From assembly GCF_019956555.1 (NCBI RefSeq), contig NZ_JAHBDQ010000026.1, positions 1-64,000 of the forward strand: a DNA stretch of 64,000 nt, read 5' to 3'. The stretch comes from Pseudomonas sp. A-RE-19. GTDB taxonomy: Bacteria > Pseudomonadota > Gammaproteobacteria > Pseudomonadales > Pseudomonadaceae. Under the pieces are notes generated by a model, which saw nothing but the letters and a program-made list of their open reading frames with translations, was not told where the DNA came from and did not search any database. Below, in pieces: positions 1 to 64,000 of this stretch. The first letter of the stretch is position 1. Each line of letters starts with the position of its first letter. The position numbers and the translations under genes are program-made.

Positions 1-51
1 GCTGTGAGGCGTTGAGCTAACCAATACTAATTGCCCGTGAGGCTTGACCAT
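1..51 (+). rRNA. 23S ribosomal RNA, 3' end only
   Basis: The first ~50 bases match the conserved 3' terminus of pseudomonad 23S rRNA (GTTGAGCTAACCAATACTAA followed by the closing strand ending near GGCTTGACCA). The rest of the gene lies to the left of the window. The exact 3' end is approximate. The 5S gene follows with no tRNA between them, as usual for the distal part of a bacterial rRNA operon. Confidence 0.9.
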
Positions 52-204
52 ATAACACCCAAGCAATTTGCTGACCTGAAGAGGCACCAGATTGCGGTGT
101 GTGAAGACGAAACGAACCGAAAGTTCGAGTAAAAACACACAAACTATCGCATACCCATTCGCTGGAACGTGATCCGCAAGGAGAACGCGCCGGCTACCGA
201 ATTT

Positions 205-320
205 CTTGACGACCATAGAGCATTGGAACCACCTGATCCCATCCCGAACTCAGCAGTGAAACGATGCATCGCCGATGGTAGTGTGGGGTTTCCCCATGTG
301 AGAGTAGGTCATCGTCAAGA
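205..320 (+). rRNA. rrf: 5S ribosomal RNA
   Basis: A ~116-base segment with the typical gammaproteobacterial 5S core (CCTGATCCCATCCCGAACTC, then GCATCGCCGATGGTAGTGTG and GAGAGTAGGTCATCGTCAAG). The 5' CTTGACGACC and 3' GGTCATCGTCAAG ends pair to form helix I. It is the last gene of the rRNA operon and is followed by a strong terminator. Confidence 0.95.
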
Positions 321-330
321 TTAAATTCCG

Positions 331-364
331 AAACCCCTATCTGCGTATGCAGGTAGGGGTTTTG
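331..364 (+). terminator. rRNA operon terminator
   Basis: A stem of about 14 pairs (AAACCCCTATCTGC with GCAGGTAGGGGTTT, one G-T pair) around a GTAT loop, followed by a T-rich tail. It sits directly after the 5S gene. Confidence 0.9.
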
Positions 365-467
365 TTTGTCCGCTGGAAAAAGCACGCTGGCGACAATACA
401 AAATTGCACAGTTATTTTCGAGTCAGGACACTAGAATAGGTCCAACTTTTTTGGAGCCAGAGCCCTT

Positions 468-1127
468 ATGCCAGATCCGGTTGACGCCCCCGGGCTGTCA
501 GATGTACCACTGGACGACTTGGTAGCGTGTCATGAGTGCGACTTGCTGATGCGCAAGCCTGAGCTTGCTCATGGCGAGAAGGCCATCTGTCCACGTTGCG
601 GTTATGAACTGTATGCCCATCGACACAATGTCGTGCAGCGCAGTCTTGCCTTGGTCATTGCCGCACTATTGTTGTTCATCCCTGCGAACTTTTTACCGAT
701 CATGCAGCTCAATGTACTCGGACAATCGTCGCACGACACTGTCTGGAGTGGCGTTGTCGGTCTGTTCGATACCGGTATGCGAGGTGTCGCGGTCGTGGTG
801 TTTCTCTGCAGCATGGGGATTCCGCTGCTCAAGCTGCTTTGCCAACTGGTCGTATTACTGAGTATTCGCTTCGATATCGGACGCAGTTACGGTTTGCTGC
901 TCTATCGCATTTATCACCATCTACGGGACTGGGGGATGCTCGAGGTTTACCTCATGGGCGTACTGGTTGCGATTGTCAAATTAGCCGATATGGCGGCGAT
1001 CACCGTAGGTCTTGGTCTGGCGTGCTTTATCAGTTTGTTGTTGGTTCAGGTTTGGCTGGAAGTGGTGATGTCACCGCACCAGATCTGGCAGGCTTTATCA
1101 GGAGAAGATGCCCATGCGGGCGATTGA
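468..1127 (+). CDS. PqiA/LetA-family inner-membrane protein, first half
   Basis: A 219-residue membrane protein of the paraquat-inducible protein A family, thought to power or gate lipid movement through an MCE tunnel. Near the N terminus are two CxxC pairs (CHEC at ~24-27 and CPRC at ~41-44) that would form a zinc ribbon, followed by about four hydrophobic segments. In E. coli LetA/PqiA two such modules are fused in one ~420-residue chain. Here each module is its own gene, and the next gene overlaps by 14 bases. A TTGGAG-like ribosome site lies just upstream of the ATG. Likely first gene of a three-gene operon with 1114-1737 and the MCE protein. Confidence 0.85.
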   Translation: MPDPVDAPGLSDVPLDDLVACHECDLLMRKPELAHGEKAICPRCGYELYAHRHNVVQRSLALVIAALLLFIPANFLPIMQLNVLGQSSHDTVWSGVVGLFDTGMRGVAVVVFLCSMGIPLLKLLCQLVVLLSIRFDIGRSYGLLLYRIYHHLRDWGMLEVYLMGVLVAIVKLADMAAITVGLGLACFISLLLVQVWLEVVMSPHQIWQALSGEDAHAGD

Positions 1128-1737
1128 TGCGGGCATTTTGATTTGTGCCGAATGCCACGAGTTGAATAAGCAGGAAGCCGATTCCGACGAGCAGGTCTGC
1201 ACCCGCTGCGGTGCGCTGGTTCACGCTCGCCGCCCGAACAGCCTGATGCGTACCTGGGCGTTGTTGATTACAAGCGCGATTCTCTACATCCCGGCCAACG
1301 TGCTGCCGATCATGACCGTCAATTCCCTGGGCCAAGGCGATCCGAGCACCATCATGTCCGGTGTGATCCAACTGGTTCAGCACGGCATGATTCCAATCGC
1401 AGCCGTGGTTTTTATCGCCAGTATTCTGGTGCCCACGTTCAAGCTGGTGGGGATAGGTTTGCTGCTATTTTCGGTGCAGCGCCACCAGCCACTCTCGGCG
1501 CGCCAGCGCATTTGGATGTACCGCTTTATCGAGTTCATCGGCCGCTGGTCGATGCTGGATATCTTTGTGATCGCCATCCTGGTGGCGGTTGTGAATTTCG
1601 GACGGCTTGCCAGCGTCGAAGCCAATCTTGGCGCCATCGCCTTCGCCAGTGTGGTGATTCTGACGATGCTTGCCGCAGTAACTTTCGATCCCCGACTGAT
1701 TTGGGATAACACGGAGTCGGACGACGACCATGACTGA
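1114..1737 (+). CDS. PqiA/LetA-family inner-membrane protein, second half
   Basis: A second PqiA module of about 207 residues with its own paired cysteines (CAEC and CTRC) and four hydrophobic segments. It begins inside the end of the preceding gene. Two ATGs are possible, at 1108 and 1114. I prefer 1114 because AGGAG at 1100-1104 is nine bases from it and only three from 1108. It overlaps the MCE gene by eight bases, so the three are probably translationally coupled. The two modules together correspond to one E. coli LetA. No PqiC-type lipoprotein gene follows, which favours LetAB over PqiABC. Confidence 0.85.
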   Translation: MRAIDAGILICAECHELNKQEADSDEQVCTRCGALVHARRPNSLMRTWALLITSAILYIPANVLPIMTVNSLGQGDPSTIMSGVIQLVQHGMIPIAAVVFIASILVPTFKLVGIGLLLFSVQRHQPLSARQRIWMYRFIEFIGRWSMLDIFVIAILVAVVNFGRLASVEANLGAIAFASVVILTMLAAVTFDPRLIWDNTESDDDHD

Positions 1738-4033
1738 TTTGCCTAAAGCGAAAACCCGACCGGCCTCGAACTGGTCTGCCATCTGGGTGTTGCCCCTGAT
1801 CGCCTTGATCATCGGCGCCTGGCTCGGCTGGCGTGCCTACAGCGAAACCGGCATCGAGATACAGGTGCGCTTTGAAAGCGGTGAAGGCATTCAGGCCAAC
1901 AAGACCGAAGTCGTCTACAAAGGTATGTCGGTCGGTAAAGTGAAAGCCTTGAAACTCGATGACGAAGGCAGCTCCAAAGGGGTGATTGCCACCATCGAGA
2001 TGAACAAGGACGTGGAGCAATACCTCAGGACCAGCACACGCTTCTGGCTGGTTAAACCGAGCGTGACGCTGGCCGGTATCACGGGCCTGGAGACACTGGT
2101 CTCGGGTAACTATGTAGCCGTCAGCCCAGGCGAAGGCGAGCCGACCCGCAAGTTCAAGGCCTTGGCCCATGAGCCTCCGCTGTCAGACGCCAAGCCCGGC
2201 CTGCACCTGACCATCAAGGCTGATCGCCTTGGCTCGCTGAATCGCGGCAGCCCGGTGTTCTACAAACAGATCCAGGTCGGTCAGATCAAAAGCTACGAGC
2301 TGTCCGCAGACCAGAGCACTGTCGAACTCAAAGTCTTCATCGAGCCGACCTACGCCAACCTGGTGCGCAAACACACGCGTTTCTGGAATGCTAGCGGCAT
2401 CAGTATCGACGCCAACCTCTCCGGTGTGAAAGTGCGTAGTGAGTCCCTCGCCAGTATCGTCGCCGGTGGTATTGCGTTTGCCACGCCGGAAAACCGCAAG
2501 GACAGTCCACCTACCGATCCAAGCCTGCCGTTCCGTCTCTATGAAGACTTCGATGCAGCCGCCGCCGGTATTCGGGTCAAGGTCAAACTCAGCGATTTCG
2601 AAGGCCTGCAGGCCGGCCGTACGCCGGTGATGTACAAAGGTATTCAGGTCGGTAATTTGAAAATGCTCAAGATTGATCCGGACCTGTCCAGTGCGACCGC
2701 CGAGTTGACGCTTGATCCACTGGCCGAGGAATACCTGGTCACCGGCACACAGTTCTGGGTGGTCAAACCGTCGATTTCCCTCGCCGGTATCACCGGCCTG
2801 GAAGCACTGGTCAAAGGTAACTACATCGCCGTGCGTCCTGGCGACAAGGGTGGCGCACCGCAGCGCGAGTTCGAAGCTCGAGCCAAGGCGCCGCCACTGG
2901 ATCTGCGTTCACCGGGCCTGCACCTGGTGCTGTTCACCGAGAACCTCGGTTCACTGGAAGTCGGCAGTCCGATTCTCTACAAGCAGGTTAAAGTCGGTTC
3001 GGTACAGAGCTATCAATTTTCCCGCACCAAAAAGCAGCTGGTGATCGGGGTGCACATCGAGAAGGAATACGAAGGGCTGGTCAATGCCTCGACACGCTTC
3101 TGGAATGCCAGCGGCATAACGCTCACCGGTGGGTTGACCGGCGGCATCCAGGTCAAAAGTGAGTCGTTGCAAAGCCTGCTGGCCGGCGGTATCGCCTTCG
3201 AAACCCCGGAAGCGAAAGCGCCGTTGCAGAAGCGAATTCCACGTTTTCGCCTGCATGCCAACCATGACGAGGCAACGCAGAAAGGCACCGTGGTGACGAT
3301 CAAGGTCGATCGCGCCGATGGTCTGCGCAGCGGCACGCCGATTCGATACAAAGGTCTGGACGTTGGCAAGATTGAAGACGTCGACCTCAGTGATGACCTG
3401 CAATCGGTGCTGCTGAGCGCGCGGATCACCGAAGTGCCGGAGCGTATCGCTCGGGTGGGCAGTCAATTCTGGGTGGTCAAACCTGAGCTCGGTCTGATTA
3501 AAACCTCGAACCTTGAGACGTTGGTCACCGGGCAATACATCGAGGTACAACCGGCGCCGAAGAACCTTGGCCCGCAGAAGAACTTCGTGGCCCTGACCAA
3601 TCCCCCGGAAACCGCCAAGGAAGAGGCTGGTTTAAGCCTGGTGTTGAGCGCTGCTCGTCGCGGCTCGCTGAAGACCGGTGTGCCTGTTACCTATCGCGAA
3701 ATCACGGTAGGCAAGGTGACCGGCTATGAACTGGGCCAGACGGCTGATCGGGTGTTGGTGCACATCCTGATCGAACCGAAGTACGCACCACTGGTTCGCA
3801 GTGGCACGCGGTTCTGGAACACCAGTGGTTTTGGTTTTGACTACGGCTTGTTCAAAGGCGCGACCATACGCACCGAATCGCTGGAAACGCTGATTCAGGG
3901 CGGCATCGCCTTCGCCACGCCGGATGGCGACCGCATGGGTGTCCCGGCGCGGCCCGAGCAAACGTTCCCGTTGTTCGACAAGTTTGAAGATGAATGGCTG
4001 ACCTGGGCGCCGAAGATTTCGCTCGGAAAGTAA
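1730..4033 (+). CDS. LetB/PqiB-like MCE-domain lipid transport protein (six MCE domains)
   Basis: A 767-residue periplasmic tunnel protein anchored by one N-terminal membrane segment (about residues 14-34). Six MCE repeats are visible, starting near residues 40, 157, 280, 398, 521 and 633. Odd-numbered repeats carry a YKGxxVGK-type core, and even-numbered ones carry GSLxxGxPVxY followed by VGxVxxY. E. coli PqiB has three and LetB seven such domains, so this is LetB-like but one domain shorter. The family stacks hexameric rings between inner and outer membrane to move phospholipids. Its stop is followed by a REP half-element and a bidirectional terminator shared with mksB. Confidence 0.88.
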   Translation: MTDLPKAKTRPASNWSAIWVLPLIALIIGAWLGWRAYSETGIEIQVRFESGEGIQANKTEVVYKGMSVGKVKALKLDDEGSSKGVIATIEMNKDVEQYLRTSTRFWLVKPSVTLAGITGLETLVSGNYVAVSPGEGEPTRKFKALAHEPPLSDAKPGLHLTIKADRLGSLNRGSPVFYKQIQVGQIKSYELSADQSTVELKVFIEPTYANLVRKHTRFWNASGISIDANLSGVKVRSESLASIVAGGIAFATPENRKDSPPTDPSLPFRLYEDFDAAAAGIRVKVKLSDFEGLQAGRTPVMYKGIQVGNLKMLKIDPDLSSATAELTLDPLAEEYLVTGTQFWVVKPSISLAGITGLEALVKGNYIAVRPGDKGGAPQREFEARAKAPPLDLRSPGLHLVLFTENLGSLEVGSPILYKQVKVGSVQSYQFSRTKKQLVIGVHIEKEYEGLVNASTRFWNASGITLTGGLTGGIQVKSESLQSLLAGGIAFETPEAKAPLQKRIPRFRLHANHDEATQKGTVVTIKVDRADGLRSGTPIRYKGLDVGKIEDVDLSDDLQSVLLSARITEVPERIARVGSQFWVVKPELGLIKTSNLETLVTGQYIEVQPAPKNLGPQKNFVALTNPPETAKEEAGLSLVLSAARRGSLKTGVPVTYREITVGKVTGYELGQTADRVLVHILIEPKYAPLVRSGTRFWNTSGFGFDYGLFKGATIRTESLETLIQGGIAFATPDGDRMGVPARPEQTFPLFDKFEDEWLTWAPKISLGK

Positions 4034-4048
4034 GAGTGCCTGGCTATA

Positions 4049-4079
4049 CGCCTTCGCGGGCAAGCCTCGCTCCTACAAT
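4049..4079. repeat. REP-type half element (AGGCTTGCC family)
   Basis: CTTCGCGGGCAAGCCTCGCT followed by CCTAC, one arm of the repeat seen complete at 46658-46722 and 55677-55836. Only one arm is present here. Confidence 0.6.
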
Positions 4080-4087
4080 GAAAAGAT

Positions 4088-4127
4088 AAAAAAAGGCCGC
4101 GATCCATTGGATCGCGGCCTTTTTTAT
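4088..4127. terminator. Bidirectional terminator between letB-like gene and mksB
   Basis: A near-perfect palindrome with stem AAAGGCCGCGATCCA / TGGATCGCGGCCTTT, flanked by an A-run on the left and a T-run on the right, so it can stop transcription from both convergent operons. Confidence 0.9.
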
Positions 4128-4146
4128 GGCTTTGGATTAAGTCAAA

Positions 4147-6987
4147 TCAGACCGCATCCAGCTCTGGCTCATCAGCTTGTGCAACAACGGTTGCCTTCAC
4201 TTCATCGTGACGACGGATGTACTTCCAGTCCGCCTCGTCGATGTAAATGCCGTTCGGGCCGCTGCCGCCTTCCAGGTCGATGGCGACACTGGCGCAGACT
4301 TGCGGCTTCACACTCGCCAGGATCGGCACGAAGCCCAGTTGCAGGCTGGTTTCCAGCAGCGCTGCCTGGTTCTTCTCGTCGATGTCCGCTGCCTCGTCGA
4401 GGTAGTACGGCAGGCGCACGCGACCGGCCTGGTCGCGATCCATCAAGTGCAGCAACAAGTACATGTTGGTCAGCGCCTTGATGGTCATGGTGGTGCCGTT
4501 GGAGGCGGCGCCGTCGATATCGGTGTGGATCACCGGCTGGCCGTTGACCTTGGTGATCTCGAACGCCAGCTCGAACAAATCCTTGAGGCCAAGCTGGTTG
4601 TGGTTCGCGGCCACCAGCCGCGCCAGGTATTCCTTGGCTTCTTCGTTCTTGTTGTCCTGATCGGCGCTTTGGCTCAGGTCGAAGACGGAGAGGGTTTCGC
4701 CTTCTTCGTACTGACCGGCACTGTGGATGATCTGGTCAATGTGCTTGAGCGCTTCCTTGTTCGGCGCGAGCACGATGCGGAAGCTTTGCAGGTTGGAGAC
4801 CTGACGCTTGTTGATCTCGCGGTTGAACAGCGCCAATTGATGTTCGAGGCTGTCATAGTCGCTGCGGATGTTACGCAGGGTCCGGGCGATGTCGGTGACC
4901 GCCGCACGGCGCGCCTTGCCGAGGGTCAGGGCTTCGTCGGTGCGGTGTGCGTAGGCGTTGATCAGCAGTTGCAGGCGACGCTCCATATCGTCTTCGCTGT
5001 CGAACTTGGCCACGCCCTTGAGGCGAACCTGAGCGTAGAGCGCGTCGATCTGCCCGTCACTGCGCAGCAAACCTTGCCAGCTGTCCTGATAGTCATTGAG
5101 CAGCGGCAGCAGGTTGTCCATGGAGTCGTCGACCGGGTCCATGAACGGCGTGCCGAAGGGCAGGTCGGCCGGCAACAGCTGACGGCGGCGCAGGGCGTCG
5201 TCGAGGGTGCGTTGCTTGGCTTCCATGTCGCCGATCTGCCGTCCGACCAGTTGCAGCTTGGCCGACAGTTGCTGGACGCGTTCGGTGAAGGCATCGCTGG
5301 AACGCTTCAATTCGTCCTGAGCGGCTTCCATCTGCGCCAATTGCTCAAGCTTGTCGCCTTCTTCGGCGCTCAAGGTTTGCGCGCGGCGGAAATCTTCCAG
5401 GGCTTTCTGCGCATCCAGCACTTGCTGGTACAGCGCTTCGGTCTGGGTCTTGCTGGCCGCGCGGTCGGCTGCCACGGCCGCTTGAGTTTTCAGCTGCTTG
5501 AGTTCTTTTTCCAGGCGGTCTTTCTGATCGCGCAGCGCTGCGCGGTCGGCCAGGGCCTGCAGGGCAGGGGGCTCGATGTGCGAGATGTCGATGGACAGGC
5601 CCGGCACTTCGAAACGCTCGCCTTTGAAGCCATCAAGGATCAGTTCCATGGATTTGACCCACTGACCCTCCTCGTCCAGCGTAATGCCGTGTTCGCCCAG
5701 TGGCAGGCTGAACAACGCGCTGTTGAAGAGCCGCATCAGGCGCTCGACGTCCTGTTGCGAGAACTCTTCACGCAAACGGGCATAGCTGTTGTTGTCGGCG
5801 TGATCGAGTTGCTGTTTCACCGACTTCAGGCGTTTTTCCAGATCCCGCAGGCGTTCTTCCAGATCCTCGGCCGAGAACTGCCGCGACTGGGCCAGCGCAC
5901 CGGCCAGTTCGTCGTGCGCATCCTTGGCCGCGAGCAGTTGTTGCTCAAGGACTTTGACGTCATCGACCAGGGCGAAGCGATGCTTGAGCACCGACAACTC
6001 GCCGAGCCAGCGCTGGATGCCGGTGATTTCCCGCTCCAGGCGCATCAGTTCCTGAGTGCCACCGCGTTGGTCGTTTTGCAGGGCGTCCTGCTCGTTGCGG
6101 TAGTGCTCGGCCTGAATCGTCAGTTCTTCCTTGCGCGCGCTGGCGTAGTCCGACCAGGTCCCGAGCAGGGAGTCGAGCAGCGGCGACAGGCGATGCAGTT
6201 TGCCGCGCAGGATGTCCCGCTGCTTCACACCGTTGGCCAAGGCTTCGACCAATGGGCCGGCAGCGACCAGGGAGTTGTAGTCCTGTTCCATGCGACGGAC
6301 ATCGCGGAAGGCTTCTTCGCACGCGGCGATGTAATCGACGCTGCCGGAACGCAGGCTGTGTTCGAAAGCATCGAGGAACAGTTGCTTGAGCTTGGCCGCG
6401 GTGATTTCGCGCATGTGCAGCAGGTTGATGAACAGTGCGCGGAAGGTTTTCAGGCTCTGCTCGCTGGTGGAGCGCAGCGGGATCAGGGTCAGGTCCAGCG
6501 GAATCGAGGTGTGACCGCCCACCAGCAAACGACGCAGTTCATCCGGCTTGAGTTCGTAGGCTTTCAGGCCTTCGCGCTCGAGGTTGGTGAACAGCTCTTT
6601 TTGCCGCAGGCAGGTGTCGTCTTTCTGATAATGAGCCAGGTCGAGCTTGCCGGCGTAGGCAAAGAACTGGTGACCGAAACCGCCGCCCGGGCCGCGGCCG
6701 ACCACGCCAATCACGTGCGGGCCGTGGGGCAGGGACACTTCCACCAGGATGTAGCTGGTGTCGGAGGCGAAGTAGAAACGCCGGGATTGCTCCAGGCTGT
6801 ACTTGCCGAAACTCATGTCCGACATGCGCGCCAGAATCGGGAACTGCAAGGCGTTGATCGAGGCGGATTTACCGAGGTTGTTCGCGCCGTAAACCGACAA
6901 CGGCTCTTCCAGCGGGAACAGGCCAAGGCTGTAACCGGCGGTGTTCAAAAGGGCAAAGCGGCGAATGCCGTAGCGTTCCTTGCTCAT
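4147..6987 (-). CDS. mksB: MksB, SMC-like ATPase of the MksBEF condensin
   Basis: A 946-residue chromosome-organising ATPase. The Walker A motif is near residues 34-41 (GANNLGKS), followed by an N-terminal head, a long coiled-coil-rich middle, and a C-terminal head with an LSxxQS-type signature and Walker B (LPYYLDEA, ~residue 860). It is shorter than E. coli MukB (~1,480), as expected for the Mks branch. The start ATG overlaps the mksE stop by four bases. With the kleisin MksF and MksE it forms a condensin that works alongside Smc-ScpAB in pseudomonads. No TOPRIM-type mksG/jetD gene is next to it. Confidence 0.9.
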   Translation of the reverse strand: MSKERYGIRRFALLNTAGYSLGLFPLEEPLSVYGANNLGKSASINALQFPILARMSDMSFGKYSLEQSRRFYFASDTSYILVEVSLPHGPHVIGVVGRGPGGGFGHQFFAYAGKLDLAHYQKDDTCLRQKELFTNLEREGLKAYELKPDELRRLLVGGHTSIPLDLTLIPLRSTSEQSLKTFRALFINLLHMREITAAKLKQLFLDAFEHSLRSGSVDYIAACEEAFRDVRRMEQDYNSLVAAGPLVEALANGVKQRDILRGKLHRLSPLLDSLLGTWSDYASARKEELTIQAEHYRNEQDALQNDQRGGTQELMRLEREITGIQRWLGELSVLKHRFALVDDVKVLEQQLLAAKDAHDELAGALAQSRQFSAEDLEERLRDLEKRLKSVKQQLDHADNNSYARLREEFSQQDVERLMRLFNSALFSLPLGEHGITLDEEGQWVKSMELILDGFKGERFEVPGLSIDISHIEPPALQALADRAALRDQKDRLEKELKQLKTQAAVAADRAASKTQTEALYQQVLDAQKALEDFRRAQTLSAEEGDKLEQLAQMEAAQDELKRSSDAFTERVQQLSAKLQLVGRQIGDMEAKQRTLDDALRRRQLLPADLPFGTPFMDPVDDSMDNLLPLLNDYQDSWQGLLRSDGQIDALYAQVRLKGVAKFDSEDDMERRLQLLINAYAHRTDEALTLGKARRAAVTDIARTLRNIRSDYDSLEHQLALFNREINKRQVSNLQSFRIVLAPNKEALKHIDQIIHSAGQYEEGETLSVFDLSQSADQDNKNEEAKEYLARLVAANHNQLGLKDLFELAFEITKVNGQPVIHTDIDGAASNGTTMTIKALTNMYLLLHLMDRDQAGRVRLPYYLDEAADIDEKNQAALLETSLQLGFVPILASVKPQVCASVAIDLEGGSGPNGIYIDEADWKYIRRHDEVKATVVAQADEPELDAV

Positions 6988-7685
6988 GCGTCGGTCTCCT
7001 GTTCTTCGGCAATGGCGCGGGCCAGGGCGTCTTCTTCGCTTTCTTCAGCGAAGTCGCTCAAATCCAGCGGGTCGTCGGTTTGCAGCAGCTTCTCGTCGCT
7101 GTCGTCGTCGATCAACACCGGAACTGGCAATGGCAGCACGCTGTGCAGGCTGGCGGCCAGATCACGGTCCTGCTGAACCGACAGGCACACGTCGAGGAAG
7201 CGGTGCATCGGCGGCAGGAAACGGTAGATACCGGGCTCTTCGCTGGCGAAACCGAGCTGGGTCATGCGGCGCATGATCTTTTCTTCCAGTTCGTCTTGAG
7301 TCTGGACCTCGGCCTGAATGAACAGGTCGCGGTACTTTTCCAGCAACGAGGGCAATTCATCGCGACCGAGGCTGCCACCGTCGAGCACGGCAATCGGGTC
7401 ACGGCCCTGATCCGCCAGATGCTCGACGAGGATGAAGGTGAACAGCGCCAGTCGCTGGGCAGTCTTGTTCACCGCCGCAGCAGCGAGGTCCGGGACGAAG
7501 TAGTAGAAACCCCGGGTGTCGCAGACCAGCTCAAAGCCCAATGCCTTGAACAGGGTGCGGTACTGGTCCTGGAAATTCGACAATTGGGCGTACAGCTCCG
7601 GATCGCGGCGGCTGACGTGATAGCCCTTGAACAGCTCGCGAAAAATTGGCGCCAGCTGGGACAGTTCGGAAAGATCAAGATGCAT
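6984..7685 (-). CDS. mksE: MksE condensin subunit
   Basis: A protein of about 233 residues (from MHLDLSEL), the small winged-helix accessory subunit that binds the kleisin MksF. It ends in a very acidic tail of Asp and Glu. The frame is open further upstream to an ATG at 7718. I prefer 7685, which gives the usual family length and a short overlap with the mksF stop at 7675. The gene sits in the order F-E-B, the same as E. coli mukF-mukE-mukB, and is coupled to mksB by an ATGA overlap. Confidence 0.85.
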   Translation of the reverse strand: MHLDLSELSQLAPIFRELFKGYHVSRRDPELYAQLSNFQDQYRTLFKALGFELVCDTRGFYYFVPDLAAAAVNKTAQRLALFTFILVEHLADQGRDPIAVLDGGSLGRDELPSLLEKYRDLFIQAEVQTQDELEEKIMRRMTQLGFASEEPGIYRFLPPMHRFLDVCLSVQQDRDLAASLHSVLPLPVPVLIDDDSDEKLLQTDDPLDLSDFAEESEEDALARAIAEEQETDA

Positions 7686-8952
7686 GTGGAATGCTCGCAG
7701 AATTCTCGGGCGCGTCATCGCGGGCCGAGAGCAGGGCGAAGGAGCGCAGGCTGACCTGATGCTCGTGAGTGTGGTAATCGCGGCGTTCCAGACGCTCGCG
7801 TTTGAAACGTTTCTCCCGCGACAGGCGCGAGAACCAATAAAGCAATTCGTCGGTGGCGCCGTCCGGCTCCTGCTCCAGCAGCCAGGTCATCAGGTCTGGC
7901 ATCGGCAGGGCGTCTTCGCAGCGTTCGAGCATTTCCCGAACCGTGCGTGGCGCGCGGGGGGCTTCGCCTTTCTGGGTCTTGTGAGCTTTGGGGAAGCGCG
8001 CCGGTTTTGGCTCGAAACGGGCCAAGGCGTACACGTAGGCTTCGACCTGACTGGCGCTGCCAAGGAAGGTGCTTTGCGGGCGAGTGAACATCGGCATCGC
8101 GGCTTGCGGCACCGCATCGATACCTTTACGACGGATGGCCGCCAGGGCCAGCGCCGCGCCACGGGTTACGGCATTATGACGACGCGCTTCTTCACGCAGT
8201 GGCAGCAGCAATTCGCGGGCATGACGCAAGGTCAGCTGGGCGCTGGTCTGCATTTCGAGGATGCGCGCGTGGGTGCGCAGCAGCATATCGTCGTCGACCA
8301 AGTGGCCGAGGCGCTGCTGTTCAGTGAGCATCTTCAGCAGGACGTTTTCGACCTTGCGCACGCCTTGTTCGAAGGCGCCGTCGGCATTGACCAACTGAAT
8401 CATCGGTTCGACGTATTCGTCCCAGGTCGCCAGCACTTCAGCGTAGCGCTGACGCAATGGAATTTGCCGGTCGCTGGTCTTGGCCCGTTCCGCGACGGCC
8501 ACCAAAGCCTGTTCGTCGTTGGCGAGTTTTTTCAGTACATCCCGCACGCGCATGTCGAGCAAGCGCAACTGGCGCGCCAGATCGTTGCCGTCGCGAATGT
8601 CGAAGGCGTCCTGGATGTAACCGGCCAGGCGCTCGAGATGGCGCAAATAGGCTTCGATTTCCAGGCACAGGCCCAGACGGTGTTCACGGCGCAGGTAAGC
8701 GAGGAAGTCGTGGATCTGCGCGTTGAGCTCGAAACGGTTCGGGCTTTTCGCCACGGGAACCAGAATGTCGAGGCGGATCCACACGTCCAGCAGGCTGGTG
8801 ATGTCCTGCGGTGTGCTGTCCAGTTGCTGGGCGGCCAGTTGCGTGCGCAGTTCGTTGAGGCTCAGGGTGCCTTGGTCGAAGTGCTCGCACAGTGGCTCCA
8901 GAAGTGCCCAGTGTTCAGCGAGGGCGCGCAAGACGCGCTTGGGTTCGATCAT
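7675..8952 (-). CDS. mksF: MksF kleisin subunit of condensin
   Basis: About 425 residues from MIEPKRVLRAL; the frame stays open to 9018 but the longer N terminus (MNRHGCDAV) is unlikely. As kleisin it bridges the MksB heads and recruits MksE. The protein is largely helical, with many Leu/Arg/Glu heptads and a basic C-terminal third. It is first gene of the mksFEB operon. The region between it and the divergent psi-subunit gene (8953-9119) must carry both promoters. Identification relies on gene order and family pattern rather than a single catalytic motif. Confidence 0.85.
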   Translation of the reverse strand: MIEPKRVLRALAEHWALLEPLCEHFDQGTLSLNELRTQLAAQQLDSTPQDITSLLDVWIRLDILVPVAKSPNRFELNAQIHDFLAYLRREHRLGLCLEIEAYLRHLERLAGYIQDAFDIRDGNDLARQLRLLDMRVRDVLKKLANDEQALVAVAERAKTSDRQIPLRQRYAEVLATWDEYVEPMIQLVNADGAFEQGVRKVENVLLKMLTEQQRLGHLVDDDMLLRTHARILEMQTSAQLTLRHARELLLPLREEARRHNAVTRGAALALAAIRRKGIDAVPQAAMPMFTRPQSTFLGSASQVEAYVYALARFEPKPARFPKAHKTQKGEAPRAPRTVREMLERCEDALPMPDLMTWLLEQEPDGATDELLYWFSRLSREKRFKRERLERRDYHTHEHQVSLRSFALLSARDDAPENSASIPHAS

Positions 8953-9119
8953 CGGAATGGCCGGCTGGTTGGCAATTAAAAGCGACGATTGTACTGCATC
9001 GCAGCCGTGTCGATTCACTCTCGGGATGGACTGTCGGCTTTCTATCGATCAAGCGTGGGCGATCTTGAGCGAAGGGCGGTAGAATCACCGCACTTTAGTT
9101 ATCCACAAGTGGCTGACCT

Positions 9120-9899
9120 TTGCTTATCGAGTCCCGTCGCCGCGCTTATTTGACCGCCATGCAGGTGGTCAACTGGCTGCCGCGCACCGAATTGCCCTTT
9201 GCCGCACCATCGCGGCCCGAACTGCTGGAGATGCCCGAGCCGTTGGTCATCGCCCCGGTTGTACAGGCTCCTGTGGCTGAGGCGCCCGTAGAACATGCGG
9301 CCAAACCGGCCGAACGGGTGAAGATCGAGGTGCCACGGCCATCGTTGGCCAGCACCCGCACGAACGCCAAGGTCGAAGAAGAGGAGGCGCCGGTCGTCGC
9401 CAAGGCCCCACACGTTCCGCCACCGCGTTTCGCCCTGCAATTGTTGCGCGCCGGTCGCTGCCTGTTGCTGGTGGAGTTACCCACAGGCGAAAGCTTCCAG
9501 ACCCGCGATCCGGCCTATCTGTTGCTCAAGGACATGTTGCGCGCCGCCGGTCTGCCGGACAGCCCGCAGATTGTCGGCGAGCCGGTGCGTTGGCCGCTGC
9601 TGGCGCGCGGCACCATGGACCAAGGGCCGGAAGCGGCTCGGGATTTTGTACAAGGCTTTCTGTCGGCCCGTCTGGAAGACGCTCCGTGCGTCTGCCTGTG
9701 GCTGATCGGCCTGCCGGCGGTGCGTTTTGCCGGTGAGGCGAACGCCGAATCCTTCAACCGCGAACTTCAGGTCGAAGGTCTGGGTTCGGTCTGGGCCCTG
9801 CCGGGTCTGGAATTATTAATGGAAGAGCCACAGCGTAAGGCTGATGTCTGGCAAGCCATGCGTCGGCTGATGGCGCGCTGGAAAGAATCGAATGAGTGA
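9120..9899 (+). CDS. holD: DNA polymerase III psi subunit (cryptic pseudomonad HolD)
   Basis: A 259-residue protein directly before rimI, the position of holD in E. coli. The N terminus (SRRRAYLTAMQVVNWLPRTE) resembles the E. coli psi peptide that binds chi. A C-terminal domain (~residues 99-150, LRAGRCLLLVELP...DPAYLLLKDMLRAAGLPD) resembles the compact psi fold. Between them lies a Pro/Ala/Val/Glu-rich linker. Pseudomonad psi is known to be larger and divergent. Start is TTG at 9120; the ATG at 9159 would remove the chi-binding peptide. Automated annotation sometimes calls such proteins TonB because of the proline-rich linker. The stop overlaps the rimI start. Confidence 0.75.
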   Translation: MLIESRRRAYLTAMQVVNWLPRTELPFAAPSRPELLEMPEPLVIAPVVQAPVAEAPVEHAAKPAERVKIEVPRPSLASTRTNAKVEEEEAPVVAKAPHVPPPRFALQLLRAGRCLLLVELPTGESFQTRDPAYLLLKDMLRAAGLPDSPQIVGEPVRWPLLARGTMDQGPEAARDFVQGFLSARLEDAPCVCLWLIGLPAVRFAGEANAESFNRELQVEGLGSVWALPGLELLMEEPQRKADVWQAMRRLMARWKESNE

Positions 9900-10344
9900 C
9901 GCTGTATCGTTCCGCCCGATGATCGAGGCGGACCTGGACGCTGTACTGAAAATCGAATATGCGGCTTACAGCCATCCCTGGACCCGCGGGATTTTTCTCG
10001 ATGGCCTGGGCAAGTACCAGATCTGGCTGATGTTCGAAGGTCAGCAGCAGGTCGGTCATGGCGTGGTGCAGATCATTCTCGACGAGGCGCATCTGCTGAA
10101 CATCACCGTCAAACCGGAAAATCAGGGCCGAGGCCTGGGTTTGACGCTGCTGGAGCATTTGATGTCGATTGCCTACAAGGCAGAGGCGCGGGAATGTTTT
10201 CTGGAAGTGCGTGATAGCAACCGGGCGGCATTTCGGTTGTATGAGCGGTATGGGTTCAATGAAATCGGACGTCGGCGGGATTATTACCCGGCGGTGGGTG
10301 GGCGCGAAGATGCCGTGGTCATGGCGTGCACTTTGGTGGACTGA
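9892..10344 (+). CDS. rimI: Ribosomal protein S18-alanine N-acetyltransferase RimI
   Basis: A 150-residue GNAT-fold enzyme that acetylates the N-terminal alanine of ribosomal protein S18. The acetyl-CoA pyrophosphate loop is visible (VKPENQGRGLGLTLL, ~residues 64-78), followed by the ECFLEVRDSNRAAFRLYERYGF segment in two parts typical of RimI and its C-terminal GRRRDYYP. The ATG overlaps the preceding stop (ATGAGTGA), indicating translational coupling with holD. A REP pair follows directly. Confidence 0.95.
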   Translation: MSDAVSFRPMIEADLDAVLKIEYAAYSHPWTRGIFLDGLGKYQIWLMFEGQQQVGHGVVQIILDEAHLLNITVKPENQGRGLGLTLLEHLMSIAYKAEARECFLEVRDSNRAAFRLYERYGFNEIGRRRDYYPAVGGREDAVVMACTLVD

Positions 10345-10350
10345 CCCCGC

Positions 10351-10438
10351 GTAGGAGCTGCCGAAGGCTGCGATCTTTTGATTTTTGTGTGTCGCGACAA
10401 TAAAAGATCAAAAGATCGCAGCCTTCGACAGCTCCTAC
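10351..10438. repeat. REP inverted pair (GTAGGAGCTGCCGAAGG family)
   Basis: Two ~33-base arms, GTAGGAGCTGCCGAAGGCTG plus CGATCTTTTGAT and its reverse complement, separated by a short spacer. The same family recurs at 56524-56633. It may act as a terminator or mRNA stabiliser between rimI and the convergent 10467-10871 gene. Confidence 0.85.
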
Positions 10439-10466
10439 ATTATTGGCGTCCGGTCAGACCTGTGGA

Positions 10467-10871
10467 TCAACGCTTGCCATCCATCGGATCGCGCCGCGCC
10501 AATTCCGCCTCATCCAGCCCGTTGCCTCCGCCGATGTCGTCTTCATCGACAATGCTCAGATCCCAATCGGCCTGCTCGCCTTCGCCCGCTTCCTTGGCAT
10601 CCCGGGCACCGTCTTCACGGATCAGGGTTTCCGGGCTCAGGTCGTCATCGGTGGGGTTGTGGTCATCGGCCGAGGCGCCGGTCATGCCAGCCTCGCGCAC
10701 GCGTTCCCGGGGCATCAGATGCTCGCGTTCTTTCTCTGGCAGCTCATCACCGATTTTCGCGCTGGGTTCTTCCTCGTCGAAATCCAGCTCATGCACTGAG
10801 CCCATGCGGTCTTCGTTGTCGTCGACGGGCTCGGGTTGCGCCGCATCGAACGGACGTCGTGAATCAGTCAT
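10467..10871 (-). CDS. Acidic, probably disordered protein of unknown function
   Basis: A 134-residue protein with very high Asp/Glu content and few hydrophobic residues, so probably unstructured. Stretches such as DEDDIGGGNGLDEAELARRD and RERVREAGMTGASADDHNP look like conserved short blocks. I recall similar proteins in pseudomonads that are sometimes labelled serine kinase/phosphatase, but I see no kinase or phosphatase motif. It is transcribed alone, convergent with rimI. The ATG at 10871 has an AGGAATTG-type ribosome site just upstream. Confidence 0.7.
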   Translation of the reverse strand: MTDSRRPFDAAQPEPVDDNEDRMGSVHELDFDEEEPSAKIGDELPEKEREHLMPRERVREAGMTGASADDHNPTDDDLSPETLIREDGARDAKEAGEGEQADWDLSIVDEDDIGGGNGLDEAELARRDPMDGKR

Positions 10872-11053
10872 GGCAATTCCTCATACTGTAGGCCTTACTA
10901 CGGTTGACCCACTGGACGCCTCAGAATTCCGCCAGCATGGAGGCCGGCTAGCGGTTATATGCATCATGGCATCAGAGGGGATCTGCATCGCGCGCGTGAC
11001 CCCGACGGGTGGTCGTCTGTCAAAGTTGTGCATCATTATCGAGGCTTCATTGC

Positions 11054-11698
11054 ATGAACGAATTACAAGATCTGATTGATAACAATGAGCGCTGGGCCGA
11101 CGCGATCACCCAGGAAGATCCTGATTTCTTCGCCAAGCTGGCCCGTCAACAAACCCCGGAATACTTGTGGATCGGTTGCTCCGATGCCCGCGTGCCGGCG
11201 AACGAGATCGTGGGCATGTTGCCAGGCGACTTGTTTGTGCACCGCAACGTAGCCAACGTGGTGCTGCACACCGACCTCAACTGCTTGTCGGTGATTCAGT
11301 ACGCGGTCGATGTGCTCAAGGTCAAACACATCCTCGTCACCGGTCACTATGGCTGCGGCGGTGTGCGCGCCTCGATGCAGGACCGTCAGTTGGGCCTGAT
11401 CGACGGCTGGCTGCGCTCGATTCGCGATCTTTATTATGAAAAACGCGATGAACTGGCCAAGTTGCCCACCGAAGAAGAACGGGTGGACCGCCTCTGCGAG
11501 CTCAACGTGATCCAACAGGTGGCCAACGTCGGTCACACCAGCATTGTGCAAAATGCCTGGCATCGCGGGCAGAGCCTGTCGATTCACGGTTGCATCTATG
11601 GCATCAAGGACGGTCGCTGGAAAAGCCTGAACGCCACCATCAGTGGTTTCGAACAGCTACCGCCGCAATACCGTTTGCGTCCGGTCGAGGCGTTGTAA
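11054..11698 (+). CDS. can: Beta-class carbonic anhydrase
   Basis: A 214-residue cytoplasmic enzyme interconverting CO2 and bicarbonate. Zinc ligands and the catalytic dyad are present in WIGCSDARVP (Cys-x-Asp-Arg, ~residues 40-45) and GHYGCGGV (His-x-x-Cys, ~99-103). The frame is open from 11009, but the ATG at 11054 (MNELQDLIDNNERWAD) is the family start. It is monocistronic and convergent with the SET-domain gene, with only seven bases between stops. Confidence 0.95.
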   Translation: MNELQDLIDNNERWADAITQEDPDFFAKLARQQTPEYLWIGCSDARVPANEIVGMLPGDLFVHRNVANVVLHTDLNCLSVIQYAVDVLKVKHILVTGHYGCGGVRASMQDRQLGLIDGWLRSIRDLYYEKRDELAKLPTEEERVDRLCELNVIQQVANVGHTSIVQNAWHRGQSLSIHGCIYGIKDGRWKSLNATISGFEQLPPQYRLRPVEAL

Positions 11699-11705
11699 AA
11701 GCCTT

Positions 11706-12230
11706 TCAACCGAGACTTCGTCGACGCCAGTGTTGGAAAAACTGTTCTCCATTGGCGTTCGGCGACTCGTCATAGCCGATGATCCAGCCACGGCAGCAGG
11801 GACAACCGCAGCGGCAGGCGAACTGTCGCAGCAGCTTGTCTTCTGTCGCGGCGAAATCCATCGTCAGCCGGTCACCCTTTTTGATGTCTTTGAGCGCCCA
11901 TAACCACAGCTCGCTCATGTCGAGAAAGACGTTGGGGTCGCAGGAGTGGCTTAGCAGACCGCAGAAGCGCGGATCGTAGACGTGGATTCCCGGCGCCAGC
12001 TGCCGGGTGTGTCGGCAGCGATAGGGCAACAAATGCCCGGAAACCCGGCAGATTCGGCTGATGCGGGGGAACTCGCGCAGTGCCGTGACCGCTGTTGCCG
12101 AGCCCTCAGTGTTGTAGAGGATTTCGAAGTCGTCCTTGGAGGGGAATCCAAGGCGAAGGGGCAACTCTACAAATGGATAAATGCCATTGGGTGGCGGTGG
12201 AGGTATTCCTTGTTGGACGTGGTCTCTCAT
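11706..12230 (-). CDS. SET-domain protein (putative lysine methyltransferase-like)
   Basis: A 174-residue protein. The C-terminal half has the SET signature LLSHSCDPNVFLD (~residues 105-117), the IKKGDRLTMDF block, and a post-SET-like cysteine cluster CRCGCPCCRG, matching the zinc-binding CxC...C pattern. SET proteins transfer methyl groups from S-adenosylmethionine to lysine; a bacterial substrate cannot be inferred. The start at 12230 is supported by AAGGA about seven bases upstream; the frame is open further to 12383. The N-terminal half contains HVQQGIPPPPPNG and no recognised domain. Confidence 0.75.
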   Translation of the reverse strand: MRDHVQQGIPPPPPNGIYPFVELPLRLGFPSKDDFEILYNTEGSATAVTALREFPRISRICRVSGHLLPYRCRHTRQLAPGIHVYDPRFCGLLSHSCDPNVFLDMSELWLWALKDIKKGDRLTMDFAATEDKLLRQFACRCGCPCCRGWIIGYDESPNANGEQFFQHWRRRSLG

Positions 12231-12355
12231 AACAATCCTTGTCAGATGGGTGCTACAACCTCTTTCAGCTGACATCCGGTCAGCTCTGCAGCACGTGGGT
12301 ACGCCCCAAGCCTCTCGTAAATGAAACAATTGTTCTACTGTCAGATATGACAGGC

Positions 12356-12400
12356 GAAAAAGGCTCTTTCCCGTGTCAGCCATGGCTCACACGGGAAAGA
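12356..12400 (-). terminator. Terminator downstream of the exported protein gene
   Basis: A 36-base near-perfect palindrome (TCTTTCCCGTGT... centred on CCATGG, arms ending ACGGGAAAGA) followed on the minus strand by GCCTTTTTC. It lies 12 bases after the stop of the 12412-13584 gene. Confidence 0.85.
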
Positions 12401-12411
12401 CTTCAGCGGGT

Positions 12412-13584
12412 TTACAAGTGTGGGGCAGGGGCGGAGGTCGCCAGGGATGGGGTCTTCAGCTGTTTCAGCTCAGATTTGACCGTGGGAGTTGCGCACTGGG
12501 CCACTGCCTTTTCAGGCGTCAGATTGCGAATCGAGGTGTAGAACAGTTCGCAGGTTTTTTCTTTCTGGGTCACCTGCCAGGTCTGGGTGCAGCTTTTCAG
12601 CTGAACGGTAGGGTCGGTGCCCGGTTTGCTGCCCATCCCCGCCTGCCAGCACGCGGCGCTCAAATCCTGCCCCATGACTTTCAGCCCCGCGGCGTCGGCC
12701 TTGGCCTGGGCATCGCTGCCACTGTAGGCCGTCGGATCGGCGGCGTACCAGATGTAGCTCGGGTGGTTGGAACCCAGTACTGGCACTTTTACACCCGCGC
12801 TCGGGCTGATGGTTGCCAGGCCCAATATGTCCACGGTCTGCCCGTATTGTTGCTTGATCCAGTTACGCACCGGTGCGCCGAAGGCAACCATTGGCAACGT
12901 CGCGCCGCTGGTGTTCTGGCTGACTTCCTTGACCATGGTGGTCTGGTAGTCCGTGAAGTAGTTGTAGACGCCTTCCAGGTCCTTGCCGGCGCTGGCTGGC
13001 GCGGCAATCGGCGCGATGTCGATGATGGTCTGATAGCCCGGTGTCTGGTCGGCGGGGATGCCGTTGGCGGTCAGTAGCGTGGCCCAACGGTCGGTGGTCT
13101 TGGACTCCAGGTAGTCCTGGGCCTGGATCAGCGAATAATCCGGCGGGAAGTGCAGCAGTTCAACGCTTTTGCGGTTTTCCAGCGCCATGCCCAGCGGCAG
13201 GAACAGGTACCAGCTAAAAGTCCATTTACCATCGGCATTCAGCTTGCTGGCGCCGTTGTAGGCCAGATCGCCGGCATCGAGCAGCGCGGCCAGTGGTTTT
13301 TCATAGCCTTTGGGCACACCGCTGATATTGGCGTAGAGGTGCTTGTTGTCGGTTTTGACCACCACTTTTGCGGTTTTGTAGCCATCGCGCTGGACGCTTT
13401 GGGTCAGGTAATGCTCAACGGTCTGCTCCAGTGTCCAGTTGCGATAGCAGATGACATTGCAGTTGTTGGGGTAGGAAAACAGCCGCGTGACGCGTTCGGT
13501 ACTGCCCAGCTTCAGATCGACGTCGGCGTGGGCGGCGGCACTCAGGGTGAGTGCGGCGAGGGTGAGTCCTGCGAGTTTGAACAT
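12412..13584 (-). CDS. Exported protein of unknown function
   Basis: A 390-residue protein with a clear signal peptide (MFKLAGLTLAALTLSAAAHA, cleavage after AHA at ~20). The mature part has paired cysteines (NNCNVICYRNW, ~residues 41-51) and four later ones (AACWQ, LKSCTQ, KTCELF, AQCATP) that could form disulfides in the periplasm. Other features are a GVPKGYEKPLAALLDAGD block and an aromatic-rich middle. I do not recognise the family. It is monocistronic, with its own terminator, and next to the AtoE-type transporter in the same direction but 184 bases away. Confidence 0.75.
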   Translation of the reverse strand: MFKLAGLTLAALTLSAAAHADVDLKLGSTERVTRLFSYPNNCNVICYRNWTLEQTVEHYLTQSVQRDGYKTAKVVVKTDNKHLYANISGVPKGYEKPLAALLDAGDLAYNGASKLNADGKWTFSWYLFLPLGMALENRKSVELLHFPPDYSLIQAQDYLESKTTDRWATLLTANGIPADQTPGYQTIIDIAPIAAPASAGKDLEGVYNYFTDYQTTMVKEVSQNTSGATLPMVAFGAPVRNWIKQQYGQTVDILGLATISPSAGVKVPVLGSNHPSYIWYAADPTAYSGSDAQAKADAAGLKVMGQDLSAACWQAGMGSKPGTDPTVQLKSCTQTWQVTQKEKTCELFYTSIRNLTPEKAVAQCATPTVKSELKQLKTPSLATSAPAPHL

Positions 13585-13716
13585 GCTCAGATCCTTTTCA
13601 GCGTGAGCCCTCGGAGGCGGGGCGGGTACATACTGAAACTACTTGTGTCGAACGGTCCAGTGCCCAGGTGAAAAGATCGCTCGTTTCACCGGCAGCCCGG
13701 GACGATGAGTGCTCGA

Positions 13717-13735
13717 TGTGGGAGCGAACCTGCAC
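13717..13735. repeat. Degenerate REP fragment (GTGGGAGCG family)
   Basis: TGTGGGAGCGAACCTGC, a diverged single arm of the repeat seen at 38711, 59121 and 62501. Confidence 0.45.
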
Positions 13736-13768
13736 CCACACTGTAGCCATGATGATCTGAAGGTCCGT

Positions 13769-15187
13769 TTAAGGCATCACCGGCGCCATATACGTAAGCG
13801 TCGTCCCCAGTGCCCACAGCAGAAATAGCACGAGTGGCGTGTGTACCAGCAATTGCACGAACGAAAACCCGATCAAATCCCTCGCCTTCAACCCGAGCAC
13901 GCCCAGCAGCGGCAGCATGTAGAACGGGTTGATCAGGTTCGGCAGGGCCTCGGCGGCGTTGTAGATCTGTACGGCCCAACCCAGGTGGTAGTTCAGGTCG
14001 TTGGCCACTTGCATGACGTATGGCGCTTCAATGATCCATTTGCCGCCACCGGACGGGATGAAGAAGCCGAGGATGGCCGAGTACACGCCCATCAACAGGG
14101 CGTAGGTGTCGTGGGACGCGATTTGTACGAAAAAGGTCGAGATGTGGTGGGCCAAGGTCTGTCCGTCGGTGCCCTTGACCACGGTCATCAGTGCGGCGAT
14201 CGAGCCATACAACGGGAACTGGATCAGCACGCCGGTGGTGGTCGGCACTGCGCGGGCCACTGCATCGAGGAAGCTGCGCGGGCGCCAGTGCAGCAGCGCG
14301 CCCAGCATCAGGAACAGGAAGTTGTAGGTGTTCAGTCCGGAAATCGCGCTGATCGCCGGTTTGGTCGCAAACTCATGAAACAGCCATCCGGCCGCCAGCA
14401 ATGCCAGCACAATCGTCAGCAGCGGGCTGTATTCCAGCCATTCGCCGGGACGGGTGCGCGGTGGCGGCGCCGGCAGGCTGAAACTCGGATCGATGCCGCA
14501 GGCCTTGGCGTCGCGGGCTGTCGCCGGGCCGGGAGCGGTGGCGTAGGCCACGATCAGCGAGACCACGATCAGTGCCAGCAGCAACACACCCGACTGCCAG
14601 AGAAAGATCGTTTGAGTGAAAGGAATGACGCCTGTGATCGACAGAATCGACGGTGGCAGGCTGGCCGGGTTGGCCTGTAATTGTGCCGCGGACGATGACA
14701 GACCCAGGGCCCAGACCGCCCCTAGACCGAGATAGGCGGCGGCACCGGCAGCGCGGTAATCCATTTTCAGATCGGTACGGCGGGCGAGGGCGCGCACCAG
14801 CAACCCGCCAAACACCAGTGACAAACCCCAGTTCAGTAACGACGCGACCATGGAAATCAGCGCCACCCAGGCCACGGCGGAGCGGCCGTTTTTCGGGATT
14901 CGTGCCAGGCGATCAATCAGTTTCACCGCCGGTGGCGAACTGGCGACCACGTAACCGCCGATCACCACGAACGCCATCTGCATGGTGAACGGAATCAGGC
15001 TCCAGAACCCGTCACCAAAGGCCATGGCGGCGTCGGTGGGTTTGGCGCCCATGATCATGGTCGCCACAGCGACGATAATCACCGCCAGGGCGGCGAATAC
15101 CCAGGAGTCGGGGAACCAGCGTTCGGCAAAGTTTGAACAGAGCAGGGCAAAGCGTGCATAGCGGCTATCTTCGATATCAGCGGCCAC
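13769..15187 (-). CDS. atoE: AtoE-family short-chain fatty acid transporter
   Basis: A 472-residue inner-membrane protein with about twelve hydrophobic segments. Family features include the N-terminal FAERWFPDSWVFA, the FGDGFWSLIPFTMQM block, the GFFIPSGGGKWIIEAP loop, and the GWAVQIYNAAEALPNLINPF segment. AtoE-type proteins take up short-chain fatty acids such as acetoacetate or butyrate. No CoA-transferase (atoDA) or thiolase (atoB) gene is adjacent here, so the physiological substrate is uncertain. It is divergent from the MFS symporter at 15380. Confidence 0.85.
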   Translation of the reverse strand: MAADIEDSRYARFALLCSNFAERWFPDSWVFAALAVIIVAVATMIMGAKPTDAAMAFGDGFWSLIPFTMQMAFVVIGGYVVASSPPAVKLIDRLARIPKNGRSAVAWVALISMVASLLNWGLSLVFGGLLVRALARRTDLKMDYRAAGAAAYLGLGAVWALGLSSSAAQLQANPASLPPSILSITGVIPFTQTIFLWQSGVLLLALIVVSLIVAYATAPGPATARDAKACGIDPSFSLPAPPPRTRPGEWLEYSPLLTIVLALLAAGWLFHEFATKPAISAISGLNTYNFLFLMLGALLHWRPRSFLDAVARAVPTTTGVLIQFPLYGSIAALMTVVKGTDGQTLAHHISTFFVQIASHDTYALLMGVYSAILGFFIPSGGGKWIIEAPYVMQVANDLNYHLGWAVQIYNAAEALPNLINPFYMLPLLGVLGLKARDLIGFSFVQLLVHTPLVLFLLWALGTTLTYMAPVMP

Positions 15188-15379
15188 GGGAGTACCTCGT
15201 TTTTATGTTTATTGTGGTGTTCAGGGCTGCAAAGGCCCTTGCGGTCGTTGCCAACAGTAAATCAATCGATTTGTTGCGGTGACGCTGTTTTGTGCATTTG
15301 GGACTATGGTCTAACGGGTTGTCCACAAGCGCATTTGCGTAGACCATGGGCGCCTTGGTTCCTGCCAGAGTTCTTTTTC

Positions 15380-16693
15380 ATGACTGCCAACACCGATGCG
15401 CGCCCGGCGCCCTTCACCCGCTCGGACTACAAGACCCTGGGGCTTGCAGCCTTGGGCGGTGCGCTGGAAATCTACGACTTCATCATTTTTGTATTTTTCG
15501 CGCTGACCCTCAGCCAACTGTTCTTCCCGCCAGAAATGCCCGAGTGGCTGCGTCTGCTGCAAAGCTTCGGGATCTTTGTCACCGGCTACCTGGCGCGCCC
15601 GTTAGGCGGGATTCTAATGGCGCATTTCGCCGACCGACTGGGACGCAAGAAGGTTTTCAGCCTGAGCATCCTGATGATGGCATTGCCGTGTCTGCTGATC
15701 GGGATCATGCCGACCTACGCTCAAATCGGCTATTTCGCACCGTTATTGCTATTAGCCCTCAGAGTCTTGCAAGGCGCGGCAGTGGGCGGTGAAGTGCCGA
15801 GCGCCTGGGTGTTCGTCGCCGAGCACGCGCCGGTCGGGCATCGCGGTTATGCCCTTGGCTTCCTGCAGGCCGGGCTGACTTTCGGCTATCTGATCGGCGC
15901 CTTGACCGCGACTTTTCTGGCGCAAGTATTCACCCCGGTGGAAATCCTCGATTACGCCTGGCGCTACCCGTTTCTGCTGGGCGGTGTGTTTGGTGTCATC
16001 GGTGTCTGGCTGCGTCGCTGGCTCAGCGAAACCCCGGTATTCATGGCGATGCAGGCCCAGCGCGAGGCTGCTGTCGAACTGCCGCTGCGCACGGTCCTGC
16101 GTGAGCATCGCCTGGCGATGCTGCCGGCGATGATCCTCACCTGCGTGCTGACCTCGGCCGTGGTGGTGTTCGTGGTCATTACTCCGACCATGATGCAGAA
16201 AACCTTCGGAATGACCGCCGGCCGTACTTTCGCCCTGAGTGCCTTGGGCATCGTGTTTCTGAACATCGGCTGTGTACTCGCCGGGCTGCTGGTCGACCGC
16301 ATCGGCGCCTGGCGCACGGTGATGCTGTATAGCCTGCTGCTGCCCTTGGGCATCGGCGTGCTCTACACCTGCCTGATCATTGAAGGCCAGTGGATCGGTT
16401 TGGCCTATGCGGTGGCCGGCCTCGGTTGTGGGGTGGTCGGCGCGGTGCCGTCGGTAATGGTCAGCCTGTTTCCGGCGCGGATTCGCGTCTCGGGGATTTC
16501 TTTCACCTACAACATTGCCTACGCGGCCTGGGCGAGCATCACACCGCTATTGTTGATCGGTCTGATGCCGTGGAGCCCGTGGATTTGTGTGATCTTCTGC
16601 GCGGTAATGGGGGCGGTGGGTATCAGCAGCGCGGTGTATTTCGGCGCACGAATGCCGCGAATTGGACGTTGCTCGGTGGCCGGTGCGACATGA
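15380..16693 (+). CDS. MFS transporter of the metabolite:H+ symporter type
   Basis: A 437-residue protein of the major facilitator superfamily with twelve predicted membrane segments. It has the metabolite:H+ symporter pattern: FTRSDYKTLGLAALGGALEIYDF at the N terminus, the conserved loop 2-3 motif HFADRLGRKKVF, and the RVLQGAAVGGEVPSAWVFVAEH region. Members carry dicarboxylates, citrate, proline/betaine or similar; the substrate is not evident. The ATG at 15380 gives the family N terminus; the frame is open upstream from 15212 in non-homologous sequence. Confidence 0.85.
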   Translation: MTANTDARPAPFTRSDYKTLGLAALGGALEIYDFIIFVFFALTLSQLFFPPEMPEWLRLLQSFGIFVTGYLARPLGGILMAHFADRLGRKKVFSLSILMMALPCLLIGIMPTYAQIGYFAPLLLLALRVLQGAAVGGEVPSAWVFVAEHAPVGHRGYALGFLQAGLTFGYLIGALTATFLAQVFTPVEILDYAWRYPFLLGGVFGVIGVWLRRWLSETPVFMAMQAQREAAVELPLRTVLREHRLAMLPAMILTCVLTSAVVVFVVITPTMMQKTFGMTAGRTFALSALGIVFLNIGCVLAGLLVDRIGAWRTVMLYSLLLPLGIGVLYTCLIIEGQWIGLAYAVAGLGCGVVGAVPSVMVSLFPARIRVSGISFTYNIAYAAWASITPLLLIGLMPWSPWICVIFCAVMGAVGISSAVYFGARMPRIGRCSVAGAT

Positions 16694-16810
16694 GGGTGTT
16701 CATATTGCCACTATTTTTGTAGGACAACCCTGAAGCACTCTTCAGAAAATATCTCCAAGGCCGATGGCTAGGCTGTAAGCCGCTTTCTATTCCAGCCATC
16801 GGTACTTCCC

Positions 16811-18127
16811 ATGTTCAACAAACGCTTGAAGCAGGAGCTGTCGGCTCTTCGCGAAGAACTCTCCAGCCTTCAGCAAATCAAGGAGAGCCTGGACAGCGAG
16901 ATGCTGGTCCTGACCCTCGATCCCGATGGGCGGATTCAATCGGCCAACCAGAACTTCATGGGTGAGATGCTCTACAAGGGCAACGATCTGGTCGGCAGGC
17001 ACATCGAAGATATCGTCCCGGTCCATGTGAAATCAGATGAATTCCACCACCGCTTCAAGGCCGCGATAACCCGTGGCGAGCACTTTGCCGGCGCGGTCCG
17101 TTTGCTGCGCGGTAATGGTGTCGAAGCCTGGTTGCGTTCGATCATGCAACCGGTGCGCTCCTCGGACGGCCGGATCAAACACTTCTCGATTTATTCCAGC
17201 GACCTGACCCGTACCATCGAGGCCTCCCGCGAACACGAGAACCTGATCGGCGCGCTGGTGCGCTCGACGGCGGTCATCGAGTTCGATCTCAATGGCAACG
17301 TGCTGACAGCCAACGAACGGTTCCTCAATGGCATGGGTTACAGCCTGGCGCAGATCCAGGGCAAACATCACCGCACCTTCTGCGCGCCAGAGGAATACAA
17401 CAGCGCCGAGTATCAGAACTTCTGGCGCCGCCTGAACGCTGGCGAGTTCGTGGCCGGTCGTTTCAAGCGTATCGACAGCCATGGTCGCGAGGTCTGGCTG
17501 GAGGCTTCCTACAACCCGGTGGTCGACGCCAACAACAAGCTCTACAAAGTGGTGAAATTCGCCACGGTGATAACCGATCAGGTCAATCAAGAGCAGGCCG
17601 TCGCCGAAGCGGCCAACATTGCCTACAGCACTTCCCTGCAAACCGACAACAGCGCCCAGCGCGGTACGACCGTGGTGACTCAAGCGGTGGACGTGATGCG
17701 TGATCTGGCCAGGCACATGCAAACCGCTGGCGAAGGCATTGAAGCGCTGAACGAACAATCATTGGTGATCGGCACCATCGTCAAAACCATCAGTGGCATC
17801 GCCGAACAGACCAACCTGCTGGCGCTCAACGCGGCCATCGAAGCGGCGCGTGCCGGTGAACAGGGTCGAGGTTTTGCCGTGGTGGCAGATGAAGTCCGGC
17901 AACTGGCCTCGCGCACCAGCCAGGCGACCGACGAAATCGTCGGCGTTGTACGCCAGAACCAGGACATGGCGCGCAACGCCGTGGCCCTGATGACCGATGG
18001 CAAACTCCAGGCCGAGCAGGGGCTGGCATTGGCGGCGGAGGCGGGCACGGTGATCGTCGAGATCCAGGACGGGGCGCAGAAAGTGGTGAACGCGGTTGGG
18101 CAGTTTGCCAATCAGTTATCGACTTGA
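16811..18127 (+). CDS. BdlA-like soluble chemoreceptor (PAS-PAS-MCP)
   Basis: A 438-residue protein with no membrane segment. An N-terminal coiled coil (~1-25) precedes two PAS domains (~residues 30-135, and 150-255 with [16 protein letters not shown]) and a methyl-accepting signalling domain with the conserved hairpin tip ([20 protein letters not shown], ~335-354). The layout and size match P. aeruginosa BdlA, a cytoplasmic sensor that controls biofilm dispersion through cyclic-di-GMP. Whether it acts on chemotaxis or dispersion cannot be told from sequence. Monocistronic, with the MFS gene upstream on the same strand. Confidence 0.85.
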
Positions 18128-18161
18128 TGTTATCTGTCCGGCGTGAGTAGCCCTAAAAAGA

Positions 18162-18533
18162 TCAGGCCTGCTTCTGCGGCTTGATCAGGCTTTCTGCCGG
18201 TATCCCGAATAGATCATGAAGCTTCCAGATCATTGGAAGCGTTAATGCGCGCTTGCCGTTGAGCACTTCATAAACCCGGTTTGTCCGGCCAATGGCTGGA
18301 GCCAGATCAGCTGCGGACAGGCCGGACTGCTCCATGCGAAATTTGATCGCGTCGATCGGAGTGGGCAGGTCGACCGGAAATTGCTTCGCTTCATAGGCTT
18401 CGATGAGAGTAATCATGATGTCGAAGTAATCGCCTTCGGGGGTTCCCGGTTCAGGCTCATTGTTGAAAAGTGCAGATACGTTCTTGAGGGCTGTACGGTA
18501 GTCCTCGTCGGTGTGAATTGGATGAATGTTCAT
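18162..18533 (-). CDS. higA: HigA-type antitoxin
   Basis: A 123-residue protein of the HigA/COG5499 type. The C-terminal helix-turn-helix (~residues 63-113, IKFRMEQSGLSAADLAPAIG ... VYEVLNGKRALTLPMIWKLH) binds the promoter. The N-terminal half (YFDIMITLIEAYEAK) is the antitoxin domain that binds the toxin. It starts three bases after the higB stop, giving the toxin-first order typical of higBA. The likely operator is the palindrome at 18851-18867. Confidence 0.9.
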   Translation of the reverse strand: MNIHPIHTDEDYRTALKNVSALFNNEPEPGTPEGDYFDIMITLIEAYEAKQFPVDLPTPIDAIKFRMEQSGLSAADLAPAIGRTNRVYEVLNGKRALTLPMIWKLHDLFGIPAESLIKPQKQA

Positions 18534-18536
18534 GGG

Positions 18537-18839
18537 TTACTCCATTTCGACGGTATCAGCGTCGATCCCATCGTACTGCTTGTGGGTGCCGACAAATTTT
18601 ATGTACACAGCGCCGAAGCGATAGGCCACCGCGACTACTAACCGAAAGTCATTGCCCTTGATGTTGAACACGACTCTGCGACTTTTGAGAATGCTGGCGG
18701 TGGCAAAGTGTGCCTTGATGTCAGCAGGCGTCTTCCAGTCCGCTTTCCTTGATTCGTCAATCCAGGCCAGAAAAGATTGTTCTGAGTCCGGGTATCGCTC
18801 CCAAAAACTTTTCAGCTGACTGATGGCGATGATTCTCAT
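18537..18839 (-). CDS. higB: HigB-type mRNA interferase toxin
   Basis: A 100-residue RelE-superfamily toxin that cleaves mRNA on the ribosome. Family features are MRIIAISQLKSFWERYP, the WKTPADIKAHF segment, and the catalytic strand region GNDFRLVVAVAYRFGAVYIKFVGTHKQYD (split across ~residues 61-89; His85 and Lys86 are near the C terminus). It is the first gene of the pair. The start codon coincides with the predicted transcription start, so the mRNA may be leaderless. Confidence 0.9.
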   Translation of the reverse strand: MRIIAISQLKSFWERYPDSEQSFLAWIDESRKADWKTPADIKAHFATASILKSRRVVFNIKGNDFRLVVAVAYRFGAVYIKFVGTHKQYDGIDADTVEME

Positions 18840-18845
18840 GACATA

Positions 18846-18874
18846 ATCCTAGTCCCGCGGTGGGACTTGTGCAA
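18846..18874 (-). promoter_or_regulatory. higBA promoter with operator palindrome in the spacer
   Basis: On the minus strand -35 TTGCAC (18874-18869) and -10 TAGGAT (18851-18846) are separated by exactly 17 bases. The spacer carries AGTCCC-N5-GGGACT (18851-18867), a perfect inverted repeat that would be occluded by HigA dimers, giving autorepression. Seen directly; the binding of HigA is inference. Confidence 0.75.
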
Positions 18875-19066
18875 GTTGTGGCGGAGTAGTCGACATGTGG
18901 AGAGTAAAATCGACTCCTGCAATCAGGCACTGCCGACAGCTGATTTGATGAGATGGGTTAACAGGGCCTTCGAGCTAAAAAATAGGTTTCATACTCTATC
19001 TAATGGGTAGCAATTTGAGGGTAGGAAAAGGCTATGCGAGATACTTGATCAGGATTCTTTACCAAT

Positions 19067-19097
19067 AAAAAAGGCTTACCTCCCGGTAAGCCTTTTC
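19067..19097 (-). terminator. ggt terminator
   Basis: Stem AAAAGGCTTACC / GGTAAGCCTTTT with a TCCC loop, 18 bases after the ggt stop. It has A and T runs on both sides and could also serve leftward transcripts. Confidence 0.85.
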
Positions 19098-19114
19098 TTA
19101 TTCGCGCGTACGAC

Positions 19115-20968
19115 TCAATCCCCCAACGCTTCCCCCTCACGCCGTGGATCGGCCCCGCCGGCCAACGCAGCTTTCCCCTGCGCATCCTTGACCCGAACAA
19201 TCGCTTGAGTCCCGCTGGTCATGTCGATCTCGTTCACGTTGTGTCCTTTGTCCTTCAGCGCCTGAATCAGCTCAGCGCTGAACTGCCCTTGTTCCAGTTC
19301 CGTCGGGCCGTTACGGCTGCCGAAGTTGGGCAGGCTGATGGCTGCCTGCGGGTCGAGGTTCCAGTCGAGCAGGCCGATGGTGGATTTGGCCACGTATTCG
19401 ATGATCTGCGAGCCACCGGGAGAGCCGACGGTGGCCAGGAATTCGCCGCTCCGACGGTCGAAGATCAGCGTGGGCGCCATGGACGAGCGGGGGCGTTTAC
19501 CCGGTTCGACGCGGTTGGCGACTTTTTGTCCGTTCTCTTCGGGGATGAACGAGAAGTCGGTCATCTGGTTGTTGAGCACAAAACCCTGAACCATCAGGTG
19601 CGAGCCGAATGCCGCTTCCACGGTGGTGGTCATGGACACAGCGCCGCCTTCGTCATCGACCGCCACCACTTGTGACGTGGAAATGCGCAGCGGCGAGCGG
19701 TCGGGTGCATAGGCGACCTGAATGCCGGGAGGGGTGCCGGGCTTGGCCATGCCCATGCTGCGATCACCTATCAAGGCTGCGCGGCTGGCCAGGTAAGTCG
19801 GGTCGACCAGGCCTTTGACCGGTACGGGTACAAAATCGGTATCGGCGACGTATTGCGCACGGTCGGCGTAAGCCAGGCGCTCGGCTTCGGCGATCAAATG
19901 CACGGCTTCAGGGGCGGGTTCGATGCCCGCCGGTTTGCGGGTCTTGACCGGTTTGAGTGGCGCCAGGGCAAAGTGCGGGTCGCGGCTTTCCAGCGCTTGC
20001 AAGGTGCCGAGGATTTGCGCCACGGCGATTCCACCCGACGACGGTGGCGGCATGCCACAGACCTGCCAGCGTTTGTAGTCGGTGCACAACGGCGCGCGTT
20101 CCTTGGCCTTATAGCCTTGGAGATCGTTCAGCGCCAGGCTGCCGGGGTTGGCGTGGCCCTGAACCTTGGCGACGATCTCTTTTGCGATCGGGCCTTTGTA
20201 CAACGCGTCGGGACCTTCCTTGGCGATACGCTTGAACACGGCGGCGAGTGCCGGGTTTTTCAGTGGCGTACCAATAGCTTTCGGGCTGCCATCGGTATTC
20301 AGGAAGTAGGCGGCCATGTCCGGCGAGCGCTGGATGAACGCGTCCGCCGCGATCAATTGATGCAGGCGTGGCGAAATGGCAAAGCCTTGTTCCGCGAGTT
20401 TGATGGCGGGTTCGAACAGCTTCGCCCACGGCAGGCGACCATGCTTGCGATGCGCCAGCTCCAGCGCCCGCAACACACCCGGCGTACCCACTGATCGCCC
20501 GCCGATCTGCGCCTGGGTGAACGGCATCGGTTTGCCGTCGGCTTGCAGGAACAGTTTTTCGGTGGCGCCGGCCGGAGCGGTTTCGCGACCGTCGTAGGTG
20601 CGCACAGCTTTGCCATCCCACAGCACAATCAATGCACCGCCGCCGATACCCGACGATTGCGGCTCGACCAGCGTCAACACCGCTTGCATGGCAATGGCCG
20701 CATCAATCGCCGAGCCGCCCTCACGCAGCATTTCCCGCCCGGCTTCGGCCGCTAAAGGGTTGGCGGCTGCAGCCATGTGTTTCGAGGCGTGCCGGGTTTG
20801 CAGGTCGGCGCGATAACCGGAGGCGATTTCCGGCGCGACCGGCAGGCTAGAGACTGATGGTGAAGTGGGCGGGGCGTTGCAGGCGACGAGGGTTAAAGCG
20901 GTGGCGATCAGCGACAGGGCTGACAGGCGATAGCGGCTCAAATGGAAGGCTGAGAACACGCGGGGCAC
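19115..20968 (-). CDS. ggt: Gamma-glutamyltransferase (lipoprotein-type)
   Basis: A 617-residue N-terminal-nucleophile hydrolase that cleaves glutathione and transfers gamma-glutamyl groups in the periplasm. The precursor autocleaves before the threonine at about residue 431 (RIS-TSQVVAVDD), followed by GGAVSMTTTVEAAFGS. The large subunit has SSGIGGGALIVLWDGK and the substrate-binding DGRETAP. The N terminus carries a lipobox (LVAC, Cys30), so the enzyme is probably lipid-anchored. Monocistronic with its own terminator. Confidence 0.92.
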   Translation of the reverse strand: MPRVFSAFHLSRYRLSALSLIATALTLVACNAPPTSPSVSSLPVAPEIASGYRADLQTRHASKHMAAAANPLAAEAGREMLREGGSAIDAAIAMQAVLTLVEPQSSGIGGGALIVLWDGKAVRTYDGRETAPAGATEKLFLQADGKPMPFTQAQIGGRSVGTPGVLRALELAHRKHGRLPWAKLFEPAIKLAEQGFAISPRLHQLIAADAFIQRSPDMAAYFLNTDGSPKAIGTPLKNPALAAVFKRIAKEGPDALYKGPIAKEIVAKVQGHANPGSLALNDLQGYKAKERAPLCTDYKRWQVCGMPPPSSGGIAVAQILGTLQALESRDPHFALAPLKPVKTRKPAGIEPAPEAVHLIAEAERLAYADRAQYVADTDFVPVPVKGLVDPTYLASRAALIGDRSMGMAKPGTPPGIQVAYAPDRSPLRISTSQVVAVDDEGGAVSMTTTVEAAFGSHLMVQGFVLNNQMTDFSFIPEENGQKVANRVEPGKRPRSSMAPTLIFDRRSGEFLATVGSPGGSQIIEYVAKSTIGLLDWNLDPQAAISLPNFGSRNGPTELEQGQFSAELIQALKDKGHNVNEIDMTSGTQAIVRVKDAQGKAALAGGADPRREGEALGD

Positions 20969-21125
20969 TCCGTCCGTGGGATAAAAGGTCAGGGGACTTT
21001 ATCGGCCGCAAGGGAGGGACGCAAACCACAGTCCACAGCAAAGATACTTTTGCCCTTCATCAACCGAGATGTTTTCTGTAGGGTCGAGGGCAACAGACTG
21101 GCCAGAAGATCAACAAGAGGCAGAC

Positions 21126-22235
21126 ATGCAGACGGAGTTTCCAACCCAGCCAAGTTACCGTGAGCTACGTGAACAATTCCTGACGGTAGCGACCGCGGCT
21201 GGCGCGACGCTGACCGAGTACCCGCATCCGCTCAAGGGGCCTTTCGCAGAGTCTCTGAGCACTGATGTGGCGGTACTGGGCGATCCTGGCGCCAAACGCC
21301 TGCTGATTGTGCTGAGCGGCACCCATGGCGTCGAAGGCTTCTATGGTTCGGAGTGTCAGATCAAGTGGTTACAGGAGCTGGGCAAGCGTTCCCTGCCGGC
21401 CGATGTGGCGGTGGTGATGGTTCACCTGATCAATCCCTGGGGCACCGCCTGGCTGCGACGAGTCAACGAAGACAACATCGACCTGAACCGCAATCACCTG
21501 AACTTCGAGCGTCCGTTGCCGGACAATCAGGCCTACACAGCGTTGCATGAGATTTATGCCTGCTCTCAGTTAAAGGGACCAGAGCGTGATCGCGCCGATG
21601 CCTTGCTCGATGAGCAGATCCGCGAACACGGCTGGCCGGCAGTGATGTCGATCGTCGAAGGCGGCCAGCACAGCCACCCCGATGGTTTGTTCTATGGCGG
21701 GCTGGCGCCAGGCTGGTCGAACCGCACATTGCACCAGATCCTTCAACAGCATGTTGCTCACGCCGATGTCGCGATGTGTTTCGACTTGCACACCGGTGCG
21801 GGGGAGTACGGTCATCCCATGCTGCTGACCATCACCGAGTCCGCTTATCCGGCGCTCGCCGATGCGCAGGCCATTTACGGGCCGTGGCTCTATACGCTAT
21901 TGACGGGGGCTGACACCTTGAGCGAAACCGGTGTGGCTGCAACGGCAACTGGCTACACCTCACAGGCGTTAATTGATGCTCTGCCGTCAGTAAGGCTGAT
22001 GCCGTTCGTTATCGAGTGCGGGACTTATCCGGGGGCGGACGTGCATCGTCATCTGCGCGATGATCATTGGTTGCATCTGCATGGCGACCCGACTGATGCG
22101 GTGGGGCGTGGGATCAAACTGAATTTGCTCGAGCAGTTCTATCCCGCGGACAGCGACTGGCAGGCCATGGTCTGGCTTCGTACCTGGCAGATATGGGAAC
22201 GGGCATTGTCAGCGTTGCCGACGATTCGCTACTGA
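21126..22235 (+). CDS. DUF2817 / M14-like metallopeptidase family protein
   Basis: A 369-residue cytoplasmic protein of the DUF2817 family, related to zinc carboxypeptidases. Likely zinc ligands are His and Glu in SGTHGVEGFYGSE (~residues 68-80) and His in FDLHTGAGEYG (~218). The RVNEDNIDLNRNHLNF segment matches the substrate-binding Asn-Arg pair of M14 enzymes. Substrate unknown. The start at 21126 (MQTEFPTQPSYREL) has an AAGAGG site upstream; the frame is open from 21069. Confidence 0.85.
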   Translation: MQTEFPTQPSYRELREQFLTVATAAGATLTEYPHPLKGPFAESLSTDVAVLGDPGAKRLLIVLSGTHGVEGFYGSECQIKWLQELGKRSLPADVAVVMVHLINPWGTAWLRRVNEDNIDLNRNHLNFERPLPDNQAYTALHEIYACSQLKGPERDRADALLDEQIREHGWPAVMSIVEGGQHSHPDGLFYGGLAPGWSNRTLHQILQQHVAHADVAMCFDLHTGAGEYGHPMLLTITESAYPALADAQAIYGPWLYTLLTGADTLSETGVAATATGYTSQALIDALPSVRLMPFVIECGTYPGADVHRHLRDDHWLHLHGDPTDAVGRGIKLNLLEQFYPADSDWQAMVWLRTWQIWERALSALPTIRY

Positions 22236-22310
22236 TACGGCTCACGTGTGCTGTGGGCTGTCGTCAGGGAGATCAACGTCCTGAAACGAATGCCACTTTT
22301 CTCGAGGCAT

Positions 22311-22344
22311 AAAAAAACGGCCTACCTTTCGGTAAGCCGTTTTT
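22311..22344. terminator. Terminator between the M14-like gene and tRNA-Met
   Basis: Stem AAAAACGGCCTACC / GGTAAGCCGTTTTT with a TTTC loop and one mismatch, flanked by A-run and T-run. It can serve both the plus-strand gene and the minus-strand tRNA. Confidence 0.8.
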
Positions 22345-22350
22345 AGTACT

Positions 22351-22427
22351 TGGTGGCTACACAGGGACTTGAACCCCGGACCCCAGCATTATGAATGCTA
22401 TGCTCTAACCAACTGAGCTATGTAGCC
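22351..22427 (-). tRNA. tRNA-Met (CAT), elongator type
   Basis: A 77-base cloverleaf read on the minus strand. The acceptor stem GGCTACA pairs with TGTAGCC and the CCA end is encoded. The D-arm has GCTCAGTTGGTTAGAGC, the anticodon loop TTCATAA gives CAT, and the T-loop is GTTCAAG. The first pair is G-C, so this is the elongator rather than the initiator tRNA. Confidence 0.95.
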
Positions 22428-22543
22428 AAGTGGCGCGCATTATTCACCTGGAACGAAGATGCGTCAAGCGTAAATCTAAAATATTTCTCCACACTTTCAA
22501 CCGCTTATCCCGCTGACCCGAAAAATCGGGCCAGCGGAGGGTG

Positions 22544-24601
22544 TCAAACGAGCTGAAATCTCCCGGTATTCGCACTCAAGGCCTTGCTGCCCTGGCTCAA
22601 GGTATCTGCCGCGAGGTTCACCGCCCGTGCGCCTTCAAGCAAGCGTACCGCCGCCTGATCGACTTGCTGGATGTTGCCGCTGACTTCATCGGCGGTGCTC
22701 GCTTGCTCTTCAACGGCGGTGGCGATCTGCGCCAGGGTATCGGTGACGCTTTGCACCGCGCTGGCGATTTCCCCCAGTCGCTCGCCGAGACCGGTGACCG
22801 CTAGCGCATCCGATTGTGCCTGGCCGCAGGCGGCTTCCATCAGGCTGACCGCCTCATTCACGGTGTTGCGCAAGCTGTCGACGGTGCCGGCGATTTGCGC
22901 GGTGGAGGACTGGGTGCGTTGCGACAGGCTGCGCACTTCATCGGCCACTACGGCAAAGCCACGACCTTGCTCACCGGCCCGTGCGGCTTCGATAGCGGCG
23001 TTGAGGGCCAGCAGGTTGGTCTGCTCGGCCACGCCGCGAATGGTATCGACCACCAGTTGAATCTGTTGCCCTTGCTCGCTGACCCGACCCAATGCCGCCG
23101 CAGTCTCGTTCAAACGCTGATTGAGCTGCTGAATGCTCGCCGTCGTGCGTTGACTGTCGCGGCTGCTGTCGGCGGCAATGCGTTGGGTGTGCTGAGCGCT
23201 GCCGGAAGCCTGTTCGCAGCTCTGAGCGACACCTTGAGAGGTGGCCGCCAGTTGCGTGGCCGCAGCGGCGATCTGGCTGATCTGCAGCTGCTGAGCCTCG
23301 ACTTCACCGAGAGCACCACTGGAGTGATCGTTGAGGGTGCGTACCGCATTGCTCAGTTGCAACGTTTCGTGGTCGACCCCCAGCAGACTGTTGCGCAGTT
23401 GCACCACCGCGACATTGAGCGCGGTGCTGATCGCCGCCAGTTCGTCGCGGCCTTGCACCGGCACTTGCAGGCTCAGGTTGCCGTCACGCAATGCTTCGGC
23501 CAACAGCGTGATGCCGCTGGCGCTGCGACGGATCGAGGCCTGCAAACAGATGAACAGGTACAGCGCTGCCAGCAGCAGGCAGCCAAAGATTGTCGCCACC
23601 AGGATGAACTGACGGATGGCCGAGCCATGGTAATAATCCAGCCGTTGATCCAGCGAAATCAACGATTGCTGACGTAGCGAGGCGAGGTCGCCGAGAAGGG
23701 CATCGAGGCTGTGTTCGAAGTCTTCCGGTTTAAGGTTGATGCTGCCGCCGAAGACGCCATCGTCCAGTACTTTCAAACCGGCATCCAGGTGTTTGAGGCT
23801 GTCGTGGTATTGCCCGGCCCAGGCTTGCAGGGCGCTGGGCAGGCGTGCTTCCAGCAGGCTGGCGGTTTTCACCAACTGCTCCCGGGCATCGCCGATGCGG
23901 CTGCGCAAGTCTCGCAGTTGCAGACGGCTTTGCAGGGTGAACTGCCCGGACACCACCGATGCCTGGCCGACCGCGGCGAGGCGACCGACCCGTTCGATCA
24001 GGTCCGGTGCATGCTGGGTGGAAATCTGCGTCAGCAACCAGGTTTCCAGCCACGGTGCGAGGGTCAGGCGATTGTCCATGGCGATTTGTTCACGCAAGGC
24101 CTGCAGGGCGCTCAAGGCGTTGGTGAAACGATCGTAACCGTCCGGCCACCAGCCGACGCTGCTCAGGCTTTTCGAGTCCAGGCCGGTGAGGGCGGTTTGC
24201 AGGGCCTGATAGCGGGTGAGTGTCGCGCCCTCGGCGTCTTCGGTTTTCAGGGTGTTACCGAGGTCCGTGGTGGCTTGGACGACGGCTGGCTGAACCGCGT
24301 CGAACGCGGCCATCGCGGCGAGCGTGGCCGGCGTCGGTTGGCGATTGGTTTCAGTGGCGCGCCAGCGTGCGGCGCGGTCACGCTGGGCGGCGAGCAGGTT
24401 GTCGAGCGCATCCAGGGCGAGCAATTGACGAACCCCGGCGCGTTCGCCCGAGATCAGGCTCAACTTGTCACGATAGTCCTGGCCGATCATCCACAGGCTG
24501 CCCGCGAGTGGCAGGATAAACAGCAGAAACAGCAGCTGAAATTTGCGTGCGAAGCCGAAACGCCCCAGCAGCCCGATCCCCGGTGATAAAAAAGCCTGCA
24601 T
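22544..24601 (-). CDS. Methyl-accepting chemotaxis protein
   Basis: A 685-residue transmembrane chemoreceptor. The first membrane segment is at ~22-40 (FQLLFLLFILPLAGSLWMIG) and the second at ~331-352. Between them is a ~290-residue all-helical periplasmic region rich in Leu, Gln and Arg, with no Cache fold visible. HAMP follows (~353-405), then the signalling hairpin with the invariant tip ([20 protein letters not shown], ~535). No C-terminal CheR/CheB-tethering pentapeptide is seen (it ends NTGRFQLV). Ligand unknown. Monocistronic. Confidence 0.9.
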   Translation of the reverse strand: MQAFLSPGIGLLGRFGFARKFQLLFLLFILPLAGSLWMIGQDYRDKLSLISGERAGVRQLLALDALDNLLAAQRDRAARWRATETNRQPTPATLAAMAAFDAVQPAVVQATTDLGNTLKTEDAEGATLTRYQALQTALTGLDSKSLSSVGWWPDGYDRFTNALSALQALREQIAMDNRLTLAPWLETWLLTQISTQHAPDLIERVGRLAAVGQASVVSGQFTLQSRLQLRDLRSRIGDAREQLVKTASLLEARLPSALQAWAGQYHDSLKHLDAGLKVLDDGVFGGSINLKPEDFEHSLDALLGDLASLRQQSLISLDQRLDYYHGSAIRQFILVATIFGCLLLAALYLFICLQASIRRSASGITLLAEALRDGNLSLQVPVQGRDELAAISTALNVAVVQLRNSLLGVDHETLQLSNAVRTLNDHSSGALGEVEAQQLQISQIAAAATQLAATSQGVAQSCEQASGSAQHTQRIAADSSRDSQRTTASIQQLNQRLNETAAALGRVSEQGQQIQLVVDTIRGVAEQTNLLALNAAIEAARAGEQGRGFAVVADEVRSLSQRTQSSTAQIAGTVDSLRNTVNEAVSLMEAACGQAQSDALAVTGLGERLGEIASAVQSVTDTLAQIATAVEEQASTADEVSGNIQQVDQAAVRLLEGARAVNLAADTLSQGSKALSANTGRFQLV

Positions 24602-24924
24602 GCCTCATGACTCCTCTGGACACCACGCACCATTGGCGTGCGTCGAGGCCGGTGCGACCGCGACTTGTGCCCTTCTAAAAGGCCTCGAAAGTTCACCTTG
24701 GTCCGCTCTGTAGGCCGACTCTGTAGCGAAACTTCCCATTCTCGGTCCCCTTTGTAAGGGGCCGCGTTGAAGCGGATAAGCAAGGCAAGATTCAGACCAT
24801 GGCGTTGCGCTATCACCTTATTTTTTCAGGTCGTTAGCAGGCTAAGGGGATGGCGCTGTTGCACCGAAAAATGGCACATTGACCGACCTGCCAGTGCGCA
24901 CCCATCCGCAGTACGGAAACTCTC
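24602..24924. other. Intergenic region without a recognised gene
   Basis: A 323-base divergent promoter region between the chemoreceptor (minus) and the Fsr-like exporter (plus). I see short inverted repeats (e.g. CCCCTTTGTAAGGGG near 24749-24763) but no convincing coding frame, RNA or promoter I would defend. Confidence 0.5.
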
Positions 24925-26139
24925 ATGGCCATCAGCAATGTCCAGTCCGCCACGTCGGCGCCCGCCACTTCACAAAGCAGTCCGCTGGTCATGCGCATCA
25001 TCGGCGCGGTCGCGCTGGCGCATCTGATCAACGACCTGATTCAGTCGGTGCTGCCATCGATCTATCCGATGCTCAAGGCCAATTACGGCCTGACCTTCAC
25101 CCAGGTCGGTCTGATCACTCTGACCTTTCAACTGACAGCCTCGCTGTTGCAGCCGTGGGTCGGTTACCACACGGATCGTCATCCCAAACCCTGGCTATTG
25201 CCCGCCGGTAGCGTTTGCACACTGATCGGCATTCTAATGATGTCGGTAGTCGGTAGCTTCCCGATGATTCTGTTGGCGGCGGGGTTGATCGGTATTGGCT
25301 CTTCGACCTTTCACCCGGAAGCTTCTCGCGTGGCGCGACTGGCTTCGGGGGGGCGCTTCGGCTTGGCGCAATCGACGTTTCAGGTCGGCGGTAATGCGGG
25401 CTCGGCCTTCGGGCCGTTGCTGGCGGCGGCGATCATCATTCCCTACGGTCAGGGTCATGTGGCCTGGTTCGGATTGTTTGCGGTGTTTGCGTTGTTCGTG
25501 CTGTACCGGATCAGCCGTTGGTACGCCAATCACTTGAACCTGTTCAAACTCAAACAAGGTCAGGCCGCGACTCACGGCTTGTCGAAAGGCCGGGTGATCA
25601 GCGCGTTGGTGGTACTCGGGTTATTAGTGTTCTCCAAGTATTTCTACATGGCCAGTTTCACCAGTTACTTCACGTTCTACCTGATCGAAAAGTTCGACCT
25701 GTCGGTGGCCAGCTCGCAGCTGCATCTGTTCCTGTTTCTCGGTGCGGTAGCGGCGGGGACCTTCTTCGGTGGGCCGATCGGCGACAAGATCGGGCGCAAG
25801 GCGGTGATCTGGTTCTCGATCCTCGGTGTAGCGCCGTTCACGCTGCTGTTGCCCCATGTGGACCTGTTCTGGACCAGTGTGTTGAGCGTGGTGATCGGTT
25901 TCATTCTGGCCTCGGCGTTCTCCGCCATCGTGGTGTATGCACAAGAGCTGGTGCCGGGCAATGTCGGGATGATTGCCGGGGTGTTCTTCGGCCTGATGTT
26001 TGGCTTCGGCGGGATTGGCGCGGCATTGCTCGGGCATCTGGCGGATATTCGCGGCATTGAGTACGTCTACTTCCTGTGTTCGTTCTTGCCGCTCCTTGGG
26101 GTATTGGCGATCTTCCTGCCAAGAACCAAAAAAGCCTGA
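24925..26139 (+). CDS. Fosmidomycin-resistance (Fsr)-like MFS exporter
   Basis: A 404-residue inner-membrane protein with twelve predicted helices. It resembles E. coli Fsr: the first helix has AHLINDLIQSVLPSIYPML, then LTFTQVGLITLTFQLTASLL, the loop motif GYHTDRHPKP, and GIGSSTFHPEASRVARLASG. Fsr exports fosmidomycin when overproduced; the natural substrate is unknown. Start ATG at 24925 is followed by a Ser/Ala/Thr-rich tail of ~20 residues. Ends at a bidirectional terminator shared with ychF. Confidence 0.85.
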   Translation: MAISNVQSATSAPATSQSSPLVMRIIGAVALAHLINDLIQSVLPSIYPMLKANYGLTFTQVGLITLTFQLTASLLQPWVGYHTDRHPKPWLLPAGSVCTLIGILMMSVVGSFPMILLAAGLIGIGSSTFHPEASRVARLASGGRFGLAQSTFQVGGNAGSAFGPLLAAAIIIPYGQGHVAWFGLFAVFALFVLYRISRWYANHLNLFKLKQGQAATHGLSKGRVISALVVLGLLVFSKYFYMASFTSYFTFYLIEKFDLSVASSQLHLFLFLGAVAAGTFFGGPIGDKIGRKAVIWFSILGVAPFTLLLPHVDLFWTSVLSVVIGFILASAFSAIVVYAQELVPGNVGMIAGVFFGLMFGFGGIGAALLGHLADIRGIEYVYFLCSFLPLLGVLAIFLPRTKKA

Positions 26140-26177
26140 ACACGACCGACCCGTAGGGGAGGGGAGACAACAGGCAC

Positions 26178-26207
26178 AAAAAAGCCGCGTATGAACGCGG
26201 CTTTTTC
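26178..26207. terminator. Bidirectional terminator between fsr-like gene and ychF
   Basis: AAAAAAGCCGCGT-ATGA-ACGCGGCTTTTT, 13 perfect pairs with A and T runs on the two sides, between convergent genes. Confidence 0.9.
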
Positions 26208-26221
26208 TTGCGCGGGTGTTT

Positions 26222-27322
26222 TTACACGTTGAAACGGAAGTGCATCACATCGCCGTCTTTCACGATGTAATCCTTGCCTTCCAGGCGCCATTTACCGGCT
26301 TCCTTGGCGCCGGCTTCGCCCTTGTACTGGATGAAGTCGTCATAGGCGATGACTTCGGCGCGGATGAAGCCTTTTTCGAAGTCGGTGTGGATCACGCCAG
26401 CGGCTTGTGGTGCGGTAGCGCCGACGCGGACGGTCCAGGCGCGGACTTCTTCGACACCGGCAGTGAAGTAGGTCTGCAGGTGCAGCATTTCGTAGCCGGC
26501 GCGGATTACGCGGTTCAGGCCAGGCTCTTCAAGGCCCAAGGCTTCGAGGAACATGTCTTTCTCTTCGCCGTCTTCCAGCTCGGCGATTTCGGCTTCGATC
26601 TTGTTGCAGACCGGAACCACCATGGCGCCTTCTTCTTCGGCGATGGCTTTGACGATGTCCAGCAGCGGGTTGTTCTCGAAACCGTCTTCAGCGACGTTGG
26701 CGATGTACATGACCGGCTTGGTGGTCAGCAGATGGAAGCCACGAATCACCGCTTTGTCGTCGGCGCCCATGTTCTTCATCAGCGTGCGTGCTGGCTTGCC
26801 GAGGGTGAAGTGAGCGATCAGTTGTTCCAGCAGGCCTTTCTGGACCACGGCGTCCTTGTCACCACCCTTGGCGTTACGGGCGACTTTCTGCAGTTGCTTC
26901 TCGCAGCTGTCGAGGTCGGCGAAGATCAGTTCCAGGTCGATGATTTCGATGTCGCGTTTCGGGTCGACGCTGTTGGAGACGTGAATCACGTTCTCGTCTT
27001 CGAAGCAGCGGACCACGTGGGCGATGGCATCGGTCTCGCGGATGTTGGCGAGGAATTTGTTGCCCAGGCCTTCACCTTTCGAGGCGCCGGCAACCAGGCC
27101 AGCGATGTCGACGAACTCCATGGTAGTCGGCAGGATGCGCTTGGGATTGACGATGACCGCCAGGGCTTCCAGACGCGGATCCGGCATCGGCACGATACCG
27201 GTGTTCGGCTCGATGGTGCAGAAGGGAAAGTTCTCGGCCGCGATCCCGGATTTGGTCAGGGCGTTGAACAGGGTGGACTTCCCGACGTTAGGCAGGCCGA
27301 CGATGCCGCAATTGAATCCCAT
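26222..27322 (-). CDS. ychF: Redox-regulated ATPase YchF (OLA1 family)
   Basis: A 366-residue Obg-superfamily P-loop protein. G1 is GLPNVGKST (~residues 8-16). The NKxD base-recognition motif is replaced by NKIE, which in this family shifts preference to ATP. The C-terminal TGS domain ends ...[17 protein letters not shown]. Start at [12 protein letters not shown] (27322); the frame is open to 27388. It follows pth by 23 bases, the usual order, and is probably the last gene of the rplY-pth-ychF run. Confidence 0.95.
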
Positions 27323-27345
27323 GGTATTTCCCCGAGGAGTTAGAG

Positions 27346-27930
27346 TCAGGCCTTCTGGCTGTGCAGGTTTTTCATCGCGCGGTTCCATTCACCCGCGAGG
27401 ATATCCGGCAGCACGCCGAGGGCAAAGTCGATGCTGGCATCGAGTTTTTCCTGTTCGGCGCGTGGCGCACGACCCAGGACGAAGTTTGAAACCATACTGG
27501 CAACGCCCGGGTGGCCAATGCCAAGCCGCAAGCGGTGAAAGGTATTCTGATTACCCAGTTGCGCAATGATGTCGCGCAACCCGTTGTGACCGCCATGGCC
27601 GCCGCCCTGTTTAAGTTTGGCAACGCCCGGAGGCAGGTCGAGTTCGTCATGCGCCACCAGAATTTCTTCCGGCTTTATGCGAAAGAAGCCGGCAAGTGCC
27701 GCGACGGCCTGGCCGCTGCGGTTCATGTAGGTGGTGGGAATCAGTAGACGAACATCCTGACCCTGATGCGAATAGCGCCCGGTCAGGCCGAAATATTTGC
27801 GATCGGCCACAAGGTTTACGCCTTGTGCGTTCGCGATGCGCTCAACAAAAAGGGCCCCTGCGTTATGCCGGGTCTGTTCGTATTCAGCGCCTGGATTTCC
27901 CAGGCCAACGATCAGTTTGATGGCAGTCAC
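27346..27930 (-). CDS. pth: Peptidyl-tRNA hydrolase
   Basis: A 194-residue enzyme that releases tRNA from prematurely dropped peptidyl-tRNA. Conserved features are [17 protein letters not shown] (~residues 9-25, with the catalytic His at ~22), [10 protein letters not shown] (~67-76, the Asn that binds the peptide) and [11 protein letters not shown] (~93-103). It sits 169 bases after rplY, the standard order. Confidence 0.97.
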
Positions 27931-28099
27931 GATAGGGGCCCTTCCTTGAAGTGGTGGATAACATCGCCGCCTTCAGGGAGTGCGGCGAAAGCGGACGACA
28001 AGTGCTCATTTACCATTATGTAAACTCCGCGTTCTCGCCCGCTTTCTCGCTACGCTCTAGTCCGCGATGTTTCCGGTCACTCCGGCGTACAGAGTGAAA

Positions 28100-28699
28100 T
28101 TACTCTGCAGCGCCTTCTGCAGCTTCTGGAGCAACACGTGGAGCGTGAACGTTGGCAACAGCCAGGTCGTTACCGTGAGCCAGAGCAACAAACTCAACGC
28201 CTTTAGGGGCTTTGAGGTCGGACAGGTGAATGATCGAGCCGACTTCGGCATCAGCCAAGTCAACTTCGATGAATTCAGGCAGATCTTTTGGCAGGCAGGA
28301 CACTTCGATTTCAGCAACAACGTGCGAAATCTCGCCGCCTTTCTTCACTGGAGCAGCTTCGTTGATGAAGTGCACAGGAACGATAGCGGTCAGCTTTTGG
28401 CCGGCAACTACGCGTACGAAGTCAGCGTGCATCACGTGGCCTTTGGCCGGGTGACGCTGCAGAGCCTTGATGATTACGTTTTGCTTGGTGCCGCCAACGT
28501 TCAGCTCGATGATGTGGCTGTAAGCCGCTTCGTTTTCGAGCAGTTTGGCAACTTCTTTGGCCAGCATGCTGATGGATTCAGGGGCTTTTTCGCCACCGTA
28601 AACTACAGCTGGAACCAGGCTTGCGAGACGACGCAGGCGGCGGCTCGCACCTTTCCCCAGGTCGGAACGCACTTCAGCATTCAGAGTAAATTCGTTCAT
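28100..28699 (-). CDS. rplY: 50S ribosomal protein L25 (long, CTC form)
   Basis: A 199-residue L25 of the general-stress/CTC type. The N-terminal domain (~1-95, [21 protein letters not shown] split) binds 5S rRNA; a C-terminal beta domain follows, and the chain ends in an Ala/Glu-rich tail ([12 protein letters not shown]). E. coli L25 has only the N-terminal domain (94 residues). Start ATG at 28699 has a GGAGAT ribosome site. Between prs and pth as in other pseudomonads. Confidence 0.96.
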
Positions 28700-28763
28700 G
28701 TTGTATCTCCAAAATAACCACATTCGCCCCAGCGTTTGCGACCAGCGCTAAAGGCGATATGGG

Positions 28764-28809
28764 CAAAAAAGCCCCGCCCCGACAGGAATGCCGGGGCGGG
28801 GCGCTTTTC
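28764..28809 (-). terminator. Terminator after prs
   Basis: A very GC-rich hairpin, GCCCCGCCCCG / CGGGGCGGGGC around ACAGGAATGC, followed on the minus strand by GGCTTTTTTG. It separates prs from rplY. Confidence 0.85.
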
Positions 28810-28841
28810 GTCAACAAGATGTAATGAAAAGGGCAGGGCCC

Positions 28842-29783
28842 TTAACGGAACATCGCGCTGATCGATTCTTCATTGCTGATGCGGCGGACCGCCTCGGCAA
28901 CTACCGGTGCGATATCCAGTTGGCGGATACGCGCACAGGCTTGTGCTGCAGCGGACAGCGGGATGGTGTTGGTCACCACCAGCTCGTCCAGCACGGAATT
29001 TTCAATGTTTTCGATCGCCCGACCCGACAGCACAGGGTGCGTGCAGTAGGCGAAAACCTTGGCAGCGCCATGCTCTTTCAGGGCCTTGGCCGCGTGGCAC
29101 AGAGTGCCGGCGGTATCGACCATGTCATCGACCAGAATACAGGTACGCCCTTCGACATCACCGATGATATGCATCACTTCAGAGTGATTGGCTTTCTCAC
29201 GGCGTTTGTCGATGATCCCGAGGTCCACGCCCAGGGATTTGGCAACAGCCCGTGCACGCACGACGCCACCAATGTCCGGGGACACGATCATCAGGTTTTC
29301 GAAGCGCTGATCTTCAATGTCATCCACCAGTACCGGGGAGCCGTAGATGTTATCTACCGGAATATCGAAGAAACCCTGAATCTGGTCAGCATGCAGATCA
29401 ACCGTGAGAACACGGTCGATGCCGACTACGGTAAGCATGTCAGCAACGACTTTCGCGCTGATAGCCACACGTGCGGAACGCGGACGGCGATCCTGACGGG
29501 CATAACCAAAGTAAGGAATAACAGCAGTGATACGAGTAGCCGAGGAGCGGCGGAAGGCATCAGCCATCACTACCAGTTCCATCAGGTTATCGTTAGTCGG
29601 AGCGCAGGTCGGCTGAATAATGAAGACGTCTTTACCGCGGACGTTTTCATTGATCTCGGCAGTAATTTCGCCGTCGGAAAACTTACCGACAGAGATGTCA
29701 CCGAGAGGGATATGCAGCTGACGTACAACACGCCGAGCCAGATCGGGGTTAGCGTTCCCCGTAAAGACCATCATCTTGGACAC
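28842..29783 (-). CDS. prs: Ribose-phosphate pyrophosphokinase (PRPP synthase)
   Basis: A 313-residue enzyme making PRPP from ribose 5-phosphate and ATP, feeding purine, pyrimidine, histidine and NAD synthesis. It has the ATP-binding FGYARQDRR (~residues 97-105), the divalent-cation site [11 protein letters not shown] (~130-140) and the PRPP loop [14 protein letters not shown] use the GTG at 29783 (reads [15 protein letters not shown]), matching the known pseudomonad N terminus; the open frame continues through the tRNA-Gln gene and is not real there. Confidence 0.96.
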
Positions 29784-29829
29784 GCGCAGTACCTGAAGGC
29801 TGAGGGTAACCTGGATGAGTATAGGAAAA

Positions 29830-29904
29830 TGGCAGGGGCGGCTGGATTCGAACCAACGCATGGCAGGATCAAAACCTGCTGCCTTACCGCTTGGCGACGC
29901 CCCT
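29830..29904 (-). tRNA. tRNA-Gln (TTG)
   Basis: A 75-base cloverleaf on the minus strand. The acceptor stem AGGGGCG pairs with CGCCCCT and CCA is encoded. The D-arm is TCGCCAAGCGGTAAGGCA, the anticodon loop TTTTGAT gives TTG, and the T-arm is GTTGGTTCGAATCCAGC. It lies between ispE and prs, a conserved pseudomonad arrangement, and may be co-transcribed. Confidence 0.95.
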
Positions 29905-29941
29905 GTATCTGTTGCAACGAGTACCCAGTACTCGATTCCTT

Positions 29942-30793
29942 TTAGAGCAGACTTTGCAGCTTGCGATGCAACATCGAAACGTTGCTTCCTTTTGCTACAA
30001 ACCCTGTAAGGGTCTCTGTCAGAAGGGCCGAGACTTTATCAGCTTCAGCTTTGCTTGGGAAGCCCCCAAACACACAACTTCCAGTTCCGGTGAGTTTTGC
30101 TTCGGTAAATTTACCTAACAAATTCAATGCGTTACGTACCTCTGGATAACGCATTGCTACCACCGGCAAGCAGTCATTTCGACTGTTTCCCTTGGGAACG
30201 GGGCGCACTTTAATGGGAGGAGTGTTACGTGTCAACAGTGGATCTGAAAAAATTTCTGCTGTACTTACAGATACTTGCGGCACCAGCACGAGATACCACG
30301 GTTCTTCGGGGTCTACGGGGGTGAGTTTCTCCCCCACGCCCTCGGCAAAAGCCGCGTGTCCACGCACGAAAACCGGGACGTCGGCGCCAAGCGTCAGGCC
30401 CAGCGCGGCCAGCCGATCCTCATCCCAATCCAGTTGCCAGAGATGATTAAGGCCCAGCAATGTGGTTGCCGCATTCGAACTGCCACCACCGATTCCACCG
30501 CCCATGGGCAGGATTTTTTCGATCCAGATGTCGATGCCCAGTGAGCAACCGGATTGCTCCTGAAGTTTTTTTGCAGCTCGAACAATTAGATTGCTGTCGT
30601 GTGGGACGTCGGCGAATTCGGTGTGCAGCCGAATCACGCCATCGTCGCGAACGGCAAAGGTGATTTCATCGCCGTAATCGAGGAACTGAAAAATCGTCTG
30701 CAATTCGTGGTAACCGTCTTCACGGCGACCGAGGATATGCAGCATCAGGTTGAGCTTGGCAGGCGAAGGCAGAGTCAGGCGTGGTGCAGTCAT
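29942..30793 (-). CDS. ispE: 4-diphosphocytidyl-2-C-methyl-D-erythritol kinase
   Basis: A 283-residue GHMP kinase of the non-mevalonate isoprenoid pathway. It has the N-terminal [20 protein letters not shown] (~residues 7-26) and the ATP loop [16 protein letters not shown] (~95-110), plus the C-terminal [12 protein letters not shown] choose the ATG at 30793, two bases after the lolB stop, which gives the usual length. An ATG at 30823 would overlap lolB and has its ribosome site too close. Confidence 0.95.
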
Positions 30794-30795
30794 GG

Positions 30796-31413
30796 TCACT
30801 GCCCCAATTTGCGTGGTTGCCATTCCTTGATCACCAGCGTGACATCAAGGTCGGTGCCGTGCAGTTTGATCCGCTCGGGCAGCCAGTAGCCGTTTTGCTC
30901 GGCATAGCTGAGGTACTCGACCTGCCAGCCATCCTGTTCGAGGCTGGCCAGGCGGCTGTCGACATCCAGGGTCAGGCGACTCTTGCTGTCCGGGGCCGGG
31001 AGCCCACGAACCCACCACGCCAGGTGGGATACCGGCAATTTCCAGCCCAGTTGCTCTTCGACCAGTGCTTCCGGAGTCTGCGCGTCATAGCGGCCCTGAT
31101 TGGCCACTTCCAGCGAGACTTTGCCCGGGCGACCGGTCAAGCGGGCCGCGCCACGACCCAGCGGGCCGGATAGGCGGATGTCGTAGTAATCCTGGCGTTG
31201 CAGCCAGAACAACGTGCCACTGCCCGAATCTTTTGGCGCGCGAATGCCGATCTTGCCGTTGATCTGCCAGCCGTCGAGACTGGTCAGTTGCTGTTTGTGC
31301 TCGCGCCATTGGGCCGGGTTGCCTTGACCCTGGACCGATTCACGGGCACCGAAACCCGCGCAACCGGCGAGCAGGGCGATGAAGCTGAAAACGATGATGT
31401 GGCGCAAAAACAT
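30796..31413 (-). CDS. lolB: Outer-membrane lipoprotein receptor LolB
   Basis: A 205-residue lipoprotein that accepts lipoproteins from LolA and inserts them in the outer membrane. It has a signal peptide with lipobox LAGC (Cys18) and the LolB-type sequence [20 protein letters not shown], then [20 protein letters not shown]. It is four bases after the TPR lipoprotein gene and two bases before ispE, so the three form an operon. Confidence 0.94.
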
Positions 31414-31417
31414 AATC

Positions 31418-33142
31418 TTAGAGAGTCTCTGATCCGGTCAGGCGCTTGATAGTGCCGCGCAGGGTGGGGCTGTCGGGCTGTTCCTTGAGGAACTTGCTCC
31501 AGATTTTCTTGGCTTCGCGCTGTTTGCCATTGGCCCACAGGACTTCACCCAGGTGAGCGGCGACTTCCTGATCGGGGAAGCGTTCCAGTGCCTGGCGCAA
31601 ATAACGCTCGGCTTCATCGAGGTTGCCCAGGCGGAAATTCACCCAGCCGAGGCTGTCGAGTACCGCCGGGTCTTCCGGGTTGAGCTGGTGCGCCTGTTCG
31701 ATCAAGGCTTTGGCTTCGGCGTAGCGCGTGGTGCGGTCGGACAGGGTGTAGCCGAGGGCGTTCAACGCCATGGCATTGTCCGGGTCGCGCTTGATGATCA
31801 GTCGCAGGTCTTTTTCCATCTGCGCCAGATCATTGCGTTTTTCCGCCAGCATGGCCCGGGTATACAGCAGATTCAGATCGTCCGGGTATTGCTGCAGGGC
31901 TTGCTGCAAGACTTTCCAGGCCTTGTCGCCCTGCTTGTTGGCGGACAGGGTTTCGGCTTCGATCAGGTACAACTGGATCGCGTAATCGGGTTGCTCGTCG
32001 CGCTCGGCCGCCAGGCGGCTTTGGGCTTCGGCGGTCTTGCCGTTGTTCATCAGGATATCGGCCTGACGCAATTGCGCCGGCAGGAAATCGTTGCCCGGCC
32101 CGACCTGGGCGTACTCGATCAGCGCGCCTTGAGGGTCGTTACGCTCTTCAGCGATACGTCCCAGGTTCAGGTGTGCCGAATCGACATGGCTTTCCCGAGC
32201 GATCAATTCTTCCAGGTAACCTTTGGCCTCGTCCCAGGCCTTGGCTTCCAGGCAGACCAGCGCCAGGGAATAACGCAGTTCGTCATCTTCCGGGTATTGC
32301 TGCACCAGGCTCGAGAACTCGGCTTTGGCGTCGTCCATGCGGTCCTGTTCAACCAGCAGGCGCGCGTAGGTCAGGCGCAGGCGTTTGTCATCCGGGTATT
32401 TCTTGATGCTTTTTTGCAGCAGGGGCAAGGCCTCATCACCACGGTGGAGCCCTTGCAGCAGGCGCGCGCGCAGCAGGATCGGCGCTATTTCGCCTTCTTC
32501 CGGCGGATTGTCTTCAAGGAGGGTCAGCGCGCCCTTGGCATCGCCGTCCTGTTGCAGCAGCAAGGCTTTGCCGAAAATCAGTTGATTGTTGTGCGGATGG
32601 CGCTGCAGCAGGCGGTCAAAACCTTTCATCAGACCGTTGCGGGTTTCCTGATCGGTATCGGCCGCGGACAAGGCGAGGAAGTCGAAATGCGTATCGCCTT
32701 TGCCTTGCAGGACTTTCTCCATATAGACCATGGATTCGTCGTAACGCCCGGCGCGGGCGAGTTGCACGGCAGCCGCCCGTTGCGCCTCCAGATCGTTCGG
32801 GGAGTTTTTTGCCCAGATCAGCGCGGTGTCGAGGGCGGCCTGATCGGCGCCCAGGTACTCGGCAATGCGAAATGCCCGCTCGGAGATGCCTGGGTCCTGG
32901 GTATTGATGGCCTGGGTCACGTAGTTGTCCAGGGCAATGTCGTAGCGATTGCGCTGGCCAGCCAGTTCGGCGCTCAACAGGCTGAAGATGGTTTCTTCAC
33001 TGAACGAGCTGTAAACCTTGGGCTTTTCAGGGGCCGGAGTGCTGTCTTCGACCGGCGGCGTACCGTCCGATGAAACGGGAGCCAAGGCCTGACAGCCGCT
33101 TAGGAAGACAAAAGCAAGGAGCAACGCGGAGGATCTATTCAT
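31418..33142 (-). CDS. TPR-repeat lipoprotein
   Basis: A 574-residue protein with a lipoprotein signal (FVFLSGCQ, Cys17). Tetratricopeptide-like helix pairs cover most of residues 60-570; the clearest are near the C terminus ([60 protein letters not shown]). TPR scaffolds bind partner proteins. This gene is conserved before lolB in pseudomonads; its function is not established from sequence. Its ATG has no strong ribosome site. Confidence 0.88.
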
Positions 33143-33324
33143 ATAGGAAGAGGACGACTAACCTGCGGTCGGATCATCATGACACAAGCCTTCGACCAAA
33201 CATAACCGAGTGTCGATGGATGCCTTTATAGGGGCAGGTAATTGGCGCAATAGTCAGCGGTAGTTGTTCTGGCTCTGTCGAAGTAGGACAATTGCCGGCT
33301 TCACGTCACCATCAGCGACTTTGA

Positions 33325-34614
33325 ATGGCCTTCCTTGCACTCGGTATTAACCACAAGACTGCGTCAGTAGACGTCCGCGAGCGCGTGGCCTTTACCCCTG
33401 AGCAGCTGGTTGAGGCCTTGCAGCAGCTCTGCCGACTCACCGACAGCCGCGAAGCTGCGATCCTCTCCACCTGCAATCGCAGTGAACTGTACATAGAACA
33501 GGATCACCTTTCGGCTGACATCATATTGCGCTGGCTGGCCGATTATCATCATTTGAGCCTCGATGAGCTGCGCGCGAGCGCTTATGTGCACGAAGATGAT
33601 GCGGCAGTTCGTCACATGATGCGGGTCGCCTCCGGGCTCGATTCGCTGGTGTTGGGCGAACCGCAGATTCTCGGTCAGATGAAATCGGCCTACGCCGTAG
33701 CGCGAGAAGCCGGCACCATCGGCCCACTGCTCGGGCGGCTGTTCCAGGCCACGTTCAATGCGGCCAAACAGGTGCGAACCGACACCGCCATCGGCGAAAA
33801 CCCGGTGTCCGTGGCGTTTGCCGCGGTCAGCCTGGCGAAACAGATTTTCAGTGATTTGCAACGCAGCCAGGCTTTGCTGATCGGCGCCGGCGAGACCATC
33901 ACCCTGGTCGCCCGCCATCTGCATGAGCTGGGGGTGAAGCGAATCGTGGTCGCCAACCGCACGCTGGAGCGCGCGAGCATCCTGGCCGAACAGTTCGGCG
34001 CCCACGCGGTGCTGCTCTCGGACATCCCGGCAGAACTGGTGCGCAGCGACATCGTCATCAGTTCCACCGCCAGCCAGTTGCCGATTCTCGGTAAAGGTGC
34101 GGTGGAAAGTGCCTTGAAGTTGCGCAAGCACAAGCCGATCTTCATGGTGGATATCGCCGTCCCTCGGGATATCGAGCCGGAAGTTGGCGAGTTGGACGAC
34201 GTTTACCTGTATAGCGTCGACGATCTTCACGAAGTGGTCGCCGAAAACCTCAAGAGCCGTCAGGGCGCTGCCCAGGCCGCCGAAGAGATGGTGTCGGTCG
34301 GTGCCGAAGACTTCATGGTTCGCCTGCGCGAACTGGCGGCGGTGGATGTGCTCAAGGCCTATCGTCAACAAAGCGAGCGCATGCGCGACGAAGAGTTGCT
34401 CAAAGCCCAACGCATGCTCGCCAACGGCAGCAGCGCCGAGGATGTTCTGGTGCAACTGGCTCGCGGCCTGACCAACAAACTCTTGCACGCACCGAGCGTG
34501 CAGTTGAAAAAGCTCTCAGCCGAAGGTCGCCTCGATGCGCTGGCCATGGCCCAGGAACTCTTTGCCCTCGGTGAGGGCTCATCGGATAGCTTTTCGGATA
34601 AAAAACCGCAATGA
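33325..34614 (+). CDS. hemA: Glutamyl-tRNA reductase
   Basis: A 429-residue NADPH-dependent enzyme that starts tetrapyrrole synthesis by reducing glutamyl-tRNA to glutamate semialdehyde. The catalytic cysteine is Cys50 in [24 protein letters not shown] (~113-125) is the family signature, the Rossmann loop is LLIGAGET (~189-196), and a C-terminal helical dimerisation domain follows. Divergent from the TPR lipoprotein. The stop overlaps the prfA start by four bases (ATGA). Confidence 0.97.
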
Positions 34615-35693
34615 AAGCGTCACTGCTCAATAAGCTGGACATCCTCCAGGACCGTTTCGAGGAATTGACCGCCCTGCTTGGCGATGGCGAGGTCATTTCC
34701 GATCAGAACAAATTCCGTACCTATTCCAAGGAATATGCGGAAGTCGAGCCGATCGTTGGCACCTATAAACAGCTGCTTAAAGTGCAGGGCGATCTCGAAG
34801 GGGCTCAGGCACTGCTCAAGGACAGCGACCCGGACATGCGCGAAATGGCCGTGGAAGAAGTCCGCGAAGCCAAGGAACAATTGATCGAAATCGAAGCCAG
34901 CCTGCAACGCATGCTGCTGCCCAAGGACCCCAACGACGGGCGCAACGTGTTTCTCGAAATCCGCGCCGGCACCGGCGGTGACGAGGCGGCGATTTTCTCC
35001 GGCGACCTGTTCCGCATGTATTCGCGTTATGCCGAGCGGCGTGGCTGGCGGGTAGAGATTCTCTCGGAGAACGAGGGCGAACACGGCGGCTATAAAGAAG
35101 TCATTGCCCGGGTCGAAGGCGATAACGTGTATGGCAAGCTGAAATTCGAATCGGGCGCGCACCGTGTACAACGGGTTCCGGCCACTGAATCCCAGGGTCG
35201 CATCCATACCTCGGCCTGCACTGTTGCGGTATTGCCCGAGCCGGATGAGCAGGAAGCGATCGAGATCAACCCGGCGGATCTGCGGGTCGACACCTATCGC
35301 TCCTCCGGTGCCGGTGGTCAGCACGTCAACAAGACCGACTCGGCGATTCGTATCACACACTTGCCGTCCGGTATTGTCGTTGAGTGCCAGGAAGAACGTT
35401 CCCAGCACAAGAACCGCGCCCGGGCGATGTCCTGGCTGTCAGCCAAGCTCAACGACCAACAGACCAGCGCAGCGGCCAATGCCATCGCCAGCGAGCGTAA
35501 ATTGCTGGTAGGTTCGGGGGATCGCTCCGAGCGGATCCGCACCTATAACTTTGCCCAGGGCCGGGTCACCGATCACCGGGTCAACCTGACGCTGTATTCG
35601 CTCGACGAGATTCTCGCCGGTGGCGTGGATGCGGTGATCGAACCGTTGCTGGCCGAGTACCAGGCCGACCAATTGGCGGCGATAGGTGAGTAA
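34611..35693 (+). CDS. prfA: Peptide chain release factor 1
   Basis: A 360-residue factor that terminates translation at UAA and UAG. The codon-recognition region carries the PxT-type tripeptide in [13 protein letters not shown] (~residues 188-200). The peptidyl-hydrolysis GGQ motif is in [14 protein letters not shown] (~230-243). The GGQ glutamine is the substrate of PrmC, encoded immediately downstream with no gap (stop 35691-35693, next ATG 35694). Confidence 0.98.
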
Positions 35694-36524
35694 ATGACGA
35701 TCATTGCCAGTTTGCTGCGCGCCGCCGATTTACCCGACTCGCCCACCGCGCGTCTGGATGCCGAATTGCTGCTGGCGGCGGCCTTGGGCAAGTCCCGCAG
35801 CTTTCTGCACACCTGGCCTGAACGTATCGTTCCGAGCGAAGCGGCACTGAAGTTTGCCGAGTACCTGCAACGCCGTCGTAGCGGTGAGCCGGTGGCCTAT
35901 ATTCTGGGGCAGCAAGGCTTCTGGAAACTCGACCTGGAAGTCGCGCCCCACACGCTGATTCCGCGTCCCGACACCGAATTGCTGGTAGAAGCCGCGCTGG
36001 AGCTGTTGCCGGCCAAACCGGCCAGGGTGCTCGATTTGGGCACTGGCAGTGGCGCCATCGCCCTGGCGCTGGCCAGCGAGCGTCCGGCCTGGAACGTCAC
36101 CGCCGTGGATCGCGTGCTGGAAGCCGTGGCCCTGGCCGAGCGCAATCGCCAGCGCCTGCACCTGAGCAACGCCACGGTGCTGAGCAGTCATTGGTTCAGC
36201 GCTTTGGAAGGCCAGCGTTTTCAGCTGATCATCAGCAACCCGCCCTACATTGCTTCGACCGATCCGCATCTGGTAGAAGGCGACGTGCGCTTCGAACCGG
36301 CCAGCGCTTTGGTCGCCGGCGTCGATGGGCTCGACGATCTGCGTCTGATCGTCGCCCAGGCACCGGATCACCTTGAAGCGGGTGGCTGGTTGATGCTCGA
36401 ACACGGCTACGATCAAGCCGAGGCCGTGCGCGACTTATTGCTGACCCGTGGTTTTGAAGACGTCCACAGCCGCACCGATCTGGGCGGTCACCAACGCATC
36501 AGTCTGGGGCGCTTGCCGTGCTGA
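35694..36524 (+). CDS. prmC: Release factor glutamine methyltransferase
   Basis: A 276-residue SAM-dependent enzyme that methylates the GGQ glutamine of RF1 and RF2. It has a helical N-terminal domain, then GEPVAYILGQQGFW, PRPDTELLVE and the SAM loop VLDLGTGSGAIALAL (~residues 112-126). The substrate-binding NPPY is at ~182-185. Overlaps the moeB start by seven bases. Confidence 0.96.
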   Translation: MTIIASLLRAADLPDSPTARLDAELLLAAALGKSRSFLHTWPERIVPSEAALKFAEYLQRRRSGEPVAYILGQQGFWKLDLEVAPHTLIPRPDTELLVEAALELLPAKPARVLDLGTGSGAIALALASERPAWNVTAVDRVLEAVALAERNRQRLHLSNATVLSSHWFSALEGQRFQLIISNPPYIASTDPHLVEGDVRFEPASALVAGVDGLDDLRLIVAQAPDHLEAGGWLMLEHGYDQAEAVRDLLLTRGFEDVHSRTDLGGHQRISLGRLPC

Positions 36525-37273
36525 ACGATCAGGAATTGCTGCGCTACAGCCGACAGATTCTGCTGCAACACGTCGATATCGACGGCCAGTTGCGACTCAA
36601 GGAAAGCCGCGTACTGATCGTCGGCCTCGGAGGCCTCGGCTCACCTGTTGCGCTGTACCTGGCGGCGGCCGGTGTCGGTGAGCTGCATCTGGCGGATTTC
36701 GACACGGTCGACCTGACCAATCTGCAACGCCAGATCGTTCATGACACCGACAGCGTCGGCCTGAGCAAGGTCGATTCGGCGATCCGTCGTCTGACCGCGA
36801 TCAACCCCGAGATTCAGCTGATCGCCCATCGCACCGCCCTGGATGAAGATTCCCTGGCAGCGGCGGTGGCGGCGGTGGATCTGGTGCTGGACTGTTCCGA
36901 TAATTTTTCCACCCGTGAAGCGGTCAATGCCGCATGTGTGGCTGCGCGCAAACCATTGGTCAGCGGTGCGGCGATTCGGCTGGAAGGGCAATTGTCGGTC
37001 TTCGACCCTCGTCGTCCACAAAGCCCGTGCTACCACTGTTTATACGGGCACGGCAGCGAAGCCGAGCTGACCTGCAGCGAGGCCGGTGTGCTCGGTCCGC
37101 TGGTGGGCCTGGTCGGTAGCCTGCAAGCCCTCGAAGCGCTGAAATTGCTGGTGGGGTTCGGTGAACCACTGGTGGGGCGTCTGTTATTAATCGATGCCTT
37201 GGGTACGCGCTTCCGTGAATTGCGGGTCAAGCGTGATCCGGGCTGCAGCGTCTGCGGGTCAAGCCATGCGTGA
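36518..37273 (+). CDS. moeB: Molybdopterin-synthase adenylyltransferase MoeB (HesA/ThiF family)
   Basis: A 251-residue E1-like enzyme that adenylates the C terminus of the MoaD sulfur carrier. It has the nucleotide loop [20 protein letters not shown] (~residues 30-49), [13 protein letters not shown] (~62-74) and DCSDNFSTR (~127-135). The two CxxC pairs that bind zinc are CYHC (~170-173) and CSVC near the C terminus. It begins with GTG at 36518 inside the prmC stop region and overlaps murI by eight bases. Confidence 0.9.
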
Positions 37274-38069
37274 AGCGCCGATTGGAGTGTTCGATTCGGG
37301 TGTCGGTGGGCTGTCGGTGCTGGCCGAGATCCAGCGTCTGTTGCCCAACGAGTCTCTTTTGTACTTCGGCGATTGCGGGAATATTCCCTACGGTGAGAAA
37401 TCCCCGGTATTCATTAGTCAGCGTTGCAGTGTCATGGCGCAGTTCTTTCAGCAACAGGGCGCCAAGGCACTGGTGCTGGCTTGCAACACGGCGACGGTGG
37501 CTGGCGTTGCCGACTTGCGGCGCGATTTCCCCGAGTGGCCCATCGTCGGCATGGAACCCGCGGTCAAACCGGCCGCGGCGGCGACGCGCAGCGGTGTGGT
37601 CGGCGTGCTCGCCACCACCGGCACTTTGCAGAGCGCCAAGTTCGCCGCGTTGCTCGACCGCTTTGCCACCGATGTGCGGGTCATCACTCAGCCATGCCCC
37701 GGGCTGGTGGAGATGATTGAAAATGGTGATTTGCACAGCGAGGCATTGCGTCAGTTGCTGCAAGGGTATGTCGATCCGCTGCTGGCTGCAGGTGCAGATA
37801 CGATCATTCTTGGCTGCACGCATTATCCCTTTCTAAAGCCGCTGCTTAAGCAGATGATTCCCCAGAGCATCAGCCTGATCGATACCGGTGCGGCTGTAGC
37901 GCGCCAGCTTCAACGATTGCTGGCTGAGCGTGAGTTGCTGGCCGAGGGACCTGCTCGCGCTGCCCGGTTCTGGACGAGTGCCGATCCGGAGCATTTCAGA
38001 AATATCTTGCCGATACTGTGGAATATGTCTGGCGTTGTGCGAAGCTTCGATGGGGAACGCGCATCGTAA
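37266..38069 (+). CDS. murI: Glutamate racemase
   Basis: A 267-residue cofactor-independent racemase making D-glutamate for peptidoglycan. The two catalytic cysteines lie in [10 protein letters not shown] (~residue 72) and [11 protein letters not shown] (~183); the N terminus is [14 protein letters not shown]. The ATG at 37266 lies within the end of moeB. It is the last gene of the hemA-prfA-prmC-moeB-murI operon. Confidence 0.97.
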
Positions 38070-38173
38070 ACGGATAATTGGGGGGAGCTTCTGATTAAAC
38101 GCCGGCTTCTATGGAGTCGTCGGTTGAGCAACAAAAAAAACCATACGAAATTGTTCGGAAAAGGATGTTTCTA

Positions 38174-38692
38174 ATGAAGCGACTATTCTGCTTGGCCGCG
38201 ATTGCGACCGCGTTGATGGGGCACAGTTTTACTGCACAGGCGGCGGGGGTGGAGTTCGGGGTTGGTCAGACCAGCGATTCGACCATGACCTACCGATTGG
38301 GCATGCAATTCGACTGGGACAAGAGTTGGCTGCAGAGCGATATCGGTCGTTTGACCGGTTACTGGAGCGGCGCTTACACCTACTGGGAGGGTGACACCAC
38401 GGCGAGCAATCACAGTTTGTCGTTCTCGCCAGTGCTGGTGTATGAGTTTGCCGGTCAGACCATCAAACCTTACGTTGAAGCAGGTATCGGCATCGCGGTG
38501 TTTGCCAACACCGAGGTCGAAGGCAACAAGCTGGGCAGTGCCTTTCAGTTCGAAGACCGTTTCGGGTTTGGTTTGCGCTTTGCCGGCGGACATGAAGTCG
38601 GGGTTCGCGCCACCCACTATTCAAACGGGGGGATCAGCAGTCCGAACGACGGTGTAGAGAGTTACGCGCTGCATTACACGATGCCGTTGTAA
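38174..38692 (+). CDS. pagL: Lipid A 3-O-deacylase PagL
   Basis: A 172-residue outer-membrane beta-barrel enzyme removing the 3-O acyl chain of lipid A, which alters immune recognition and polymyxin tolerance. Signal peptide ~1-23 (cleavage after AQA). The catalytic triad His148, Ser150 and Glu162 is intact in the C-terminal ATHYSNGG...PNDGVESYAL, and the chain ends with a terminal-strand pattern. The start at 38174 has an AAAGGA site about eight bases upstream; ATGs at 38111 and 38165 are open but less likely. Confidence 0.92.
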   Translation: MKRLFCLAAIATALMGHSFTAQAAGVEFGVGQTSDSTMTYRLGMQFDWDKSWLQSDIGRLTGYWSGAYTYWEGDTTASNHSLSFSPVLVYEFAGQTIKPYVEAGIGIAVFANTEVEGNKLGSAFQFEDRFGFGLRFAGGHEVGVRATHYSNGGISSPNDGVESYALHYTMPL

Positions 38693-38710
38693 GCAACACT
38701 GCACCTTTAA

Positions 38711-38801
38711 TGTGGGAGCGGGCTTGCTCGCGAATGCGATTTAACATTCAACACTGAGGTTGACTGACAATCCGCTTTCGCGAGCAAGCCCACTCCCACA
38801 T
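38711..38801. repeat. REP inverted pair (GTGGGAGCG family)
   Basis: Arms TGTGGGAGCGGGCTTGCTCG and CGAGCAAGCCCACTCCCACA face each other across a ~50-base spacer between pagL and the convergent YkgJ-type gene. Confidence 0.85.
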
Positions 38802-38829
38802 TGGATCTTCGGTGGCCTGATGTATTCGC

Positions 38830-39135
38830 TCACCGATACGCCGTCGCAATTCCCTGGCGTTCGGTGATGCATTCCGGTGCGCCCATTTCGAACTCCCGGC
38901 AGATCAGCGGACGTTTCTCGTAGATGGTGCACATCATGCTGTTGCGATCCAGCGCGGCGCACCAACCGTCATCCAGCCGCAGCATGACTTCCCCACCCCA
39001 ATCGTCGGTATCGATAAAGCGCTCGGGCACACCGGTGTCGGTGATCAGCATCACTTCAAGCTGGCAGCAGCAGGCCGCGCAGGTTGAGCAGGTGACCGCA
39101 GGCTCGGCAATTTGCGTGTGGGGAATGGTTTTCAT
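38830..39135 (-). CDS. YkgJ-family cysteine-cluster protein
   Basis: A 101-residue protein with the CxxCxxCC motif (CSTCAACCC, ~residues 16-24), Cys59, and later Cys69, Cys79 and Cys88 in the MCTIYEKRPLICREFEMG segment, typical of the YkgJ/UPF0153 zinc- or iron-binding family. Biochemical role unknown. It reads away from pagL and is followed by the REP pair. Confidence 0.88.
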   Translation of the reverse strand: MKTIPHTQIAEPAVTCSTCAACCCQLEVMLITDTGVPERFIDTDDWGGEVMLRLDDGWCAALDRNSMMCTIYEKRPLICREFEMGAPECITERQGIATAYR

Positions 39136-39201
39136 GGCGCGCAGTGTAAGGCAGTGGGCCCGCGCTGTGTGAAAGGCCTGACGGACGCTCAGGCTTCACG
39201 G

Positions 39202-39972
39202 CTAATCTTCGATCGGCGGATTGTTTCGCTCCATGCTCTTGTCGATTTCCAGTCCCGTCTGGTCGGGCTTTTGCGGCAGAGGCCAAAGGACAGGCATGAG
39301 CAGCTCCGGCAAGGGGAGTTCCAGTGGCCGATGCTTGAGCATGTCGAAGAGGTATCGCGCAGCTTTGTCCGCCGACCAGTCGAGGTGCATCGGAACGTTG
39401 ATGTCCAGGGGTGTATCCGTAAACCCTGGGCTGACCACGGTCATTTTGATGTTTTTCTGGGCCAGGTCGATGCGTAAGGACTCGAATAGATGACGCAACC
39501 CGGCCTTTGAATCGCCATAGGATTCGGCTCGTGGCAAGGGCAGGTAAGTCACCGAGCTGGCCATGCCCACCAGATGCGGCGCAGTGCCCGCCCGCAGCAG
39601 GGGCCGGGCGGCTTCAATGCAATAGCTGCTGGCAAGCAGGTTGGTGCGCACGATGTGCTCGATGATTGACGAGTCCAACTGATTGGCATCGACATATTCG
39701 CAGGTGCCCGCGTTGAGGATCATGGTGTCCAGAGAACCCCATTGCTTTGCAATCTGCTCGCCGATTTCGCGCACCTGTTGACTGTTGGTCAAATCCCCCG
39801 CAACCACCAGCACCTGTTCGGGATAACGCTGAGACAGGGCTTTCAATGGTGCCAGCGAGCGGGAGCTGACAGCCAGGTGGGCACCGGTTTTCAATATTTC
39901 TTCGGCCAGCGCGGCACCGATACCGTTGCTGGCGCCGGTCAACCAGTATCGCCTTGGAGGTGTAAGACTCAT
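39202..39972 (-). CDS. SDR-family oxidoreductase
   Basis: A 256-residue short-chain dehydrogenase. The NAD(P) loop is TGASNGIGAA (~residues 13-22), the structural NAG motif is LNAG (~90-93), and the catalytic Ser and YxxSK are in VGMASSVTYLPLPRAESYGDSKAG (in parts, ~136-160). Substrate unknown. It lies 64 bases downstream of the photolyase gene in the same direction, so it may be the last gene of the light cluster. Confidence 0.9.
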   Translation of the reverse strand: MSLTPPRRYWLTGASNGIGAALAEEILKTGAHLAVSSRSLAPLKALSQRYPEQVLVVAGDLTNSQQVREIGEQIAKQWGSLDTMILNAGTCEYVDANQLDSSIIEHIVRTNLLASSYCIEAARPLLRAGTAPHLVGMASSVTYLPLPRAESYGDSKAGLRHLFESLRIDLAQKNIKMTVVSPGFTDTPLDINVPMHLDWSADKAARYLFDMLKHRPLELPLPELLMPVLWPLPQKPDQTGLEIDKSMERNNPPIED

Positions 39973-40036
39973 CCCAATTCCCTTTTTAACCTGACAATTT
40001 CCCGACCCAGTACCGTGTTCATTGCGATAAAGCTTG

Positions 40037-41476
40037 TCATGATGGCAGGTTCTTGAATGCAGCCAAGGCTCGTTCGCGCGAAGTGCTCAGGTTGACGATA
40101 GGCGATGGATAATCCGCCTCACCGAATAATCCATCGAGGCTCGCGGGATTGTGCAGGTATTTTTTGTTCATTTTGTTGATCTGCGGCAACCAATGCTTGA
40201 TAAAAACCCCTTCGGCATCGAATTTTTCCGACTGGCTCAGTGGGTTGAAAATCCGGAAGTAGGGCGCCGAATCGGTGCCGGTGGACGAACTCCACTGCCA
40301 GCCACCGTTGTTTGCCGCCAGATCGCCGTCAATCAGATGCTGCATGAAGAAACGCTCGCCTTCACGCCAGTCGATCAGCAGGTTTTTGGTCAGGAACATT
40401 GCCACGACCATGCGCAAGCGGTTGTGCATCCAACCGGTTTCCAGCAATTGGCGCATGGCGGCATCAATGATCGGCAGGCCGGTACGGGCTTGCTGCCAGG
40501 CCTTGAGTTCTTCCGGGGCGTCGCGCCAGGCCAGAGCTTCGGTTTCCGGGCGGAAGGCGCGGTGCCGGGAGACCCGTGGGTAGCCCACCAGAATGTGCTT
40601 GTAGAATTCGCGCCACAGCAATTCGTTGATCCAGGTGACGGCGCCGGCCTTGCCGCTCTCGAACTCGCCCTGATTGCTGCGCAACGCGGCGTGCAGGCAC
40701 TGACGAGGGGAGATCACCCCGGCGGTGAGATAGGCCGAGAGCTGGCTGGTGCCGGGTTTTGCCGGGAAGTCGCGCTCACGGTGGTAGTCGTCGATTTGCG
40801 CTTCGGCAAAGGTATCGAGACGACGCCGGGCTTCGGCTTCACCGGCCGGCCAGAGGGCACGCAAGCTGTCGCTGGGCGTTTCGAAGCCCTCGACACTCGA
40901 CGGGACTTCATCGCTTTTGATACCCAGTGATGCCTGGGTGGTGGGGGCGCTAACCAGTTTCGGCAATGACGCATGCAGGCGTTGGTAGCAGACCTTGCGG
41001 AACTGGCTGAAGACCTGGAAATACGTACCGGTCCTGGTCAGCACGGTGCCCGGCTTGAACAACAATTGATCGAGGTGGCTGTGAAAGTCGATACCCTCGG
41101 CTTTCAGCGCTCGGGCCACCGCCGCATCCCGACGTGTTTCGTGAATGCCATATTCTTCGTTGACGTGCACCGCGTCGATTTTCAGCTGCCGGCAAAGATC
41201 GAGCAGCACCTTCGGTGCCTCATCCCAGCGAGAAGCCTTGCGAATCAGCAGCGGGATGTTCAAGGCGTCCAGCGCGTGGCGCAATGGGCTGAGGTTGCGC
41301 AGCCAGAAATCCACTTTGCAGGGGGCGTCGTCATGCTCCAGCCATTGCTGCGGACTCAACAAATACACCGCCACACTCGGACCACGGGCCGCGGCAGCCG
41401 AGAGGGCGGTGTTGTCGTGTAAACGCAAGTCGCTGCGCAGCCAGATCAATTGCATGGTGGTGTCCGCACGTTTCAT
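40037..41476 (-). CDS. phrB: Deoxyribodipyrimidine photolyase
   Basis: A 479-residue class I CPD photolyase that repairs UV pyrimidine dimers using blue light. The N-terminal Rossmann domain starts MQLIWLRSDLRLHDNTAL. The C-terminal FAD-binding domain has TAGVISPRQ, ELLWREFYKHIL, WQQARTGLPIIDAAMRQL and NNGGWQWSSSTGTD. I take the ATG at 41476, which overlaps the merR stop as TAATG, the same junction found between 43376 and merR; an internal ATG at 41455 gives the usual MQLIW start and is the alternative. Confidence 0.95.
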   Translation of the reverse strand: MKRADTTMQLIWLRSDLRLHDNTALSAAAARGPSVAVYLLSPQQWLEHDDAPCKVDFWLRNLSPLRHALDALNIPLLIRKASRWDEAPKVLLDLCRQLKIDAVHVNEEYGIHETRRDAAVARALKAEGIDFHSHLDQLLFKPGTVLTRTGTYFQVFSQFRKVCYQRLHASLPKLVSAPTTQASLGIKSDEVPSSVEGFETPSDSLRALWPAGEAEARRRLDTFAEAQIDDYHRERDFPAKPGTSQLSAYLTAGVISPRQCLHAALRSNQGEFESGKAGAVTWINELLWREFYKHILVGYPRVSRHRAFRPETEALAWRDAPEELKAWQQARTGLPIIDAAMRQLLETGWMHNRLRMVVAMFLTKNLLIDWREGERFFMQHLIDGDLAANNGGWQWSSSTGTDSAPYFRIFNPLSQSEKFDAEGVFIKHWLPQINKMNKKYLHNPASLDGLFGEADYPSPIVNLSTSRERALAAFKNLPS

Positions 41477-42417
41477 TAAATAAGCCCGCGCTGAATAAGG
41501 CCCTGATAGGCCGACAGGGGATCTTCGGCCAGGGATAAATCAGCTATGGCAGTGGTTTTTGCGGACAACTCGGTGTGGTGAATGCGTACCGTTGGTCCGG
41601 CAATTATTTTTGGGCAGCTGACGCCGTTCAAAAGTTTCGACAGCTGCGAAAGATTCATGGCTTTGCTGGAATACAGCAGTACGCCCCGGGCTTGCAGGTG
41701 ATCAACCGCCAGCGTCAACTCGCCGGGCGGGAGTGGCCAGTCGAAAACCTCCACCGGGCAATCGGTGCTGCTGATCAGCCAGGCCGTGAGCCATAGATGA
41801 GGCTCCATTGGCAGGTCTGAGTGATTGATCAGCAGTAGCGGCGCGGTGCGTAACTGACGGTTGTTATGGTAGATCCTTGCGCCGAATTTGCTGCGTAACC
41901 ATGAATAGACAAACACCCGCTCCATCTGCGCGCCGAACTGGCCTTGCCAGCGTTGTTCCAGTTCCTCAAGCAACGGCATCAACAGGTGTTCGCACAAAGT
42001 GCGTGGCGGGTACAACGCCATCGCCTGGTTCACGGTGTCATCGAGGGTGCGTTCGGCCAGTTGGGTAACCGCTTGCAGCAATGTCTGGCGCAACACTTGC
42101 CAATCGTTCCCTACCGGTACGGTCAGCACCTGAGGCGTATCGAGCAGTTGCTTGACCTGGCTGACAGCCACGCCGCGATTGAGCCAGGTGAGGATCGTCA
42201 GGATCCGCTGAACGTGTTCGGCGCAGAACAGCCGATGCCCCTTGGGTGTGCGTTGAGGCACGATCAATCCATAACGTCGTTCCCAGGCGCGCAAGGTGAC
42301 AGCGTTGACCCCGGTCTGCCGGGTCACTTCACGGATGGGCAGCCAGCCTGCGTCCAGCGCCTTCTTGAAGTCGGTGCCGAGGTCTTCGCTGGCGCTGGTG
42401 TCCGGTGGGTTTTTCAT
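41476..42417 (-). CDS. MerR-family regulator, class II LitR/CarH-like
   Basis: A 313-residue regulator. The MerR helix-turn-helix is at ~27-95 (LPIREVTRQTGVNAVTLRAW, ERRYGLIVPQRTPKGHRLF). The C-terminal part has the helical bundle of the CarH/LitR family but lacks the cobalamin-binding DxHxxG motif, which places it in class II LitR. In P. putida such regulators, working with a LOV photoreceptor, control photolyase, ferrochelatase and related genes. Stop and start overlap both neighbours as TAATG. Probable operators lie at 43399-43472 and 44535-44585. Confidence 0.85.
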   Translation of the reverse strand: MKNPPDTSASEDLGTDFKKALDAGWLPIREVTRQTGVNAVTLRAWERRYGLIVPQRTPKGHRLFCAEHVQRILTILTWLNRGVAVSQVKQLLDTPQVLTVPVGNDWQVLRQTLLQAVTQLAERTLDDTVNQAMALYPPRTLCEHLLMPLLEELEQRWQGQFGAQMERVFVYSWLRSKFGARIYHNNRQLRTAPLLLINHSDLPMEPHLWLTAWLISSTDCPVEVFDWPLPPGELTLAVDHLQARGVLLYSSKAMNLSQLSKLLNGVSCPKIIAGPTVRIHHTELSAKTTAIADLSLAEDPLSAYQGLIQRGLI

Positions 42418-43376
42418 TAGATCGCGTTTCGCAGGCTGAGGTTTTCCGGGTGCGGTTGCAGATAAACCTGCTGCGCGATGTATGGATCCGGGTGTTGGCG
42501 AAAGTAGTGTTTGAGCAATGTCAGCGGCACCACCAGCGGCACGATGCCGTGGCGATACTGGCTGATGACGTGCTGCACCTCCTGCTTGTCTTCAGGGCTG
42601 ATAGCCTGTTTGAGGTAGCCGCTGAGGTGTTGCAGAACGTTGGTGTGGGTGCGACGCGTGGCGCATTTTTTCAAGGCGGCCATCAGTTCGCTGAAATAGC
42701 GCGGGCCGAGCGCTTTGGGATCGGTCCGGCCCATGCTGCCCAGCAAGTTGCCCAAGGTTTTGTATTGCACCGGGTTATGGGCCATCAGCAGGTATTTGTA
42801 GCGCGAGTGAAAGTCAGTAAGGCCGCGCCGGGTCAGACCTGTTTGCTGCAACTGTTGCCAGGCGCTGTAGGCGAACACGCGGGTGAGGAAGTTTTCCCGC
42901 AGCACTGGATCGTTGAGCCGACCCTCTTCTTCTACCGGTAAATCGGGATGCAGCGCGCAGAAGGTCCGGGCGTAAATTCCACGGCTACCACTGTCCACTG
43001 GCGCGCCGTTGGCGTGGTAGACCTTGACCCGTTCCAGGCCACATGAAGGGGATTTCTGCATGAAGATATAGCCGCTGATGTCGCCCAACTCCATCGCCAT
43101 TTTCTGAGCAAAGCGGGCCAGCGGCAGGGTGACGTTGAGCTCATGATTGAGCGTGCCGACGGCCTCCGGACGTTCCGGGTCGCCGATCAGGCGGATCGGT
43201 TCGCGAGGAATGCCCAAGCCGATGGCGACTTCCGGGCACACCGGAACGAAATCGAAATAATCAGTGAGGGTGAGGCTGCACAGCCGTGACGCCTTGTGCC
43301 CGCCGTTGTAACGCACTTCGGCTCCCATCAGGCAGGCGCTGATGGCGATTTTGGGTTTCATGGCTGTGTGGGGCAT
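42417..43376 (-). CDS. DUF523-DUF1722 (YbgA-type) protein
   Basis: A 319-residue two-domain protein. The N-terminal DUF523 (~residues 8-150) has conserved cysteines in ISACLMG, VCPE and SPSCG; the C-terminal DUF1722/YbgA domain (~185-300) begins FHSRYKYLLMAHNPVQYKTLG. In E. coli ybgA is co-transcribed with phrB, which supports a link to light or DNA damage. The start at 43376 has AGGTG about six bases upstream. First gene of an operon with merR and phrB. Confidence 0.88.
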   Translation of the reverse strand: MPHTAMKPKIAISACLMGAEVRYNGGHKASRLCSLTLTDYFDFVPVCPEVAIGLGIPREPIRLIGDPERPEAVGTLNHELNVTLPLARFAQKMAMELGDISGYIFMQKSPSCGLERVKVYHANGAPVDSGSRGIYARTFCALHPDLPVEEEGRLNDPVLRENFLTRVFAYSAWQQLQQTGLTRRGLTDFHSRYKYLLMAHNPVQYKTLGNLLGSMGRTDPKALGPRYFSELMAALKKCATRRTHTNVLQHLSGYLKQAISPEDKQEVQHVISQYRHGIVPLVVPLTLLKHYFRQHPDPYIAQQVYLQPHPENLSLRNAI

Positions 43377-43398
43377 CGGAGCACCTCGAATCCAGACC

Positions 43399-43422
43399 TG
43401 TACAGACTATTAGGTCTGTACA
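43399..43422 (-). promoter_or_regulatory. LitR-type operator, TGTACA-N12-TGTACA
   Basis: TGTACA at 43399-43404 and 43417-43422, separated by exactly 12 bases (GACTATTAGGTC). This fits the consensus T(G/A)TACA-N12-TGTACA that I recall for class II LitR of P. putida. It is downstream of the predicted -10 of the 43376 operon. Confidence 0.75.
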
Positions 43423-43432
43423 ACATTATTTC

Positions 43433-43472
43433 ATCATAGATTCAAAGGTGTACAAGTCAAATTTTTTGTATA
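43433..43472 (-). promoter_or_regulatory. Promoter of the YbgA-merR-phrB operon with LitR-type box
   Basis: On the minus strand, -35 TTGACT (43460-43455) and -10 TATGAT (43438-43433) are 16 bases apart. A second box, TATACA-N12-TGTACA (43472-43449 read on minus), overlaps the -35 and the spacer. Promoter and operator are both visible; LitR control is inferred. Confidence 0.75.
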
Positions 43473-43527
43473 GGTTTTTGCGGGGCTGCTGCCTGGGGCG
43501 ACAGCAGCGGGATGGACTTGAGTCAAT

Positions 43528-44589
<1,062 letters not shown>

Positions 44590-44710
44590 TTAGCGTCCTC
44601 GTTCTGACAGCTTGGCCTATTGTTAAACACAGAGCCTGCCCGATACCAAAGATCCCTGCTTATAAAAATAGACTAGTGATCAGGGTAAAACGCCACGCGA
44701 GGAAGATGTC

Positions 44711-45619
44711 ATGCACATATTGCTGACCGGCGGTACTGGTTTGATAGGACGTCAACTCTGCCAACACTGGTTGAGTCAGGGACATCGTCTGACAGTGTGG
44801 AGTCGCACGCCTGCAAAAGTCGCCCAAGTCTGTGGCACTCAAGTACGTGGAATCGCGCGGCTTGAGGACCTCGGTCAAGCACCGGTGGATGCCATTATCA
44901 ACCTTGCGGGGGCACCGATTGCCGATCGGCTCTGGACTCATAAACGCAAAGCGTTGTTGTGGAGCAGCCGGATCACGTTGACCGAAACGCTGCTGGCCTG
45001 GCTCGAAAGCCGCGAGCAGAAACCGAAGGTGCTGATCTCCGGCTCGGCAATCGGTTGGTACGGCGACGGTGGCGAACGGGAGCTGACTGAAGAATCTCCC
45101 CCCGTCATCGATGATTTCGCCAGCCAGTTGTGCGTCGCCTGGGAAGAAACCGCACAGCGCGCCGAGGCCTTGGGCATTCGGGTGATTCTGATCCGTACCG
45201 GGTTGGTGTTGTCCGCCGAGGGCGGCTTTTTGTCGCGGCTATTGTTGCCGTTCAAACTGGGGCTCGGCGGGCCGATCGGCAGCGGCCGGCAGTGGATGCC
45301 GTGGATTCATATCGCGGATCAAATCGCCCTGATTGATTTTCTTCTGCACCGCAATGAGGCCCGCGGTCCATATAATGCCTGCGCGCCCAAACCGGTGCGC
45401 AATCGCGAATTCGCCCAAATATTGGGTAGCGTGTTGCATCGTCCGGCGTTCATGCCGATGCCGACCCTCGTGTTGAAGGTGGGCCTGGGCGAGTTGTCAT
45501 TGTTGCTGCTGGGTGGCCAGAAGGCCATGCCGGCTCGCTTGCTGGAAGCGGGTTTCACTTTCCGGTTCACTGATTTGCGCGCGGCATTGGACGATCTGTC
45601 CAACCGCCTTAAGAAATAG
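44711..45619 (+). CDS. TIGR01777-family NAD(P)-binding epimerase (YfcH-like)
   Basis: A 302-residue atypical short-chain dehydrogenase. The loop is [14 protein letters not shown] (~residues 4-17), then [17 protein letters not shown] (~69-85), [18 protein letters not shown] (~111-128) and the C-terminal DUF1731 part ([20 protein letters not shown], then [14 protein letters not shown]). Function unknown. Eight bases before hemH and divergent from the oxidoreductase, so it belongs with the light/porphyrin cluster. Confidence 0.9.
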
Positions 45620-45627
45620 GACGTTGC

Positions 45628-46653
45628 ATGACCGATCACGCGTTGCTTCTGGTCAACCTGGGTTCACCTGCTTCCACTTCGGTGGCAGATGTGCGCAGCT
45701 ACCTCAATCAATTTCTGATGGACCCGTATGTGATCGACCTGCCATGGCCGGTGCGGCGTTTGCTGGTGTCGCTGATCCTGATCAAACGCCCTGAGCAGTC
45801 AGCCCACGCCTATGCTTCGATCTGGTGGGAGGAGGGCTCGCCACTGGTGGTGCTCAGCCGTCGCTTGCAACAGGCCATGACCGCCCAATGGACCCAAGGG
45901 CCGGTGGAACTGGCGATGCGTTACGGCGAGCCGTCGATTGAATCGACACTGGTGCGGCTGGCTGCCCAGGGGCACAAGAAAATTACCCTGGCGCCGCTCT
46001 ATCCGCAGTTCGCCGACAGCACCGTGACCACGGTGGTCGAAGAAGCCAGGCGCGTGGTGCGAAATAATAATCTCGATGTGCAATTCTCGATTCTTCAGCC
46101 GTTCTACGATCAGCCGGAATACCTCGAGGCCTTGGTCGCCAGTGCCAAGCCTTATCTGCTGCAGGATTACGATCACCTGCTGCTGAGCTTCCATGGCTTG
46201 CCGGAACGGCACCTGACCAAGATCGACCCCACCGGTCATCATTGCTTTAAAAGCGATAATTGCTGTCAGAACGCTTCACCGGAAGTATTAACCACCTGCT
46301 ACCGCGCCCAATGCCTGCGCACCGCTTCCGAGTTTGCCCGGCGCCTGGGCTTGCCGGACGGCAAGTGGTCGGTGTCGTTCCAGTCGCGTCTGGGGCGAGC
46401 CAAGTGGATCGAACCCTACACCGAAGCGCGCCTCGATGAGTTGGCCAAAAGCGGCGTGAAGAAAGTTCTGGTGATGTGCCCGGCGTTTGTAGCCGATTGC
46501 ATCGAGACCCTTGAAGAAATCGGTGATCGTGGGCGGGAGCAATTCCGCGAAGCGGGAGGGGAGGAGTTGGTATTGGTGCCTTGCCTCAACGATGATCCGC
46601 AGTGGGTCAAGGCGTTGAGCACCTTGTGCGAAAGGGCGCCATTGGCGCTTTAA
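45628..46653 (+). CDS. hemH: Ferrochelatase
   Basis: A 341-residue enzyme inserting Fe2+ into protoporphyrin IX. The conserved His is in [11 protein letters not shown] (~residue 190), and the Glu/Pro-rich site is in [17 protein letters not shown]. The NCCQNAS segment has a Cys pair, not a standard iron-sulfur set. It starts GxPVxT-like ([12 protein letters not shown]). Light control would make sense because protoporphyrin is a photosensitiser. Followed by a REP pair. Confidence 0.96.
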
Positions 46654-46657
46654 AAGC

Positions 46658-46722
46658 TTCGCGGGCAAGCCTCGCTCCTACAGGTTTTGCGCTGACCTTG
46701 TAGGAGCGAGGCTTGCCCGCGA
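46658..46722. repeat. REP inverted pair (AGGCTTGCC family)
   Basis: CGCGGGCAAGCCTCGCTCCT plus ACAGG and TGTAGGAGCGAGGCTTGCCC plus GCGA, facing each other between convergent hemH and uraA. Confidence 0.85.
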
Positions 46723-46741
46723 TGGCATTCTTGAGGCTGGC

Positions 46742-48022
46742 TTACAACAACGACTCTTCCGCCTTCTTGTGCTTCCAGCTGTCATTACCCGGCAGCAACA
46801 GGTTCAGCGCAATCGCCACCACCGCGCACAGTGCGATGCCTTTGAGGCCGAAGTCGTCGGGGCCGGTGCCGGTGCCGACCAGTACGCCGCCAATCCCGAA
46901 CACCAGCGTCACCGAGACAATCACCAGATTGCGTGCTTCGCCCAGGTCGATCTTGTGGCGAATCATTGTGTTCATCCCCACCGCAGCAATTGAACCGAAC
47001 AACAGGCAAAGAATGCCGCCCATCACCGGCACCGGGATGCTTTGCAGCAGTGCACCGAACTTGCCGATGAACGCCAGGCTGATCGCGAAGATTGCCGCCC
47101 AGGTCATGATTTTCGGGTTGTAGTTTTTGGTCAGCATCACCGCGCCGGTCACTTCGGCGTAGGTGGTGTTGGGCGGGCCGCCGAACAGACCGGCCGCGGT
47201 GGTGGCAATGCCATCGCCGAGCAGCGTGCGGTGCAGGCCGGGCTTCTTCAGGTAATCACGACCGGTCACGCTACCGACTGCAATCACGCCGCCGATGTGT
47301 TCGATCGCTGGCGCGAGGGCCACCGGAACGATGAACAGAATGGCCTGCCAGTTGAATTCCGGCGCCGTGAAGTGTGGAATCGCGAACCATGGTGCGGCAG
47401 CAATTTTCGCGGTATCGACCACCCCGAAATAGAACGCCATCGCAAAACCCACCAGCACGCCGGAGATGATCGGCACCAGGCGGAAAATGCCTTTACCGAA
47501 TACCGCAACGATCAGGGTGGTCAGCAGCGCCGGCATCGAGATCAACATCGCCGTCTGGTAAGGAATCAGTTCAGTGCCGTCGCCGGCCTTGCCCATCGCC
47601 ATGTTGGCGGCGATCGGCGCCATGGCCAGGCCGATGGAGATGATCACCGGGCCGATCACTACCGGTGGTAGCAGGCGGTCGATGAACCCGGTGCCTTTGA
47701 TCTTCACGGCAAGGCCGAGGAAGGTGTAGACGAAACCGGCCGCCATCACACCGCCCATGGTCGCCGCCAGGCCAAACTGGCCTTTGGCGAGAATGATCGG
47801 CGTGATGAAGGCAAAGCTTGAGGCCAGGAACACCGGCACCTGACGCCCGGTGACGATCTGGAACAGAATCGTCCCAAGGCCTGCGGTGAACAGCGCCACG
47901 TTCGGGTCGAGGCCGGTAATCAATGGCATCAACACCAGCGCGCCAAAGGCCACGAACAGCATCTGCGCACCCGACAGCACTGTGCGCCAGAGCGGATCGT
48001 TGAACTCTTGCTGCATGCTCAA
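46742..48022 (-). CDS. uraA: Uracil permease
   Basis: A 426-residue NCS2-family proton symporter with about 14 hydrophobic segments. It has the family segment [20 protein letters not shown] (~residues 230-250) and [26 protein letters not shown] (in parts, ~270-295), which holds the NxT/AE substrate site. Its ATG overlaps the upp stop by four bases (ATGA), so uptake and salvage of uracil are coupled. Confidence 0.92.
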
Positions 48023-48657
48023 GCGTCCTTCTGCTTGGTGCCGAAGATCTTGTCACCGGCATCGCCCAAGCCTGGGATGATGTAACCGTGTTCATTCAGT
48101 TTCTGGTCAATGGAAGCGGTGTAGATGGTCACGTCCGGGTGAGCCTTCTCCACAGCGGCGATGCCTTCGGGGGCGGCGACCAGGACCATCGCGCGGATGT
48201 CCTTGCAGCCGGCCTTTTTCAGCAGGTCGATGGTGGCGACCATCGAGCCGCCGGTGGCGAGCATCGGGTCGATGATCATCGCCAGGCGCTCGTCGATTTC
48301 CGGCACCAGTTTTTCCAGATAGGTGTGGGCTTCGAGGGTTTCCTCGTTACGGGCCACGCCCACGGCGCTGACCTTGGCGCCGGGGATCAGGCTCAGCACG
48401 CCTTCGAGCATGCCGATACCGGCACGCAGGATCGGCACTACGGTAATCTTCTTGCCGGCGATTTTTTCGACCGACACCGTGCCGCACCAGCCTTCGATGT
48501 CGTAGCTTTCCAGTGGCAGGTCTTTGGTGGCTTCATAGGTCAGCAGGGCGCCGACTTCCTGAGCGAGCTCACGGAAATTCTTGGTGCTAATGTCGGCGCG
48601 GCGCATAAGGCCAAGTTTATGACGGATCAGCGGATGGCGGATCTCGAGGATGGGCAT
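48019..48657 (-). CDS. upp: Uracil phosphoribosyltransferase
   Basis: A 212-residue enzyme making UMP from uracil and PRPP. It has [19 protein letters not shown] at the start, the PRPP loop [12 protein letters not shown] (~residues 126-137), and [16 protein letters not shown] at the C terminus. The frame is open to 48681 but 48657 is the family start. First gene of upp-uraA. Confidence 0.96.
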
Positions 48658-48832
48658 GGGAAAGGCTCCGGCGGCGGGCAAAAAAACCGGCCTAGGTTAA
48701 TCTATCCGAGGGTGTTGTCCTATAGACATACAGTACGTTAGTCCACAAACGCTTGATCTGGCCTCGCTTGATGCGTACCTTTGCCCGCTTTTCCGAATCC
48801 GTCCCTCCCCCTCAAACCCCCTGGAGAGCGCC

Positions 48833-49390
48833 ATGTCTGCTGATCTCGAGCATATCCGTCAAATCATGCGAGAGGCTGACTGCCTGTACACCGAAGCTGA
48901 AGTCGAGGCGGCCATCGCCCGCGTCGGTGCACAAATCAACGACCAGCTGGCTGAGAGCAATCCGGTAGTGTTCTGCGTGATGAATGGCGGGCTGATTTTC
49001 TCCGGCAAGCTGCTGACGCATCTGAACTTCCCGCTGGAAGCGTCCTACCTGCACGCCACCCGTTATCGCAACGAAACCAGCGGCGGCGACCTGTTCTGGA
49101 AAGCCAAACCGGAAGTCTCGTTCATCGATCGTGACGTGTTGATCATCGACGACATCCTCGATGAAGGTCACACCCTGGGCGCGATCATCGACTTCTGTAA
49201 ACACGCCGGTGCCCGCGCCGTGCACACCGCCGTGCTGATCGACAAGGACCACGACCGCAAGGCTCGCCCGGACCTGAAAGCCGACTTCGTCGGCCTGCCG
49301 TGCATCGACCGTTACATCTTCGGTTACGGCATGGACTACAAAGGCTACTGGCGCAACGCCAACGGGATTTTTGCCGTTAAAGGCATGTAA
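48833..49390 (+). CDS. hpt: Hypoxanthine-guanine phosphoribosyltransferase
   Basis: A 185-residue purine salvage enzyme. The PRPP motif VLIIDDILDEGHTLG is at ~102-116 and the purine-binding DFVGLPCIDRYIFGYGMDYKG is at ~145-165. A CTGGAG ribosome site precedes the ATG. Divergent from upp-uraA, so three salvage genes are grouped. Confidence 0.93.
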   Translation: MSADLEHIRQIMREADCLYTEAEVEAAIARVGAQINDQLAESNPVVFCVMNGGLIFSGKLLTHLNFPLEASYLHATRYRNETSGGDLFWKAKPEVSFIDRDVLIIDDILDEGHTLGAIIDFCKHAGARAVHTAVLIDKDHDRKARPDLKADFVGLPCIDRYIFGYGMDYKGYWRNANGIFAVKGM

Positions 49391-49490
49391 GCAGGGTGAC
49401 GGTCTGGGGGCGATTTGCCGCCAGGCACGTTGAAGCGTGAAGGCAAGGCCTCACATCGGGACGCGTGCGCAGTTTGTTTGAACTGCGCGC

Positions 49491-51212
49491 TCAGTCCAGC
49501 CCGGCGAGCCAGCGTTCGCTTTTGCGTCGAGCCTGTTCCAGGTTGTTCACGTAGGCCAACTGGCGCTGTTCCCGATGGATGCCCGCGCGCCTGAATTTCA
49601 GGCGTACCCGTGGAGCGGTTCCGACCAGAATCAGGCCGATGCCGTCGGTGCGGTAATCCCTGAGGATATTGTCGAAGGCCGCCAGCGCCGTCATGTCCAG
49701 CATGGGCACGGCACTCATCTCGACGATCACCACTTTGACCTCCGGGCTGAATTTGCGCAGCACGCCCAGGGCTTTTTCCGCCGCGCCGAAAAACAGCGGC
49801 CCGCGTATCGCATAGCAACGAACATGCTCCGGCATATCCTGTAAGGCTTGATGGAACTCGCGAGGCAGTTCGGCGGTGTCCGTGAGGTCGCTCATGCGTT
49901 TGATGAACAACCCGGCGGCCAGCAGCAGGCCGACGGCGACAGCCAGCACCATGTCGAACAGCACCGTCAGGCTCAGGCAGGTCAGCAAGACCAGCACATC
50001 GCTGCGCGGGGCGATGCGCAAGGTGTGCACGACGTGCCGGGCCTCGCTCATGTTCCACGCCACCATCACGAGCAACGCCGCCAGCGCGGCCATCGGCAAG
50101 TAGCTGAACAGTGGCGCGAGGACGAGTATCGCCAGCAGCACCACCGCACTGTGGATAATCGCCGCCAATGGCGAAAACGCCCCGCTGCGCACGTTGGTGG
50201 CGCTGCGGGCGATCGCCGCGGTGGCGGTAATGCCGCCGAACAGCGGTGCGACCAGGTTACCCAGACCTTGACCCAGGAGCTCGGCGTTGGGGTCGTGTTT
50301 GCTGCCCGTCATGCCATCGGCCACCACCGCGCACAACAGCGATTCGATGGCGCCGAGCATGGCGATGGCGAAGGCTGGCGCCATTAACTGGCGGATCAGG
50401 TCGTAAGACAGGTGCAGCGGCTGGCCGTAGGGCCCTGGCAGATTCCACGGCCAGTCGAAGCTCGGCAGAAACGGCGGAATGCCGGGGTGGCTGACGCCAT
50501 CGACGATATAGCTGAAGCGCTCCCCCAGCGTCGCCACCGGTAACCCGCCGCTTTCCAGGGCCAGCCCCAGCACTGCGCCGATGGCCAGCGCCACCAGATG
50601 CCCCGGAATCCTCGGCACAAAGCGCGGCCAGACGATCAGAACCACCAGGCACATGACACCGACGATCCCGTCCCCCAGGCGAGCGCTGGGTAACGCCTGG
50701 AGCAACCCACCTAATTGCTCGATGTAATGTTCGGCATGCCCGGTGGTACTCAGGCCCAGCAAATCCTTTAATTGAAGGGTGGCGATGACAATGCCGATCC
50801 CGGCGGTAAAGCCCAGGGTCACTGGATAAGGGATGTACTGAATCAGCCGTCCGGCCCGAATCAGCCCCAAGGCAATCAGGATTGCCCCGGCAAGCATGGT
50901 GCACAGCAGCAGGCCACCCAGACCATATTGTTGGGTGATCGGCAGCAGTATCACCACGAATGCGGCTGTCGGCCCGCTGACATTGAAACGCGAGCCTCCC
51001 GTCAGGGCGATCAGCGGGGCGGCGATCAGCACCGTATACAGACCTTGCTGGGGCGCTACCCCCACCGCAATCGCCAGGGCCATGGCCAGAGGGATGGCGA
51101 TAATCCCGACCGTCACCCCGGCACTGATATCGCCGCGCAAGCTTCTGAGGCTATAACCTGCGCGCCAGGTCTGACGCCAGGCGGCGAACAACGGAGGCAT
51201 GGAGAATGACAT
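49491..51212 (-). CDS. SulP-family anion transporter with STAS domain
   Basis: A 573-residue permease. The N terminus has the SulP pattern LRGDISAGVTVGIIAIPLAMALAIAVGVAPQQGLYT (in parts, ~22-57) and about ten to twelve membrane helices, with GGITATAAIARSATNVRSGA (~310-330). The C-terminal STAS domain (~440-560) follows FFGAAEKAL. SulP proteins carry sulfate, bicarbonate or dicarboxylates; the substrate is not evident. Start at 51212 (MSFSMPPLF); the frame upstream is a spurious extension. Confidence 0.88.
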   Translation of the reverse strand: MSFSMPPLFAAWRQTWRAGYSLRSLRGDISAGVTVGIIAIPLAMALAIAVGVAPQQGLYTVLIAAPLIALTGGSRFNVSGPTAAFVVILLPITQQYGLGGLLLCTMLAGAILIALGLIRAGRLIQYIPYPVTLGFTAGIGIVIATLQLKDLLGLSTTGHAEHYIEQLGGLLQALPSARLGDGIVGVMCLVVLIVWPRFVPRIPGHLVALAIGAVLGLALESGGLPVATLGERFSYIVDGVSHPGIPPFLPSFDWPWNLPGPYGQPLHLSYDLIRQLMAPAFAIAMLGAIESLLCAVVADGMTGSKHDPNAELLGQGLGNLVAPLFGGITATAAIARSATNVRSGAFSPLAAIIHSAVVLLAILVLAPLFSYLPMAALAALLVMVAWNMSEARHVVHTLRIAPRSDVLVLLTCLSLTVLFDMVLAVAVGLLLAAGLFIKRMSDLTDTAELPREFHQALQDMPEHVRCYAIRGPLFFGAAEKALGVLRKFSPEVKVVIVEMSAVPMLDMTALAAFDNILRDYRTDGIGLILVGTAPRVRLKFRRAGIHREQRQLAYVNNLEQARRKSERWLAGLD

Positions 51213-51363
51213 GGGGACTCCACAATAGACGGTGCACTGTCGAAATAGGGCTGAAAGCTCTTTCAGTATGCCCAGCCTTGTCTTCCAGAGTATTGACCTG
51301 GATCGGTTATTCGCCCGGATGATCCTCATGCTAGAGTGCTCGGCCTCGCCCCTGGAGCCCGTC

Positions 51364-51849
51364 ATGAGTCTTTTGATCCGCAGCTGCGCCGCCCTGTTGC
51401 TGACCCTCAGCCTGCCCCTGGCCGCCGCTCCGGCACCCATGCACGCGCAGTTTTTGCCCCCGGATGACTTGACTCTGCGTGACGTCGAACCCGAGCAACA
51501 ACAACTGTTGCAGATCACCGATTATTCGGTGGTGATCGGCAGCCAGCGCCAGTCCAACCAACAGCCGATACCGGTCACGTCGCCCTTGTTGATCCGCCTC
51601 AAGGGCAAACCCTTGAACAAAGGCGCGACCATCAGCCAGGTGTTGGTCAACTTCGATGGCGAAAGCAAAAGCCTGAAAAAGCCGATCTACGATGAGAAAA
51701 GCAAGACCCTGACGCTCTACTACCCGCTGTCCCAATACCGGGTGGTGATCGACTTGCTGCGCAACGACACGGTGTATTGCCAGTTTCTGAGTTACGCCAA
51801 CGGTCATATCTGGGCCGATCTGCACACAGGCAGCGTTCGTGCGCGTTGA
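51364..51849 (+). CDS. Exported protein of unknown function
   Basis: A 161-residue protein with a signal peptide (MSLLIRSCAALLLTLSLPLAAAPA). The mature part is rich in beta-strand-like alternation (TDYSVVIGSQRQ, LLIRLKGKPLNKG, KTLTLYYPLSQYRVVIDLL), with one Cys near the end. I do not recognise it. Start chosen at 51364, with CTGGAG upstream. Confidence 0.8.
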   Translation: MSLLIRSCAALLLTLSLPLAAAPAPMHAQFLPPDDLTLRDVEPEQQQLLQITDYSVVIGSQRQSNQQPIPVTSPLLIRLKGKPLNKGATISQVLVNFDGESKSLKKPIYDEKSKTLTLYYPLSQYRVVIDLLRNDTVYCQFLSYANGHIWADLHTGSVRAR

Positions 51850-51912
51850 GCCCTGTGCCCGCGCAGGGGTAAACTGCCCGCCCCGTGAAATGTCTGCGAG
51901 CTGGAGTCGGCA

Positions 51913-52200
51913 ATGCGTAAAGATAAGAAGCAAGTGATTGGTGACGAGATCGGCGATGCGCAGATCAAACTGTTCCTCGATTTCGAGCCAGTCGACGCTA
52001 CTTCACCCTCGCTGCACAAACTGATCAAGGCGTACCGCGGCCTGCGCATCGATGACTTCGAGCGTTTTCTGACGTTCTTTGCCGAAGCCGGCTACGATCT
52101 GAATGGCAAGGATGAGCACGGTAATGACTTTGTTGCCCTGATTCAGGATCAGCGCAACGCCGCCGAGTACATCGAGCTGATCAACAAGGCTCGCGGTTAA
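51913..52200 (+). CDS. PA4642-family conserved protein
   Basis: A 95-residue soluble protein of a pseudomonad-conserved family, named after P. aeruginosa PA4642. It is helical, with the DFERFLTFFAEAGYDLNGKD block at ~47-66 followed by a short acidic segment. Function unknown. The start has a CTGGAG ribosome site. Confidence 0.85.
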   Translation: MRKDKKQVIGDEIGDAQIKLFLDFEPVDATSPSLHKLIKAYRGLRIDDFERFLTFFAEAGYDLNGKDEHGNDFVALIQDQRNAAEYIELINKARG

Positions 52201-52208
52201 CCCTTACC

Positions 52209-52276
52209 TGTAGGAGCCAGGCTTGCCGGCGAAGGCGTCCGTGAGATCGCTTTCGCCGGCAAGCCTGGCTCCTACA
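52209..52276. repeat. REP inverted pair (AGGCTTGCC family)
   Basis: TGTAGGAGCCAGGCTTGCCG plus GCGAAGGCG, and its inverse CGCCGGCAAGCCTGGCTCCT plus ACAG, between the PA4642-family gene and the mqo terminator. Confidence 0.85.
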
Positions 52277-52283
52277 GAAGGCA

Positions 52284-52324
52284 TAAAAAAACGCCCCGCC
52301 CTCAATGAGGACGGGGCGTTTTTT
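52284..52324. terminator. Bidirectional terminator between PA4642-family gene and mqo
   Basis: AAAAACGCCCCGCCCTCA / TGAGGACGGGGCGTTTTTT, a 12-pair GC-rich stem with A and T runs, between convergent genes. Confidence 0.88.
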
Positions 52325-52335
52325 ATGCCGCCGAA

Positions 52336-53844
52336 TCAAGCGTAGCTTTCGGTCTCGTTACTGGCTTCAACCAGTTCCAGCGCAACGTTGTTGTGCGCAT
52401 TGATCTTGCGATACAGCGCCGCGTCGGTTTCCAGAACCTTTTCCCGAGCCGGGAAGATTTCCGCCAGTTTGGCAGCCCACTCACCGGACGCTTTGTTCGG
52501 GAAGCATTTTTCGATCAGCTCAAGCATGATCGAAACCGTCACCGAAGCGCCTGGGGACGCGCCGAGCAGGGCAGCAAGGGAACCGTCCTTGGCCGCGACC
52601 AGTTCGGTACCGAACTGCAGAACGCCGCCTTTCTTCGGGTCTTTCTTGATGATCTGCACCCGTTGACCAGCCACTTCCAGGCGCCAGTCTTCGGCTTTCG
52701 CCTGTGGATAAAAGCGACGCAGGGATTCCAGGCGCTGCTCCATCGACTGCATCACTTCGCTGACCAGGTACTTGGTCAGGTCCATGTTGTTTTTCGCCAC
52801 GGCCAGCATTGGGCCGATGTTGCCGGCGCGGACCGACATTGGCAGGTCCATGAACGAACCGTGCTTGAGGAACTTGGTGGTGAAGCCGGCGTAAGGCCCG
52901 AACAGCAGGGATTTCTTGCCATCGACCACGCGAGTGTCCAGGTGTGGCACCGACATCGGTGGCGAACCTACTGCAGCCTGGCTATAGACCTTGGCCTGGT
53001 GGTGCTTGACCACTTCCGGGTTGTCACAACGTAGCCATTGGCCGCTGATCGGGAAACCGCCGAAGCCTTTGCTTTCTTCGATGCCCGACGCTTGCAACAG
53101 TGGCAGTGCCGCACCGCCGGCGCCGAGGAACACGAATTTCGCATCGACGTCACGGGTATTGCCGCTGTTGACGTCCTTGATGCTGACAGTCCAGCCGCCG
53201 TTGTTACGCTTGAGGCCCGTCACACGCTTGCAGTACTTGACCTGGGCATCGGGTGCGCTGGTCAGGTGCTTGAGCAATTGGTTGGTCAGGGCGCCGAAGT
53301 TGACGTCGGTGCCGTTCATCACGCGGGTGGCGGCGATGACTTCGTCAGCCGGGCGACCCGGCATCATCAACGGCATCCACTCGGCCATGGTGGCCTTGTC
53401 TTCGGTGTATTCCATGTCCGAGAAGGCGTGGTGCTTGCTCAGCGTCTTGAAACGTTCCTTGAGGAAGGAGACGCCGTCTTCGCCCTGCACGAAGCTCAGG
53501 TGCGGCACCGGGCTGATGAACGATTTGCACGAGCCGAACGTGCCTTTCTTGGTCAGGTAGGACCAGAACTGCTTCGACACCTCGAACTGGGTGTTGATGT
53601 GCACGGCTTTCTTGATGTCGACGGTGCCGTCGGCGGCCTGTGGCGTGTAGTTCAGCTCACACAGCCCGGCGTGACCGGTACCGGCGTTGTTCCACGGATT
53701 GGAACTCTCCGCGGCACCGGAATCCATCAGCTCGACGACTTCCAGCTTGATCGCGGGGTCGAGCTCTTTGAGCAGTACAGCGAGGGTGGCACTCATGATG
53801 CCGGCCCCAACCAGTACTACGTCGACTGCTTCGTTATGCGCCAT
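52336..53844 (-). CDS. mqo: Malate:quinone oxidoreductase
   Basis: A 502-residue peripheral membrane flavoprotein oxidising malate to oxaloacetate and passing electrons to quinone. FAD loop [19 protein letters not shown] (~residues 7-25), [20 protein letters not shown] (~46-65) and the C-terminal [22 protein letters not shown] are family features. The ribosome site GGAGA is eight bases before the ATG. Monocistronic, ending at a strong terminator. Confidence 0.95.
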
Positions 53845-54583
53845 TTAACGCGTCTCCAAAATCTGCAGCACCAAATTGTCGGCATAGCTGCCAGGAGTGA
53901 CGGGGCGTGTCAGTGATGCCCCAGGTACCCATGGCCAGGATCGCCATGTCCGAATCTTCGCAATTTTTCGCAACTTCGACGGATGCATGCGGCCTGGCTT
54001 CAAGAGTCACATGAACTCATTTCGGCGCGCGGCTGGCAATTCGACTTATGGTCGAGACATCCGTTTGTGCAACCAAATCCGTAGCGGACAGGCTTCAGGC
54101 TCCGGTGTTCGAGGAATACTCGGTCCTGTGTCGTTGGGCTGTTGTAGACGCTAATGGTGCATGTTCAGACGCAAAACTATTCATTTGCTCGCCACACTCT
54201 TGTGAAGTTGTGAAAACCCGTTTTTTTCACGCTCTTTTGAAGACGTGAACCTCAAAAAAGGGCTGTCCCAGCCTGGCACCGTGCCCGGATGGATTGCCGT
54301 CATGGGATACATGACAGGCAAAACGGGCAAACAGCTCAGTAACCGAGCGTAATGACAGCTCTGCAGATTCGCGAAAAGTGGTGATTTGCTTAAGAAACAG
54401 CAAGCGCGCCAGCTTCACTCGATCTGTGTGGGCGGCTCTCTGTGGGCGGTGCGGGGGTGTCAATACCGAGGCATTAACGGTGCTGCGAGGCCCGATCAGG
54501 AGACGTCCTTATAATCGGGGGGAGATTGTATCTAAGAAACGCAGGGAAATGGTCGTGTTTAATGACTTTTATTAGGCGTCCGG
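53845..54583. other. 739-base region without a convincing gene
   Basis: Between divergent mqo and the 54584 gene. It must hold the mqo promoter near its left end. A hairpin-like segment lies at 54219-54263, with arms CCCGTTTTTTTCACG and CGTGAACCTCAAAAAAGGG around a ~10-base loop. Short open frames exist but have no recognisable similarity or ribosome site. It could be a decayed gene or hold a small RNA. Confidence 0.5.
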
Positions 54584-54817
54584 TCAGGTGGTCAACAGTT
54601 GCTGCGCACGCGCACGCGGCTGGTGCTGGCTGACACGGGCGCTGGCGGGCAGGGGATGGTGCAGCCAGTTGAGGCGGATTTCTTCGATTTCGACCCAGCC
54701 ATCGCCCATGGGCTGCAGGCTGCACTGTTTGAATGCCTGGCAGTGGCCATCGCGGTCGAGCAGGGCAAAGCAGCGATGCAGTGGGCGTGGCGCGAACAGG
54801 GAGATGAGAAAACGCAT
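54584..54817 (-). CDS. Small conserved protein of unknown function
   Basis: A 77-residue protein (starts MRFLISLFAPRPLHRCFALL) with an aromatic/Leu-rich first half and a basic C terminus (QHQPRARAQQLLTT). AAGGT lies about ten bases upstream of the ATG. Its position between mqo and the YajG-like gene matches a small gene of unknown function in P. aeruginosa. No domain recognised; moderate confidence only. Confidence 0.6.
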   Translation of the reverse strand: MRFLISLFAPRPLHRCFALLDRDGHCQAFKQCSLQPMGDGWVEIEEIRLNWLHHPLPASARVSQHQPRARAQQLLTT

Positions 54818-55022
54818 GGCAACGTACCTTGTGGGTGACTGCCGTGAAGCTTGCCAGTGGGCGATGACGTGCCTGTGTCCGGGCGATGACAGATGTGTGA
54901 CAGGAACCGCGCTCTGCCGGGTTTGTCAGAGATTTCAGTAATCGTTGTTCGAAGCTAGTTCGCCGCAGTGGCGCACCGCTATACTGCGGGCACTGTTAGT
55001 GCCTGATTCTGGAGAGAAGAGC

Positions 55023-55607
55023 ATGTTGCAACGCCTGTTGTTCGGTTTGATCACTGTGACCAGTTTGACCCTCGTCGGCTGCGCCCACAGCCCGCAACAA
55101 CTGAACCCGGAACCCAAGCTGACGGCTCAGCTGGCGCCGGTCGGTCATGGTCAGCCGGTGGTGGTGCGTGTGGTGGACGGTCGTCCGTCGCCAACCTTGG
55201 GAACCCGTGGTGGTCTGTATCCGGAGACCAGTGCGATCACCGTTCAGGGCGCGCAGATTCTGCCGAAATTGCAGGCTCAGGCTGAAGCGGCCGTGCGCTT
55301 GCTGGGCTTTACGCCGACGGCCAATGCGCTGAATGCGCCGCAATTGACGGTGACTCTGGCCGAGCTGAAGTATCAGTCGCCCAAAGAAGGCCTGTATGTG
55401 ACTGAGGCAACCATTGGCGCGACGTTCCGTTCGGATGTGCAGAATGCCAACCGTCGTTACAGCGGTCGCTACGGTGCATCGCTGGATCAGCGTTTTGGCA
55501 TGGCGCCGAATCAGGAAACCAATACCAAGCTGGTCAGTGATGTGTTGAGTGATGCGTTGACCCGCTTGTTCAAGGACCCGACGATTGGTCAGGTGCTTGC
55601 CGAGTAA
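55023..55607 (+). CDS. YajG-family lipoprotein
   Basis: A 194-residue lipoprotein (signal peptide with lipobox LVGC, Cys19, in LTLVGCAHSPQQL). The mature protein resembles YajG: VVVRVVDGRPSPTLGTRGG, then PQLTVTLAELKYQ and NRRYSGRYGASLDQRFGMAP. It is probably an outer-membrane-associated periplasmic protein; function unknown. GGAGAGAAG precedes the ATG. Followed by a terminator and REP elements. Confidence 0.88.
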   Translation: MLQRLLFGLITVTSLTLVGCAHSPQQLNPEPKLTAQLAPVGHGQPVVVRVVDGRPSPTLGTRGGLYPETSAITVQGAQILPKLQAQAEAAVRLLGFTPTANALNAPQLTVTLAELKYQSPKEGLYVTEATIGATFRSDVQNANRRYSGRYGASLDQRFGMAPNQETNTKLVSDVLSDALTRLFKDPTIGQVLAE

Positions 55608-55622
55608 CGGTGCGGCTTGTTT

Positions 55623-55659
55623 AAAAAAACCGGTGTCAGTAATGGCACCGGTTTTTTTT
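55623..55659 (+). terminator. Terminator after the YajG-like gene
   Basis: AAACCGGTGTCA / TGGCACCGGTTT with a GTAA loop, followed by TTTT. One G-T pair. Confidence 0.88.
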
Positions 55660-55676
55660 ATGCCCGCAGATTCATT

Positions 55677-55836
55677 GTAGGAGCGAGGCTTGCCCGCGAA
55701 GACGGCCTGACAGCCAACCAATCCCCCGCAGATGTACACGATTCAATTGTGGGAGCGAGCCTGCTCGCGATGGCGGTGTGTCAGGCGACATCCATGTTGA
55801 ATGTGAGAAAGCATTCGCGGGCAAGCCTCGCTCCTA
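55677..55836. repeat. Mixed REP cluster (AGGCTTGCC and GTGGGAGCG families)
   Basis: The outer arms are TGTAGGAGCGAGGCTTGCCC (from 55677) and GCGGGCAAGCCTCGCTCCTA (to 55836). A GTGGGAGCGAGCCTGCTCGC unit of the second family is nested between them at ~55748-55770. Confidence 0.75.
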
Positions 55837-55842
55837 CGACGC

Positions 55843-56049
55843 TCAAGCCGCCTGCGAATAAAAATCCAGAACACTCACCCCCGTCAGCAAATCCGTTTCC
55901 GGCAAGTCCGCATGTTGATGCCCGCCCAACGCGCAATACACCAGCCAATGCCGGTCCTGTACGTTGAAGGCGAGGCTGCCGACTAAGGTTTGTTGTTCGT
56001 CGCTTTGGGCAATGAGGTAGAGGCGATCCTGGTTTTCGGCGTGGAGCAT
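55843..56049 (-). CDS. Small protein of unknown function
   Basis: A 68-residue soluble protein (starts MLHAENQDRLYLIAQ) with a WLVYCALGGHQHADLP block and a hydrophobic C terminus (GVSVLDFYSQAA). The frame is open upstream to 56124. I choose 56049 because the upstream extension (MLSCVTASSSESAN) looks non-coding. No domain recognised. Confidence 0.6.
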   Translation of the reverse strand: MLHAENQDRLYLIAQSDEQQTLVGSLAFNVQDRHWLVYCALGGHQHADLPETDLLTGVSVLDFYSQAA

Positions 56050-56242
56050 GACGGAGTCCGTGTCGGTTTCGAGGGGCGACAGATTGGCGGATTCAGATGA
56101 CGACGCCGTGACACAGGACAGCAATTGGCTAAATGGTTTCGTTATTTGTCGGAAAGCCGGGGCAGGTCGGGATGCTTTCGGTAGAATCCGCGCCGTGGTC
56201 GTCGGTCCGGCGTCTGCTACACCGGTTTGCCTGAGGTTTGTG

Positions 56243-56521
56243 ATGTCGCTGCATTTGATTTCGCTCTTTACCGCTCATCCCGCCAAATTGATCAACCTGC
56301 TGGCCTTGCTGTTCGCCTTCCCGGGCGGCTGGTTGCTGCACGCCACCCGTCGTCGCGAACAGCGCGCCATGGCCAGTATCGAGGCGCAGCGCCAAAGTCG
56401 CCCCAATGAAGAGCCAACGCTGGATTGGGCGACCCTGCGCATGAACCGGTTTTTCTACCGCTTCGGTTTCGCCTGCCTGGGGTTGGCGTTGCTGGTGTCG
56501 TGGATCAGCACTCGCGTCTGA
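56243..56521 (+). CDS. Small membrane protein of unknown function
   Basis: A 92-residue protein with two predicted membrane helices (~residues 13-32, KLINLLALLFAFPGGWLLHA, and ~70-88, FYRFGFACLGLALLVSW). Between them is a charged, basic loop (RRREQRAMASIEAQRQSRPN). TGAGG lies about eight bases before the ATG at 56243. Found in this position in other pseudomonads; function unknown. Confidence 0.75.
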   Translation: MSLHLISLFTAHPAKLINLLALLFAFPGGWLLHATRRREQRAMASIEAQRQSRPNEEPTLDWATLRMNRFFYRFGFACLGLALLVSWISTRV

Positions 56522-56523
56522 AA

Positions 56524-56633
56524 ATCAAAAGATCGCAGCCTGCGGCAGCTCCTACGGGGGATTGCGCATACATGTGGGATATCGGGTGTACTCGGTCAAT
56601 GTAGGAGCTGGCGAAGGCTGCGATCTTTTGATC
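56524..56633. repeat. REP inverted pair (GTAGGAGCTGCCGAAGG family)
   Basis: ATCAAAAGATCGCAGCCTGC plus GGCAGCTCCTAC and the facing GTAGGAGCTGGCGAAGGCTG plus CGATCTTTTGAT, separated by ~46 bases. Same family as 10351-10438. Confidence 0.85.
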
Positions 56634-56644
56634 TTGCATAAAGA

Positions 56645-56664
56645 AACGGCGCCCGAAGGCGCCG
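56645..56664 (-). terminator. Hairpin after the acyltransferase gene
   Basis: ACGGCGCC-CGAA-GGCGCCGT, eight perfect pairs with a tetraloop, 21 bases after the stop on the minus strand, followed by TTCTTTA; a probable terminator with a weak U-tail. Confidence 0.6.
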
Positions 56665-56685
56665 TTGTCGTATCCAGCCATTGCC

Positions 56686-57852
56686 TTACAGCGGCAACCC
56701 GGCCTTGACCCGATACTGATTGCGCACCGGTGTCGCGTATTGCAGCACCAGAAACGGACGGTGCTCTTCAGGGCAAGCATCCAGCCGACGCTGCCATTCT
56801 TCCTGGGCCTTGGCCAGTTCATCAGCCGCAAACACCTCGGCCGCTTTCGGCACCTGCAGTTGCGGATCGGCGTCTTTCCACTGCGCATACGCCAGGTAGT
56901 GCGCCGGGAACAACCGGTAACCGCTGAGGATCTGCTTGTCCATTTCGATCGCCAATTGCTTGGTGTCTTCGAACAGCTCGGTGATCGGCGCGGCGAAGTT
57001 CACGTGGACCCGGCCCTTGTAACCGGTGATGCCCTTGGCGATGCTTACGTCATCTTCGCCCGGTGCCTTGGTGTAGCTGCCGGTGGTGGCGCGGATGTAC
57101 AGCTCGCGGGCCTTGGCCTGGTCGCACGGGTCGTATTCATAGCTGATCGACACCGGAGTGAGGTTCAGCGAGCGGATGACTTCGCCGAACGGCTCGTCCT
57201 TGCGGCTCATGTGGAACATCTTGAGGATCGCCGACTCGGTGCGGTCGTCGCCGTCCTTGGCCCGGCCTTCAGCCTGGGCGATCCAGATCGAGGCGCAATC
57301 GTTGCGGATCGAGTGGTTGATGTAAGCCGACAGCAGCTGATAAGCCGCCATTTTCTCACGGCGACCGGTGATCGAACGGTGCACGATGAAGCTCTTGTTC
57401 AGGCGCATCAGGTCGCTGACAAAAGGCTTTTGCAGCAGGTTGTCGCCGATGGCGATGCGCGGGGTCGGCAGGCCGGCGTGGTACACGGCATAGTTGACGA
57501 AGGCCGGGTCCATCACGATGTCGCGGTGGTTGGCGATGAACAGGTAGGCACTGCCGGACTTGAATTGCTCCACGCCGGTGTAGGTCACACCGTCCGTGGC
57601 GCGCTCGATGGTGTGGTCGACGTAAAACTCGACTTTGTCCTGCAAGGTGGCCACCGACGTGATGCCGGCAAACTCACGGCGCAGCCGATGCGCTATAAGA
57701 GGTTTGAGCATCCAGCCGAAGGCACCGGCATAGCGCGGGAAACGGAAGTGGATGAGGATATCTAGAAACGCCTTGTCGCCGAGCAGCCGGTTCAGCACTG
57801 CCGGGACTTCGCTGTCGTCGTAAGGTCGGATGGCATCGAATTCGCCCATCAT
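56686..57852 (-). CDS. 1-acyl-sn-glycerol-3-phosphate acyltransferase-family protein
   Basis: A 388-residue PlsC-superfamily acyltransferase. The catalytic HxxxxD is NHRDIVMD (~residues 107-114), followed by the substrate-binding VHRSITGRREK (~155-165) and WIAQAEGRAKDGDD (~190-203). It is larger than PlsC (~245) and lacks an obvious membrane segment, so it is probably a distinct subfamily acting on phospholipid or another acyl acceptor. Confidence 0.85.
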   Translation of the reverse strand: MMGEFDAIRPYDDSEVPAVLNRLLGDKAFLDILIHFRFPRYAGAFGWMLKPLIAHRLRREFAGITSVATLQDKVEFYVDHTIERATDGVTYTGVEQFKSGSAYLFIANHRDIVMDPAFVNYAVYHAGLPTPRIAIGDNLLQKPFVSDLMRLNKSFIVHRSITGRREKMAAYQLLSAYINHSIRNDCASIWIAQAEGRAKDGDDRTESAILKMFHMSRKDEPFGEVIRSLNLTPVSISYEYDPCDQAKARELYIRATTGSYTKAPGEDDVSIAKGITGYKGRVHVNFAAPITELFEDTKQLAIEMDKQILSGYRLFPAHYLAYAQWKDADPQLQVPKAAEVFAADELAKAQEEWQRRLDACPEEHRPFLVLQYATPVRNQYRVKAGLPL

Positions 57853-57990
57853 GCTCTCTTGTTAGAAACGGCTAGGGTAAGTAAAGGTTTTGATCGAAAA
57901 CCAACGGGGCACGGTCTGAAAGGTAGTCAGACGAAAATAGCCCTGCAAATAGACCGGCGATTATACGCACAAGTCACCTGGGAGACCGCG

Positions 57991-58173
57991 ATGCTGGAAA
58001 CCGAGCGCTATGAATGCCCGTATTGCGGTGAAGAGTGTGAGGCTGTTCTGGACTTGTCCGGCGGCGATCAGACCTATATTGAAGATTGTCCTGTGTGTTG
58101 CCGTCCTATTACTTTTGTCTTGCAGACTGACGGTCATGAATGGTTGCTCGAAGTTCACAGCGAAAACGAGTGA
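57991..58173 (+). CDS. CPXCG-motif cysteine-rich protein
   Basis: A 60-residue protein with CPYCG (~residues 9-13) and CPVCC (~33-37), a predicted zinc-ribbon, and an acidic C terminus. It is six bases before the DUF2007 gene, so the two are co-transcribed. Start at 57991 (MLETERYECPYC); the upstream frame to 57859 is unlikely. Confidence 0.85.
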   Translation: MLETERYECPYCGEECEAVLDLSGGDQTYIEDCPVCCRPITFVLQTDGHEWLLEVHSENE

Positions 58174-58179
58174 GGGTCT

Positions 58180-58440
58180 ATGCAGCGCATCTACGAACCG
58201 GAAAACCTGATGGAAGGCGAGTTGCTGCAGGGCATGCTGGCCAGCGAGGGCATCGAGGCGCATCTGGTCGGGCGTGATTTGCTCGGTGGCAGCGGGGAAC
58301 TGCCGATCTTCGGTCTGTTGGGGTTATCGGTCGAAAACGATCAGGCCGAATACGCCCGGGAGCTGATCACCGCGTACAATGCCGCGCTGCCGCTGCCTGG
58401 CGATGAACCGGAAAGCTTTCCCGGCACGCTGGTCTGTTAG
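58180..58440 (+). CDS. DUF2007-family protein
   Basis: An 86-residue protein of the DUF2007 type (LMEGELLQGMLASEGIEAHL, ~residues 7-26, followed by a short beta region and DQAEYARELI). The family has a GlnB-like fold by prediction; function is unknown. Coupled to the preceding zinc-ribbon protein. Confidence 0.85.
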   Translation: MQRIYEPENLMEGELLQGMLASEGIEAHLVGRDLLGGSGELPIFGLLGLSVENDQAEYARELITAYNAALPLPGDEPESFPGTLVC

Positions 58441-58475
58441 GCTGACGTTCGTTTGATCAAGAGTCGTGTTGCCCC

Positions 58476-59099
58476 ATGTGTGGACGTTATGCCCTGTTTC
58501 GCTGGAACCCCGCCTTCGCGGCCCTGCCCGGATTCCCCGCCGATCAGCAGGCCCAGTGGAATATTTCCCCCAACGATTCGGTGTTGATGCTGCGTGCCGG
58601 CGCAGACGGGCAACGTGAGTTGGCCCGCGCCCGCTGGGGCCTGACGCCGCCGTGGCTGACCGACCTGTCCCGCACCCCGGCCCATGCCCGCGCCGAAACC
58701 GTTGCCGAACAACCGATGTTTCGCGAAGCCTTGCGCCTGCGTCGTTGCCTGCTGCCAGCCAATGGTTTCTACGAATGGCGCGGCACCACGCGCAAGCGTC
58801 CGTACTGGCTGACCCCGGGGGAGGGCTCGGCGCTGTTCTTCGCGGCAATCTGGGAGGCGTATCCGGTGCAGGAGCAGGTGTGGCTGAGTACGGCGGTGAT
58901 CACCCAGCCGGCTTCGAGTCAGCGTCGGCCATTGATTCTTGATGCGGCGGGGCAGGAAGCCTGGCTCAACCCCGAAACGCCGTTGCATGCCTTGCAGGCG
59001 CTGCTGGCCAGCGAACCCGCGGCATTGCGTGAGCGGGTGCTGGCGAACATGGTGAATGATCCGAAGCTTAATGGGCCGGAGTGTTTGACCCCCGGCTGA
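58476..59099 (+). CDS. SRAP-family abasic-site protein (YedK/HMCES)
   Basis: A 207-residue protein of the SRAP family, which crosslinks to abasic sites in single-stranded DNA through Cys2. Present are the invariant MCGRYALF start (Cys2), ARWGLTPPW (~50-58), the HARAETVAEQPMF segment (~69-81), the NGFYEWRG catalytic Glu region (~98-105), and ILDAAGQEAWL near the end. The start has no overlap with DUF2007 (35 bases apart). Confidence 0.92.
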   Translation: MCGRYALFRWNPAFAALPGFPADQQAQWNISPNDSVLMLRAGADGQRELARARWGLTPPWLTDLSRTPAHARAETVAEQPMFREALRLRRCLLPANGFYEWRGTTRKRPYWLTPGEGSALFFAAIWEAYPVQEQVWLSTAVITQPASSQRRPLILDAAGQEAWLNPETPLHALQALLASEPAALRERVLANMVNDPKLNGPECLTPG

Positions 59100-59120
59100 G
59101 TGATTTGGTGTCTGTGCTGA

Positions 59121-59217
59121 CGCCTTCGCGAGCAGGCTCGCTCCCACATTTGATCTACGGTGTTCACAAATAATGTGTTCCCAAATATCACCTGTGGGAG
59201 CGAGCCTGCTCGCGATA
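59121..59217. repeat. REP inverted pair (GTGGGAGCG family)
   Basis: CGCGAGCAGGCTCGCTCCCA plus CA and the facing TGTGGGAGCGAGCCTGCTCG plus CGA, with a ~40-base AT-richer spacer, between convergent SRAP and chemoreceptor genes. Confidence 0.85.
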
Positions 59218-59243
59218 AGGTCCACAGGACCTTCTCGCAATTG

Positions 59244-61385
59244 TTAAACCTTGAACTGATTGATCAACCGCCGCTGCTGTTCCGCCAACTTGGTCAAATC
59301 CGCACTGGCCGCGCTCGATTCATCCGCTCCGCCGGCCACTTCATTGGCCACTTGCCCGATGTTGATCACGTTACGGTTGATGTCGTCGGCCACCGCGCTC
59401 TGTTCCTCGGCGGCGCTGGCGATCTGGGTGTTCATGTCGTTGATCACCGACACCGCTTGCGTAATGGTTTCCAGCGCCTCGGCCGCTTTCGCCGCGTGCT
59501 GTACGCTTTCGTCGGTGCGGTTCTGGCTGTCTTCCATGACCCGCACCACATCGCGGGTGCCTTGTTGCAGTTGCTGGATCATGGTCTGGATTTCTTCAGT
59601 GGCCTTCTGGGTTTTCTGCGCCAGGTTGCGCACTTCATCGGCCACCACCGCAAAACCCCGGCCCTGTTCACCGGCCCGCGCCGCTTCGATGGCCGCGTTC
59701 AAGGCCAGCAGGTTGGTCTGCTCGGCAATGCCGCGAATGGCCGTCAGAATCGCATTGATGTTTTCGCTGTCCTTGGCCAGGGTCTGCACCACGCCGACGG
59801 CTTTGCCGATTTCGATGGCTAAAACGCCAATCGAATTCGACGTGTCCCGCACGATTTGCATGCCTTGCGCCGCTGCCTGATCCGCATGACTGGCGGCTTG
59901 CGCGGCCTGGGTGGCGTTGCGCGCCACGTCCTGGGCGGTGGCGGTCATTTCATGCACGGCGGTCGCGACCTGATCAATCTCGGCCATTTGTTTGTGCACG
60001 CCAATGTTGGTGCGAATGGCGATGTCGGCGGTGTGTTCCGAGGAGTCGCTGACGCTCTGCACCGACGTCACCACTTGAGTGATCATCGCCTGCAACTTGG
60101 CGAGGAAGGTGTTGAAACCTTTGGCGATCGATCCCAATTCGTCGGCGCGGTCGCTGGTCAGGCGGCGGGTCAGGTCGCCTTCGCCCTGAGCAATGTCGTC
60201 GAGCATCGCGACCATTTGCTTGAGTGGCCGGGCAATGCCGTGGCCTACCAGCCAGATCACCAGCAAACCGATACCAGCAATCAGCAGACCAACCATGGCC
60301 ATGGCAACGGTGTCGGACTTGCGCTGTGCGTTCAGATCACCCTGAAGTTTTTGCAGATCGGCCATCACCGCGTTCAGCGGCAATTGCAGCATCAAGGTCC
60401 AGCGGGCGTCGGTCTGGCCAATGCCGAAGGGTAGGTACAACTCGATTCGGCCCTGGGCCTTGTCGACGGTGTAGGTCACTTCGCCGCGCTTGAGATTGGC
60501 CATGTTGGCAATCTGCTTGCTGTCGAGGATGTCGCTGACCTTTTCGCCAAATTTGCTCGGGTCTTTGGTGTAGGCGACGATCCGGCCGTTACCGCCGATC
60601 AAGGCCATTTCCCCGGCGCCGCTGTACAGTTTCTGATTCGCCCCCAGGAGCATTTCCTGGATGAAGTTCACCGACAGGTCGGCGCCGACAATGCCCTGGA
60701 ACGCGCCGTTGAGCATGATCGGTTCAATGAAGGAGGCGAGCATGACGATCTTGTCGCCGACTTTGTAGGGCGCCGGATCGATCACGCAGGATTTTTTGGT
60801 TTCCTTGGAGCACAGGTAGTACTCGCTGGCGCGCACGCCAGTGGACAGGGTTTTCTGGTCGTCGACGTCTACCAGTTTGTCCAGGCCCAGGCTGCCATCT
60901 TCGTTGCGGAACCACCACGGCAAGAAACGCCCGTTGCTGGCGTCGATGCCGACCACCGGAGTGCCGACGTAGGCCGCATCATTGTGGTCGAGTGCGTTTT
61001 TTTCCCAGCCGATGTAGGTGCCGAGAATTTTCGGGTTCCGGGCGACGTTTTCCTTGATCAGGCTGATCAGTTGCTCACGGCTCAGGCTCAGTTGCGGCTG
61101 GCCATCGGTGCCCGGGGTGCCGATCAGCGCGTTGACCCGCACCAGGCCGCCGGCAATCAGCAGCGGGGCTTCGAGCTCGCGCTGGATCTGGCTGACCTGG
61201 GTTTGTGCCAGTGAGGTCAGGCGCTGCTCGATGACTTGCTCGAACTGCGCCTGGGTCCGTTCCTGAACCATGTCTTGGGTGCGGGCGCCGGAAAACAGCG
61301 CGTACAGCACCAGGGCTGCGACGACACTGAGAACGATGGCGCCGGCCAGGGCGGCAACGGAAAACTGGATCGACTTGAATTTCAT
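59244..61385 (-). CDS. dCache chemoreceptor (PctD-like)
   Basis: A 713-residue chemoreceptor with a first membrane segment at ~7-30, a ~320-residue double-Cache periplasmic domain (GRFLPWWFR ~131-139; [20 protein letters not shown] near residue 225), a second segment at ~345-365 ([20 protein letters not shown]), HAMP, and the signalling tip [20 protein letters not shown]. In P. aeruginosa the chemoreceptor in this chromosomal position is PctD, which binds choline-type quaternary amines; I infer the same by position and the aromatic Cache residues. No C-terminal pentapeptide. Confidence 0.88.
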
Positions 61386-61659
61386 GGGTGCTCCGCACGC
61401 AAGAGAACGTCTACGGAGCTGTATCGGCAGGGAAGCGAAGGGTCATGAGCGAAGTGCCACGCATTGGCTGTTTTGGAGTGTTGGAGGTCGCATCTGAATC
61501 ATTGCTGGCTGTGGTGGGCGGTGGCGGGTGCCGTGGTGTGAATTTTTTCCTACAGAGATAAGGGCTTTATCTGAAATGTGCGTGCTACACGTCCGTTGTA
61601 TCTGGCGCCGATACAAATCCCCCCCTAGGATACGCGGCATGTTTCCAGGGAGCTTCTTG

Positions 61660-62478
61660 ATGAATAAGACATTGGTATTGTGTGCACTGAGCGCAAGTCT
61701 GCTGCTCGCCGGTTGTCAGTCGGTCAACACCACCAACGGTGGCGCTGTGGGTGTTGAACGCACGCAATACATGTTCAGCATGTTGTCGACCTCCGAGGTC
61801 AACCAGATGTACGCCCAGTCTTATCAAAAGACTGTCGGGGAGGCGAGCGGTAAAGGCGTGCTGGACAAAACCAGTAACGATGCGAAGCGCGTGCAGGCAA
61901 TCTCCAGGCGGCTGATTGCCCAGGCGCCGGTGTTCCGTCCGGATTCGGCCCAGTGGCAATGGGAAGTGAACCTGATCAAGAGCGACGAGCTGAATGCCTC
62001 CTGCGGGCCTGGCGGCAAGATCATTTTCTACACCGGGCTGATCGACACCCTGCAACTCTCCGACGACGAAATCGCCGCTATCATCGGCCATGAAATCGCT
62101 CACGCTTTGCGTGAGCACGGTCGCGAAGCGATGTCCAAGGCCTACGGTCTTGAAATGGCCAAGCAGGGCGTCGGCGCGCTGCTCGGCCTGGGTGAGGACA
62201 GCCTGGCTCTGGCGGACACCGTGGCGAAATACGGCATGACATTGCCCAACAGTCGCGAGAATGAAAACGAGGCGGACTTGATCGGCCTCGAATTGGCCGC
62301 CCGCGCCGGGTACAACCCGAACGCGGCGATCACGCTGTGGAACAAAATGAGCAAAGCCTCGGAAGGCGCGCCACCAGAGTTCTTGAGCACTCACCCGGCG
62401 TCGGCCAGTCGGATTGCTTCGTTGAAGGCGGCGATTCCGAAAGTGATGCCGTTGTACGAGAAAGCACCGAAATCCTGA
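61660..62478 (+). CDS. M48-family metallopeptidase lipoprotein
   Basis: A 272-residue lipoprotein (lipobox LAGC, Cys18) of the LoiP/YcaL/BepA type. Zinc motif HEIAHALREH (~residues 145-154) with the third ligand in NENEADLIGLELAARAGYNP (~205-224). These proteases clear misfolded outer-membrane proteins. AGGGAG lies nine bases before the chosen ATG; upstream ATGs at 61528 and 61639 are open but less supported. Confidence 0.92.
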   Translation: MNKTLVLCALSASLLLAGCQSVNTTNGGAVGVERTQYMFSMLSTSEVNQMYAQSYQKTVGEASGKGVLDKTSNDAKRVQAISRRLIAQAPVFRPDSAQWQWEVNLIKSDELNASCGPGGKIIFYTGLIDTLQLSDDEIAAIIGHEIAHALREHGREAMSKAYGLEMAKQGVGALLGLGEDSLALADTVAKYGMTLPNSRENENEADLIGLELAARAGYNPNAAITLWNKMSKASEGAPPEFLSTHPASASRIASLKAAIPKVMPLYEKAPKS

Positions 62479-62500
62479 GCCATGTATTTAGGCTGCTGAC

Positions 62501-62569
62501 GCCATCGCGAGCAGGCTCGCTCCCACATTGAAATGCGATCAACTGTGGGAGCGAGCCTGCTCGCGATGA
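62501..62569. repeat. REP inverted pair (GTGGGAGCG family)
   Basis: CGCGAGCAGGCTCGCTCCCA plus CATTG and the facing TGTGGGAGCGAGCCTGCTCG plus CGATG, separated by ~13 bases, between the M48 gene and the convergent Mn exporter. Confidence 0.85.
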
Positions 62570-62598
62570 ACGATGACGCGGTCTACCGACCTACCGCG

Positions 62599-63186
62599 TC
62601 AAACCCACCCACTGCTCTGCATCGCCTTGTACACCGCGACAATGGCCAGGATAAAGAATGCCGACGCCGCCAGGCGACGGATCAGGGTCAAGGGCAGTTT
62701 GTCCGCCGCAAAGTTACCCGCCAGTACCACCGGCACGTTGGCAATCAACATCCCGGCGGTGGTGCCGATGATCACCAGCCATAGATCGGGGTATTGCGCA
62801 GCGAGCATCACGGTAGCGACTTGGGTCTTGTCACCCATCTCCGCAAGGAAGAAGGCAATCAGCGTGGTCAGGAACGGCCCGAACTTGCGGGCGGTGCTGG
62901 CTTCGTCTTCGTCCATCTTGTCCGGCACCAGCGTCCACAGCGCGGTGGCGGTGAAGCTTGCGGCGAGGATCCAGTGCAACGTCGCATTCGAGAAGAAACT
63001 GCCGAACCAGGCGCCTACCGCACCGGCTGCCGCGTGGTTGGCCAGGGTCGCGGCGACGATGCCGGCGATGATCGGCCAGGGTTTGCGAAAGCGGGCAGCG
63101 AGAATGAGCGCGAGCAGTTGCGTCTTGTCGCCGATTTCGGCCAAGGCAACGATTGCGGTGGGAACGAGTAAAGAGTCCAGCATCAT
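62599..63186 (-). CDS. TMEM165/GDT1 (UPF0016)-family manganese exporter
   Basis: A 195-residue membrane protein with six helices. The two family signatures ExGDKTQ are EIGDKTQLLAL (~residues 17-27) and EMGDKTQVATV (~115-125), which form the cation path. Family members export Mn2+ (MneA in Vibrio). The Mn-sensing yybP-ykoY riboswitch directly upstream supports this. Start is the ATG at 63186 or 63183; the long upstream open frame is riboswitch leader. GGAAAACCCCG precedes. Confidence 0.92.
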   Translation of the reverse strand: MMLDSLLVPTAIVALAEIGDKTQLLALILAARFRKPWPIIAGIVAATLANHAAAGAVGAWFGSFFSNATLHWILAASFTATALWTLVPDKMDEDEASTARKFGPFLTTLIAFFLAEMGDKTQVATVMLAAQYPDLWLVIIGTTAGMLIANVPVVLAGNFAADKLPLTLIRRLAASAFFILAIVAVYKAMQSSGWV

Positions 63187-63204
63187 CGGGGTTTTCCTAA
63201 GGGG

Positions 63205-63410
63205 CGGGTCGACACGGCTATGACACGTACAGCCTTCCCGCCCCGGGTAAGGTGTTCGTGTCATAGGTCTTGTCAAACCCTGCGATCCGTCTGGTGCGGA
63301 CGCTTGGGTCGCATACGCCATGGTCTGAGGACCAAGTATGTTGACGTATGCCGGACGAGCATGGCGCTCGTGGGAGACTACTCCCCTAGGACGGAGCGGA
63401 TTCTGCCTAG
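63205..63410 (-). promoter_or_regulatory. yybP-ykoY manganese riboswitch
   Basis: The leader before the TMEM165-type gene contains, on the minus strand, the family's AGGGGAGTAG box (~63386-63377) and the GTCAACATACTTGG element (~63342-63329). Further downstream is a long GC-rich arm (~63295-63200) that could form the expression-platform terminator and anti-terminator. Mn2+ binding turns the exporter on. Boundaries approximate. Confidence 0.88.
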
Positions 63411-63446
63411 GCAAATCCGATTGGGCAAGCCCCAATGGCGCTTTTC

Positions 63447-63512
63447 GTAGGAGCCAGGCTTGCCGGCGAAGGCTCTCTTGAGGGCGCCTTCGCCGGCAAG
63501 CCTGGCTCCTAC
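63447..63512. repeat. REP inverted pair (AGGCTTGCC family)
   Basis: GTAGGAGCCAGGCTTGCCGG plus CGAAGG and the facing CCTTCGCCGGCAAGCCTGGC plus TCCTAC, separated by ~14 bases. Confidence 0.85.
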
Positions 63513-63558
63513 ATGTCCGATTTGCGCTTGGAGCAAGCCCTGTTTTGCAAAATGGTTT

Positions 63559-64000
63559 TCAGCCGCGCTTGGCCCGGTAGATTCGGAAACCCTGCCCTTC
63601 AGCCTTGATCGCACACACGCCCAGGTGCTCTTCGATCAGCGGCTGATATTTCAGGAAGCTGTTCGCTACCAGTCGAAGTTCGCCGCCGTTTTTCAGATGT
63701 TTGGCCGCTTTTCGCAGCAAGTTCTCGGTGGCGAAGTAATCGGTGTGTACGCCGACATGGAACGGTGGGTTGCTCAGAATCGCGCTCAAACCCATGGGCG
63801 CGGCATCGATGCCGTCACCGGTCATCACCTCCGCTTCCAGGCCGTTGGCGGCCAGGGTCAGGCGACTGCTGGCCGCGGCAAACGCGTCCACATCGAGCAG
63901 GGTGACCTGGTTGTGCGGATAACGCCGCTTGACCGCCGCCCCCAACACGCCCGCGCCGCAACCGAAGTCCAGCAAGTGGCCGCTGGGCAGTTTGTCCAGA
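63559..64000 (-). CDS. rsmC: 16S rRNA m2G1207 methyltransferase RsmC, C-terminal part
   Basis: The last ~147 codons of a class I SAM methyltransferase; the gene continues beyond the right edge. It has the SAM loop [14 protein letters not shown] and the catalytic [12 protein letters not shown] (NPPF, as in RsmC/RlmG), followed by [20 protein letters not shown]. RsmC methylates G1207 of 16S rRNA in the 30S subunit. RlmG is the main alternative, but the short C terminus (RIYRAKRG) fits RsmC better. Confidence 0.8.

Follow-up and report, generated by a model that had tools for sequence, protein, structure and literature searches.

Two putative class II LitR operators over the promoter of a photolyase operon in Pseudomonas sp. 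A-RE-19

Results

Organization of the operon and its promoter

The window, that is, the whole stretch of 64,000 nucleotides from Pseudomonas sp. A-RE-19 that was analysed, carries on its minus strand a RudS-type gene followed by genes for a MerR-family regulator, named LitR1 here, and a DNA photolyase, with one-base overlaps between rudS and litR1 and between litR1 and phrB. Two further co-directional genes, one 64 bp after phrB and the other 66 bp past the first, probably belong to the same operon. RudS proteins remove 4-thiouridine, a near-UV-sensitive tRNA residue, and an operon with PhrB, LitR and RudS has been noted previously (PMC11417400). The features of the operon and its control region are as follows.

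43472-43449, minus strand: box 1, TATACA-N12-TGTACA, TATACAAAAAATTTGACTTGTACA, equivalent of the published Site 1 and conserved in relatives
43460-43455, minus strand: -35 hexamer, TTGACT
43438-43433, minus strand: -10 hexamer, TATGAT, after a spacer of 16
43427-43426, minus strand: predicted transcription start, 6-7 nt past the -10
43422-43399, minus strand: box 2, TGTACA-N12-TGTACA, TGTACAGACCTAATAGTCTGTACA, equivalent of the published Site 2
43387-43382, minus strand: likely ribosome-binding sequence, GAGGTG
42417-43376, minus strand: RudS-type gene (YbgA; 2-thiouracil desulfurase domain and DUF1722), ATG at 43376
41476-42417, minus strand: class II LitR-type MerR regulator, LitR1
40037-41476, minus strand: DNA photolyase, PhrB
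39202-39972, minus strand: short-chain dehydrogenase (SDR)
38830-39135, minus strand: CxxCxxCC (zinc/iron-chelating domain) protein

The original prediction placed a minus-strand promoter, TTGACT-N16-TATGAT, ahead of the operon, with one box overlapping its -35 and spacer and a second just downstream of its -10, and re-reading of the sequence bore out letters, strand and coordinates. Box 1 spans the entire -35 plus six bases of the spacer, and box 2 begins 10 nt 3' of the -10. The promoter is the top sigma-70 match between 38000 and 45000 (10/12 positions), in a scan that overall yielded no more than shuffled sequence (3 vs a mean of 2.6). The predicted start lies about 50 bp ahead of the RudS/YbgA ATG, and a start at that position would put box 2, which contains the inverted repeat TGTACAGAC-N6-GTCTGTACA, within the transcribed leader, close to where the mRNA begins. 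Very probably the region acts as the switch controlling a light-damage repair operon, with two putative repressor sites over the promoter.

Frequency of the operator motif in the window and the genome

The consensus of class II LitR operators is T(G/A)TACA-N12-TGTA(C/T)A (PMC9758184), and two exact matches to it lie over the one promoter. These are the only two exact matches (TRTACA-N12-TGTAYA) in the 64 kb. Markov-simulated windows contain 0.017 such matches each, and none of 60 simulations produced a pair lying within 74 bp. With two mismatches allowed the window holds 8 matches against a shuffle mean of 2.21, a number equalled in 2 of 100 shuffles.

In the genome of 6,220,856 bases (6.22 Mb) the exact consensus occurs at box 1 and box 2 only, and the reversed-pattern control gave 0. 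At two mismatches, 270 matches per strand were found vs 241 for the reversed control, and a regulon is therefore not definable by a loose motif search. The exact consensus is unique to this promoter in this genome, and matches with one or two mismatches are near background. Eighteen places have one mismatch (a hand count from the genome listing); 13 were inspected, of which 8 lie in coding-like frames (at least 100 residues, GC3 above 0.62) and 5 outside, among them a site before a FAD-dependent oxidoreductase gene. The site before folM in the same genome is weak (TGAACA-N12-GGTATA, two mismatches).

A third box upstream of the operon

The site before the FAD-dependent oxidoreductase gene is absent from the original prediction. 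It belongs to the following arrangement.

44585-44562, minus strand: third box, TATACC-N12-TGTACA, one mismatch, before the FAD gene
44540-44535, minus strand: half site, TGTACA, before the FAD gene
43528-44514, minus strand: FAD-dependent oxidoreductase gene, co-directional with the operon and preceding it, ATG at 44514

Of 81 sequences from named Pseudomonas loci, the window included, 77 were usable, and in 74 of these the 71-base leader of this gene (44514-44585) hardly varies; in the other three the start found is evidently in the wrong gene. Since the pattern for this box was loosened after the window's own site had been viewed, only its conservation, and not its identity, counts as evidence. 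The FAD gene is a possible second target. No good sigma-70 hexamers were seen by eye in its leader and none were listed there in the promoter scan; the leader is perhaps served by another sigma factor.

Conservation of boxes and promoter

Of 398 genomes in the genus, 254 carry the box pair with 26 bp between the boxes at up to three mismatches. If other spacings are allowed, the number with a pair must be higher, because four of five close relatives that fail the 26-bp search have 27 bp between the boxes; the fifth (G183) lacks half of box 2. A set of 111 loci was assembled from 80 named loci, 30 from the genus box-pair search and the window, and the promoter was present at an accepted score in 107. 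The remaining loci are L039 (diverged promoter), L089 (broken box 2), L104 (N11) and L123 (N13). Among the 107 promoters the -35 is TTGACT in 103 and the -10 is TATGAT in 82, TATGCT in 22 and TAAGAT in 3, although the scan score favoured TTGACT and TATGAT and these letters were thus partly selected for. The gap from the -10 to box 2 is 10 nt in 86 of them, 11 in 13 and 9 in 8. A one-strand pattern that combined the -35, the -10 and box 2 with the right half of box 1 was searched across the family and matched 137 of 398 genomes, which represent 7 of the 19 genera. Seventeen of the 137 come from the six other genera, some at three mismatches; the reversed control gave zero among the matches listed.

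Natural variants of box 2 occur in L175 (genome G183; one half lost), L104 and L123, the last two of which keep the inverted repeat despite the altered spacing. In L039 (genome G057) and in genomes G072, G190, G127, G258, G189 and G277 the 26 bp spacing of the pair is kept and TTGACT is gone; the -10 is TATGCT in G277 and TGTGCT-like in the others, and in G057 the box pair still precedes RudS. Loci of the L039 type may have a weaker or different promoter beneath the same operators.

Constraint on the interior of box 2

Mutual information was compared among all 66 pairs of interior columns in 194 distinct box 2 sequences, and the dyad pairs 7/18, 8/17 and 9/16 rank highest. A tree built from 136 rudS genes gives 12, 20, 15 and 15 changes at columns 7, 8, 17 and 18 vs 34-42 at the inner columns, and box 2 is therefore better written as the inverted repeat TGTACAGA-N8-TCTGTACA. 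With sequences whose box 2 is broken left out, the tree gave 12 double changes from one Watson-Crick pair to another over the six dyad pairs vs 0.47 per non-dyad pair; one non-dyad pair reaches 3, and the non-dyad pair 7/17 has the highest raw co-change ratio. Covariation is modest once the tree is used, so box 2 is an extended constrained dyad in which co-evolution is not proven.

An inverted repeat with such dyad signals in a predicted leader might act mainly as an RNA hairpin that controls mRNA stability or translation, rather than as a protein site, and box 2 is indeed more foldable than versions with a shuffled interior (mean -8.5 vs -4.7 kcal/mol). Selection on RNA, however, should spare G-U on the sense strand and not A-C, and the two are about equally frequent both among isolated interior mismatches (21 G.T, 19 A.C) and among breaks placed on the tree (17 G.T, 16 A.C). 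Mean folding energies are likewise the same for the sense and antisense strands (-8.51 and -8.49 kcal/mol), the sense strand folding better in 77 of 194 sequences and the antisense in 100. The similar tolerance of G.T and A.C, together with the lack of an overall folding advantage for either strand, speaks for constraint at the DNA level; the data are compatible both with a symmetric protein site and with a palindrome subject to replication-linked correction. The repeat is real, the strand-asymmetry test gave no RNA signature, and we consider the hairpin reading unlikely. On the plus strand the palindrome is terminator-like in a scan, and no likely plus-strand gene ending there was seen in the ORF list.

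LitR1, a second LitR and a short LOV protein

LitR1, whose nearest named relatives by protein are strains of P. frederiksbergensis, P. farris, P. mandelii and P. lini (94%), matches PF13411, PF00376 and PF02607 (MerR HTH and B12-binding_2), and in the Pfam search it had no match to the B12-binding domain PF02310; the motif DxHxxG is also absent. This is the domain make-up of a class II LitR as described for PmlR1 (PMC9758184). The genome encodes one further LitR, LitR2 (C13:79349-80158), which is 34% identical to LitR1 and matches PF13411 and PF00376, plus PF01527 below its cut-off; PF02310 is not among its Pfam matches and DxHxxG is missing. Both proteins thus combine a MerR HTH with the lack of a PF02310 match, as expected of class II. 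The HTH regions of the two share VTLRAWERRYGLI, and either LitR could therefore use the boxes.

Seven LOV/PAS matches were found in the genome and only one is of the short type (C13:78113-78520), a frame of 173 residues with 64% identity to PpSB1-LOV and the DCRFLQ cysteine (Cys54); the other six lie in frames of at least 538 residues and match at 25-30%. On C13 the order is short LOV, a 201-residue protein, LitR2 and folM (NCBIfam), then folE and folX as judged by eye from translations, so that the short LOV is one gene away from LitR2 and both lie upstream of folM, an arrangement shared with P. mendocina. The 201-residue protein (L025, 8645-9250) has no Pfam or NCBIfam match; in the same conserved cluster of P. 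mendocina a gene PME15565 is named (PMC9758184). We infer that the C13 short LOV is the cognate of LitR.

LitR1 might instead itself be an adenosyl-B12 photosensor, like CarH or class I LitR, since it matches CarH over the HTH and B12-binding_2 part and since operators persist in genomes without a short-LOV match. Its lack of a PF02310 match and of DxHxxG, and a score of 75.6 against the CarH NCBIfam cut-off of 400, argue otherwise, and in P. putida B12 is stated not to be required (PMC9758184); we regard such a role as very improbable. The operon's MerR protein is probably not the light sensor, given that it has no B12-binding domain match and that another contig, C13, carries a short LOV close to a second LitR; the sensor is most likely this short LOV. 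Repression in the dark is probably exerted by LitR2 of C13, either by itself or jointly with LitR1.

Genomes with LitR1 and no short LOV match

Exactly one LitR match was found in 53 of 398 genomes, a hand count with at most five candidates scored per genome; rescoring of all candidates again gave one each. A LitR2 query splits the 53 into 9 with a LitR2-type gene (E 3.4e-94 or better) and 44 with a LitR1-type gene (E 2e-44 or worse). A LOV match below 1e-50 is present in 8 of the 9 vs 2 of the 44 (G091 and G142), and at search thresholds of 1e-25 and 1e-15 no short LOV was matched in the other 42. The ninth LitR2-type genome, G275, has no LOV match at 1e-15 and an in-frame stop within its LitR2-type gene (C11:59669-60547); the pair may be decaying together there. 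In G001-G080 all 70 genomes with at least two LitR, the second being counted without individual typing, have a LOV match below 1e-50. The four genomes without any LitR match have LOV matches in long frames only.

Among the 42 genomes that have LitR1 alone and no short-LOV match, 24 keep the box pair (hand count), its position before rudS being confirmed for those of the 24 with a locus. The published LOV anti-repressor therefore cannot act unchanged in these genomes, and the LOV route is not the sole one in the genus. In 11 of the LitR1-only, LOV-less genomes (hand count) LOV matches fall in open frames of about 540-570 residues, a possible substitute input. Tentatively, and with somewhat more doubt than confidence, we suggest that in the part of the genus lacking LOV and LitR2 the LitR1 protein is signalled otherwise, by a LOV histidine kinase, by LitR1 itself or without light, that the LOV/LitR2 pair is a detachable light input on a stand-alone LitR1 stress circuit, and that box 2, an extended inverted repeat constrained at the DNA level, is maintained by LitR1 alone. 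A literature search through titles and abstract openings found no work on LitR1 operators without a short LOV, which is not to deny that such work exists. Species with LitR1 and the boxes but no short-LOV match provide a natural experiment that could show LOV to be either essential or an add-on.

Discussion

We interpret the region as a dark-repressed, blue-light-induced promoter of the rudS-litR1-phrB-SDR-CxxCxxCC operon from which a class II LitR is removed by LOV, with a probability of about 0.87. The reading joins the sites, promoter, gene set and conservation at the locus, and the LOV and second LitR of the same genome, to binding, repression, LOV release and light induction that are carried over from work on P. 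mendocina and P. putida. In the dark, an oligomer of class II LitR would occupy box 1, covering the -35, as well as box 2 at the very start of the transcribed region, and would thereby block initiation by the sigma-70 polymerase. Under blue light the C13 short LOV would form a Cys-FMN adduct and bind the HTH part of LitR, which would leave the DNA; the operon would then be expressed, supplying photolyase, RudS to erase 4-thiouridine from tRNA, and additional LitR1, and on return to the dark the added LitR1 would shut it again. The altered or damaged box 2 of some relatives (L175/G183, L089, L104 and L123) counts against this scheme.

Promoters activated by MerR proteins typically have spacers of 19-20. 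That LitR, as a member of the MerR family with a box extending into the spacer, is a classical activator acting between badly spaced hexamers is hardly credible, given a spacer of 16, hexamers that fit the consensus at 10/12 positions, and the repressor activity of PmlR2 in vitro (PMC9758184).

The original prediction, which had also proposed autoregulation, is supported in outline and corresponds to a published promoter type; autoregulation follows from the position of the MerR gene, second in the operon, together with the published light induction of pmlR1 in P. mendocina (PMC9758184). The match that it proposed to the class II LitR consensus of P. putida likewise holds, as consensus, two-site layout and promoter letters all fit the PplR1/PmlR2 operator (PMC9758184).

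Comparison with known systems

The closest counterpart is P6650 of Pseudomonas mendocina NBRC 14162, the first promoter of the pmlR1-phrB region, which has the same TTGACT-N16-TATGAT, with Site 1 over the -35 and Site 2 between the start and the ATG (PMC9758184). P6650 is light-inducible and repressed by the class II LitR PmlR2, whose footprint covers +32 to -45 of one strand and +37 to -54 of the opposite strand; once illuminated, LOV binds PmlR2 and prevents it from binding DNA, and in in vitro transcription illuminated LOV lowers the repression (PMC9758184). The distance from start to ATG is 48 bp in P6650 vs about 50 bp predicted in A-RE-19, and both organisms have, at a different genomic location, a second LitR in the neighbourhood of a short LOV and fol genes, which in P. 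mendocina is the pmlR2 region (PMC9758184). Whereas both sites of P6650 are TGTACA-N12-TGTACA, box 1 of A-RE-19 begins with TATACA. PME6650 is labelled a hypothetical protein (PMC9758184), and we infer that it is RudS. No ufaM was recognised by eye adjoining the A-RE-19 operon.

CarH and class I LitR, the adenosyl-B12 photosensors, share with LitR1 a MerR HTH followed by a B12-binding_2 domain, but LitR1 is without the B12-binding domain match and the DxHxxG motif, and in the related LOV-LitR system the light sensor, unlike in CarH, is a separate protein. The regulon of PplR1-3 and PpSB1- and PpSB2-LOV in P. putida KT2440 has the same operator consensus (PMC9758184), and KT2440 likewise has phrB, litR and rudS in one operon (PMC11417400); it differs in having three LitR and two short LOV proteins (PMC9758184), where the A-RE-19 genome has two LitR and one short-LOV-type match. 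The type of switch is thus already known from P. mendocina, and A-RE-19 is very probably a further genome under the published LOV-LitR light switch. The A-RE-19 locus ties RudS and photolyase to one promoter of the LOV-LitR type, and to the known systems the present analysis adds the likely sensor elsewhere in the genome, an exact motif unique to the promoter, a refined box 2 and lineages without LOV.
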